From Phycisphaerae bacterium (GTDB lineage: Bacteria > Planctomycetota > Phycisphaerae > Sedimentisphaerales > Anaerobacaceae): a stretch of DNA of 40,921 bases. Positions 1 to 40,921 of the stretch are shown in pieces. The notes under the pieces are model-generated. The model was given only the letters and a program-made list of their open reading frames with translations. It was not told the DNA's origin and made no database searches. The stretch is from NCBI GenBank assembly GCA_026386805.1, contig JAPLMX010000069.1, positions 1 to 40,921 of the forward strand, in the 5' to 3' direction. Numbering within the stretch: the first letter of the stretch is position 1; each line of letters starts with the position of its first letter. Position numbers and translations under genes: made by a program.

Positions 1-111
1 ACCTCGGGGAGGTGGGGCAAGCGGTGGAGGATGGCATGGAGCGTGTGCAACAGAACGGACAACTCCTGTTCGGGTTCTTGGAGCACACCGGTCTTTTTTT
101 TGAGTGACTTG

Positions 112-495
112 TCACTGTATTATGCGAAATTCAGTAATGTCCTCTGTCACGGGGGGCATCTCTTCGCTCTCAGGGTTCTGTCGGAAACCCTCGTATTCCC
201 TGGCAGTCCGCTCGGCCTGCCCTCTCGCATCATTGGCGGCTTCCTTCAGACGAGCATCCTGCGGATGCTGTTGAGATTTTGCCTCCGCTATCCGTGCTCG
301 CAATACATCCAACTCGGTGTACTTGGCACCTACGCGCCGGAAATACCTGTTTTGGAACTTGGCAAGGCACAGTCTCAGGTCCCTGAGTTCGAGTTCCTTC
401 TCCCCCAGAAGATCAGAGAGACGGTTGAGTTCCACCTGCTTTGCGCCCAGTTCTTCTTCTTCAGGCGATGTCAACCTCGTAAGATCGTGAGCCAC
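112..495 (-). CDS. Coiled-coil protein of unknown function
   Basis: This 127-residue protein starts with ATG and is rich in Glu, Arg, Leu and Ala in heptad-like spacing, so a long coiled coil is likely over residues 10-100. A segment around residues 45-65 (FQNRYFRRVGAKYTELD) looks like the N-terminal helical region I associate with some J-domain proteins, but no J domain follows. The gene ends in UGA, and a different frame just downstream (about 1-105, minus strand) still reads as a Leu- and Glu-rich peptide. The C-terminus may therefore have been lost by frameshift; the window edge prevents a decision. Acidic C-terminal tail, no signal peptide, no membrane segment. Function unknown. Confidence 0.6.
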   Translation of the reverse strand: MAHDLTRLTSPEEEELGAKQVELNRLSDLLGEKELELRDLRLCLAKFQNRYFRRVGAKYTELDVLRARIAEAKSQQHPQDARLKEAANDARGQAERTAREYEGFRQNPESEEMPPVTEDITEFRIIQ

Positions 496-578
496 TATTA
501 TACCTCAACAATGATTCGCTTGCGGCCTTATTCTACACTCGTCGTGCACGCGAATCAAGGAGAATTGACATGAGGGAG

Positions 579-726
579 AATTAAAGCCACGCGGTCCTTT
601 TTTTGGGGTGGGACCGTTCGAGGGAAAAAGAGCGAAAGGCCGCAGGCCGGGCGGCTCCACCACAATCATCAATCGTAAATCATCGATCATCAATCGCAAG
701 GCCCTGACCCCGTCCCGTTTCCCTCT
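579..726. repeat. Intergenic repeat, copy 1 (GGTCC...GGACC hairpin type)
   Basis: The spacer between the coiled-coil gene and the next gene holds a repeat with a GCGGTCC arm, a T-rich centre, a GGGACCGTTCGAGG arm and a terminal GTCCCGTTTCCCTC box. The same pattern recurs at 2771-2832, 2855-2961 and 5379-5476. It lies only between genes and encodes nothing convincing. Confidence 0.6.
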
Positions 727-731
727 TCACA

Positions 732-2591
732 TCATTCGTGGTAGGGTTGGATTTCGAGGAAGTTGAAGGCTTGTTCCTGGCCGAAGGGGGCCGTGGGGCG
801 GTTGGGGTCCTGCCAATCGCTCACGGTCAGGGTGGCGGTGGCTGTTTTGGCGCGGAAGATCTTCCAATGGTAGGTGATGCAAACGGGGACTTGGGGCTCG
901 GGACTGGAAGCGTAGACTTCGGTGAACGATCGAGCGGTGTCGACGTCGGCGCCCTCGATCAGGACGGTGGCGATGGATTGGGTTTCTTCGATCTTCCTCG
1001 GCTTCGGTGTGAGGAGATCGCGGTAATCGCAAACGAACATTTTGAAAGAATACAGCCGGCCCGGCTGAAGGTCCTGGATCGTTTGGGAGAACGTGTTGGG
1101 TCCTTTTTCACTCCGCTTCATCCAGAGGAACGTGTCGCCGATGTGCTCGGGGTCGGCGGGGCGGCCGAGTCCCATGAATCGGCCTTCGATCCGGCCGTAG
1201 CGCGGAAAGCTCTTGGCGGCGATGCTGCCGGCTTCGGCGGGATGGAGGACCCAACCGTCCGTGCCGTGCTCAAAGTCGGCGTTCTGGATGTGCCGCAGGA
1301 ACAAGGGATCGCGGGTGAGCCGGTCGGATCTGCCCTGGAGGGCATAGTGGCGGTAGAGTTGGCCGACGAAACGGACCGTATCTTCGTCGGCCAAAAGGGA
1401 GGTCCACCAGTTCAGACCCGCGATGTTCGCGAGCGTTGGGTCGTTGGCCACCAGGTTCATTTGCTGGTCCATCCAGACGTGGTAATCGACGTTGGGCTGT
1501 TTGTTGATGCCGCCGGGAGGCATGGAGAAGAGGCCGAAGGTGATCACCATTTGCTTTTTGACGCCGGGTTCTTTGGCCTCCCAGTTGGCGAGGCCATCCA
1601 GGAAGGCCTGGAGGGCGTCCTGGGCGCCTTGTTCGGTGGACATTTCGTGGAGGTAACGTTCGGGGGCGACGAAATAGCCGCAGTCGATCATGGTTCGGAT
1701 AACGTGGGTGCCGATGATTTCCTGGTTGAGCTTCTTGCCGCTGCCGCCGACGTAGGCATAGATCGATTTGTGGGCGTACCGGCCGTCCGCGTGGATCTTG
1801 CGGAAGGCCTCGGAGTAAGATTCGTAGGCGGCGCGTTCCTGCTCCATGCGGGCGAGGCGGTCGGGAGTCATGACGGGGACCCATTCGGAAACGGGCCGGT
1901 TGACGATGAATTCGTTGATAATGATCCCATCCAGGAACGGGGCGTTGCCCAAGAAGCTGGTCCAGAAGGTGGCGTGTTCGTCCGCCGTCTTGGCCTGGGA
2001 ATTGATTCCCACTTCGGCGACGAATCGTTTTCCCTGGCGGTGCCAATCCTCGATGACCGCGTCCGAGAGCTTGAGGTTATGGGGAACGATCAGCGTGGTG
2101 ACGTTGGACAGAATGTCGCGCTGGAGGAAATCCATGTCGTAAAGACCGTAGGATTTGATTTGGGGGTCGAATCCGAGCCCGCAGTGCATGAGTTCGGGAA
2201 TAGCTTTGAGGGTCAGGTGTTCGAGGGAAATGGTTCCGGTGCGTTCGATCTGGAGTGTGTGGCGGCCTTTAGCGACGTGATGCATGGCCTCGTGAGTTGG
2301 GCCACTTCCGGGAGCAAGGTGGATCGGGGTTTCTCCTGGCGAGGCTTTGTCCAACGTGAGGCGGAGGGTGCCTTCGCCCTGCGTGGTAAAGGAAATGAAG
2401 ATCCAGCCATCGCTCGGACGAACAAACGGAAAAGATTCTGTGGTCGGGGCCGCAACGACGTCCAGCAGTAACGCCGCAAGGTTGTTCAATTTCCGGCCTT
2501 CGGGAATGGAGGTGTTGCCGTACGGCGCGGCCGCCAGACCGTGCGCGAGAGCCAGAGACGACGCCATGCACATTGTGAGCAGTCTTCGCAT
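732..2591 (-). CDS. Secreted TIM-barrel-like protein, possible glycoside hydrolase
   Basis: A 619-residue protein with a Sec signal peptide (MRRLLTMCMASSLALAHG, cleavage after about residue 21). Residues 25-130 look like a beta-sandwich domain (GEGTLRLTLDKASPGETP). Residues 130-420 have the alternating strand/helix pattern of a TIM barrel, with acidic residues at strand ends (DGIIINEF) that could be catalytic. Residues 430-619 look like a C-terminal carbohydrate-binding-type beta sandwich (FEHGTDGWVLHPAEAG). I cannot assign a glycoside hydrolase family. The secreted polysaccharide-related setting and the two flanking beta domains favour a carbohydrate-active enzyme. The large open frames on the opposite strand are shadows produced by GC-rich codon use. 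Confidence 0.75.
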   Translation of the reverse strand: MRRLLTMCMASSLALAHGLAAAPYGNTSIPEGRKLNNLAALLLDVVAAPTTESFPFVRPSDGWIFISFTTQGEGTLRLTLDKASPGETPIHLAPGSGPTHEAMHHVAKGRHTLQIERTGTISLEHLTLKAIPELMHCGLGFDPQIKSYGLYDMDFLQRDILSNVTTLIVPHNLKLSDAVIEDWHRQGKRFVAEVGINSQAKTADEHATFWTSFLGNAPFLDGIIINEFIVNRPVSEWVPVMTPDRLARMEQERAAYESYSEAFRKIHADGRYAHKSIYAYVGGSGKKLNQEIIGTHVIRTMIDCGYFVAPERYLHEMSTEQGAQDALQAFLDGLANWEAKEPGVKKQMVITFGLFSMPPGGINKQPNVDYHVWMDQQMNLVANDPTLANIAGLNWWTSLLADEDTVRFVGQLYRHYALQGRSDRLTRDPLFLRHIQNADFEHGTDGWVLHPAEAGSIAAKSFPRYGRIEGRFMGLGRPADPEHIGDTFLWMKRSEKGPNTFSQTIQDLQPGRLYSFKMFVCDYRDLLTPKPRKIEETQSIATVLIEGADVDTARSFTEVYASSPEPQVPVCITYHWKIFRAKTATATLTVSDWQDPNRPTAPFGQEQAFNFLEIQPYHE

Positions 2592-2972
2592 AAAACGGAC
2601 AGGCTGTTTTGTTCCTTCTACAAAATAAGGATGCCTCGTCAGCAGAATCTGGTGGCGTTACGGTGCCACCTGCGGTGCGAACAACGCCGCGTCGGGCAAT
2701 TGGCTGCTAAGTGTAGCGGGGGGCATCCGATAAAGCCAGAGAAAAGCAAGGGCCGGCAAACGGAAGCAAAGGAGAACTAAAGGTGCTCGGTCCATTTCTG
2801 CGGGTGCGACCGTTCGAGGAGAAGGAGGAAAAAGGAAAAGGGCAAAAGGCAAAGAGAACTAAAGGTACGCGGTCCTTTTTCGGGGGTGGGACCGTTCGAG
2901 GGAAAAAGGGGAGAAAGGCACGCATCCGAAAGAAGCACCTGACATTGTCCCGTTCCCTCAGACACGGATTCC
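2592..2972. repeat. Gene-free spacer with two more copies of the GGTCC/GGACC repeat
   Basis: No gene is visible in these 381 bases. Two imperfect copies of the intergenic repeat lie at 2771-2832 and 2855-2961, each opening with GAACTAAAGGT and the GGTCC arm. The second ends with the GTCCCGTTCCCTC box, also seen at 726 and 5476. A short purine-rich tract separates them. Confidence 0.6.
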
Positions 2973-4811
2973 TCACGGATTCGCGGTGTCCGCCTGTAGT
3001 GTATCAACTATCGTGATCTCCTCAATCCTCGTGTCTTTCTTGCCGGCCAGGTCGATGCCCTGCTCGCGCAGGACGGTCTCGAAGACGTGCAGGCGAGGAT
3101 CGCCGCCAGCCTTCATCGTGATTCGCTGAGCGGCCTTGTCATAGCGGAACTCGCGCCACGGCCGGCCGTCGCGCAGGACCTTCTTCGGCTCGGCGGCTAA
3201 GGGCGCCGACCAGCTTCCCTCCACCTCACGCTTCCAACCCTCGATGAGGTCGGCCCCACTGATTGTGACTTTCTCGCCCTGCATGGCACGGACCGTCACA
3301 CCATCGTTCTTCGGGGCCAGGACCTCGCGATAGACTCCGCCCCGCAGGACGATCGTCTCCCCCGGCTGGGCGATCGCGCACGCCTTGGCCAGACTTGCCA
3401 GCGGCACGCCGGGATAACCCCAAACCGGCTCGTCAGAGGCGCCCGGATGCCGCGGGTCCACGTAGTAGACGTTGGGGTACTCCAGGGCCCCGATCGTCAC
3501 GGGTCCCCGAACGCGATCTATCGCGTTTGGGAGCCCCACCCCGCCCTGGCCCGCCCCGATGGCCGGGCTGCCCTTTTTCAGGCGGAAATTCCGCTTCTGC
3601 GGATCTGCGAACAGCGGGTCCTGGCCATTGAGGTTCGTCCCACCTGCGAGCGGCGCGGTCTTAAACGTCAGGTTGTACTCCATGACCGGGTTGGCCGGAG
3701 TGAAGTCCATGCGGTCGTCGACGGCCCGCTCGGCCTCGCAGAGGATGTTGTTGCGAATGAGTCCATTGGTTGATTCCTTGCCCCGCAGGCCGATGGCGGC
3801 CCAATTCACCGTCGAGATGGTGCAGTTCTCGATCGTCACGTCGAGCGTCTGAATGATGTCCGGGCCCCAGCCCCCGCGCATCGTCGGGGCATTGGGCGAA
3901 ATAATGTTGTACCGGAAGGTCCAGCCCCGCACGCTGCCGATATGCGGCGCACTCTCCACCATGCACATCTGATGGAAGTCAAAACACGTGTTGTGCTCGA
4001 AGAGCAGGTTCTGTGCGATCTCGCCGTTGTTCGTGAAGGTCTGCAGGCAATCGACATGCGCGGTCTTGATCTCCGGCCGGATGCTGCCATGATAGTAGTT
4101 GTACCGCTGGAGGCAGCCCTTGCCGAAGAACCGCGAGTAATCGCAGTCATCGTTCTTGTTGCCCGGGGCGTACATGAAGAGGCGGCAGACTTCGTTGTTC
4201 TCCACCAACCAGTGCTCCCCGCCCAGGATGAAGCCGAATTCGCAGTGGTAGATTTTGTTGTAGGCAATGTGGTTGTGCGCCACCGCGGAGTAGTCGCGTG
4301 TGTTGCCGTCGGCGCTCGGCTGGCCGACCGTCCCGTTGACCGCCGTCATCATATCGTGGATGTAGTTGTCCAGGATTTCGCAGTGGCTGCTACGCAGTTG
4401 GACGGCCGTGGTGGGCTTATCGGCCGTGATCTCGAAGCCCTCCACGCGGAGGTAACTGGCCTCCAGATCGAAGCCGCCCACGATCGCCGAGCGCCGGGGC
4501 CGCGCCACGAAGGCGATGGGCTTGCCCTCCGTGCCGCCGGCCTTCACCTTGACCCGTTCGTCATACTTGCCCGCCATGACGTAGATGGTGTCGCCCGGCT
4601 GGGCGGCGCCTGCGGCGTGCTGCACGGTCTTGAAAGGTTTGTCCTCCGTTCCCGGGTTTGTGTCGGCGGCGCCGGGGGCTGCCTGGTCAACCACGTAGGT
4701 GGCCGCCCGAACCTGTCCGCGTGCGACCTCGTCCACCACACCGTATGCTGCGACCAGCAGGGCCAGCATTGCCATGCTCCGTTCCATCTTATTCAATGCG
4801 GTCACGCTCAT
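2973..4811 (-). CDS. Secreted right-handed parallel beta-helix protein (pectate-lyase-like)
   Basis: The protein has 612 residues. I chose the ATG at 4811 because a GGGGGA box lies 7 bases upstream; an in-frame ATG at 4835 has none. An N-terminal hydrophobic signal (MLALLVAAYGVV) precedes a DUF1565-type start (YVVDQAAPGAADTNPGTEDK, residues about 38-57), then repeated N-rich turns typical of right-handed beta helices (IENCTISTV, IRNNILCEA, LFEHNTCF). A second DUF1565-like start near residue 450 (YYVDPRHPGASDEPVWGYPG) suggests two helix units. It probably acts on or binds polysaccharide outside the cell. The catalytic type cannot be read from the sequence. A short palindromic repeat is inserted in frame near residues 424-437. 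Confidence 0.8.
   Translation of the reverse strand: MSVTALNKMERSMAMLALLVAAYGVVDEVARGQVRAATYVVDQAAPGAADTNPGTEDKPFKTVQHAAGAAQPGDTIYVMAGKYDERVKVKAGGTEGKPIAFVARPRRSAIVGGFDLEASYLRVEGFEITADKPTTAVQLRSSHCEILDNYIHDMMTAVNGTVGQPSADGNTRDYSAVAHNHIAYNKIYHCEFGFILGGEHWLVENNEVCRLFMYAPGNKNDDCDYSRFFGKGCLQRYNYYHGSIRPEIKTAHVDCLQTFTNNGEIAQNLLFEHNTCFDFHQMCMVESAPHIGSVRGWTFRYNIISPNAPTMRGGWGPDIIQTLDVTIENCTISTVNWAAIGLRGKESTNGLIRNNILCEAERAVDDRMDFTPANPVMEYNLTFKTAPLAGGTNLNGQDPLFADPQKRNFRLKKGSPAIGAGQGGVGLPNAIDRVRGPVTIGALEYPNVYYVDPRHPGASDEPVWGYPGVPLASLAKACAIAQPGETIVLRGGVYREVLAPKNDGVTVRAMQGEKVTISGADLIEGWKREVEGSWSAPLAAEPKKVLRDGRPWREFRYDKAAQRITMKAGGDPRLHVFETVLREQGIDLAGKKDTRIEEITIVDTLQADTANP
3500..3540. repeat. In-frame palindromic repeat inside the beta-helix gene
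   Basis: A hairpin with arms CGAACGCGAT and ATCGCGTTTG lies within coding sequence and is translated as GLPNAIDRVRGP on the minus strand. Related palindromes occur at 23601-23643 (also coding) and 36753-36824 (intergenic). Confidence 0.6.
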
Positions 4812-5562
4812 CCGGGATTCCCCCTTTGACTTCATAGACTATGCTCTTGCACGACATACGTCCCATGATACCAACGTGCCGCCTCCGATTCCAATAGCTC
4901 CCGCCCTCTGCCGCTTCTCCCCCTCAGAATCTACCAGTCTGCGGTCAAGATCGAGCCTCAGGGGGGGATGTGGGGCAGCCCTTGAATTACAATGGCCCGG
5001 TAGAAAGCTAAAAGAGAAAAGAAGCCACAGAGGGCACAGAGCAGCACAGAGAAGAGGGAAGGTGAGGTCCCCAAACACCGAAGTCCGCATTTGGGAGCCC
5101 TGAGAAGGTGGAAGACAAGAAGGTGAGAACCGAAGAAAGTCGGGGCGTCCTCTCACTTTCTTCCCTTCGTTCTTCCCACCTTGGGGCTCTGTGTTCTCTG
5201 TGCCCTCTGTGGCTGAAACCGCAGTTTAGCCTTATAGCGGATCATTGTTAAATCAAGCTTTAACGAGGGAGATTCATAGCCAGCTTCTGACGCGCCGGAG
5301 TTTCGGCGGGACGACCGTCTCTTACGCCTATTGAGGAAGGTGGGCACCGCCCACCCTACGGGACTTCATCCCGGTGGAGAGAACTACAGTACGCGGTCGT
5401 CTTTCGGGGGTGTGACCATTGGAGAAGGCGAAAGGCCCGCATCCGAAGAAAAGACCTGACCCCGTCCTGTTCCCGAAAATGCTGTGGAAATTCAGGCGGG
5501 GCGGGGTTACGCTGTCAGGCTGACCGTGAGTACGTCTACCCACAATGAATAGGGGTTCGGCA
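4812..5562. repeat. Gene-free spacer made of several repeat families
   Basis: No gene is supported in these 750 bases. A roughly 190-base element at 5025-5214 has inverted ends (CCACAGAGGGCACAGAG facing CTCTGTGCCCTCTGTGG). A GGTGGGC/GCCCACC hairpin lies at 5337-5359. A fourth copy of the GGTCC-type repeat occupies 5379-5476. The arrangement resembles accumulated small non-autonomous repeats; no transposase gene is present. Confidence 0.6.
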
Positions 5563-7011
5563 ATGGAAGCAGATTTTGCACTGCCACGATCCGGCCAACG
5601 CGTGCGTTACAACATGACCTTCATCTGGCTGATCTGCAGCGCCGCGGCGATGGGGGGCCTGCTGTTCGGGTACGACTGGGTCGTCATCGGCGGGGCCAAG
5701 CCCTTCTTCGAGCGGTACTTCCATCTCACCACCGCCGCACAAAAAGGCTGGGCCAATAGTTGCGCCTTGATCGGCTGCCTCGTGGGTGCGATGGTGGCCG
5801 GGGCGCTGAGCGACAAGTTCGGGCGTAAGCGCCTGCTCATCTTCTCGGCCGCTCTATTTGTGGTGACGTCGCTTGGCAACGCGCTGGCGCCGAGCTTTGG
5901 CGTTTTCGTCACGTGGCGAATCTTGGGGGGCGTGGCGATTGGCCTGGCCTCGAACCTCTCGCCCATGTATATCGCCGAGATCTCGCCCGCCGCGGCGCGG
6001 GGGCGGCTGGTGGCGATCAATCAACTGACCATCGTCATCGGCATCCTGGCGGCGCAGTTCATCAACTGGTGGATCGTCCGCGATCTTCCGGCCGGAGCCG
6101 GCGACGAGTTTATCCGCACGTCCTGGTACGGCCAGGCGGGCTGGCGGTGGATGTTCGCCTTGACGGCGGTCCCGTCGCTGCTGTTTTTCGTCTGCATGTT
6201 CTTCGTGCCCGAGAGTCCGCGCTGGCTCGTCAAGAACGGGGCGAGCGACCGTGCCCGAGGCGTCCTCGCGCGGATCGGCGGCCAGGCTTACGCCGAGGCC
6301 GAGGTGCGGGACGTGCAAGCCACGCTTGTGTCGAGGGCGTCCCGCCCTCGAATCGCGGGCTGGAAGCCCGCGACACGGCAATTCGCCGAGCTGCAGGAGC
6401 CGAGGATGCGCCGCGTGCTCGTGCTGGGCGTGGTTCTGGCCGTATTCCAGCAATGGTGCGGCATCAACGTGATCTTCAATTATGCAGAGGAGATCTTCAA
6501 GGCCGCCGGCTACGACATCTCCGACGTGCTCAAGAACATTGCCTGGACCGGCTCGGTGAACCTGGCCTTCACGTTCGTCGCCCTGGGCGTGGTGGATAAG
6601 GGCGGTCGCAGGCCGCTGATGCTGCTGGGCTCGGCGGGACTCGCCGTCATCTACGCGGTCATGGGCCTGTGTTACCACGGCGGCGTCAAGGGGCTGCCCA
6701 TGCTGCTGCTCGTGCTGGCCGCCATCGGCTGCTACGCGATGTCGCTGGCCCCCGTGACGTGGGTCGTGATCTCGGAGATTTTCCCCAACCGCATTCGCGG
6801 CGCGGCGATGTCCGTGGCCGTGACGAGCCTGTGGATCGCGTGCTTCCTTCTCACCTACACCTTCCCGATCCTGAACGCCGAGCTCGGCTCGGCGGGCACG
6901 TTCTGGCTCTACGCGGGCATCTGCGTCGCCGGCTTCGTTTTCATCCTGTTGGAGCTGCCGGAGACCAAGGGCAAGTCCCTGGAAGAGATCGAACGCCAGT
7001 TAGTAGATTGA
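5563..7011 (+). CDS. MFS sugar transporter (sugar porter family)
   Basis: A 482-residue inner-membrane protein with about 12 hydrophobic segments. Sugar-porter signatures are present: GLLFGYDWVVIGG in TM1, the loop motif SDKFGRKR, PESPRWLV after TM6, QQWCGINVIFNYAEEIF in TM7, DKGGRRPL, and a PETKGKSLEEIE C-terminus. These identify a proton-linked or facilitative hexose or pentose transporter of the XylE/GLUT type. I chose the ATG at 5563, with AGGGG 7 bases upstream, over an ATG at 5545. It opens a plus-strand run of carbohydrate genes; the lactonase follows 26 bases later. Residues about 256-272 (SRASRPRIAGWKPATR) come from an in-frame palindromic repeat in the central cytoplasmic loop, where an insertion would be tolerated. 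Confidence 0.95.
   Translation: MEADFALPRSGQRVRYNMTFIWLICSAAAMGGLLFGYDWVVIGGAKPFFERYFHLTTAAQKGWANSCALIGCLVGAMVAGALSDKFGRKRLLIFSAALFVVTSLGNALAPSFGVFVTWRILGGVAIGLASNLSPMYIAEISPAAARGRLVAINQLTIVIGILAAQFINWWIVRDLPAGAGDEFIRTSWYGQAGWRWMFALTAVPSLLFFVCMFFVPESPRWLVKNGASDRARGVLARIGGQAYAEAEVRDVQATLVSRASRPRIAGWKPATRQFAELQEPRMRRVLVLGVVLAVFQQWCGINVIFNYAEEIFKAAGYDISDVLKNIAWTGSVNLAFTFVALGVVDKGGRRPLMLLGSAGLAVIYAVMGLCYHGGVKGLPMLLLVLAAIGCYAMSLAPVTWVVISEIFPNRIRGAAMSVAVTSLWIACFLLTYTFPILNAELGSAGTFWLYAGICVAGFVFILLELPETKGKSLEEIERQLVD
6328..6376. repeat. In-frame palindromic repeat inside the sugar transporter
   Basis: The element is bounded by GTGTCG and CGACAC and holds two hairpins, GAGGGCGTCCCGCCCTC and CGCGGGCTGGAAGCCCGCG. 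It is translated in frame into a loop of the transporter. A related element lies in selD at 27602-27733. Confidence 0.75.
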
Positions 7012-7037
7012 CTCACACCATCAGGAGGTAGGACAAC

Positions 7038-8156
7038 ATGACCCAGCTAATCGCGTTGGTTTGTATGAATTGTCTATCGGTGGCATCCCAGCCTGCGGAG
7101 GTGCTGGTGTACGTCGGAACGTACACGAACCGAGGCGGCGAAGGCGTCTACGTCTATCGTCTGGACCCGGCGACCGGGGGGCTGAAACCTGTGACGAAGT
7201 CGCCTCGCTTGAATAATCCATCCTTCGTGGCGATCGACCCCAAGGGGCGGTGCGTTTATGCCGTCCGGGAAGGTGGCGGACCGGCGGGGGCGATTGTCGC
7301 CCTGGCGCGGAACGCCACGACCGGCGAGCTGATCCTCCTGAACGAGCAGCCGTCGGGCGGGCAAGGTCCCTGCTACGTGACGGTGGACCGCGCGGGCCGA
7401 TTCGTCCTGGCCGCCAACTACGGCAGCGGCAGCGCGGTTGTGTTTCCCATCGGCGCGGACGGCCGCTTGCAGCCCGCCAGTTGTGTGATTCAGCACGAAG
7501 GTTCGAGCGTCAACCCGTCCCGGCAGAAAGGGCCGCACGCCCATTCCATCGTGCTCGATCCGGCCAATCGCTACGCGTTCGTTCCGGACCTGGGCATGGA
7601 CAAGATCATGATCTACCGTTTCGACCGCGAGCATGGCAAGCTGCTGCCCAATGACCCGCCCTTTGCGAAGTGCGAGCCGGGATCGGGACCGCGGCACTTC
7701 ACCTTCCACCCCGACGGCAAGCACGCCTACGTGATCGAGGAGCTCAGTTGCACGGTCACGGCGTTCGCCTACGACGCGGACACCGGCACGCTGAAGCCCT
7801 TGCAGAAGATCAGCACTCTGCCCACGGACTTCAAGGGTACGAGCACCTGTGCCGACGTCCACGTGCATCCGTCGGGCCGCTTCCTCTACGGCTCCAATCG
7901 GGGGCACGATAGCATCGCGTGTTTCGCGATCGACGCCAAGACGGGCGAGCTTCGCCTGATCGGCCACGAGCCGAGCCAGGGCAAGAACCCGCGCAATTTC
8001 GCGATTGACCCGTCCGGCACGTTCCTGCTGGCCGCCAATCAAGATGGTAACAACATAGTCAGCTTTCGCATCAATCAGGAGACGGGCGAGCTGACACCGA
8101 CTGGGCAAGTGTGCCAGGTGTCCATGCCGGTGTGCGTGAAAATGATGAAGCCATAA
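7038..8156 (+). CDS. Secreted 6-phosphogluconolactonase-type lactonase (beta-propeller)
   Basis: A 372-residue protein of the seven-bladed lactonase family (PF10282, the Pgl/YbhE type). The family opening YVGTYTNRGGEGVYVYRLD is at residues 29-47, and blade repeats follow (FVAIDPKGRCVYAV, PCYVTVDRAGRFVLAANYGSG, FTFHPDGKHAYVIEE, PRNFAIDPSGTFLLAANQ). The first 17 residues are hydrophobic and may be a signal peptide (MTQLIALVCMNCLSVAS). An AGGAGG box lies just upstream of the ATG. Family members hydrolyse sugar lactones such as 6-phosphogluconolactone. Lying between a sugar transporter and an enolase-superfamily enzyme, it fits an oxidative sugar or sugar-acid route. The exact substrate is not readable. 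Confidence 0.88.
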   Translation: MTQLIALVCMNCLSVASQPAEVLVYVGTYTNRGGEGVYVYRLDPATGGLKPVTKSPRLNNPSFVAIDPKGRCVYAVREGGGPAGAIVALARNATTGELILLNEQPSGGQGPCYVTVDRAGRFVLAANYGSGSAVVFPIGADGRLQPASCVIQHEGSSVNPSRQKGPHAHSIVLDPANRYAFVPDLGMDKIMIYRFDREHGKLLPNDPPFAKCEPGSGPRHFTFHPDGKHAYVIEELSCTVTAFAYDADTGTLKPLQKISTLPTDFKGTSTCADVHVHPSGRFLYGSNRGHDSIACFAIDAKTGELRLIGHEPSQGKNPRNFAIDPSGTFLLAANQDGNNIVSFRINQETGELTPTGQVCQVSMPVCVKMMKP

Positions 8157-8168
8157 CCACGTAGCCAT

Positions 8169-8222
8169 GTAGGGTGGGCCTTGGCCCACCAATAGCTGTC
8201 GGTGGGGCAAGCCCCACCCTAC
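8169..8222. repeat. Intergenic palindromic repeat (GTAGGGTGGG...CCCACCCTAC)
   Basis: The element is bounded by GTAGGGTGGGC and CCCACCCTAC and contains two hairpins (GGGCCTTGGCCC and GGGGCAAGCCCC). A half copy sits in frame in the dehydratase-like gene at 22671-22692, and a related one lies at 5337-5359. Confidence 0.75.
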
Positions 8223-8247
8223 AAGCCGCGCCGGAGAGGAGCAGGTT

Positions 8248-9147
8248 ATGAAGACGCAGCGTAGTACGATTGTTCTGCTGGCAAGCATCACTATCGCCAG
8301 CGCCTGTGCGGTTGCGGCGGAGCCGGCTTTTCTGCGGTGGTCCGTGGCGGACATCCCCGAGCAGTCCATCGATCTGAGCACCGCGACGGCCCACTACAAA
8401 CCGATCTTCGGTATTGCGGACCCGAATGCCCGGAATGTCAAAGGCATCGTCCGATTCGGGGAGTTGACCGTTGAGCCGGGCGGTAGCAGCAAGACTGTCA
8501 GTGACAAGGACGCCGAGGGGGTCGTTTTCATTCTGGCGGGCAGCGGCACTCTCCGGTATGGGCAAGAGAAGGTGCCCGTGAAACAGAATGATTTTGTATA
8601 CCTGCCCGTTGGCGTGGAGCATGGAGTCTCGAACCCGGGGCAGGAGCAGCTACGGCTGCTGGTGATGGCATTCAAGATTCCTGAGGGCCTCGAGGTCCCG
8701 GCAACGGCAAAGCTGATGCTGGCCAGCGCCGACGACGTGCAACTCCAGGTGTTGGCGAGCCATGGGCGCACGACCCAGTTCAAGCTGCTGCTGGGCACCA
8801 CCAAGAGTCAGCGGGATAAGCTCGCGGCGGCCCAGCAGATCAACAGCTTCTTTCTCATGGACTTCGCGGCGGGCGGTACGAACATCCCGCACCGGCACGC
8901 CAAAGAGGAGGAGATCTACTACGTCCTGCGCGGCTCCGGCGACATGGTGGCCGGGACCGATGCGGCGAAGAAGGAAATGCGATATCCATCGAAGCCGGGC
9001 GATGCCTACTACTTCTCGCACGGCACGCTGATCGGGTTCTACAGCGGCGGCAAGGAAGGCGAGGACCATGCACAGATTCTTGCGGTGCGCTGGCCCATTC
9101 CTTCCTCGAAATCTGACACACCGCCTGATGACACAGGCAGGAAATGA
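8248..9147 (+). CDS. Secreted bicupin protein
   Basis: A 299-residue protein with a clear signal peptide (TIVLLASITIASACAVAA, cleavage near residue 24), followed by two cupin domains. The first (residues about 70-145) carries GELTVEPGGSS, VVFILAGSGTLRYG and YLPVGVEHGVSNPG. The second (about 195-285) carries MDFAAGGTNIPHRHAKEEEIYYVLRG in part, with the HxH...E metal ligands visible (HRHAKEEE). The first cupin lacks the HxH pair, so probably only the second binds metal. A GGAGAGGAG box precedes the ATG. Its place between a lactonase and an enolase-superfamily enzyme suggests a role with sugar acids, perhaps isomerase or binding, but no reaction can be assigned. Confidence 0.8.
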   Translation: MKTQRSTIVLLASITIASACAVAAEPAFLRWSVADIPEQSIDLSTATAHYKPIFGIADPNARNVKGIVRFGELTVEPGGSSKTVSDKDAEGVVFILAGSGTLRYGQEKVPVKQNDFVYLPVGVEHGVSNPGQEQLRLLVMAFKIPEGLEVPATAKLMLASADDVQLQVLASHGRTTQFKLLLGTTKSQRDKLAAAQQINSFFLMDFAAGGTNIPHRHAKEEEIYYVLRGSGDMVAGTDAAKKEMRYPSKPGDAYYFSHGTLIGFYSGGKEGEDHAQILAVRWPIPSSKSDTPPDDTGRK

Positions 9148-9158
9148 GGTGAGATTCA

Positions 9159-10541
9159 ATGAATCGACGTGAGTTTCTAAAGCGATCCGCGGGGTTGGCG
9201 GGGGTGGCATTGGCGGGCCTTGCGATCAATCCGGCCAAAACCTTCTCTCGGCCGACCAAGCTCAAGATCACCGACATCCGCGGCTGCACCGTAGCGTCCA
9301 ATTTTGACTATCCCATCATCAAGATCTACACGAACCAGGACGTCTACGGTCTGGGCGAGGTCCGCGATGCAGGCTATTTGGGACAGGCGCTGATTCTCAA
9401 ACCGTATCTCGTGGGCAAAGACCCTCTCGACATCGAAGGGATTCTGGAGAGCCTCCGGCCCTACGCCCGCAACGGCCGGTTCGGCGGCGGCTTTAGCGGC
9501 GTGGACATGGCGCTGTTCGATATCGCCGGCAAGGTGCTGGGCGTCCCCGCGTACAAGATTCTGGGTGAGAAGGTGCGGGACAAAATCCCCATCTACGGCG
9601 ACACCAACGCCAACCAGGACCCGAAGGTCTTCGCGAAACGGGCGAGAATTCGCGTCGAGACGTGGAAACTGAAGTACCTGAAGATGGACCTGGTGCCCCG
9701 GCTCCTCCGGGACAAGCCCGGCGCGTTCGAGAACGGCGTCCCGACGGACAAAGGGCTGGACTACTGGGGCGAGTACGTGGAGGCCGTCCGCGACGCCATC
9801 GGCTACGACGTGTCTCTCGGTGCCGACCACTTCGGCCGGATGACGGTGGACTCGGGCATTCGGCTGGGCGAAGCGATGGCCAAACCCCGCCGGAAGCTGG
9901 CCTACATCGAGGACGTGATCGCGTTCAGTGCGCCCAACGCCGTCGAGATGATGACGCAAATCACGGCCAAGTCTCCGACGCCGACGCTGGGTTACGAAGA
10001 CCTCTTCGGCCTGAGCGGGTTCCGCCCGTTCATTAGCGAAAACGCCGTGAGCATGATCCACCCGGACATGGAAACGTCCGGCGGCCTCATGGAGACGAAG
10101 AAGATCGCCGATTACGCCTATCGCTACGGGATCAAGACGATGTTCCATCACGCCGGCTCGCCCGTCGGGGCAATGGCGAGCGTCCACTGTGCGTGTACGA
10201 TCCGCGACTTCGTCTGCATGGAGAACCACGCGATGGATCTTCCGTGGTGGGAGGACCTCGTGAGTGGTCCGGCCAAGCCGCTGATCAAAGATGGCCATTA
10301 CACCGTACCCGAGAAGCCCGGACTGGGGATCGAGTTGAATGACGAAGCGGTCCAGAAGTATCTGCGCGAGCCAAGGTACTTGTCCAAGGCCGGCTATTTC
10401 GAGCCGACGCCGGAGTTCGATCAGCCCATCGACTGGCAGGACGCCATCAACAAAAGAATCATCGGCGGCTACCACGTTAACGGCCCCTGGGTCCACCTGG
10501 ATGAAGAGGGCAACCTGGTCAATACCGCCGACCAGCGGTGA
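9159..10541 (+). CDS. Enolase-superfamily (mandelate racemase/muconate lactonizing) enzyme, probably exported by Tat
   Basis: A 460-residue protein with a Tat-like N-terminus (MNRREFLKRSAGLAGVALAG), suggesting periplasmic location. An N-terminal capping domain (about 35-140) is followed by a barrel domain. Visible features are YLKMDL around residue 170 (Lys region of the second strand), SLGADHFG (metal Asp), YIEDVIAF and LGYEDLFG (metal acidic residues) and FHHAGSPVGAMAS (His region near the end of the barrel). These fit the enolase superfamily, which takes a proton alpha to a carboxylate; many relatives are sugar-acid dehydratases. The lactonase and transporter upstream support a sugar-acid substrate. 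The start follows the bicupin by 11 bases, so the two are probably co-transcribed. Confidence 0.85.
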   Translation: MNRREFLKRSAGLAGVALAGLAINPAKTFSRPTKLKITDIRGCTVASNFDYPIIKIYTNQDVYGLGEVRDAGYLGQALILKPYLVGKDPLDIEGILESLRPYARNGRFGGGFSGVDMALFDIAGKVLGVPAYKILGEKVRDKIPIYGDTNANQDPKVFAKRARIRVETWKLKYLKMDLVPRLLRDKPGAFENGVPTDKGLDYWGEYVEAVRDAIGYDVSLGADHFGRMTVDSGIRLGEAMAKPRRKLAYIEDVIAFSAPNAVEMMTQITAKSPTPTLGYEDLFGLSGFRPFISENAVSMIHPDMETSGGLMETKKIADYAYRYGIKTMFHHAGSPVGAMASVHCACTIRDFVCMENHAMDLPWWEDLVSGPAKPLIKDGHYTVPEKPGLGIELNDEAVQKYLREPRYLSKAGYFEPTPEFDQPIDWQDAINKRIIGGYHVNGPWVHLDEEGNLVNTADQR

Positions 10542-10574
10542 CATCATATCGTTTCGAATGGATAGTGTATGGTT

Positions 10575-10680
10575 TGTCATCCTGAGCGGCAGCGAAGGAT
10601 CTGGGCCACGAATGGGACGCGTCATTCGCCATGCAGTCCCGTCCTTGGGCCAGATGCTTCACTCCATTCAGCATGACAGA
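10575..10680. repeat. MITE-like intergenic element (TGTCATCCTGAGC type)
   Basis: The left end is TGTCATCCTGAGCGGCAGCG and the right end, read on the other strand, is CTGTCATGCTGAATGGAGTG; the two are related inverted termini. A single-ended relative lies at 26262-26297 just before selD. No coding capacity. Confidence 0.6.
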
Positions 10681-10726
10681 CTCCCTACGATTAATTTTGG
10701 CAAGGGACGATGAGAGGGTAAGCGCG

Positions 10727-13009
10727 ATGTGCCTGAGACTGGCAGGTCGATTTGGCTTGGTGCTTGGGGTGCTGCTTGCTCTCGCGGGGCAGGCGAGCGC
10801 CCAGGTGGTTCTCCAAACGCAAGACCTGCGGCTGGAGATTGGTGCGAATGGACTAGTGAAGAGCCTGACGGCGAAGGCTTCAGGTGCCGAGTACGCCTGG
10901 ACCGCCGCGCCAATGCCGATTGCCTGCGTATATCGCGGTGGGCAGATGGCGGTTGGCTCGCAGGAAGCCTATGGCGAATTCGAAGTCCCGGAGTATCGCG
11001 GCGGGCAGTGCCTCCCGGCCTCGGCGGTTTCCTTGGCCGGGGACAGGCTGACGATCCAGTTCGGTCAGGCTGATGTCACGGCTACGTACCAGGTCACCAC
11101 CGAGCCGCACTACCTTGCATTCAAGCTGCTGTCTTTGGCAGGCGATTTAATCATCGACCGCATCGACCTGATGCAGCTTCGCCTCAAGCGACTGCCGTTT
11201 CTGGGGCCTTGGATCGACGTGGCCTATGACGATCAGTTCGGCATTTGCCTCTGTGCCGGCAACATCAGAACGAATGCAGGGATGAGCCCGGCCGCTGAGT
11301 ATGTGGAGATGCGGGCCATCGCCACGCGTGAAGTCGCCCTGGAGGGAGCGACGGCCGTGCTGTTCGGTTGTCCGAATCCGAAGGAGAAATTCCTCGACAC
11401 GATGGAGGTCGTCGAACGCGATTTCCACATGCCCTCCGGCGCGAAGAACCGCCGGTCGCCCGTGCAGGATTACTCTTACCTTTGGTGCAGCCCGACGCCC
11501 GGCGACGTAGATCAATACATTGCCGTGGCCAAGCGCGCGGGATTTCGCATGATTCTATTTTCTTACACCGGGTTCACCGAAGGGGCGGGGCACTTCCGAT
11601 TCAACAAGTTGTTTCCTCACGGGATCGACGATCTCAAGACGGTGGCTGACCGCATCCGTAGGGCGGGGCTCGCCGTGGGCATGCACATCCATTACTCCAA
11701 GGCGGATCGCACTGATTCCTACGTCACGCCGGTGCCGGACGACCGCTTGCGCAAGGCCCGCACGTTTCTCTTGTCCGCCGCCGTGGACGAGAAGGCGGAT
11801 ACGCTCACCGTCTACGAGAACCCGGCCGGCTGCACGCGGGACAAGGACCGGCGGATTCTGCAGATCGGCAAAGAGCTGATTGCTTACCGCGACTACACGA
11901 CCCAGCCGCCGTACCAGTTCACCGGCTGCGAGCGCGGCCACCTCAAGACCACCGCCGCCGCTCATTCGGCAGGTGAACCCACAGGGCTGCTGGACGTGGA
12001 TGACTGGGTGAAGTTCATCCGGTTCGATCAGACCACGGATATCCAGGATGAAGCGGCCCGGCGGATCGCCGAGGTCATCAATGCCACCGGCCCTTACGAC
12101 ATGGTGTATTTCGACGGGGCCGAGGACGTCCACGATCCGTTCTGGTACCACGTGGCCGACGCCCAGTATCGCGTCTACCGACTGCTCAAGCCGGAGCCGC
12201 CCGTCTGCGAGGCGGCGATGAGCGGCCACTTCAGTTGGCATATGATGAGCCGGGGCTGCGCCTACGACGTCGTCAACGAGCACGTGAAGAGCTTTTGCCG
12301 GGAGATTTCCTGCCGCACGGCCCCGATCCGGGCGATAGACTTTACACGCATCGAGTTCGGCTGGATCGCTCGACTCCATCCCACTATGGGCCCCGACGTG
12401 TTCGAATACGTCCTGAGTCGGGGCGCCGCGTGGGATTGTCCGTTCTCGGTTCGAGTGACACTGGCGGATGCGGCCGCTCACCCCCGCGCGGAGGATTGCT
12501 TCGACACGATCAAGATCTGGGAAGACGCCCGCATCGCCGGCAAGCTCACGGACGCCCAGCGGACGATGCTCAAGACACTCGATCCGAAGCAGTACGAATA
12601 CGTCAAGGTCTGGAATGCGCTATTCCTGCCTCGGTGGATTGACGCCTGGAGCAAAGGGACGTTCAACGACCAGGAGCACCATCTATTCCTGAACGAGCGG
12701 GGCGAGTATGAATTGGTGCCCATTCGGGAAGTCCCGGCGGTGGCTGGCGGGCGCGTGAAGGCGTTTCTCTTCCAGCGTTCGTCACAGTCTGACAACACCT
12801 ACGTGCTCCTCTGGGCCAACCAAGGTGAGTTGAACCTGGCGCTGCCCGTGCCGTCGGAGCGTCTAACGGTCATGCGTCCTTTCGGCACGCAACTCCCGTT
12901 AGAGAAAGGTGGATCCAGCGTTGTTGTCCCTGTCGGCAGTCGGCGCTATCTGCGACTGGTTGGCATTGGAACCGAGCAGGCAATCCAAATCCTGGCTTCG
13001 GCAAAATAG
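10727..13009 (+). CDS. Large secreted glycosidase-like protein of unknown family
   Basis: A 760-residue protein with a strong signal peptide ([16 protein letters not shown], cleavage near residue 26). I chose the ATG at 10727 because a GAGAGGG box lies about 8 bases upstream; the frame is open further 5' into a repeat. Residues 30-230 look like a beta-sandwich ([20 protein letters not shown]), as found before the barrel in several glycosidase families. Residues 270-600 resemble a TIM barrel, with [30 protein letters not shown] and [13 protein letters not shown] at putative strand ends. The last has acidic residues suited to catalysis. A C-terminal beta domain closes it. It belongs to the carbohydrate cluster; no family is recognised. 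Confidence 0.78.
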
Positions 13010-13019
13010 GGAGGATTTC

Positions 13020-14384
13020 ATGAAAAGGACCGTTTCAGTTCTGCGCCTCGCGGTATTCCTTGTGTGCGTCCAAGTTATGGCTGGCTTCGGCGGAGAGAGT
13101 GGGGCTCCCGAGGGTTGGATGACCGCCGCCCCGCGTGACGAAATCCGGCCACAGTTCGCCTTCGATCCGAAGGGCGGGCCGGGGGATATCGGCTGCTTCA
13201 TCATCCGAGCCGATCAACGGGAGGGGTTGGACGGGTGCTGGCGAAAGATCTTCCCGATTCAGGGCGGCAAATATTATCGCTTCGAGTCGTCCTGCAAGGC
13301 CACAGGTGTCCCTCTGCCGCGGCGCAGCATTGTTCCCATGCTCCACTGGCAGGACGAGCGCGGCCGACAGGTCCCGCTCGACGAGCCGGTCGTCACCAGC
13401 TACCTGCGGGGCGCCACCGGCATGGCCGAGACCGAATTTCCCGCACCGAAGGGAACAACGGCGGACGGCTGGACCAAGTTCTCGGATATCTACTGCACCC
13501 CGAGCAAGGCAACGCGCGCGGTCATCGAGCTGCACCTGCAATGGGCGCCGAGCAGCGAGGTGCGCTGGAGCGGCATCTCGTTCACGGAGTCGGCCGCACC
13601 ATCGCCCCGGAAAGTTCGACTGGCGGCGGTCCACTTCAAGCCCAGTGGCGGCAAGACGCCGATGGACAACTGCCGCATGTACGAGCCGCTGATCGCCGAG
13701 GCGGCCCGGCAGAAGGCCGATCTGGTCGTGCTGGGCGAGACGGTCCCCAGCGTCGGTCTGGGCAAGAAGGTTCAGGAGATTGCCGAACCCATCCCCGGCC
13801 CCACCACGGAATACTTCGGCCAACTGGCGAAGAAGCACAATCTGCACATCGTGGTCAGTCTCAACGAGCGCGACCGGCACTTGGTCTATAACGCCGCTGT
13901 GTTGCTCGGCCCGGACGGCAAGCTGATCGGCAAATACCGCAAAGTCTGCCTGCCGCGCGGCGAGATCGAACAGGGTGTGGCGCCGGGCAACGATTATCCG
14001 GTCTTTGACACCCGCTTCGGCAAGGTCGGCATGATGATCTGCTACGACGGCTTCTTCCCGGAAGTCGCGCGGGAGTTGGCCAATCGCGGCGCCGAGGTGA
14101 TCGCCTGGCCGGTCTGGGGCTGCAATCCGCTGCTGGCCCGGGCCCGGGCCTGCGAGAATCACGTCTATCTCGTCAGCAGCACCTACGAGGACATTTCACG
14201 GAACTGGATGCTCTCGGCGGTCTTCGACCACACGGGCGAGACCATCGCCCTGGCCAAAGAGTGGGGCACCGTCGCGGTGGCGGAGGTGGACCTGAACCAG
14301 CGGACGCAATGGGTGAGCCTGGGTGACTTCAAGGCGGAAATCCCCCGGCACCGCCCTGTCGCTCAGCCGGAGCCGCAGCGCTGA
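13020..14384 (+). CDS. Secreted carbon-nitrogen hydrolase (nitrilase superfamily) with N-terminal beta domain
   Basis: A 454-residue protein. A signal peptide ([17 protein letters not shown]) is followed by a roughly 170-residue beta-rich domain that may bind carbohydrate, and then a nitrilase-fold domain (about 197-440). The Glu-Lys-Cys triad is visible: E in VLGETVPS, K in [10 protein letters not shown] and C in [11 protein letters not shown]. Superfamily members cleave amides, nitriles or N-acyl bonds; export and an extra beta domain point to an extracellular amide, for example on a modified sugar. The start has a GGAGGATTTC ribosome site and lies 10 bases after the preceding gene, so the two are likely one transcript. 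Confidence 0.88.
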
Positions 14385-14492
14385 ATCGGACAGCAGGACA
14401 AAGGCCCGGCTATCTATGTGGTTTTTCCGTAGCGTGGCGTTGCTGCGTCTTTGTATACTGGGTAGGGCAATGACATTTTGGAGGAAATGCTT

Positions 14493-15761
14493 ATGGTTGC
14501 TTCGGTGGGAACAAGAAGAATCGGCGTTGCGTCGGTGGCCCTGCTGGCGATTCTGCTGGCGGGCGCTCGGAGCCATGCCCAATCTCTATCCTCTCCGGCG
14601 GTCTCGGAGTTGGGCCAGCTCCGCATCCTGTATGTGGGCCACCCTGACTCCGACCGTCAGAAGGACTTCGTTCAATTCCTGGGTCAGCACTTCAGCACCG
14701 TCAAGACCGGCGATCTGAGGGCCTTCAAGGAAAAGGACACCGACGGTTTCGATGTGACGCTCCTGGATTGGGACGCCAACGTGTTGGAGGGCCCATACCC
14801 AAAGGTTTCCGAGGGCTTTGCCCGGCCGGTCATTACCCTGGGCGTTCGTGGAGCTCTGATCTGCCGGCGGTGGCGGCTCAAGGCGGGCTATTTGTGAAAC
14901 TGCTTGGACAATGCGGCTCATGTTGAGTCGCTCAACCACGAAGTGTATCGCACCCCGCTGGCGGTCCAGCCCGAGTTCGAATTCCGCACCACACCCGAGA
15001 GCTACCGGCTCGGCTATGTCGGAGAAGGCAAGCTGCCCGACCAGATGAAAGTCTGGCGGGTTCAGAACACGCCGAAGGGCAGTGTGGTCGCCCCGGGGAG
15101 CGGCTTTGAGGACTCTCCCGATGCCGAGATCATCGCGACCGGACTCAATCGCATCAAACGGTATGGCGACGTCGGCATCGGCAGGCACGCCAATGTCCTG
15201 CAGTGGGGCTACGGCGACCCGCCCTCCCAGATGACCGAGGCCGGCCGCAAGCTGTTCATCAATTGCATTCACTACATCCACCGCTTCGACGGCCAGGCGC
15301 CGCTGGTGCGCCGCGAGCGCGAAGGACGGCTCAGCGCCCTTCGGTGGGCTCCCGCCCAGAAGGGAACGACCCAACAGAAGCTTGTCTTCAGTGGAACGTA
15401 CCCGCAGGATGTCATAAGGAAATACCAGGGCCGTTCCGACGAGCTGAACGACTACTACGTGAAGAACCTGGAGTTGCTCTACCGGGATCAGGGGTATCGT
15501 GTCGACGAAGATCTCAAGTCACTGGGCCTCAAGTCCAATCGCAAGATCGAGACGCTGGGGCGTCTGTTCGAGTTGCTCAAGGACGAGACCCGTCGTGAGA
15601 TCGCTCAGCGGTTGCTGGATCGCTACACGGACGGCCACACGACGTTTGACTTCAAGAACGGTCGAGACCGCATCTACTTCAGCGATTTCGGCGGGTATAA
15701 GTTCTTTGTGGTTCCGGAAGGATACCTGACCGCTAAGGCGGCCAAGGCAGCGAAGGAATAG
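14493..15761 (+). CDS. Secreted ThuA-like protein with predicted selenocysteine at codon 135 (UGA)
   Basis: The reading frame is continuous from the ATG at 14493 (GGAGGA 7 bases upstream) to the TAG at 15761 except for one UGA at 14895-14897. Frame is kept on both sides of it, with conserved-looking protein before (PVITLGVRGALICRR) and after (NCLDNAAHVESLNHEVYRTP). Reading UGA as Sec gives 422 residues with a U-N-C motif. A signal peptide (VALLAILLAGARSHA) is followed by a glutamine-amidotransferase-like/ThuA-type domain (LRILYVGHPDS; later GRHANVLQWGYGDPPSQMTE). A hairpin with a GU-containing loop starts 16 nt after the UGA. The selenium-insertion genes are within 14 kb. The alternative is a nonsense-broken gene, but the intact flanking frames argue against it. 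Function unknown; a thiol/selenol redox role is inferred. Confidence 0.72.
14913..14931 (+). promoter_or_regulatory. SECIS-like hairpin of the ThuA-like gene
   Basis: Stem GCGGCTC pairs with GAGTCGC over 7 bp with one G-U pair. The 5-nt loop ATGTT starts 22 nt after the UGA. Position and a loop containing GU match bacterial SECIS elements bound by SelB. Confidence 0.6.
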
Positions 15762-15788
15762 AAGATAGCGGCGATCGGTTTATAAGTC

Positions 15789-16049
15789 TCAACAACGTGC
15801 GAGAAAGAACCACGAGAGCAAGAGGGTCATAGCCCCCGAGACGAGGAGCATCACAATGGCGTACGTTTTGCGCTGATCGGCCATGACGCCCATCACGCTG
15901 AACACCAAGGCCACCGGAGGGCACGTCAGTAGCAGGAACCCTGCAAGGGCTCGCCACGAACTGCTTCAGCTTGGGCTCAGCACGAGCATCAGAATGACAG
16001 ATAGCCCCGCTGCCGCGAGGACCTTCGCCGCAATCCTGCCGTAATGCAT
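15789..16049 (-). CDS. Small membrane selenoprotein B (3 TM, predicted Sec28)
   Basis: This gene is invisible if UGA is read only as stop. From the ATG at 16049 (AAAGGA ribosome site 6 bases upstream) the frame runs 86 codons to UGA at 15789, with one internal UGA at 15966-15968 (codon 28). The product has three hydrophobic segments: about residues 6-25, 33-56 and 63-83. The Sec lies in the first loop (LSPSUSSSW). The second loop (MADQRKTY) is positive, so the Sec loop is predicted to face outside the cytoplasm. It is an ungapped paralog of the protein encoded at 16078-16335, sharing for example [YF]G[RK]IA, the UGA position, the L-G-L-L pattern after it, and [DR]-R-K before TM3. It follows that gene by 28 bases. 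I do not recognise the family. Confidence 0.8.
15936..15952 (-). promoter_or_regulatory. SECIS-like hairpin of membrane selenoprotein B
   Basis: Stem GAGCCC pairs with GGGTTC (one G-U pair) around the 5-nt loop TTGCA, which begins 19 nt after the UGA. A lower AGCAG/CTGCT stem can form outside it. The loop has GC where the other candidates have GU. Confidence 0.5.
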
Positions 16050-16077
16050 CCGCGGTCCTTTCCACGAACCCGCCCTT

Positions 16078-16335
16078 TCAACCGAGACCGTTCCATAACA
16101 GGGTCAAGAGCAGGAATCCGCCGGCGATGGCCGCCATGAGCACGGCCAGCCACTTACGCCGGTCGTGCATGATTCCCAACGTGGCGAAAACCCCGGCCAG
16201 CGAGAACGAGACCATAATCAAGAGCCCTACAAGGGTTCTCACCGGGCTGTGTCAGCCAGGTGCAAGATAGTTAAGTGCGGCAACGGCCGCACCGCCGATC
16301 AGGAACATCGCCGTGGCTATTTTGCCGAATTTCAA
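16078..16335 (-). CDS. Small membrane selenoprotein A (3 TM, predicted Sec28)
   Basis: The start is TTG at 16335, 6 bases after a perfect AGGAGG, and 35 bases after the selB stop. The frame runs 86 codons to UGA at 16078, with one internal UGA at 16252-16254, again codon 28. The 85-residue product has three hydrophobic segments (about 6-25, 34-56, 62-82), Sec in the first loop (LAPGUHSPVR) and a positive second loop (HDRRKW), which predicts an N-in topology with the Sec outside. Its paralog downstream aligns without gaps and has UGA at the same place although the DNA differs widely. Conservation of a nonsense codon at one site in two diverged copies is hard to explain unless it is read as Sec. 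The operon position after selB supports this. Family unrecognised. Confidence 0.83.
16222..16240 (-). promoter_or_regulatory. SECIS-like hairpin of membrane selenoprotein A
   Basis: Stem GAG, a two-base AA bulge, then CCC pairs with GGGCTC around the loop TTGTA. The loop contains GU and starts 19 nt after the UGA. The bulged stem recalls the E. coli fdhF SECIS. Confidence 0.6.
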
Positions 16336-16370
16336 AGCCAACCTCCTGCAACACATGTTTTTCGAAGCCG

Positions 16371-18353
<1,983 letters not shown>

Positions 18354-18385
18354 AATACTCGTCCTTGTGACTCAAAATCGGGTGC

Positions 18386-18452
18386 CATGTCTACGCTTGC
18401 GTAGACATGCTCAGTCTGACGGGGGAGACATGCTTACGCGAGCGTAAGCATG
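18386..18452. repeat. Two perfect palindromes between selA and selB
   Basis: At 18386-18409, CATGTCTACGC and GCGTAGACATG flank TT. At 18429-18452, CATGCTTACGC and GCGTAAGCATG flank GA. Each gives an 11-bp perfect stem. There is no U tract, so they are not typical terminators; they may be repeats or mRNA-stabilising hairpins within the selAB transcript. Confidence 0.75.
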
Positions 18453-18477
18453 GGACCCAGACTCGCGTTCGTGTTGT

Positions 18478-19893
18478 CTACTCTCCAGCCGCCGAGGCCG
18501 CTACGACGGCCTCAACAATGATCGCGTCGTCACCATCCCGCAGCGTGCGGGGATCGATCAGGACTTGATCGTTCTGAATCCGGGCAAAGACCGGGGGCTC
18601 GTGCAGCCGTAGACGCTTGGCCAACACGTCTACACTGATCTTCTGGGGCGTGATTGCCACGAGCGTTGTCGCCAGGTTCTGCGTGGGCAGTGAGCCGCTG
18701 CCCATCTCGGAAAAGCCGCTCGTGGTGGTCACCGTCGCGGCGATGCTCTTGTCGCGAATCTGCGATGCCAGCCGCTCCGCGTGCTCTCGGATACTCTCCG
18801 GGCTGCGCCGGAGCATCTGGAGCGTCGGCACTTCGCGCAGCGCGGTGCTCTCGTCCAGGAACAGTTCGAGCGTTGCCTCCAGGACCGCCAGCGTCAGCTT
18901 GCCCACCCGGACGATCCGGGCGAACTGGTTCTTCCGCACGGCGTCGATCAGGATCTTCTTGCCCAAAATGAGACCGGCCTGAGAGGCGCCGATCAGCTTG
19001 TCGCCGCTGCACGTGATAATATCCGCGCCCTGGCGGATCGAGTCCGCCAGCAGGGGCTCGGGCTCAAATCCGAACTGCGAGAAATCGATCAGTGCGCCGG
19101 CGCCCACGTCGTCGATCATCACGAGATTGTGCTTACGCGCGATGGCCACGAGCTCATCGAGCGGGACCTCCGAGGAGAACCCCTGGATCTTGTAGTTGCT
19201 CGGGTGCACGCGGAGAATCGCGGCCGTGTTCTCCGTGATGGCGTTTTCATAGTCGCGGGGGTGGGTTTTATTGGTCGTGCCGACCTCGACCAGCCTGGCC
19301 CCGCTGAAGGCCATCACCTCGGGCAGGCGAAAGGAGCCGCCGATCTCGACGAGCTGGCCCCGCGAGACGATCACCTCTTTGCCCTTGGCGACCGAGTTGA
19401 GCACAATGGCCGTGGCGGCGGCGTTGTTGTTCACGACGGTAGCCGCCTCGGCGCCCGTCAGCCGCTGGAGCAGCCATTCGATCCGCTCATCGCGCCGAGA
19501 CCGCTTTCCGGTCTGGCGATCCACCTGGAGCAGGGAGTAGCTTCGCAGCGTCTGCTGAATCTGGTCGAGTGCTTTGACGGGCAGGACCGCCCGGCCGAGG
19601 CCGGTATGCAGGATGATCCCGGTGGCATTGACCGCCCGCTGGTAGTAGGGCTTCATCATAGCCTCAAGCCGGCCCTTGGCCGCCGCCACGATGCGGCCTC
19701 GAATCGCCGCCTCATCCATATCAAACGCAGGCTGGGCCATGAGCTGCCGGCGGACCTCTTCGACCGCCTCGCGGACCGCATCCGCCACCGGCCTTCGCCC
19801 GTACTCCGTCGCCAGCGTCTCCAACTCCAGCTCCTTCAGAACCGCATCAACGGAAGGGACCCTGCGCATCAGTGGTCGGACTTGTGCATCCAT
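18478..19893 (-). CDS. selA: L-seryl-tRNA(Sec) selenium transferase SelA
   Basis: A 471-residue PLP enzyme, the usual family length. It converts Ser-tRNA-Sec to Sec-tRNA-Sec using selenophosphate. Family marks are the N-terminal tRNA-binding region (MRRVPSVDAVL), NATGIILHTGLGRAVL (about 89-104), VNNNAAATAIVLN, HPSNYKIQGF, MIDDVGAGALIDFS and CSGDKLIGASQAGLI, where the Lys of SGDK is the PLP lysine. The C-terminus (LATTLVAITPQKISVDVLAKRL) is also typical. It is divergently oriented from the small selenoprotein gene at 20109. Its likely promoter lies at 19995-20022, and selB follows in the same direction. Confidence 0.97.
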   Translation of the reverse strand: MDAQVRPLMRRVPSVDAVLKELELETLATEYGRRPVADAVREAVEEVRRQLMAQPAFDMDEAAIRGRIVAAAKGRLEAMMKPYYQRAVNATGIILHTGLGRAVLPVKALDQIQQTLRSYSLLQVDRQTGKRSRRDERIEWLLQRLTGAEAATVVNNNAAATAIVLNSVAKGKEVIVSRGQLVEIGGSFRLPEVMAFSGARLVEVGTTNKTHPRDYENAITENTAAILRVHPSNYKIQGFSSEVPLDELVAIARKHNLVMIDDVGAGALIDFSQFGFEPEPLLADSIRQGADIITCSGDKLIGASQAGLILGKKILIDAVRKNQFARIVRVGKLTLAVLEATLELFLDESTALREVPTLQMLRRSPESIREHAERLASQIRDKSIAATVTTTSGFSEMGSGSLPTQNLATTLVAITPQKISVDVLAKRLRLHEPPVFARIQNDQVLIDPRTLRDGDDAIIVEAVVAASAAGE

Positions 19894-19994
19894 GACCTAT
19901 TCCCAAGCCTCATCAGGTTCGGTCCGGTCGCTGTCTTCGCAAGCCGGACCCCATTCTTTGTATTCTCCCAAGCCGCCTTCTGCAGGCGACCAGT

Positions 19995-20022
19995 ATTGTA
20001 CTTGCCAAATACAGGCCGACAA
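19995..20022 (-). promoter_or_regulatory. Predicted selA promoter
   Basis: On the minus strand TTGTCG (20022-20017) and TACAAT (20000-19995) are separated by 16 bases. The leader of about 100 nt contains a GGTCCGG/CCGGACC hairpin before the selA ATG. Confidence 0.5.
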
Positions 20023-20053
20023 GTCGATTTCTTCGCCGTCAGCCATTTGCCCG

Positions 20054-20082
20054 TTGACACGCGGCCCGGGGCGCGGTACAAA
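20054..20082 (+). promoter_or_regulatory. Predicted promoter of the first U-G-G-T-C selenoprotein gene
   Basis: TTGACA (20054-20059) and TACAAA (20077-20082) are 17 bases apart, a sigma-70-type arrangement. The ATG at 20109 follows with TAAGGA 8 bases upstream. The region is divergent with the selA promoter. Confidence 0.6.
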
Positions 20083-20108
20083 TCGGCTGTTCTGTTAAGG
20101 ATTGAACG

Positions 20109-20657
20109 ATGAAGAAAAAAGATCTGCTGCGTGCGGCTGGCCTTGTCGCGCTTCTTCTTATCCTACTGTTCCTATTCCTTAAGAACCCGGTTCCAGGGTC
20201 TAAGCCGGGGGTTTCTACGCTAGCCGGCGGGCCGTCGTCGTCCGTATCCCGAACCGATGCGAACGGGGTGGCCTGGGCGCTCGATCAGGCCGGTGGGACC
20301 CTCCTCTCGATGGAACCCAACGCCCCGAAAGCGGGGCCGCCCATCCTGGTGAAAGCGGATGTCCAGAAAGTGGGGGATCGCGAGATGTCGATCGGGCTGG
20401 TCTTGGAGGGCCAGGCCGGCGAGCAGTATCGGCCGGTGGTCAAGAAAAACGGATCGCCGCTGTCGGCTCCCCGGCTGCGGATCGTCAACGAGGCGGGCCA
20501 AGTGATGGCCCAGGACAGTTTCCAGTATGGCTGAGGTGGCACCTGCCGGTACTCGTGGCGAGTACCAAACGATTTCACGGGCAAGTACCAGGTCCAGGTG
20601 GACATCGACCTCGGTCCGATCCAGGTCCAGCACGACCGGCCCTGGCACTCCCTGTAG
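20109..20657 (+). CDS. Membrane-anchored selenoprotein with U-G-G-T-C motif (predicted Sec142)
   Basis: Reading the UGA at 20532-20534 as Sec extends the frame by 40 codons to TAG at 20657, giving 182 residues. An N-terminal membrane anchor (AAGLVALLLILLFLFL, residues 9-24) is followed by a low-complexity linker and then a beta-rich domain from about residue 65. The segment around the Sec reads FQYGUGGTCRYSWRVP. The part after the UGA is clearly coding, because the neighbouring gene at 20762-20947 encodes the same motif with its own UGA at the equivalent place. A perfect hairpin lies 14 nt after the UGA. The Sec and Cys (U-x3-C) could form a selenylsulfide on the outer face of the membrane. 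Family not recognised; redox role inferred. Confidence 0.85.
20548..20566 (+). promoter_or_regulatory. SECIS-like hairpin of the first U-G-G-T-C selenoprotein
   Basis: Stem GGTACTC pairs perfectly with GAGTACC around loop GTGGC, which begins 20 nt after the UGA and starts with GU. The copy at 20835-20853 changes both strands of the stem yet still pairs. Confidence 0.75.
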
Positions 20658-20698
20658 CGGCTCGGTGAGTCGATTTGTCTCTGAGCCATCATATGTGA

Positions 20699-20739
20699 CG
20701 CCCCTGTCCGGATTTCGGTCCGCCAGGGGCGATTTGTTT
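20699..20739 (+). terminator. Terminator or attenuator between the two small selenoprotein genes
   Basis: CGCCCCTG (20699-20706) pairs with CAGGGGCG (20724-20731) and is followed by ATTTGTTT. It lies after the first selenoprotein stop and 22 bases before the next gene, so partial read-through would set the ratio of the two products. Confidence 0.6.
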
Positions 20740-20761
20740 GCGCCATTTCTCGGAGCCTCAA

Positions 20762-20947
20762 ATGAAGATGATCGATGAAGCCGGGACGGTGTTGGCGTCC
20801 GGGCGATTCCAATTTGGCTGAGATGGCACCTGCCGGTGCTCGTGGCGAGTGCCAGAAGCTCTCAGAGGGGAATCCTGCATCGTCGTGGAGATGGCTTGCG
20901 GGCTCTTTGAGACAGCACGGGAGGTGCAATGGCACTTGATGGAGTGA
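20762..20947 (+). CDS. Short paralog of the U-G-G-T-C selenoprotein (predicted Sec20)
   Basis: From the ATG at 20762 the frame reads 61 residues with one internal UGA at 20819-20821 and a final UGA at 20945-20947. The region around the Sec, FQFGUDGTCRCSWRVP, matches FQYGUGGTCRYSWRVP of the preceding gene. Similarity extends before it (IDEAGTVLASG versus VNEAGQVMAQD) and slightly upstream of the ATG (SEPQMK versus SAPRLR). So it is a tandem partial copy lacking the membrane anchor and most of the beta domain. It may be a small cytosolic protein, or the remnant of a longer gene. Two extra Cys follow (residues 25 and 38). A strong terminator closes the unit. Confidence 0.72.
20835..20853 (+). 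promoter_or_regulatory. SECIS-like hairpin of the short paralog
   Basis: Stem GGTGCTC pairs with GAGTGCC (two G-U pairs) around loop GTGGC, 20 nt after the UGA. Loop and spacing are identical to the first copy, while the substitutions keep the stem paired. Confidence 0.72.
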
Positions 20948-20970
20948 GAGTGGATGTTGCCACAACTACC

Positions 20971-21005
20971 GGCGGGTTCAGAGACGACTCTGACCCGCCT
21001 TTTTT
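20971..21005 (+). terminator. Rho-independent terminator
   Basis: GGCGGGTTCAGAG pairs with CTCTGACCCGCC with one bulged base, followed by six T. It ends the small selenoprotein unit 43 bases before the methyltransferase gene. Confidence 0.88.
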
Positions 21006-21047
21006 GTTGGGGGCGTTTTGAAGGTGTTAGATGGCGGAGAGAAAACC

Positions 21048-21851
21048 ATGAAGAGCGTCAAAGGAATTGGTTTGGCCGACGTGCAGGCGGTCTACGGCGG
21101 GCCGGAAGGCCGGCTGTGGGAACTGATTATGGGCGAGCAGATCCATATCGGGGGTTTTGTCTCTTCCATGGACTTGGCCCAGCAAGCCGGCATCGGGGCC
21201 GGAACCAAGGGCGTCGATCTGTGCTGCTGCAACGGGGCGGGAATGCGATTTCTCGTTCGCTTCCGCAATGTCGCCGGTATGACCGGCGTGGACGCCACCG
21301 AGACGGTCGTCGAGCAGGGCCAGCAGCGCTGCCAGCAGGCCGGCCTGGCCGACAAGATCCAGTTCACTCTCGCCGACGTGTGCAGCAGCGGGCTCAAGAG
21401 CAGCAGCGCGGATTTCGTGTGGGGTGAAGACGCGTGGTGCTACGTCGTGGACAAGACCAAGCTGATTGCCGAGGCGGCCCGGATCGTCAAGCCGGGCGGG
21501 ACCATCGCGTTCACCGACTGGGTCGAGGGCGATAGGGGCCTTTCGCAGCCGGAGGCCGAACGGTACCGGCGGTTCATGAAGTTCCCGAACGTCCAGACGA
21601 TTGGCGGATACAGCGATCTGCTCAAGGCCAATGGCTGCGATGTGCTCATCGCCAAGGGCACCGGCCGATTCGCACCGTATGTGGACCTGTATCTGAATAT
21701 GCTCGGCATGCAGTTGGCCTACGACGCCCTGAAGATCATCGGCTTTGACCAGAATCTGATGGGTGCAATGGCAGGGGAGATGGCCTTCATGCAGCAGTTG
21801 TCCCACGCGGGCAAGATCGCTCAGGGCCTGTTTGTCGCACGAAAGAGATGA
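21048..21851 (+). CDS. SAM-dependent class I methyltransferase
   Basis: A 267-residue protein; the ATG at 21048 has GGAGAG 6 bases upstream. Class I motifs are visible: motif I as VDLCCCNGAGMRFLVRF (near residue 60), an acidic motif II (TGVDATE), and a later EAARIVKPGGTIAFTDW typical of the post-IV region. Three consecutive Cys in motif I and more in LADVCSSG and EDAWCYVVD make it Cys-rich. It is the first gene of a tightly packed operon with three dehydratase-like proteins, their activator ATPase and selD; the next gene starts 4 bases after its stop. The substrate is unknown. A metalloid (Se or As) or a small organic acid is possible by context only. Confidence 0.82.
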   Translation: MKSVKGIGLADVQAVYGGPEGRLWELIMGEQIHIGGFVSSMDLAQQAGIGAGTKGVDLCCCNGAGMRFLVRFRNVAGMTGVDATETVVEQGQQRCQQAGLADKIQFTLADVCSSGLKSSSADFVWGEDAWCYVVDKTKLIAEAARIVKPGGTIAFTDWVEGDRGLSQPEAERYRRFMKFPNVQTIGGYSDLLKANGCDVLIAKGTGRFAPYVDLYLNMLGMQLAYDALKIIGFDQNLMGAMAGEMAFMQQLSHAGKIAQGLFVARKR

Positions 21852-21855
21852 TGCA

Positions 21856-23151
21856 ATGGGAAACTGCTTCGATAGCAAAGACATCAAGATCAACGCGAGC
21901 GATCCGTGCCATCCGCCGCAGTGTGGCGCCCTCGGCCCTGGTAGGGCGAGCGTCCCCGCTCGCCAAAGAGCGTCGTGCGGGGACGCACGACCTACCGCGG
22001 ATAGTCCGCCAGCCTGGTTTGAGGGGATGATCCGCAATTGTCTGCAATATGCCTGCGAAGCCAAGGCCAAGGGCAGGCACATCGTTGGCATCCTGTGCGA
22101 GTACACGCCCCGGGAGCTGATCATGGCGGCGGATGCGGTGCCGGTCTGCCTTTGCGGCGGCTCGGCGGAGATGATCGGGCCGGCCCAAGAGCACCTGCCG
22201 GCCAACCTCTGCCCGCTCATCAAATCGACCTACGGGTATCACGTCCAGAAGGCTAACCCCTTTCTGGAAATGGCGGATATGGTCGTCGCTGAGACCACCT
22301 GCGATGGCAAGAAGAAGATGTACGAGCTAATGGCCGAGACCCGTCCGATGTACGTGTTGGAATTGCCGCAAAAGCCGAACGATGCCGATGCGATGGCCCA
22401 CTGGGTCCGCGAGCTGCGCAAGCTCAAGACCCGGCTCGAAAAGGCGTTTGGCGTCACGATCACCGACGAGAAGATGCGGCAGGCGATCCGGACGATGAAT
22501 CGCGAGCGGGCCCTGCGGCGACAATTGGCGGAACTGATGAAGTCCGATCGCCCGCCGCTGACCGGCCGGCAGTTGCTTCAATTCAAGAGCAACATCTCCT
22601 GCATTTGCGCCGACGTTGCCCAGTACCGCCGGGCGTTGGAGTTGTATAAGCCCGTATCTGCAGAGGAATCGGTGGGGCAAGCCCCACCCTACCAGATTCG
22701 GGTATTGATGACGGGTGTGCCGGTGGTGCACGGCGCCGAGCGGGTGGTCGAGATCATCGAATCGCATGGCGGTCTGGTTGTGTGCATGGACAACTGCACG
22801 GGACTCAAGCCGATTCTCGAAGATGTCGATGAGACGGCGGCCGACCCAATGGTCGCCCTGGCCGAGAAGTACTTTCGGCTGCCGTGCTCGGTCATGACGA
22901 AAAACAGCCGGCGGCTGGACGTTCTGACGGAATTGGCTCGGCAGTACCAGGCGCAGTGCGTGATCGACCTCGTCTGGCAGGCGTGCCTCACGTATGATGT
23001 CGAGTCCTACTTCGTCAAGAGACTGGCGGAGACGGACCTCGGCATTCCGTACCTGCGGATCGAGACGGACTATTCGCCGTCCGATTCCGCGAGGATCGCC
23101 ATGCGAGTCGAGGCCCTGTTCGAGACCGTTCGTCAAAGGGCGTCTGCGTGA
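21856..23151 (+). CDS. Double-cubane-cluster anaerobic reductase (YjiM/HgdB-like)
   Basis: A 431-residue member of the 2-hydroxyacyl-CoA dehydratase superfamily, closest in pattern to E. coli YjiM and the double-cubane-cluster protein (DCCP) branch. Conserved signatures are GILCEYTPRELIMAADAVPV (C81), ANLCPLIKSTYGY (C119), VAETTCDGKKKMYELM (C149), MDNCTG (C314), RLPC (C344) and VWQACLTYDVES (C377), so six Cys can hold the double cubane. Known relatives take electrons from an ATP-driven activator and reduce small or acyl-CoA substrates. The matching activator is at 25468. Start ATG 21856 lies just after the methyltransferase stop. Two in-frame palindromic repeats occur at residues about 29-46 and 272-279. 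Confidence 0.9.
   Translation: MGNCFDSKDIKINASDPCHPPQCGALGPGRASVPARQRASCGDARPTADSPPAWFEGMIRNCLQYACEAKAKGRHIVGILCEYTPRELIMAADAVPVCLCGGSAEMIGPAQEHLPANLCPLIKSTYGYHVQKANPFLEMADMVVAETTCDGKKKMYELMAETRPMYVLELPQKPNDADAMAHWVRELRKLKTRLEKAFGVTITDEKMRQAIRTMNRERALRRQLAELMKSDRPPLTGRQLLQFKSNISCICADVAQYRRALELYKPVSAEESVGQAPPYQIRVLMTGVPVVHGAERVVEIIESHGGLVVCMDNCTGLKPILEDVDETAADPMVALAEKYFRLPCSVMTKNSRRLDVLTELARQYQAQCVIDLVWQACLTYDVESYFVKRLAETDLGIPYLRIETDYSPSDSARIAMRVEALFETVRQRASA
21941..21995. repeat. In-frame palindromic repeat inside the YjiM-like gene (first)
   Basis: The element is bounded by GTAGG and CCTAC with two hairpins (GGCGAGCGTCCCCGCTCGCC and GTCGTGCGGGGACGCACGAC). It is translated as part of the N-terminal extension. 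Confidence 0.75.
22671..22692. repeat. In-frame half repeat inside the YjiM-like gene (second)
   Basis: GGTGGGGCAAGCCCCACCCT matches the right half of the intergenic element at 8169-8222 and is translated as VGQAPPY. Confidence 0.7.
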
Positions 23152-24092
23152 GTACGGCGGATCGGATGAAGACCATCGCCTATACGTGTCCCTATGTGCC
23201 GGCGGAGTGGATCGCCGCTCACGGGTTGCGGGCCCGACGGTTGGTGCCACTGCCCATCGAGGGGACATCCACCATTCCGCGGATTGAGGGGCTTTGTCTG
23301 TATGCGCGGGCCTTTGTCAACGACGTGGCGGCGAGCGATGATGTCAGTGGCGTCGTCGTCACGACGATGTGCGACCCAATGCGGCGGGTCTTCGATCTGC
23401 TGGTCCGCAGGGTCGATACACCGGCCTTTCTGCTGAACGTGCCGAGCACCTGGCAGACCGTGGCCGCCCAGAGGTTGTACTTGGACGAGTTGAAACGGCT
23501 CGGCCGGTTCCTGGTTCGGCTCGGCGGACATGAACCGGATAAGGAGGAACTCATACGCGCAATGCTCGATCAGGCACATGGCAATGGTGTGCACGGCACA
23601 GGGTTCCCCAACGCGATGAATCGCGTTGGGGGGCCCACACCCTACGGCCACGGCGTGCCCCTCGCTCTCGTGGGCGGTCCCTTGATGCTGCGGGACCGGG
23701 TCCTGTTCGACGTGATCGCCGATTGCGGCGGGCGGATCGTGCTCGACGCCACCGAGACGGGGCAGCGGGGCGTGTGCGGACCGTTCGACCGCCGGCGGCT
23801 TGCCGAAGACCCGCTGATGGAGTTGGCCCAGGCGTACTTCCGTCTCCCCGACGCCTCCCGGCGCCCGAACAGCGAGCTCTACCGATGGCTCAAAGATCAG
23901 TTGGCGCAGTCCGGCGCTCACGGCATCATCTTCCATCACTACGTCTGGTGCGACAAATGGCGTGCTGAATTCGCGCGGTTGAAGGAATGGGCCAACCTGC
24001 CGGTGCTCAGGCTCGATAGCGAAGGTGACGGTCCGATCGACATGGTCCGGACCCGCAATCGGGTCCGCGCGTTTATGGAGATGTTTCAGTGA
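23148..24092 (+). CDS. Divergent 2-hydroxyacyl-CoA dehydratase-like (HgdB family) subunit
   Basis: A 314-residue protein whose GTG start overlaps the preceding stop (GTGA), suggesting coupled translation; an ATG at 23166 is an alternative. It resembles the HgdB fold in order of motifs: AYTCPYVPAEWI near the N-terminus, VVTTMCDPMRRVFD (near 80), the GGPLMLRD region (near 180), GGRIVLDATETGQRGVC, and a C-terminal HHYVWCDKW followed by LPVLRLDSEGDGP. The Cys in TCPY, TMCD, RGVC and WCDK could ligate an Fe-S cluster. It is shorter and more diverged than the YjiM-like partner, so it may be the second half of a heterodimer. An in-frame palindrome supplies residues about 152-166. Confidence 0.8.
   Translation: MSTADRMKTIAYTCPYVPAEWIAAHGLRARRLVPLPIEGTSTIPRIEGLCLYARAFVNDVAASDDVSGVVVTTMCDPMRRVFDLLVRRVDTPAFLLNVPSTWQTVAAQRLYLDELKRLGRFLVRLGGHEPDKEELIRAMLDQAHGNGVHGTGFPNAMNRVGGPTPYGHGVPLALVGGPLMLRDRVLFDVIADCGGRIVLDATETGQRGVCGPFDRRRLAEDPLMELAQAYFRLPDASRRPNSELYRWLKDQLAQSGAHGIIFHHYVWCDKWRAEFARLKEWANLPVLRLDSEGDGPIDMVRTRNRVRAFMEMFQ
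23601..23643. repeat. In-frame palindromic repeat inside the second dehydratase-like gene
   Basis: Arms CCCCAACGCGAT and ATCGCGTTGGGG are translated as FPNAMNRVGG. Related copies lie at 3500-3540 and 36753-36824. Confidence 0.7.
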
Positions 24093-25471
24093 ACGAGGCG
24101 CCCCGACAGATCACGCTCCGGGAGTGGGACGACCGCTACGAGCGATTGCAGACTCGCGGGGTCCGCCAGCCGGTGTATGGCGGTCCGCTCGGCCGGCACG
24201 TGGCCGATGGCGACACCCGCCTGCTGAAGCTGCGCTACGACAGTTCGCTGGCGGCACTGCGATTGTGGAACTTTCTGCTGACGGAAGAGGACCGCCTTCG
24301 TGCCGCACGGGACGCCGGCAAGAAGCTGGTCGGTACGATGAAGGACCTGGGCACGGTTCCCGTGATGGCGTACAGCCTCGACAATCTCGTTGCCTTCTAT
24401 CCGGACGGGGCCTGGTGGATTCCGTGCGTGATGGAGGTGAACTCCGGATTGCTGCAGATTGCCGATTCCCTCGGCATCGACGAGTCATTCTGTCCGGTTC
24501 GCGCCATGCTCGGGGCCTTTGTGACCGGGACGCACTTTCCGATCCCGGACCTGCTGACGTGCAGCGTCGGTGCGACGTGCGACGATTTCTCCGCCATCGC
24601 TCAGCGTCTCAACGGCCTGGGCCACCCGATCCTGTGGTGGGAAATCCCGCATCGGCGTGCGCCCGAGGTTGAGGAAGAGGCCGTCCAACTGCCTGGCGAT
24701 TTCTCGGCCCCGAAGGGCCAGATCGAGTTCGTCCAGTCGGAGCTGGAACGCGTCAAGACCGCATTGGAGGATTTGGCCGGACAGTCTCTCGGCGCTGAGG
24801 CACTTGCCGGAGGAATTGCCAAGGCCAATCACGTTCGCTGGCTGCTGGCCCAACTTCGGCACTTGGCGTTCACGGCGACGTTGTGTCCGATGCCGGCTCT
24901 GGAGATGCTTATTGCGGAGATGCTGGCAATTCACTTTTGCTCGGATCAGGATGAAACGATTGTTGTTTTGCAGGAATTGTTGGAGGAGGTCAACCTTCGT
25001 GTGGCGGCCGGGACAGGGTATTCGTCGGCGGACGCCGCCCGCGTTTTCTGGGTGAACCCCGTGGCGGACTTGCAGGTGATGAACTTTCTGGAAGACTGCG
25101 GCGGTCGGATTTGCGGCACAGAGTACCTCTTCGCCCATGCCCTGGACCCGATTCCGCAAACCGTACCTCCCATGGAGGCGCTGGCACAAATAGCACTGGC
25201 CGATCCGATGGTCGGCTCGGCGGCCGACCGGGCGGTGCGGATCGTCGCGGAGGTTCGCCGATTCGGCGCGGAAGCGGTGATCGTCTCCCGCATTCCCGGC
25301 GCGAGCCACTGTGCCCTCGAGGGCGAGATTATCGGCGAGATTGTTCGCCAGGAGTGCGGGCTTCCTGTACTGGAAATCGAGGTGCCGCCGCTTACGGACG
25401 CCATGTCTCCGACGCTGCGCACCCGGCTAGAGGCACTCGTGGAAACTGTTGAAAATCGGAGAAGCAGATGA
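24089..25471 (+). CDS. Third dehydratase-like (HgdB-superfamily) protein, highly diverged
   Basis: A 460-residue protein with a GTG start overlapping the previous stop. Segment order is compatible with a 2-hydroxyacyl-CoA dehydratase fold: SFCPVRAMLGAFVTG (near 132), LTCSVGATCDDFSAIAQRL (near 155), a helical middle (220-320), FWVNPVADLQVMNFLEDCGG then RICGTEYLF, and the late VIVSRIPGASHCALEGEII followed by GLPVLEIEVPPL. Cys in FCPV, LTCS, ATCD, EDCG, ICGT and SHCA are candidate cluster ligands. No close family is recognised. Translational coupling on both sides places it in the same complex or pathway as the two upstream subunits and the activator. Confidence 0.72.
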   Translation: MNEAPRQITLREWDDRYERLQTRGVRQPVYGGPLGRHVADGDTRLLKLRYDSSLAALRLWNFLLTEEDRLRAARDAGKKLVGTMKDLGTVPVMAYSLDNLVAFYPDGAWWIPCVMEVNSGLLQIADSLGIDESFCPVRAMLGAFVTGTHFPIPDLLTCSVGATCDDFSAIAQRLNGLGHPILWWEIPHRRAPEVEEEAVQLPGDFSAPKGQIEFVQSELERVKTALEDLAGQSLGAEALAGGIAKANHVRWLLAQLRHLAFTATLCPMPALEMLIAEMLAIHFCSDQDETIVVLQELLEEVNLRVAAGTGYSSADAARVFWVNPVADLQVMNFLEDCGGRICGTEYLFAHALDPIPQTVPPMEALAQIALADPMVGSAADRAVRIVAEVRRFGAEAVIVSRIPGASHCALEGEIIGEIVRQECGLPVLEIEVPPLTDAMSPTLRTRLEALVETVENRRSR

Positions 25472-26250
25472 TGTACGCGGGAATTGACGCGGGCTCGCGA
25501 GCGATCAAGGTGGTCTTGATCGGTGACGACGGCTTCGAAATCATCGCCCAGGGGCAGGTAGACCAGGGCGTCGAGCAGGATCAGCTCGCGTGCAGACTTT
25601 TCGAGCAGGTCTTGGCGGATGGCGGTGTCTGCCGGTCCGACGTGCGCCGAATCGTCGCGACGGGCTACGGCCGCAACGCTATCCCAATGGCCGACACGAC
25701 GATCACCGAGATCACGTGCCACGCCGTGGGTGTGCGGCATCTCGTGCCCGATGTCATGACCGTCATTGATATTGGCGGCCAGGATAGTAAGCTGATGCGA
25801 TTGGATCGAAACGGCAAGGTCCGCGACTTCGCCATGAACGACCGCTGTGCCGCAGGGACGGGGCGGTTCCTGGAGGTCGTGGCCGATCAGCTTGGCCTGT
25901 CTCTCGGCGACCTCGGGCCGATGGCCGCCCTCAGCCGCAGCCCTGCGGCGATCAGCAGTATGTGCGTCGTCTTCGCCGAGACCGAGATCATCGGCCTGCT
26001 GGCGGGCGGCCGGGCCCGCGAGGATATCGTCGCGGGGGTCCAGACGGCTATCGCCTCGCGGATCGTCGCCATGGCCGGCCGGAATGCCGAGTCGCCGATC
26101 GTCTTCACCGGCGGCGTGGCCCGAATCTCGGGCATGGAGACCGCGTTGCAGACGGCTCTCGGCCGGCCGGTCGCGATATCGCCGGAGCCTCAAATGACGG
26201 GCGCCCTCGGCGCCGCGCTGCTGGCGCGACGGCAACATGATTCCTACTGA
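25468..26250 (+). CDS. Dehydratase/double-cubane activator ATPase (HgdC/YjiL family)
   Basis: A 260-residue ASKHA-fold ATPase. It holds one [4Fe-4S] cluster between two subunits and, on ATP hydrolysis, passes low-potential electrons to its partner. Motifs are YAGIDAGSRAIKVVLI (phosphate 1), VATGYGRN, TEITCHAVG, VIDIGGQDSK (phosphate 2), AMNDRCAAGTGRFLE with C127, MCVVFAETEI with C166, and FTGGVAR. C127 and C166 sit where the cluster ligands of the Acidaminococcus HgdC occur. The ATG overlaps the preceding stop (ATGA). It is a single ATPase serving up to three dehydratase-like proteins. selD begins 47 bases later. Confidence 0.95.
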   Translation: MMYAGIDAGSRAIKVVLIGDDGFEIIAQGQVDQGVEQDQLACRLFEQVLADGGVCRSDVRRIVATGYGRNAIPMADTTITEITCHAVGVRHLVPDVMTVIDIGGQDSKLMRLDRNGKVRDFAMNDRCAAGTGRFLEVVADQLGLSLGDLGPMAALSRSPAAISSMCVVFAETEIIGLLAGGRAREDIVAGVQTAIASRIVAMAGRNAESPIVFTGGVARISGMETALQTALGRPVAISPEPQMTGALGAALLARRQHDSY

Positions 26251-26261
26251 CCGATGGCGTT

Positions 26262-26297
26262 GTCATGCTGAACGCAACGAAGTGGAGTGAAGCATCG
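26262..26297. repeat. Repeat providing the selD leader
   Basis: TGTCATGCTGAACGCAACGA through GGAGTGAAGCATC matches the right end of the element at 10575-10680. It forms the whole spacer before selD, including the GTGGAG that may act as the ribosome site. Confidence 0.6.
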
Positions 26298-28028
26298 ATG
26301 ATCAACATGGAACGACGAAAACGCGTCATGCAACGGTCCATCCGGCTGGGTCACTGCATTTGTGACCCGAAGCAGCCGTGCCCGTGCCCGCTATTCAAAG
26401 AGAAGAACGTCTGCTCGTGCGCCGGCGAGCGGCTGGAGAGTCCCACCGGCAGCGTGCGATTGACAAAGCTCGTGGAAAAGGCGGGCTGTGCCTCGAAGAT
26501 CGACCAAGCGTTTCTCAAGAAGGTGCTGGCGGATTTGCCCGCCAGCGACGATCCCCGCGTCTTGGTCGGCGTGCCGGCCGGGGACGACGCCGGGATCTAC
26601 GACATGGGTAACGGCCAGGCCCTCGTCCAAACGGTGGACGTGTTTACGCCTGCCGTAGATGACCCGTACACGTTCGGCCAGATCGCCGCCGCCAACTCGG
26701 TCAGCGATGTCTATGCGATGGGCGGCGTGCCGATGACGGCGCTTTCCATCGTGGGTTTCCCGGTTCGATCGATCCCGGATGAAGCTCTGTTCCAGATCCT
26801 GGCCGGCGGGATTGACAAGATGAAGGAGGCGGGCTGCGCCATCGTGGGCGGCCACAGCATCAATGACGCCGAGATCAAGGCGGGTTTCGCCGTCACGGGG
26901 ATGATCGACAAGGATCGCGTCGTCACTAACGCCGGGGCCCTGCCGGGCGACGCGCTGATCCTCACCAAGCCACTCGGGACCGGCATCGTGGCCTTGGCCG
27001 CCCAGATCGACCGGGTCAAGCCAGAAAGCATGGCAGCGGCCGCCGCATCCATGACCGCGCTGAATAAGACGGCCTCGGAACTGATGGTTCAGTTCGGCGC
27101 TCACGCCTGCACCGACGTGACCGGTTTCAGCCTCATGGGCCATCTGGCCGAAATGGCCCGATCCAGCGGCATGGATGTCCAGATCGTCTGGGATGATCTG
27201 CCGTTGTTTGAAGGGGTGCTCGACTACGCTGCCGCCGGAATCCTGCCCGGCGCGATCGAACGAAACAAGGAATCCTGTAGCGACCGCGTGGTTACGCCGG
27301 CGACGCTTCCCCAGGAGATGGTCGATATCTGCTACGACGCCCAAACGTCCGGCGGTCTGCTGATCGCGATAGAGCAGGAAAAAGCAGCCGATCTCCTCAA
27401 GGCCCTCCGCGATCGCGGCATATCGGCCGCGGCCGTCATCGGCAACGTCACGGCCAAAGGCACCGGCCTAATCCGCCTGGAAACCACGGGCAAACGTGAG
27501 ATTCCCGCGTTCAAGTCCATCAAGGCGACGGAGCCATCGCAATCATCCATCCAGGACGTTCCCTGCTGTGCGGACGCCGTCAGCACTGTGGCGCCCTCAT
27601 CGTGGCGAGGGCGTCCCGCCCTTGCGTCGCGAGGCCATCCCTTCGACTTCGCTCAGGGCAGGCTTGGCCTTGCTTCGCCAAGCCACGACGCACCTGTGAC
27701 GGCCGAGCAGCAAGGGCAAGATGCCCTCGCCACGGCGGCTGGGCCGCAGGCTGGCTCGGAAATGGACCAAGTGAAGGCGACGTTCCAGCAGTTCCTCAGT
27801 GCGGCCGGCTCGCCGCATGGCTTGGACGCCTACACGAAGCAGGCGACGGCGATAGCTCTATCCGTAGCGCTGCGCTGCGAGCCTTGCCTGAAGATGCACC
27901 TGAAGAACGCCCGGCAAAAAGGCTTCACTCAGGCCGAAGTCGACGAGGCCGCCTGGATGGGAATCAGCTTCGCCGGCTCACCGGCGATGGTCTTCTATGA
28001 GAATGTGAAAAGAGAGTGTGAAGTCTGA
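26298..28028 (+). CDS. selD: Selenophosphate synthetase SelD with six-Cys N-terminal extension and AhpD-like C-terminal domain
   Basis: SelD makes selenophosphate from selenide and ATP. The core (about residues 55-410) has VRLTKLVEKAGCASKI, with the catalytic Cys and Lys (the second Cys of the usual GCGCK is Ser here), AGDDAGIYDMG, VDVFTPAVDDPYTFGQIAAA, VSDVYAMGG, VGGHSINDAE and CTDVTGFSLMGH. Before it is a Cys-rich segment patterned CxC-x5-CxC-x8-CxC, likely metal- or selenium-binding. After the core, residues about 435-479 come from an inserted palindromic element. Residues about 488-576 then form an AhpD/carboxymuconolactone-decarboxylase-like domain with the CEPC motif (RCEPCLKMHLKNAR). 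Normal SelD has about 350 residues; this has 576. The start is uncertain (26298, 26307 or 26331). Confidence 0.93.
   Translation: MINMERRKRVMQRSIRLGHCICDPKQPCPCPLFKEKNVCSCAGERLESPTGSVRLTKLVEKAGCASKIDQAFLKKVLADLPASDDPRVLVGVPAGDDAGIYDMGNGQALVQTVDVFTPAVDDPYTFGQIAAANSVSDVYAMGGVPMTALSIVGFPVRSIPDEALFQILAGGIDKMKEAGCAIVGGHSINDAEIKAGFAVTGMIDKDRVVTNAGALPGDALILTKPLGTGIVALAAQIDRVKPESMAAAAASMTALNKTASELMVQFGAHACTDVTGFSLMGHLAEMARSSGMDVQIVWDDLPLFEGVLDYAAAGILPGAIERNKESCSDRVVTPATLPQEMVDICYDAQTSGGLLIAIEQEKAADLLKALRDRGISAAAVIGNVTAKGTGLIRLETTGKREIPAFKSIKATEPSQSSIQDVPCCADAVSTVAPSSWRGRPALASRGHPFDFAQGRLGLASPSHDAPVTAEQQGQDALATAAGPQAGSEMDQVKATFQQFLSAAGSPHGLDAYTKQATAIALSVALRCEPCLKMHLKNARQKGFTQAEVDEAAWMGISFAGSPAMVFYENVKRECEV
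27602..27733. repeat. Composite palindromic repeat inside selD
   Basis: Ends GTGGCGAGGGCGTCCCGCCC and GGGCAAGATGCCCTCGCCAC are inverted copies. The 132 bases keep frame (44 codons) and form the linker between the SelD core and the AhpD-like domain. A smaller relative lies in the sugar transporter at 6328-6376. Confidence 0.75.
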
Positions 28029-28033
28029 GGCCT

Positions 28034-28109
28034 GTCATTGCGAGGAGCGCAGCGACGAAGCAATCTCAATCACAGGGGTGGGAGATTGCTTCGCTTCGCT
28101 CGCAATGAC
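28034..28109. repeat. Palindromic intergenic repeat (GTCATTGCGAGG type)
   Basis: GTCATTGCGAGGAGCGCAGC faces GCTTCGCTCGCAATGAC with GAAGCAATCTC and GAGATTGCTTC inside. This form is common in many bacterial genomes. It separates selD from the selC promoter. Confidence 0.8.
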
Positions 28110-28144
28110 ATTCTTCAAACTTGACACTTCACACTTCTACATTC

Positions 28145-28173
28145 TTGGTCTGCCCAAAGGAATGTGGTAGGAT
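28145..28173 (+). promoter_or_regulatory. Predicted selC promoter
   Basis: TTGGTC (28145-28150) and TAGGAT (28168-28173) are 17 bases apart. The tRNA begins about 30 bases downstream of the expected start site. Confidence 0.45.
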
Positions 28174-28209
28174 AGGAGTCGATGTAGATGGGTCGCCAGG
28201 GAACTCTGC

Positions 28210-28304
28210 GGAGGTGACTGGTGCCTGGTGGTGCCCCTGGTCTTCAAAACCAGTGTAGGGCCGAGAAGGTTCTGGGTGGGTTCGATTCCCATTCGCCTCC
28301 GCCA
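28210..28304 (+). tRNA. selC: tRNA-Sec, anticodon TCA
   Basis: The acceptor stem has 8 bp (GGAGGTGA with TCGCCTCC), longer than the usual 7 as in bacterial tRNA-Sec. The anticodon arm is CTGGT-CTTCAAA-ACCAG with TCA at 28244-28246, which reads UGA. A long variable arm lies between the anticodon and T arms. The T arm is GTGGG-TTCGATT-CCCAT. The CCA end is encoded (28302-28304). The total of 95 nt is normal for the family. The selD gene lies 181 bases upstream. Confidence 0.97.
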
Positions 28305-28310
28305 TATTCT

Positions 28311-28375
28311 TGATTGCGGATTTTGGATTGCGGATTTGAGAAAGGTGCTCGTTGCGAATCCGCAATCCGAAATCG
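28311..28375. repeat. Short inverted and direct repeats after selC
   Basis: TGATTGCGGATTTTGGATTGCGGATTT is a direct repeat of ATTGCGGATTT; GAATCCGCAATCCGAAAT facing it completes an inverted repeat. It may act as a processing or termination hairpin for the tRNA transcript. Confidence 0.5.
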
Positions 28376-28392
28376 ACACGAGGTGTGCTGCT

Positions 28393-28686
28393 ATGGAAAA
28401 AGGAAGAGTCGTCTTATCGCTCCTGCTTGTGGCGGCGGGGGCGGGCCTGCTGGCGTATGGCCTGTTCCACAACTCGATCACGGTCTTCTCCCGACCCGCG
28501 AGTCCGCCGGTAGTCCCCGCGTTGGATGGCGAGCCAAGCCCGGTGCAGGTCGCGGCCCAATCCGAGGCTGCGTCGGAGCCCGCGGTTACGCAGGAAGTGG
28601 CCCGGGGCGGCGTCACCCGCGACGAAGCCGGCCAGGTCAAGAAGACCTACGAAGGAACCCAGGCCCCCAAAGCCTGTCCTACCTGA
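28393..28686 (+). CDS. Single-TM small protein, possibly a C-terminal CxxU selenoprotein
   Basis: A 97-residue protein with one membrane anchor (VVLSLLLVAAGAGLLAYGLF, residues 6-25), then a Pro/Ala/Glu-rich outer segment ending APKACPT and UGA (28684-28686). If the UGA is Sec, the protein gains U-T-Q and ends at TAA 28695 with a C-P-T-U motif, the classic CxxU redox arrangement. A CGGCC/GGCCG hairpin with loop GTGAC starts 14 nt after the UGA, like the SECIS hairpins in this island. The extension is only three residues, so coding evidence is thin and UGA may simply be the stop. It lies between selC and a NapH-like membrane protein. Confidence 0.65.
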   Translation: MEKGRVVLSLLLVAAGAGLLAYGLFHNSITVFSRPASPPVVPALDGEPSPVQVAAQSEAASEPAVTQEVARGGVTRDEAGQVKKTYEGTQAPKACPT

Positions 28687-28729
28687 ACGCAGTAACCGCC
28701 GGCCGTGACGGCCGCCATCACCATCAATC

Positions 28730-28754
28730 GTAGGATGGGCTTTAGCCCATGCGG
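28730..28754. repeat. Half copy of the GTAGGATGGGC repeat
   Basis: GTAGGATGGGCTTTAGCCCA matches the left arm of the repeat inside selB (16841-16916). Confidence 0.65.
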
Positions 28755-28894
28755 GTTAAGGTCGCTTGCCGCAGGAAATGAAAGACAGAGGGAGCCGAAA
28801 AAAACGAAAGAAGACGAAAAAAAGGAACTGAGCCTGTGCCTACAGCCTTCCTCCCTCTTTTTGCATTTTCTCGTTTCTTTCGGCTACAGTTGAT

Positions 28895-29716
28895 ATGGTT
28901 GGAAGAACTCGATTCGCAGGCGTTTTCGCGCGATTACAGCCGTACCGCCTCTGGGTCCAATCTGCGTTCCTGTTCGTCTGGTTGGCCCCGTTTGGCCTGC
29001 GCTACCACGGCGTCTGTGCCCCGGTTTTCCATTGCTACGCTTGCCCCCTGGCAACCTTCGCCTGCCCCATCGGCGTCCTGGCCAATTTCAGCGCCTTGCA
29101 CCTGATCCCCTTCATGACCGTCGGCCTGCTCGTCGTATTCGGTGCCTTGGTGGGCAGCCTGTTTTGTGGCTGGGCCTGTCCCTTCGGCTGGCTCCAGGAC
29201 CTTGCCGCCAAGCTCCCGACTCCCAAGTTCGAGCTGCCCCGCTGGACGGGGCATTTCCGCTTCGTCGTGCTGGGCGTGACCGTTCTGGCGATCCCATACC
29301 TCTACGGCGAGAGCCACCCGCTCTTCATCTGCCGCATCTGTCCGGCGGGCGGCGTCGAGGCGGCCCTCCCCGGCGTGGTTCAGCAGGCCTGGACCGGCCA
29401 GCAAATCCTCTGGCCCAACGCGATCAAGCTAAGCATCATCGGGGTCTTTCTCGTGGCCATCCTCTTCTTCAAAAGACCCTGGTGCCGGGTCTTTTGTCCG
29501 CTCGGCGTGATCTTCTCATCCTTCAACCGGGTCTCCGCGTTCTTCCTGCGAGTGGATCGCAGTGCCTGCACCGACTGCCAGCGTTGCCACAAGCTCTGCC
29601 AATACAACATCGAGCCGGAGAAAAGCCCGAACGACCTACGCTGCATCCGCTGCCTCGAATGTACCCGCTGCTCCTTCGGCGCCTTGACGCCTCACACAAT
29701 CCTCGAACGTCCGTGA
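28895..29716 (+). CDS. NapH/CcoG-like polyferredoxin membrane protein
   Basis: A 273-residue membrane protein with about five hydrophobic segments and two C-terminal 4Fe-4S motifs, CTDCQRCHKLC and CIRCLECTRC. Conserved Cys pairs also occur at membrane edges: CYACPLATFACPIG (near 47), CGWACPFGWLQDL (near 92), CRICPAGG and CRVFCPLGVI. This is the arrangement of NapH/NosR/CcoG-type proteins, which move electrons between the quinone pool and periplasmic or cytosolic partners. Two hairpins after its stop end the transcript. By position it could feed electrons to the membrane selenoproteins or to the activator ATPase; that is inference only. Confidence 0.88.
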   Translation: MVGRTRFAGVFARLQPYRLWVQSAFLFVWLAPFGLRYHGVCAPVFHCYACPLATFACPIGVLANFSALHLIPFMTVGLLVVFGALVGSLFCGWACPFGWLQDLAAKLPTPKFELPRWTGHFRFVVLGVTVLAIPYLYGESHPLFICRICPAGGVEAALPGVVQQAWTGQQILWPNAIKLSIIGVFLVAILFFKRPWCRVFCPLGVIFSSFNRVSAFFLRVDRSACTDCQRCHKLCQYNIEPEKSPNDLRCIRCLECTRCSFGALTPHTILERP

Positions 29717-29746
29717 GAAGCACCCGCCGGTCTGGAGGCGGGCGTG

Positions 29747-29780
29747 GCAGAATCCAGGTAGAGACGCGGATTCTGCATTT
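29747..29780 (+). terminator. Probable terminator
   Basis: GCAGAATCC (29747-29755) pairs with GGATTCTGC (29768-29776), followed by ATTTT. A second hairpin (CCCGCC/GGCGGG, 29723-29742) precedes it. Confidence 0.55.
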
Positions 29781-29908
29781 TCGCAAAGGTTTTTTCTGCA
29801 TCGGACGCTGGTCGGCAGCGTCTATACAAGCGAGATAGCCCTGGCCCGGCCGGTCAGTGGATTGGCAGGACGGGGTCTGACCTAAGGACCCTTTTCGAGG
29901 AGACGGCC

Positions 29909-32332
29909 ATGCGAGAGACGATTAGGATGTGCGTAGGGATCGCCCTGGGAATCTGGACGGCGTCCAGCTCGGCGATGACCATCACGGGCCAGGTTGTAGA
30001 CAGCAAGGCTCGGCCGGTCCCAGGGGCGGAAGTCGTGGTGTGCGAGAAGTATCGGGTCGGCATTTATGACGAGGAGGCCAGGACGATCAGCCCCGTCGTG
30101 AGGACCGATACCGAAGGGCAGTTCGCGCTCGACGTGGGCGTGACGAGTCAGCGGGACGCTTTCCTCGTGGCGCGAAAGCCCGGACTAGCCTACGCCTGGG
30201 AGTGGCTCAACTTCACCTTAGGCACGTTCAGCAGAAAGCACATTCCGCTGGTGCTGGAGCCGGCCTGCATACTGGCGGGTCAAGTGGTCGATCCCGAGGG
30301 CAGGCCGGTGGCCGGGGCGGAAGTCCAAGCGACGCCGGTGAACACGTGGGGCTTCAGCGACGCCGTCGCCAGGTGTGCTGTCCCCGGCCCGGCGTCCTGG
30401 TTCACGGTCACCGCCGATGCGCAGGGCTGGTTCCGGTTCGAGCAGTTCGCCGCCGACGGGAGCGCCGACCTGCGCGTGCGGGCCCCGGGCACAGAGAGTC
30501 GCTATGTGTTTCATCGGCACGGCTCGGACTTCGGCGGGTTCGCGGTGGGCGGTGCGGACATCCAAGTGGCACTCCCCAGAGAAGGCACGGTCCGCGGCCG
30601 GGTCGTGGATAGTCAGGGCCGGCCGGTCAGCGGGGTTGACGTGATGATCCGCTCGGACCGGGACCGCAAAGGCGCTCCGCATCCATACGTTGCCCACAAG
30701 ACTGTGTCCGGTCCAACGGGGGCGTTTGTCTTCGCAGGCGTTCCGGAGGGACTCCATTGGCTCGGTGTGCCCTTTTTTGAAGGGGGGCAGGGACCTCGCC
30801 TGTGGACCAGCGTAGAAAGCAAGGTCTCCGTCAAGGCCGGCGAGGTCGCCGAGACGACGGTCCGGGCGAGCAAGGGGGGTGTGCTGGAAGTAGTGGCCCT
30901 CGACGCACGGACGCGTCATCCCATCGGCGGGGCGCAACTGCATGTCGGCAGCGCACAAGGGCACTCTGGCGAGTTCGCGACCACCGATGCCACGGGTGTG
31001 GCACGCGTCCAGCTCCCGCCGGAGACCTACGGAGTCCATGTGTCGACGGGACCGCTGTCCGCCTGCGAGAGCACCGAGAAGATAGGGGAGGGCCAGACGA
31101 TCCGGCGCACGGCCTTGTTGAAGTCGCCCCCGAAGGTGTCCGGGCGGGTGCTCGATCCTCAGGGCCGGCCCATGGCTGATGTCGCCGTGGTTGTTGCCTT
31201 TGGCGATCACACGTACACGGATGTCCAGGGGAGGTTCGAGTCGGGCTACGATGAGCGTTTTGCACCTGACCTGGTGACGGCCCAGGCGGCGCGGATGGGT
31301 TGGGCCGCCGCGGTGCGCGTCAGCGACCCGTCCAAGCCGGTGGAACTGAGGTTGGGACCCGCCTGGACCCTGACGGGCCGGGTCGCCGACCCCCATGGCG
31401 CCGGCATCCCCGCGGCCCGGGTATCCCTGAACCACGTGGACGCGGAGGTCCTGACCGATCCGGAGGGCCGGTTCGAGATGAAGGCGATCCCGCCGGTGCA
31501 GAAGGGCTTGGAGTATCGTCTTTCCGCCACTGCTGCCGGGTATGGTCAGGCCTTCGACCTGAAGACTTTTCTACGCGGCGCGCCCGGGGCCTCGGTGGAC
31601 CTCGGGACGATCCGGCTGCCCGTGGCCAACGTGTCCGTGTCCGGAGTGGTGGTGGACGCCAAAGGAGCACCGGCGGCACAGATCCCGGTCTTCGTGAGCG
31701 GCAGGTGGCCTGTGGAGAATCAGCCGCACCGGATGGGCGTGACGAACGAGAGGGGTGAGTTCACCGTCACCCGCGTGTGCGCAGGCCCGGCCAACCTGGG
31801 AGCCAATTTCGCGAACAGCCCACGCGGCTGCGGCTCCTTGAAGACCTGCTTGCCGGCCCAGAACGTCAAAATTGTCATTGGCAAAGACCTCACCGACACG
31901 TCGAACACTCCCGCCCGGAACACCGCCTCGCCTCAACTGACAGATCTATGCCCGAGCTTGGCGTGCCTCCAGACCGATGGCCAGCCCTTGTTGCTGTGTT
32001 TTATCGATATCGCTCAGCAACCATCGCAGCAATTCCTGGTGGACTTGGCCGAAAGGACAGATGTCCTCGACGCTCAAGGCGTGATCGCAGTCGTGGTCCG
32101 AACGGCCACGGTGGATATCCGGCTCTACGACGCCTTCGCCAAGGCCAACCACCTCACCTTCTGCCATCTCTTCTTGGCCAAGGATGACTTCGAGGCGCGT
32201 AAGGCCGCCTGGGGCATCAAGTCCGTGCCGTGGCTGATCTTGACGAACCGGCAGCATGCTGTTCGCGCCAGCGGTTTTCCCTTGAGCGAGCTTGACCATC
32301 AGGTGGAGACAGTCACCAAGGAGGGGCGGTAG
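29909..32332 (+). CDS. Large secreted protein: carboxypeptidase-regulatory-like repeats plus thioredoxin-like C-terminus (copy 1)
   Basis: An 807-residue protein with a short signal peptide (VGIALGIWTASSSA). About six Ig-like carboxypeptidase-regulatory repeats follow, each opening with [IVL]xGxVxDxxGxPVxGAxV (TGQVVDSKARPVPGAEV at about 26, AGQVVDPEGRPVAGAEV at about 124, RGRVVDSQGRPVSGVDV at about 231, SGRVLDPQGRPMADVAV near 411). The last 110 residues resemble a thioredoxin fold (LLLCFIDIAQQPSQQ, AWGIKSVPWLILT with the cis-Pro), but the CxxC is missing. It probably has a surface or periplasmic structural or binding role. A close paralog follows 54 bases later. Confidence 0.85.
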   Translation: MRETIRMCVGIALGIWTASSSAMTITGQVVDSKARPVPGAEVVVCEKYRVGIYDEEARTISPVVRTDTEGQFALDVGVTSQRDAFLVARKPGLAYAWEWLNFTLGTFSRKHIPLVLEPACILAGQVVDPEGRPVAGAEVQATPVNTWGFSDAVARCAVPGPASWFTVTADAQGWFRFEQFAADGSADLRVRAPGTESRYVFHRHGSDFGGFAVGGADIQVALPREGTVRGRVVDSQGRPVSGVDVMIRSDRDRKGAPHPYVAHKTVSGPTGAFVFAGVPEGLHWLGVPFFEGGQGPRLWTSVESKVSVKAGEVAETTVRASKGGVLEVVALDARTRHPIGGAQLHVGSAQGHSGEFATTDATGVARVQLPPETYGVHVSTGPLSACESTEKIGEGQTIRRTALLKSPPKVSGRVLDPQGRPMADVAVVVAFGDHTYTDVQGRFESGYDERFAPDLVTAQAARMGWAAAVRVSDPSKPVELRLGPAWTLTGRVADPHGAGIPAARVSLNHVDAEVLTDPEGRFEMKAIPPVQKGLEYRLSATAAGYGQAFDLKTFLRGAPGASVDLGTIRLPVANVSVSGVVVDAKGAPAAQIPVFVSGRWPVENQPHRMGVTNERGEFTVTRVCAGPANLGANFANSPRGCGSLKTCLPAQNVKIVIGKDLTDTSNTPARNTASPQLTDLCPSLACLQTDGQPLLLCFIDIAQQPSQQFLVDLAERTDVLDAQGVIAVVVRTATVDIRLYDAFAKANHLTFCHLFLAKDDFEARKAAWGIKSVPWLILTNRQHAVRASGFPLSELDHQVETVTKEGR

Positions 32333-32386
32333 GGTGCTTTCGTGACTCGCCTCCTCCAGTGCGTGGCCTTTCTTGAGGAGTCTGCC

Positions 32387-34834
32387 ATGCGGCAAACGGC
32401 TGTGATTTCGCTATGGATAGTCCTGGGGGCTTGGGGGGCGTCCAGCCCGGCGATGACCATCACGGGGCAAGTGATGGACAGCAAGGCCCGGCCGGTCGAA
32501 GGGGCGGAAGTGGTCGCGTGCGAACAATGTCGAATCCGCGGCCTCGACCAAGACGCCAAGATAGTCAGCCCGGTTGTCACGACGGATGCCCAGGGCCGGT
32601 TTGCTTTCGAGGCGGACGTGACGACGCAGCGGGATGCCTGCGTCGTGGCGCGAAAACCCGGATCGGCATATACCTGGGAGTGGATCAACAATTCGCTCGG
32701 CACGCTGGGCAAGAAGCATCTCTCTCTGGTCATGGAACCGGCGTGTACACTGACGGGTCAAGTCATCGATCTTGAGGGACGCCCGGTGGCGGGGGCGGAG
32801 GTTCAAGTAATCCCAGTGAATACCTGGGGTTTTGGCTGGGGCACCAGGCCGTCCATCTACGGCCCCGCGCAATGGTTCACGGTCACGACCGATGCGCAGG
32901 GCACGTTCCGGTTCGAGCAATTGTCGGCCGACGCCAGCGCCGCCCTGTGGGTGCAGGCCCCGGGCGGCGGAAGCCGCTATGTGTTTCCCTCGCAGGAGTG
33001 GAAATCCTACCGGTACGAAGTGTGGCGCCCGGACATCCGGCTGGTGCTTCCCTGGGAAGGCACGGTCCGGGGCCGCGTGGTTGATGGTCAGGGCCGGCCG
33101 GTAGGCGGTGTAGACCTGATGATTCATTCCGGCTGGGCGCGCGAGGAGAGTATGAGCCGGTATGTTGCCCGCCGAACCGTCTCGGATCGAACGGGAGCAT
33201 TTGTCTTTGCCGGCCTGCCGGAAGGTCGGCATCGGATCGACGTCTTGCCTCCCGAACAGGGGCCTGCCTTGTGGGCCGTCCTGGAAAGCAAGGTCTCCGT
33301 CAAGGCAGGTCAGGTCGTGGAGACCACGGTCCGCGTGGACGAGGGGGGTGTTCTGGAGATGACAGTCCTGAATGCACAGACCCGGCGTCCGGTGGCCGGC
33401 GCCCAAGTGAGCGCCGGGGGACAGCGCTGGGGTCAGGGTCTGTTTGCGACGACCGACGCGGCGGGCGTGGCGCGCGCCCGCGTCCCGGCGGATACTTACA
33501 GGGTTGCTATCGTAGCTGGACCATTGTCCCATTGGCAGGGCACGGTGCAGGTGACCGAGGGGGGTACGGTTCGATGTGAGGCCCTGTTGTCGATCTTCCC
33601 GCGGGTGTCCGGGCGGGTGCTGGACCCGCAGGGCCGACCCGCCGCCAATGTCGAGATGACCGTTCACCCCTTCGGCGACCGCCTCGCTACGGACGCGGCG
33701 GGGAAGTTCGAGTTGGGCTACGACCCGCGTTTTGGCACCAAGCGCAAATTCGTGGTTGCCAGCGATCCGGAGAGCGGACGGGCCGCTACGGCGATGATGG
33801 AAGGTTCATTCCGGCCGGTGGACCTCATGCTGGGACCCGCCTGGACCTTGACCGGTCGCATCAGCGATCCCAACGGGGCCGCCATCCCGGCGGCGCGGGT
33901 GTCTCTCACGCTTGAGATCGACAACTGCCTGAGCGACGCGGGCGTGAACGTCTTGAGCGATCCGCAGGGCCGGTTCGAGATGAAGGCGATTCCCAGGCTT
34001 CCCAGGTATCCGCACAGGTGTCTGCAGTACGAACTCACCGTAAACGCAGCGGGCTACGGCCCGATCAACTTTTTGAAGATCTTTCCCTACGGTCCGGCGG
34101 GGGCGCCGGTAGACCTCGGCACGATTCGGCTGCCGGCGGCCACTGTGTCTGTGTCCGGGGTGGTCGTGGACGCCCGAGGCGTGCCGGCGGCACGGGTCCC
34201 GGTCTTCGCGAACGCTCCATTGGGTATCGATCAGCCTCCCAAAGCCACGGCGACGAACGAGCGGGGCGAGTTCACCTTCACCCGCCTGTGCCCAGGCCCG
34301 GTCAGCTTCCAGGCCAACTACGGCAACAGCCCCGGCGGGCCCACCTTTCTGGAGGCTCGCTTGCCGGCCCGGGACGTGAAGATCGTCCTGGGCAAAGGTC
34401 TCTCTCAAAGACCCGCCTCCTCGATCGCGCACCTGACCCCGACTCAACCGATTGATCTCGGCTCCTACCTGCGACATTCCCTAACCGACAGCAGACCGGT
34501 CCTCTTGTGCTTCATCGACATCCGCCAGCCGTTGTCGCAACAATGCGTAGCGGAATTGGTCGGGAAAGCCGATGCCCTGGAAGCCAAAGGGGTGATCACG
34601 ATCGTGCTGCAATCTTCTCCAAAGGCCAGCCGGGAACTCTATGCTCAGTTGGATGCCCACTGCACCGCATTCCCGTGGGGCATGGCCGGGGAGGATTTCG
34701 AAGCCCGCAAGGCCGCCTGGGGCATCAAGTCCGTGCCTTGGTTGATCCTGACGGACAAGAAACATAACGTGGTCGCGGCGGGCTTCGGTTTGAATGAACT
34801 GGACAAAAAGGTCGAAGGAGTCGGCGGGCGGTAG
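32387..34834 (+). CDS. Large secreted protein: carboxypeptidase-regulatory-like repeats plus thioredoxin-like C-terminus (copy 2)
   Basis: A tandem paralog of the preceding gene, 815 residues; the ATG at 32387 has GAGGAG 6 bases upstream. Signal peptide AVISLWIVLGAWGASSPA, then the same series of Ig-like repeats (TGQVMDSKARPVEGAEV, TGQVIDLEGRPVAGAEV, RGRVVDGQGRPVGGVDL, SGRVLDPQGRPAANVEM, TGRISDPNGAAIPAARV, SGVVVDARGVPAARVPV). The thioredoxin-like end has VLLCFIDIRQPLSQQ and AWGIKSVPWLILTDKK, again with one Cys where CxxC would be. The copies are similar along their whole length, so this is a true gene duplication. No enzyme motif is visible. Confidence 0.85.
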   Translation: MRQTAVISLWIVLGAWGASSPAMTITGQVMDSKARPVEGAEVVACEQCRIRGLDQDAKIVSPVVTTDAQGRFAFEADVTTQRDACVVARKPGSAYTWEWINNSLGTLGKKHLSLVMEPACTLTGQVIDLEGRPVAGAEVQVIPVNTWGFGWGTRPSIYGPAQWFTVTTDAQGTFRFEQLSADASAALWVQAPGGGSRYVFPSQEWKSYRYEVWRPDIRLVLPWEGTVRGRVVDGQGRPVGGVDLMIHSGWAREESMSRYVARRTVSDRTGAFVFAGLPEGRHRIDVLPPEQGPALWAVLESKVSVKAGQVVETTVRVDEGGVLEMTVLNAQTRRPVAGAQVSAGGQRWGQGLFATTDAAGVARARVPADTYRVAIVAGPLSHWQGTVQVTEGGTVRCEALLSIFPRVSGRVLDPQGRPAANVEMTVHPFGDRLATDAAGKFELGYDPRFGTKRKFVVASDPESGRAATAMMEGSFRPVDLMLGPAWTLTGRISDPNGAAIPAARVSLTLEIDNCLSDAGVNVLSDPQGRFEMKAIPRLPRYPHRCLQYELTVNAAGYGPINFLKIFPYGPAGAPVDLGTIRLPAATVSVSGVVVDARGVPAARVPVFANAPLGIDQPPKATATNERGEFTFTRLCPGPVSFQANYGNSPGGPTFLEARLPARDVKIVLGKGLSQRPASSIAHLTPTQPIDLGSYLRHSLTDSRPVLLCFIDIRQPLSQQCVAELVGKADALEAKGVITIVLQSSPKASRELYAQLDAHCTAFPWGMAGEDFEARKAAWGIKSVPWLILTDKKHNVVAAGFGLNELDKKVEGVGGR

Positions 34835-34848
34835 ATCATGTGTCGTGC

Positions 34849-35270
34849 TTACCGCGACGCTTGTCGTTCGAGCAGGTCCGCAAAGGCCAACAATTCCGGT
34901 CGAGCGCTATCGAAACACCTTGGGACACGAGCCACAAGACGCTCCAGCCTGCTTGGGTTCAGGTGGAAAGTATAGACGTTTCTGGCCACGTGGCGAAAAC
35001 CACGATGCGGGTCGAGAAGCTGGTAGGTGCTTCCGAGATGACAGCGGGCCGGACGCCCGGCATTTCCTCGGCCATCTGCCGTAAGAGGGCCTGGTGCCAA
35101 TGTTCGCCGGACGGCCTGGCGCCATCCACAACGGTGGCAATGCGCTCGAAGATCCGCTCCAAACCGCCATAGAACCCGTGCAGATTCAGGGCCACCGCAT
35201 CCAGATAGTAGTCATCGGCAGAGAGCCGGGCCCGCTGCCATCCTTCCTCGACGCAACGGAGCACCGTGGC
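34849..35270 (-). pseudogene. Frameshifted HEPN-domain (HepT-like) protein
   Basis: The minus strand encodes a HEPN-type helical protein in two frames. The first part (about 35270-35050) reads YYLDAVALNLHGFYGGLERI and WHQALLRQMAEEMPGVRPAV. The second (about 35040-34849) is offset by one frame and reads LLDPHRGFRHVARNVYTFHL and ERLVARVPRCF up to TAA. The parts join naturally as one domain, so a single-base indel near 35035-35045 has broken the gene. The R-x-x-H and R-N pattern of HEPN nucleases (FRHVARNVY) is kept. The N-terminus seems to be lost where the sugar transferase begins. No nucleotidyltransferase partner is nearby. Confidence 0.7.
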
Positions 35271-35868
35271 GGCCGCTGGGACAGCGGCGGCAACGCCGAG
35301 GACAGGGGAGTTCCTGATTCGGCTCTTGGATATCGTTGGCTCATTGGCCATCCTTATCCTGGCGTTGCCTGTGATGATTGTCTCGGCGTTGCTGATCAAG
35401 ATTACGTCGACTGGTCCGGTCTTCTACAGGCAGGAGCGCGTCGGTCAGGGCGGCAAGGTTTTCACCCTGGGCAAATTCCGCACGATGATCGACGATGCGG
35501 AAAAGCACGTCGGCCCGGTCTGGGCGACGAAAGACGATGATCGCGTCACGCCGGTGGGCCGTATCCTGCGGCGGATGCGGATTGATGAGCTGCCCCAGAT
35601 CTACAACGTCCTGCGGGGGGATATGAGTCTTGTCGGGCCCCGGCCGGAGCGGCCCTTCTTCGTCGAGCGGCACAAGGCCCTGCAGGGCACTCGCTTAGCC
35701 GTCAAGCCGGGCCTGACGGGCTTGGCCCACGTGCGAAGCCATTACGACCTGAAGCCCACTCACAAAGGTAAGTATGACTGCTTGTATATTCAGAACCGGT
35801 CGTTTTTGCTGAATATCTACATCCTTCTGCAAACGATCCCCGTCCTCTTTGCACAGAAGGGTTGGTAG
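35266..35868 (+). CDS. Bacterial sugar transferase (monotopic phosphoglycosyl transferase)
   Basis: A 200-residue protein that transfers a sugar-1-phosphate from a UDP-sugar to a polyprenyl phosphate, starting exopolysaccharide or glycan assembly. It opens with the re-entrant membrane helix (LLDIVGSLAILILALPVMIV, residues about 21-40). The family motifs follow: FYRQERVGQGGKVFTLGKFR, RVTPVGRILRRMRIDELPQ with the catalytic Asp-Glu pair, and VLRGDMSLVGPRPERP. The length fits the minimal PglC-like catalytic form without the N-terminal membrane domain of WcaJ/WbaP. The start is GTG with GGAG 5 bases upstream; no ATG is available. It touches the broken HEPN gene on the other strand. Confidence 0.92.
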   Translation: MAAAGTAAATPRTGEFLIRLLDIVGSLAILILALPVMIVSALLIKITSTGPVFYRQERVGQGGKVFTLGKFRTMIDDAEKHVGPVWATKDDDRVTPVGRILRRMRIDELPQIYNVLRGDMSLVGPRPERPFFVERHKALQGTRLAVKPGLTGLAHVRSHYDLKPTHKGKYDCLYIQNRSFLLNIYILLQTIPVLFAQKGW

Positions 35869-36476
35869 AGCAATGGCCCGTTACCCTCCGTCAATCCTCA
35901 GTAGACAGTTGTCGGCGAAGTCATGGACCGGAACTGACAACGAGCAACTGACCACATCAATTCTTTCCTCACGCTTGGGGACACCCACGGCTTTCGGTAT
36001 TCCCGCCTGAGCATGGCGTTGGCCTGCGAGGCGCCGACGCACACTTCTTTTTCGCCCTTACCCACCTCTCCTCTCCCCTCTTCTTCTGGGCCTCTCACTG
36101 TTCGACGTTTGGCTTTCTGCGTCCGACCTCCGTCCACGTCGATTGCACCAACCACGCCTTAGTAATCCACCTTTCCCCTGACCCTTTTCAGATGATCGTG
36201 GCCGACCGGTATTCCAGTTGGCCCGCCGGACTGGAAATCGGCGTGTAAAAGGGACCCACCTATGTGCCCTGCCACACCCCTGTTGTACACGCATGACGAA
36301 AATTGTGTTTACTGGATGCTTGACATGTCCATCATCGAACGCTAACATAATAGTTTTGTATCCTGTCGGTACTTGCCGGGGGGACACCCGTATGTACATC
36401 AGGACTCCGAAGAAAGATCGTTCCGACAGCGGTCTAACGTGCGAAAACAACCGAAAGACAGATAGAGGGGTAGCAG
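35869..36476. other. Gene-free region with a promoter at its end
   Basis: About 600 bases without a supported gene. A pyrimidine-rich stretch lies at 36048-36115. The last part holds the promoter at 36320-36348 and a leader for the 58-residue gene. I see no RNA gene or repeat family here. Confidence 0.5.
36320..36348 (+). promoter_or_regulatory. Predicted sigma-70-type promoter
   Basis: TTGACA (36320-36325) and TAACAT (36343-36348) are exactly 17 bases apart in a locally AT-richer stretch. It would drive the 58-residue gene after a leader of about 120 nt. Confidence 0.6.
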
Positions 36477-36653
36477 ATGAACGAGCAATGTGCAGGTTGT
36501 CCGTGGCTGGACGAGCCGAAGAAGCAATGTCGCCGAACGACGCCGCGGTTCTGTTCTGTAGATGAAGCCATCAACGCACGGCCGATACAAGAGATTGTGC
36601 CGGCCACAGACAAGCAGGACCAGGCTCCGGCAAAAATACATCGTGCCGCGTGA
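36477..36653 (+). CDS. 58-residue Cys-rich protein of unknown function
   Basis: A short frame from ATG 36477, with GAGGGG 7 bases upstream, to TGA 36653. The N-terminal half has four Cys (QCAGCPWLDEPKKQC, then RFCSVDEA), spaced CxxC-x9-C-x7-C, which could bind zinc or an Fe-S cluster. The C-terminal half is polar and probably disordered. No signal peptide or membrane segment. A well-formed promoter upstream and a good ribosome site make it likely real despite its size. Function not recognised. Confidence 0.6.
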   Translation: MNEQCAGCPWLDEPKKQCRRTTPRFCSVDEAINARPIQEIVPATDKQDQAPAKIHRAA

Positions 36654-36752
36654 CACCATCCCCGGTTGAGGGCATAATGGGGCCGTTGTGCGCTCGGGCG
36701 ACCTCGTTGCCTTGTGGCGGTCGCCTGTAGATCGCACGGGATTCTGAGGGGA

Positions 36753-36824
36753 CGGGTCCCCCATCGCGATGCGTCGCGATGGGGATCCTGAGCCCAAACG
36801 CGAAGTATCGCGTTTGGGAACCCA
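36753..36824. repeat. Double palindrome before the arabinanase gene
   Basis: CCCCATCGCGAT/GTCGCGATGGGG and CCCAAACGCGA/TCGCGTTTGGG sit side by side. They belong to the same loose family as the coding copies at 3500 and 23601. Confidence 0.7.
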
Positions 36825-36839
36825 GATAACAGGTGCACC

Positions 36840-37907
36840 ATGCGATGCCTTGCCGAATCGATGGTCCTTACAAGCGCGCGAATAAGCAGCAGGATTCATT
36901 TCACCGCCCTACTTGGGATTCTCGCGCTCGGGGCGTCCGGCTGGAGTGCGACAAATCCCACGGCCCCTGCCGCCCCACAGATGCTTTCGCTGACCGGCGA
37001 TCTGGCGGTGCACGACCCAGTCATCATCCGAGAGAATGACACGTTCTACGTGTTCTCCACCGGCAACCGCCGGGCCGGAATCCTGCCCATTCGCTGCTCC
37101 AAAGATCTGTACCACTGGACGCACTGCGGGTCCGTGTTCGACGCACTGCCCCAGTGGGCTACAAAGGAGATCCCGGGGGCACGAAGCGTGTGGGCGCCCG
37201 ACATCTCCCGGTACAACGGCAAATACCATCTTTACTACGCCCTCTCCACCTTCGGCAAGAACGACTCCGCCATCGGACTGGCCACCAACCGCACGCTCGA
37301 TCCGAACAGCTCCAACTATAAGTGGGTCGATGAGGGTCTCGTGGTCCGGTCGCACCAGGACCAGGACGACTGGAACGCGATCGACCCGCAGCTCGTGATC
37401 CAGGACGAGCAAAACGTGTGGCTGTGCTGGGGCAGCTTCTGGGGCGGGATCATGATGAGGCGGATTGACCCCGCGACCGGCAAGCTCTCCACCACGGCCA
37501 CAACGCTGCACAACCTGGCGAGGCGTCCCCGCACCGGCGGGCAGCCGGGATCCCTCGAGGCCCCGTTCATCGTTCGGCACGACAAGGGGTGGTACCTGTT
37601 CGCATCGTTCGATTTCTGCTGCCGGGGAGTGAACAGCAATTACAATATCCGGGTTGGGCGATCGCCCGACGTCACCGGCCCCTACGTGGACCAGGCGGGC
37701 GTGCCCATGACCGAAGGCGGCGGCACTCTCGTGATCGAGGCCACAACTCCAAACTGGCGCGGCCCGGGGCACGAAGCAGTCCTCCAGGACATCAGCGGCG
37801 ACTACCTCGTCTTCCACGCCTACGAGGGCAAGACCGGCCGGTCCGAGTTGAAGATCTCGACGATGGTCTGGAACGGCGGCTGGCCCCGCGTCGCTGCATT
37901 GCCATGA
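36840..37907 (+). CDS. Secreted GH43 arabinan endo-1,5-alpha-L-arabinanase
   Basis: A 355-residue secreted enzyme of the five-bladed propeller family GH43 that cuts alpha-1,5-arabinan. A signal region (FTALLGILALGASGWSA) ends near residue 36. Catalytic positions are visible: the base Asp in VHDPVII, the pKa-modulating Asp in NAIDPQLV and the acid Glu in SLEAPFIVR. Other family marks are VWAPDISRYNGKYHLYY, WLCWGSFWGG and FDFCCRGVNSNYNIRVGRS. Arabinan occurs on pectin, in line with the beta-helix protein at 2973. Start ATG 36840 has AGGTG upstream; a later ATG at 36861 is possible. Confidence 0.93.
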   Translation: MRCLAESMVLTSARISSRIHFTALLGILALGASGWSATNPTAPAAPQMLSLTGDLAVHDPVIIRENDTFYVFSTGNRRAGILPIRCSKDLYHWTHCGSVFDALPQWATKEIPGARSVWAPDISRYNGKYHLYYALSTFGKNDSAIGLATNRTLDPNSSNYKWVDEGLVVRSHQDQDDWNAIDPQLVIQDEQNVWLCWGSFWGGIMMRRIDPATGKLSTTATTLHNLARRPRTGGQPGSLEAPFIVRHDKGWYLFASFDFCCRGVNSNYNIRVGRSPDVTGPYVDQAGVPMTEGGGTLVIEATTPNWRGPGHEAVLQDISGDYLVFHAYEGKTGRSELKISTMVWNGGWPRVAALP

Positions 37908-38000
37908 GCTCCAGCGCTGCTCTTGACGGACACGACAGCCCGGTTATGATTACGGCTCGTGTTACCGAGAAAACGGGTTCCAGTCTGAAAGGCGTCCACC

Positions 38001-38444
38001 ATGAAAGTTCGAACGTATTTGGCTTTGTCTTGTCTGATTGCGGTTTCCGGCCTGGCGCTTGTGGGCTGCGCCAAGAAGGTGGACAAGGCCCCACCCGCCA
38101 AGACGACCACTACGGGAGCGGGTGCAGCCGTGACGGCCGATGCCGATGTGGAAAAACCCATAACCGAAGTCCAGGCTCAGGCCCAAACGATGAGTGTTGC
38201 AGACTTGCGGTCGACGGCCGTCCAATACCAGCAAGCGATCTCAGCCAAGCAGGTGGATCTGCAGAAGGTCTGGGCCCAGGTCAAGGAGATTCCCATCACC
38301 GACGCCTTGGGCGAGAAGGCAAAGTCGCTGAAGACCGAGGCTCAGAAGATCGAGTCCTCCGTCAAGGCCCTGACGGATCGCTTCCAGGTCTACTACAACA
38401 AGCTGAAGGAAAAAGGCGGCGACCTGTCCGGCCTTACGAAGTAG
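38001..38444 (+). CDS. Small lipoprotein with helical C-terminal half
   Basis: A 147-residue protein with a lipoprotein signal (LALSCLIAVSGLALVGC); the lipobox LVGC places the lipidated Cys at residue 23. A Thr/Ala/Lys-rich linker to about residue 50 is followed by a helical, coiled-coil-like region (VADLRSTAVQYQQAISAKQV, SLKTEAQKIESSVKALTDRF). No enzymatic motif. It probably has a periplasmic or outer-membrane scaffold role. The next gene starts 11 bases after its stop. Confidence 0.82.
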   Translation: MKVRTYLALSCLIAVSGLALVGCAKKVDKAPPAKTTTTGAGAAVTADADVEKPITEVQAQAQTMSVADLRSTAVQYQQAISAKQVDLQKVWAQVKEIPITDALGEKAKSLKTEAQKIESSVKALTDRFQVYYNKLKEKGGDLSGLTK

Positions 38445-38455
38445 ACGGCACGCGC

Positions 38456-39586
38456 ATGGCCCGTGCAGAGAATCCCCGACAAATCGGAGGGTGGGCCGTG
38501 CTTTGCGTGCTCGGCGGGCTAGCGCTCCTGGCCCAGAGCCAAGTCACTGCGCAGTCAATGAGATTCGTCCGAGTCTCTGACGATCGACGCGGTTTCGTCC
38601 TGGACGACGGACGCGCGTTTGTTGCGTGGGGCTTCAACTACGATCACGAGGAGCAGGGCCGGCTGCTGGAGGACTACTGGGCCACCGAGTGGCCGAAAGT
38701 GGAGGAGGACTTCCGCGAGATGAAGGACCTCGGCGCCAACGTCGTCCGCATCCATCTCCAGGTTGGCAAGTTCATGGCACGGCCCGAGGAGCCGAACGCC
38801 GTCGCGCTCGAGCGGCTCGGATGCTTGGTCGAGCTGGCGGAACGCTCGCACCTGTACCTCGACCTCACCGGGCTGGCGTGCTATCACAAGAAGGATGTCC
38901 CCGCGTGGTACGATGGGTTGCCCGAGGAGGCCCGCTGGGATGTGCAGGCGCATTTCTGGGAGGCCGTGGGCGGCCGCTGTGCCAATAGTCCCGCAATCTT
39001 CTGCTACGACCTGATGAATGAGCCGATCCTGCCCGGCGAGAAGGCCGAGTCCGAGTGGCTCGGGGGCGAGTTGGACGGCAAGTTCTTCGTCCAGCGCATC
39101 TCCCTCGACCTGGCCGGACGCACGCAACAGCAGGTGGCCAAGGCTTGGGTAGACAGGCTCGTCGCGGCGATTCGAAGGCACGACGAGCGTCACGCAATCA
39201 CGGTCGGCGTCATTCCCTGGGCCCTGTACTTCCCCGGAGCCAAGCCGCTGTTCTACTCCAAGGAGGTGTCCGAGAACCTCGACTTTGCCAGCGTGCACTT
39301 CTACCCGGAGAAAGGCAAGATCGACCAGGCCCTCGCCGCACTGGCGGTCTACGATATCGGCAAGCCCCTCGTCATCGAGGAGATGTTCCCACTCAAGTGC
39401 AGTGCCGAGGAGCTGGGGACCTTCATCGACGGCTCACGCAAGATCGCCAACGGCTGGATCGGCTTCTACTGGGGCAAGACCCCCGAGGAGTACCGCCGGT
39501 CGAACACGATCAGTGACGCTCTGACGCTCGGCTGGTTGGAGCTGTTCCAGAAGAAAACCGTCGCGGTCCAGAGCCGAACGCCGTAG
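38456..39586 (+). CDS. Secreted GH5-like (clan A TIM-barrel) glycoside hydrolase
   Basis: A 376-residue protein with an N-terminal signal/anchor (WAVLCVLGGLALLAQSQVTA) and a clan-A barrel. The start of the barrel, FVRVSDDRRGFVLDDGRAF and FVAWGFNYDHEE, is typical of GH5/mannanase-like proteins (the ligand-bearing GxNY strand). The acid/base Glu is likely in CYDLMNEPILPG, and the nucleophile Glu in PLVIEEMFPL. FASVHFYPEKGK and IGFYWGKTPEEY supply the aromatic and His positions. Substrate not readable; a plant beta-mannan or beta-glucan is plausible. The neighbouring GH43 gene supports a role in plant polysaccharide breakdown. Confidence 0.88.
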   Translation: MARAENPRQIGGWAVLCVLGGLALLAQSQVTAQSMRFVRVSDDRRGFVLDDGRAFVAWGFNYDHEEQGRLLEDYWATEWPKVEEDFREMKDLGANVVRIHLQVGKFMARPEEPNAVALERLGCLVELAERSHLYLDLTGLACYHKKDVPAWYDGLPEEARWDVQAHFWEAVGGRCANSPAIFCYDLMNEPILPGEKAESEWLGGELDGKFFVQRISLDLAGRTQQQVAKAWVDRLVAAIRRHDERHAITVGVIPWALYFPGAKPLFYSKEVSENLDFASVHFYPEKGKIDQALAALAVYDIGKPLVIEEMFPLKCSAEELGTFIDGSRKIANGWIGFYWGKTPEEYRRSNTISDALTLGWLELFQKKTVAVQSRTP

Positions 39587-39767
39587 CAGCACGGGCAAGG
39601 GAAGTGCATGATGGACTTCGTGGACGGCAGGGACGAAGTGGGCTTGGTGGACAGCGTGAGGCCGGCACCGCGTCCAAGTCGTCCGCAAAGTCCACAACGT
39701 CCACCTGCGAAAGGACCAAGCCCTTTCTCATCCTCTTGTGCTACGATTCCTGAAATGCGACGGCGTT

Positions 39768-39795
39768 TTGACCTTCGGCGAATTCCTGCTATACT
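39768..39795 (+). promoter_or_regulatory. Predicted cysM promoter
   Basis: TTGACC (39768-39773) and TATACT (39790-39795) are 16 bases apart. The cysM ATG lies about 65 bases downstream of the expected start site. Confidence 0.6.
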
Positions 39796-39866
39796 GATGG
39801 GCATGGTATGATACGCCTGAACATCGGGCGACGAAGCAGTGGTCTGGTCATCGAGGCGTTTCTGAT

Positions 39867-40778
39867 ATGAGCATTACCTCCGCTATAGGGAATACTCCGC
39901 TGGTCGAGCTGACGCACCTCAACTCGAAACGGCCCAGCGTGCGCATCTTCGGCAAGCTCGAGGGAGCCAACCCCGGCGGGTCCATCAAGGACCGCCCCGC
40001 CTACTACATGATCAAACGGGCCGAGGCCTCCGGCGAGCTGACGCCCGGCAAGATCATCCTGGAGGCCACCTCCGGCAACACGGGGATCGCCGTGGCCATG
40101 ATCGGGGCCGCCCAGGGCTACCGGGTCAAACTCTGCATGCCGGAATGCGTCAGCACGGAAAGGCAGCAAATCCTGCGGGCCTTGAATGCGGATGTGGTCC
40201 TGACGCCGGCCCGAGAGGGCACCGACGGCGCCATCCGAAGGGCTCACCAACTCCTGGAGTCCGAGCCGGACACGTACTACATGCCCAACCAGTTCGAGAA
40301 CCAGAGCAATGTCCTCGCCCATTATGAGACGACCGGGCCGGAGGTCTTCGCTCAAACGAACGGCCAGATCGACGTCTTCGTCGCCGGCATGGGCACCACC
40401 GGAACGCTCATGGGCGTCAAGCGCTACCTCAAGGAGAAGAAGCCACAGGCCAAGGTCGTCGGCGTCGAGCCGGGAATCGGCCACACGATCCAGGGACTCA
40501 AGAACATGACCGAGTCCATGGTCCCAGGCATCTACGACCCACATCTCTTGGACGAGAAGATCACCGTCGAGGATGGAGAGGCCTTCGAGACCACCCGCCT
40601 GCTCGCCGCCAACGAAGGCCTCTTCGTCGGTATGTCGAGCGGCGCCGCCGTCGCGGGGGCTTTGGCCATCGCCCACCAGATGACCGGCGGCACGATCGTC
40701 GTCATCCTGCCCGACCGCGGCGACCGCTACCTAAGCACGACGCTCTTTCGCTCGATCTGCGCCAAGTGCCCACCGTAA
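39867..40778 (+). CDS. cysM: O-acetylserine sulfhydrylase B (cysteine synthase)
   Basis: A 303-residue PLP enzyme, the same length as E. coli CysM, that joins sulfide or thiosulfate to O-acetylserine. Motifs are IGNTPLVELTHL, GANPGGSIKDRPAYYM with the PLP lysine, LEATSGNTGIAVAMI, YRVKLCMPECVSTERQ, AGMGTTGTLMGVKRYL, VGMSSGAAVAGAL and LPDRGDRYLSTTLF. The last (DRGDRYLST) is characteristic of CysM over CysK. In a selenium-using cell such enzymes can also make free selenocysteine by mistake; there is no sign of a special role here. It has its own promoter. Confidence 0.95.
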   Translation: MSITSAIGNTPLVELTHLNSKRPSVRIFGKLEGANPGGSIKDRPAYYMIKRAEASGELTPGKIILEATSGNTGIAVAMIGAAQGYRVKLCMPECVSTERQQILRALNADVVLTPAREGTDGAIRRAHQLLESEPDTYYMPNQFENQSNVLAHYETTGPEVFAQTNGQIDVFVAGMGTTGTLMGVKRYLKEKKPQAKVVGVEPGIGHTIQGLKNMTESMVPGIYDPHLLDEKITVEDGEAFETTRLLAANEGLFVGMSSGAAVAGALAIAHQMTGGTIVVILPDRGDRYLSTTLFRSICAKCPP

Positions 40779-40907
40779 GACGCAAATTGCGTTTCCGTTA
40801 ACCACCGGCTCTGCCGGTGAGCATTCACAAGGCTCTGCCGTTTCGTGCGTGTTTTTGGGTAGGTAGTTCCCCTTGAGGAAGGCCCCGCCGGGCCCAGGAG
40901 AACTACC

Positions 40908-40921
40908 ATGAAAGAACGGCA
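40908..40921 (+). CDS. Start of a further gene, cut by the window end
   Basis: ATG at 40908 follows CCAGGAGAACTACC, a good ribosome site; only the first four codons (MKER) are inside the window. Nothing can be said about its product. Confidence 0.4.

What the first reader, a model, noticed from the sequence alone, without database searches (positions are those of the whole stretch)
15789..16335. Two paralogous 3-TM membrane selenoproteins hidden downstream of selB
Seen: on the minus strand after selB, two frames of 85 and 86 residues each contain one UGA, at codon 28 in both. The products align without gaps over their whole length ([YF]G[RK]IA at the start, Sec in the loop after TM1, a positive loop before TM3), although the DNA is diverged. 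Each has a ribosome site and a hairpin starting 11-13 nt after the UGA. Known: SelB decodes UGA only with such hairpins. Inference: a new family of tiny membrane selenoproteins with an outward-facing Sec, co-expressed with the insertion machinery. I know of no described family with this layout.
Basis: partly seen in the sequence, partly recalled or inferred. Interest (0 to 1): 0.94.

Follow-up and report, generated by a model that had tools for sequence, protein, structure and literature searches.

The report
Tiny membrane selenoproteins beside selB
Two small bacterial genes beside the machinery that makes selenocysteine each carry an in-frame UGA followed by a conserved RNA hairpin, as do relatives in dozens of genomes, so they likely belong to a new family of tiny proteins, predicted to span the membrane three times, that carry selenocysteine at one site and for which no cysteine version turned up.

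Summary
Observation confirmed. Behind selA-selB lie two frames (85 and 86 codons) with UGA at codon 28; ungapped, 27 of 85 residues match although the DNA is only 49% identical. They belong to an undescribed family, here called SelX. Of 148 related genomes (own included), 33 carry it, all with an in-frame UGA at the aligned site; in 26 of 33 a member starts within 290 nt downstream of the selB match. Purifying selection continues past the UGA. A hairpin follows with loop UUGNA in 36 of 36 members counted: 266 of 288 pair cells form (synonymous-codon control mean 181), and 7 of 8 pairs show changes on both sides. It fits the published bacterial SECIS model. SelB occurs in 31 of 33 carriers and 14 of 115 others. 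No Pfam or NCBIfam family covers it, and I recognised it in neither published catalogue (87 and 119 families). Unusually, no cysteine form was found: non-Sec relatives have Gly, Leu, Tyr or altered loops. Shown: conserved UGA, hairpin, linkage, selection. Inferred: Sec insertion, three membrane helices with Sec outside, co-expression. Biochemical function is open; most likely a membrane selenol redox or selenium-handling factor, with a Sec-supply read-out as the boldest alternative.

The parts
16078..16335 (-). selX1: 85-codon frame, TTG start, in-frame UGA at codon 28, stop TGA included in the coordinates
   Evidence: aligned with 30 other members in A1
16252..16254 (-). UGA of selX1, likely selenocysteine codon
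   Evidence: UGA at the aligned site in 33 of 33 carrier genomes
16221..16239 (-). hairpin stem and loop after the UGA of selX1 (loop UUGUA), predicted bSECIS
15789..16049 (-). selX2: 86-codon frame, ATG start, in-frame UGA at codon 28, stop TGA included in the coordinates
15966..15968 (-). UGA of selX2, likely selenocysteine codon
15935..15953 (-). hairpin stem and loop after the UGA of selX2 (loop UUGCA), predicted bSECIS
16371..18353 (-). selB, selenocysteine-specific elongation factor (TIGR00475 349 bits, cut-off 242)
18478..19893 (-). selA, selenocysteine synthase (TIGR00474 544 bits, cut-off 268)
26265..28028 (+). selD with an AhpD/CMD domain fused at the C-terminus (TIGR00476 369 bits, cut-off 125; PF02627)
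28210..28300 (+). tRNA-Sec (RF01852 74.7 bits, gathering 47)

Best explanation
SelX1 and SelX2 are two members of an undescribed family of 79-94-residue proteins whose genes keep an in-frame UGA and a co-varying hairpin behind it, mostly next to selB; the UGA is likely read as selenocysteine by SelB, and the product is predicted to be a three-helix membrane protein that would carry out selenol redox or selenium chemistry at the outer face of the membrane. Mechanism: (1) selA-selB-selX1-selX2 would be one transcript (inferred from strand, spacing and conserved order). (2) SelB with Sec-tRNA(Sec) would bind the UUGNA-loop hairpin at +13 to +31 and insert Sec at codon 28 instead of terminating (inferred; the machinery, hairpin and covariation are shown). 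(3) The chain would sit with its positive N-terminus and positive second loop inside, leaving the PGU[G/S][N/S]P loop outside (predicted from K+R counts). (4) The selenolate, with no conserved cysteine partner, would react with an outside oxidant, a selenium species or a partner protein (inferred; the least certain step).
For: UGA at the aligned site in at least one copy in 33 of 33 carriers among 148 related genomes, and in 5 more genomes of a phylum sample of 392. pN/pS stays low after the UGA, beyond the hairpin: mean 0.18/0.46 against 0.15/0.41 before it, 14 pairs. Hairpin: 266 of 288 pair cells in 36 members; synonymous-codon control mean 181, maximum 202 of 2000; column-permuted control mean 238, maximum 255 of 2000; slid arms 112-161; 7 of 8 pairs with changes on both sides, covariation score 0.559 against 0.234 in shuffles; MFE at or below -7.5 in 35 of 36. 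Three copies without UGA keep 6, 0 and 5 of 8 pairs. SelB in 31 of 33 carriers and 14 of 115 others; tRNA-Sec over the cut-off in 24 of 33 and 14 of 115. In 26 of 33 a member starts within 290 nt downstream of selB. selA, selB, selD and tRNA-Sec are in the window. Three helices and positive-inside pattern.
Against: No experiment. No cysteine form was found, unlike nearly all known selenoproteins, and some relatives keep the scaffold with Gly, Leu, Tyr or an altered loop, so the selenol may not be the essence of the fold. No conserved cysteine partner. 14 of 45 SelB-positive relatives lack SelX, and 6 of 33 carriers do not have it next to selB in the stretch held. The co-occurrence P values are not corrected for relatedness. 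The structure model is of middling confidence (pLDDT 67, pTM 0.35) and matches nothing in PDB. In the own genome 1 of the 98 other sites of the pattern search also scored 7 pairs.
Confidence: 0.78

Rival explanations
1. Sec-supply read-out. The UGA works as a gate: with ample Sec-tRNA the full three-helix protein is made, and with little only a 27-residue single-helix peptide. Sec would matter as a signal of supply rather than as a catalyst, and the product would report selenium status at the membrane, perhaps to the selAB operon.
For: Place behind selB; no Cys form found; scaffold kept with other residues at the site in a few relatives; UGA and hairpin kept with great constancy.
Against: The PGU[G/S][N/S]P surroundings are conserved, which is not needed for a mere gate; no regulatory partner or target site was found; carriers exist in which selX is far from selB (G044, G110, G121, G129, G146).
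Confidence: 0.12
2. Selenium carrier or uptake helper. The outward selenol would bind or reduce a selenium species and hand it to the Sec machinery encoded in the same locus (selD, double-cubane reductases).
For: Same locus as selA, selB, selD and tRNA-Sec in this window; selenium-linked membrane proteins such as YedE are known (PMC5322559 passages).
Against: Too small for a transporter on its own; no homology to YedE or other transporters; Sec would be needed to acquire selenium, which is circular at first supply.
Confidence: 0.2
3. Read-through without selenocysteine: another amino acid (Trp, Gly) would be inserted at the UGA by suppression or a changed code.
For: Some relatives have Gly at the site (P0003, P0018, P0019); gene callers reading UGA as Trp give an open frame (P0010-P0012; that these are UGA is inferred, no DNA seen).
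Against: 20 of 30 members end on UGA, so UGA is a stop in the same genes; the co-varying hairpin and the tie to SelB and tRNA-Sec are unexplained.
Confidence: 0.03
4. Pseudogenes or assembly errors: the UGA is a nonsense mutation or a base-calling error.
For: The window is a contig of a draft assembly of 279 contigs, and decayed second copies exist in relatives G002 and G003.
Against: The same UGA recurs in 33 genomes with selection after it and a paired stem behind it.
Confidence: 0.01

Closest known systems
Catalogued prokaryotic selenoprotein families (119 in Table 1 of PMC13188914, 87 in Table 1 of PMC9312934)
   Same: In-frame UGA with a downstream hairpin that fits the bSECIS model, in a genome with selA, selB, selD and tRNA-Sec.
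   Different: None of the listed families was recognisable as this one; most have Cys homologs and redox motifs such as UxxC or CxxU, which this lacks. Entries with Pfam or NCBIfam models were tested through those libraries; entries without a model could not be compared by sequence.
Membrane selenoproteins or subunits in the catalogue (YeeE/YedE, MerT, SaoP permease, SO_0444 Cu/Zn efflux transporter, P-type ATPase)
   Same: Integral membrane proteins with one Sec.
   Different: Recalled as larger transporters or metal-binding proteins; no match of SelX to their Pfam or NCBIfam models.
FdhA as the usual resident client next to selAB (PMC4807772 section 17; PMC13188914)
   Same: A selenoprotein gene tied to the Sec-insertion genes.
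   Different: SelX is a tiny predicted membrane protein; the FdhA model TIGR01591 finds nothing in this genome.
Eukaryotic small membrane selenoproteins SELENOK and SELENOS (recalled, no call)
   Same: Small membrane proteins with one Sec in a short exposed segment.
   Different: Recalled as single-pass with Sec near the C-terminus and the SECIS in the 3' UTR; no sequence comparison was made.

Membership tests
Bacterial selenoproteins decoded by SelB | In-frame UGA with conserved coding on both sides | tested here: met
   33 of 33 carriers keep UGA at the aligned site in at least one copy; pN/pS low on both sides
Bacterial selenoproteins decoded by SelB | bSECIS hairpin: loop 3-9 nt, upper stem 4-16 bp, G in the first two loop positions, 16-37 nt from UGA to loop, MFE <= -7.5 (PMC13188914 section 5) | tested here: met
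   Stem of 7-8 pairs in 34 of 36, loop UGN closed by U-A in 36 of 36, 20 nt from the UGA; MFE met in 35 of 36
Bacterial selenoproteins decoded by SelB | Sec machinery in the genome | tested here: met
   selA, selB, selD, tRNA-Sec in the window; SelB in 31 of 33 carriers, and a second carrier without SelB match (G129) has tRNA-Sec; G065 has neither
Bacterial selenoproteins decoded by SelB | Homologs with Cys in place of Sec (usual, not universal) | tested here: not met
   None among 34 database hits, of which I read 22, nor in the loci read; word-based searches could miss rare ones
Bacterial selenoproteins decoded by SelB | Selenium shown in the protein | not testable with these tools
   Needs 75Se labelling or mass spectrometry
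Any of the catalogued selenoprotein families with a Pfam or NCBIfam model | Match to the family model | tested here: not met
   31 members scanned; best NCBIfam E 0.00085 (a drug-efflux model, 1 member), TcpD_dom in 5 members at best 0.0027; best Pfam 0.013 (1 member)
Three-pass membrane protein, Sec outside | Three hydrophobic helices and a positive-inside pattern | tested here: inconclusive
   Helices 2-24, 31-57, 61-84 at mean pLDDT 67; K+R means 1.58 (N-terminus), 0.58 (loop 1), 2.74 (loop 2) over 31 members; no topology experiment

The most novel reading that the evidence does not exclude
SelX is an obligate selenoprotein built into the Sec operon itself, in which the UGA, not a replaceable thiol, is the point: its full synthesis reads out Sec supply, and the outward selenol or the truncated helix tells the membrane and the selAB operon about selenium. 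That would explain why no Cys form is seen and why the gene sits behind selB.
Probability: 0.12. Interest if true: 0.92.

Novelty: new variant of a known kind. Interest (0 to 1): 0.76.

Why it matters
It would add a selenoprotein family of a sort that current methods tend to miss: no cysteine homologs for Sec/Cys-pair searches, short, and present in protein databases mainly as 45-54-residue pieces (22 of 34 hits). It gives a client that travels with the insertion machinery in a genome where the FdhA model tried finds nothing, which bears on what keeps the Sec trait in bacteria. And it gives a set of 36 hairpins with the loop UUGNA and rich covariation for testing how SelB reads SECIS elements.

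Tried and rejected
Pfam and NCBIfam on 2 and then 31 members gave scattered weak matches. Foldseek against PDB: 16 matches at E <= 10, none at E <= 0.001. RNA model R1 in the own genome: the two selX hairpins, then one hit at E 7.2. Pattern search for the same UGA-to-loop spacing in the own genome: 109 matches against 91 for the reversed control, 100 sites listed; of the 100 distinct sites I had sequence for, 3 had 7 or more pairs: the two selX and one other in a frame with no recognisable protein. So no other gene with this exact arrangement is convincing; selenoproteins with other hairpins were not searched for, apart from FdhA. In the loci around carriers and SelB-positive relatives plus the window, a scan for UGA + UUGNA hairpin in an open frame gave 40 sites, 36 of them selX, one beside a decayed copy in G003, three apparently chance. 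Four named genomes and 297 genomes of the phylum of a Deltaproteobacteria MAG: no match, without a positive control. Literature searches; nothing describing this family was seen in their listings or in the passages and sections read. The library holds open PMC papers only.

Rows dropped before counting 33 carriers: G047, G053, G069, G081, G112 (E 0.0002-0.009; four without a UGA; G081 a partial match with one UGA and one UAA). From the phylum search six were dropped: G201, G265, G317, G363, G437, G515 (weak, inside longer frames or with UAA). For the hairpin count 5 of 41 members were set aside (L114, L116, L117, L118, L167: shifted or distant); at their best offset within -3 to +6 they score 8, 8, 6, 8 and 6 of 8. 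A2 has 35 of the 36 counted members.

Full report
What is there. The window holds a full selenocysteine set: selA and selB on the minus strand, and on the plus strand selD fused to an AhpD/CMD domain and tRNA-Sec. Behind selB come two frames, 35 nt and then 28 nt apart, of 85 and 86 codons, each with UGA at codon 28. They align without gaps, 27 of 85 residues and 125 of 255 bases identical.

Is it more than chance. Each frame was searched, UGA read through, in 148 related genomes, the own one included. SelX2 matched 36 of 148 and SelX1 34 of 148 at E <= 0.01. After dropping five genomes with weak matches (named in Tried and rejected), 33 carry a member, and in 33 of 33 at least one copy has UGA at the aligned site. 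In the alignment of 31 members the Sec site, G54 and D58 are invariant; lengths run from 79 to 94 residues. Of 392 genomes sampled from the phylum, 14 matched, two of them already counted (G000, G110); five more have the UGA (G178, G239, G272, G385, G418), one has Tyr (G457), and six were dropped as weak. In a database of 5.8 billion proteins two searches gave 7 and 27 hits; 22 of these 34 are 45-54-residue pieces, and the ones read begin after the UGA. Three longer ones have Trp at the site and at the place of a terminal stop (P0010-P0012), most simply UGA read by a gene caller with another code (inferred; no DNA seen).

Translation past the UGA. Over 14 pairs, mean pN and pS are 0.15 and 0.41 before the UGA, and 0.18 and 0.46 from 37 to 150 nt after it, beyond the hairpin. 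Of 30 members with the end in view, 20 end on UGA, 7 on UAA and 3 on UAG, so UGA also serves as a stop in these genes.

The hairpin. At +13 to +31 after the UGA a stem of 7-8 pairs (34 of 36 members) holds a loop UUGNA (36 of 36). In 36 members 266 of 288 pair cells form. Drawing synonymous codons at random gives a mean of 181 (maximum 202 in 2000), permuting codons within each column among rows with the same residue gives 238 (maximum 255 in 2000), and sliding the 3' arm by 1 to 3 gives 112-161. On 35 sequences, 92.5% of cells pair against 76.3% in shuffles, the covariation score is 0.559 against 0.234 (0 of 500 shuffles), and 7 of 8 pairs have changes on both sides. The shuffles do not correct for relatedness; the slid controls do (39-56% paired). 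RNAalifold finds seven of these pairs unaided. Three copies without UGA keep 6, 0 and 5 of 8 pairs. The hairpin fits the bSECIS model given in PMC13188914 (section 5 read): if U20-A24 pair, a 3-nt loop with G in second place, 20 nt from the UGA, MFE at or below -7.5 in 35 of 36.

Link to the Sec machinery. SelB (E <= 1e-60) is in 31 of 33 carriers and 14 of 115 others; tRNA-Sec over its cut-off in 24 of 33 and 14 of 115 (Fisher P 9e-19 and 5e-11, not corrected for relatedness). In 26 of 33 carriers a member starts within 290 nt downstream of the end of the selB match on the same strand (in G077 the first copy there is the Leu form and the Sec copy follows). In G144 it is about 2.2 kb downstream. 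In G044, G065, G110, G121, G129 and G146 it is not next to selB in the stretch held. Outside the order, G178 and G239 keep selB-selX, G418 has selX just before selB, and G457 has the Tyr form near tRNA-Sec, selA and selB; in G272 and G385 no selB lies in the stretch held. Against an obligate link: 14 of 45 SelB-positive relatives lack SelX. For 12 of the 14 the DNA at the selB end was fetched, and the family HMM found none apart from one 10.7-bit antisense match in G090 (in G060 the contig ends within 50 nt). In the phylum sample SelB is common, 230 of 392, so SelX marks a subset; among 29 SelB loci of that search scanned with a widened HMM only G178 and G239 rang.

Paralogs. Tandem copies occur in G000, G006, G074 and G077 (one with Leu, codon TTA), and decayed second copies lie in G002 and G003. 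In the tree SelX1 joins G003 (100/97) and SelX2 joins G002 (100/96), so the two look like older, separate lineages rather than a recent duplicate (11 of 32 inner branches are drawn open).

No cysteine form. Selenoproteins nearly always have Cys homologs (PMC13188914 section 8; PMC12013277 passages). Here none appeared, although the search profiles carry Cys at the site. Non-Sec relatives have Leu (L103), Gly (P0003, P0018, P0019), Tyr (L119) or altered loops (L100, P0013-P0017). I read 22 of the 34 database hits. The searches score only candidates sharing short words, so a rare Cys form could be missed.

Structure and function. AlphaFold gives three helices at mean pLDDT 67 and pTM 0.35; Foldseek finds nothing at E <= 0.001 in PDB. 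K+R means of 1.58 (N-terminus), 0.58 (loop 1) and 2.74 (loop 2) over 31 members predict N-inside and the Sec loop outside. There is no conserved Cys; 3 of 31 members have none. Function is therefore inferred: a selenol at the outer face, made together with the Sec machinery. I put the selenoprotein identity at about 0.95 and a redox or selenium-handling role at about 0.6; the Sec-supply read-out is the main alternative.

Known or new. Over 31 members no Pfam or NCBIfam family is consistent; the best are a drug-efflux model at E 0.00085 in one member, TcpD_dom in 5 of 31 at best 0.0027, and Pfam at best 0.013. Table 1 of PMC9312934 (87 families, section read) and Table 1 of PMC13188914 (119 families; section 7, parts 1 and 2 of 3 read) list no family recognisable as this one. 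GOS_A to GOS_C have Cys homologs (PMC2398784, passages). PMC4807772 section 17 treats planctomycete Sec genes without such a protein in its text; its supplementary tables were not seen. PMC5322559 and PMC1273633 were seen in passages.

Noticed in passing
21763-26250 (+): Three genes of the double-cubane / HGD-D reductase kind (NF040772 427 bits for the first; the others PF06050) and a CoA_E_activ activase lie between selA and selD; relatives of them sit near the Sec genes in several other loci. A 2-hydroxyglutaryl-CoA dehydratase subunit and an activase near Se genes were already listed for Slackia (PMC5322559, passages)..
   Followed up: partly
26265-28028 (+): SelD is fused to a C-terminal AhpD/CMD domain, right before tRNA-Sec; relatives of the fusion lie near tRNA-Sec in other loci (for example L109, L164, L166, L168)..
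   Followed up: partly
20109-20534 (+): A 141-residue protein with no Pfam or NCBIfam match, whose relatives (sometimes two) lie divergently upstream of selA in many selX loci..
   Followed up: partly
16840-16917: A 26-nt inverted repeat (arms 16840-16865 and 16892-16917, 96% complementary) sits in frame inside selB; the SelB matches of G005, G006 and G007 break between residues 478 and 504, as an insertion would give. Further copies of the 24-nt arm lie at window 28730-28753 and in other G000 and G008 loci..
   Followed up: partly
L081 9971-10300 (G002) and L082 5422-5700 (G003): Second selX copies that look decayed (frame broken) but still show a GGUCCUUGCAGGAUC hairpin.; described only.
   Followed up: partly
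L103 9451-9690 (G077): A tandem selX copy with Leu (TTA) at the Sec site next to a UGA copy; its hairpin has 6 of 8 pairs..
   Followed up: partly
L119 (G457): A distant member with Tyr at the Sec site lies between the selD relative and tRNA-Sec, followed by selA and selB..
   Followed up: partly
whole genome G000: The FdhA model TIGR01591 has no match in the own genome and no further UGA hairpin of exactly this arrangement was convincing, so the other clients of the Sec machinery here are unknown..
   Followed up: partly
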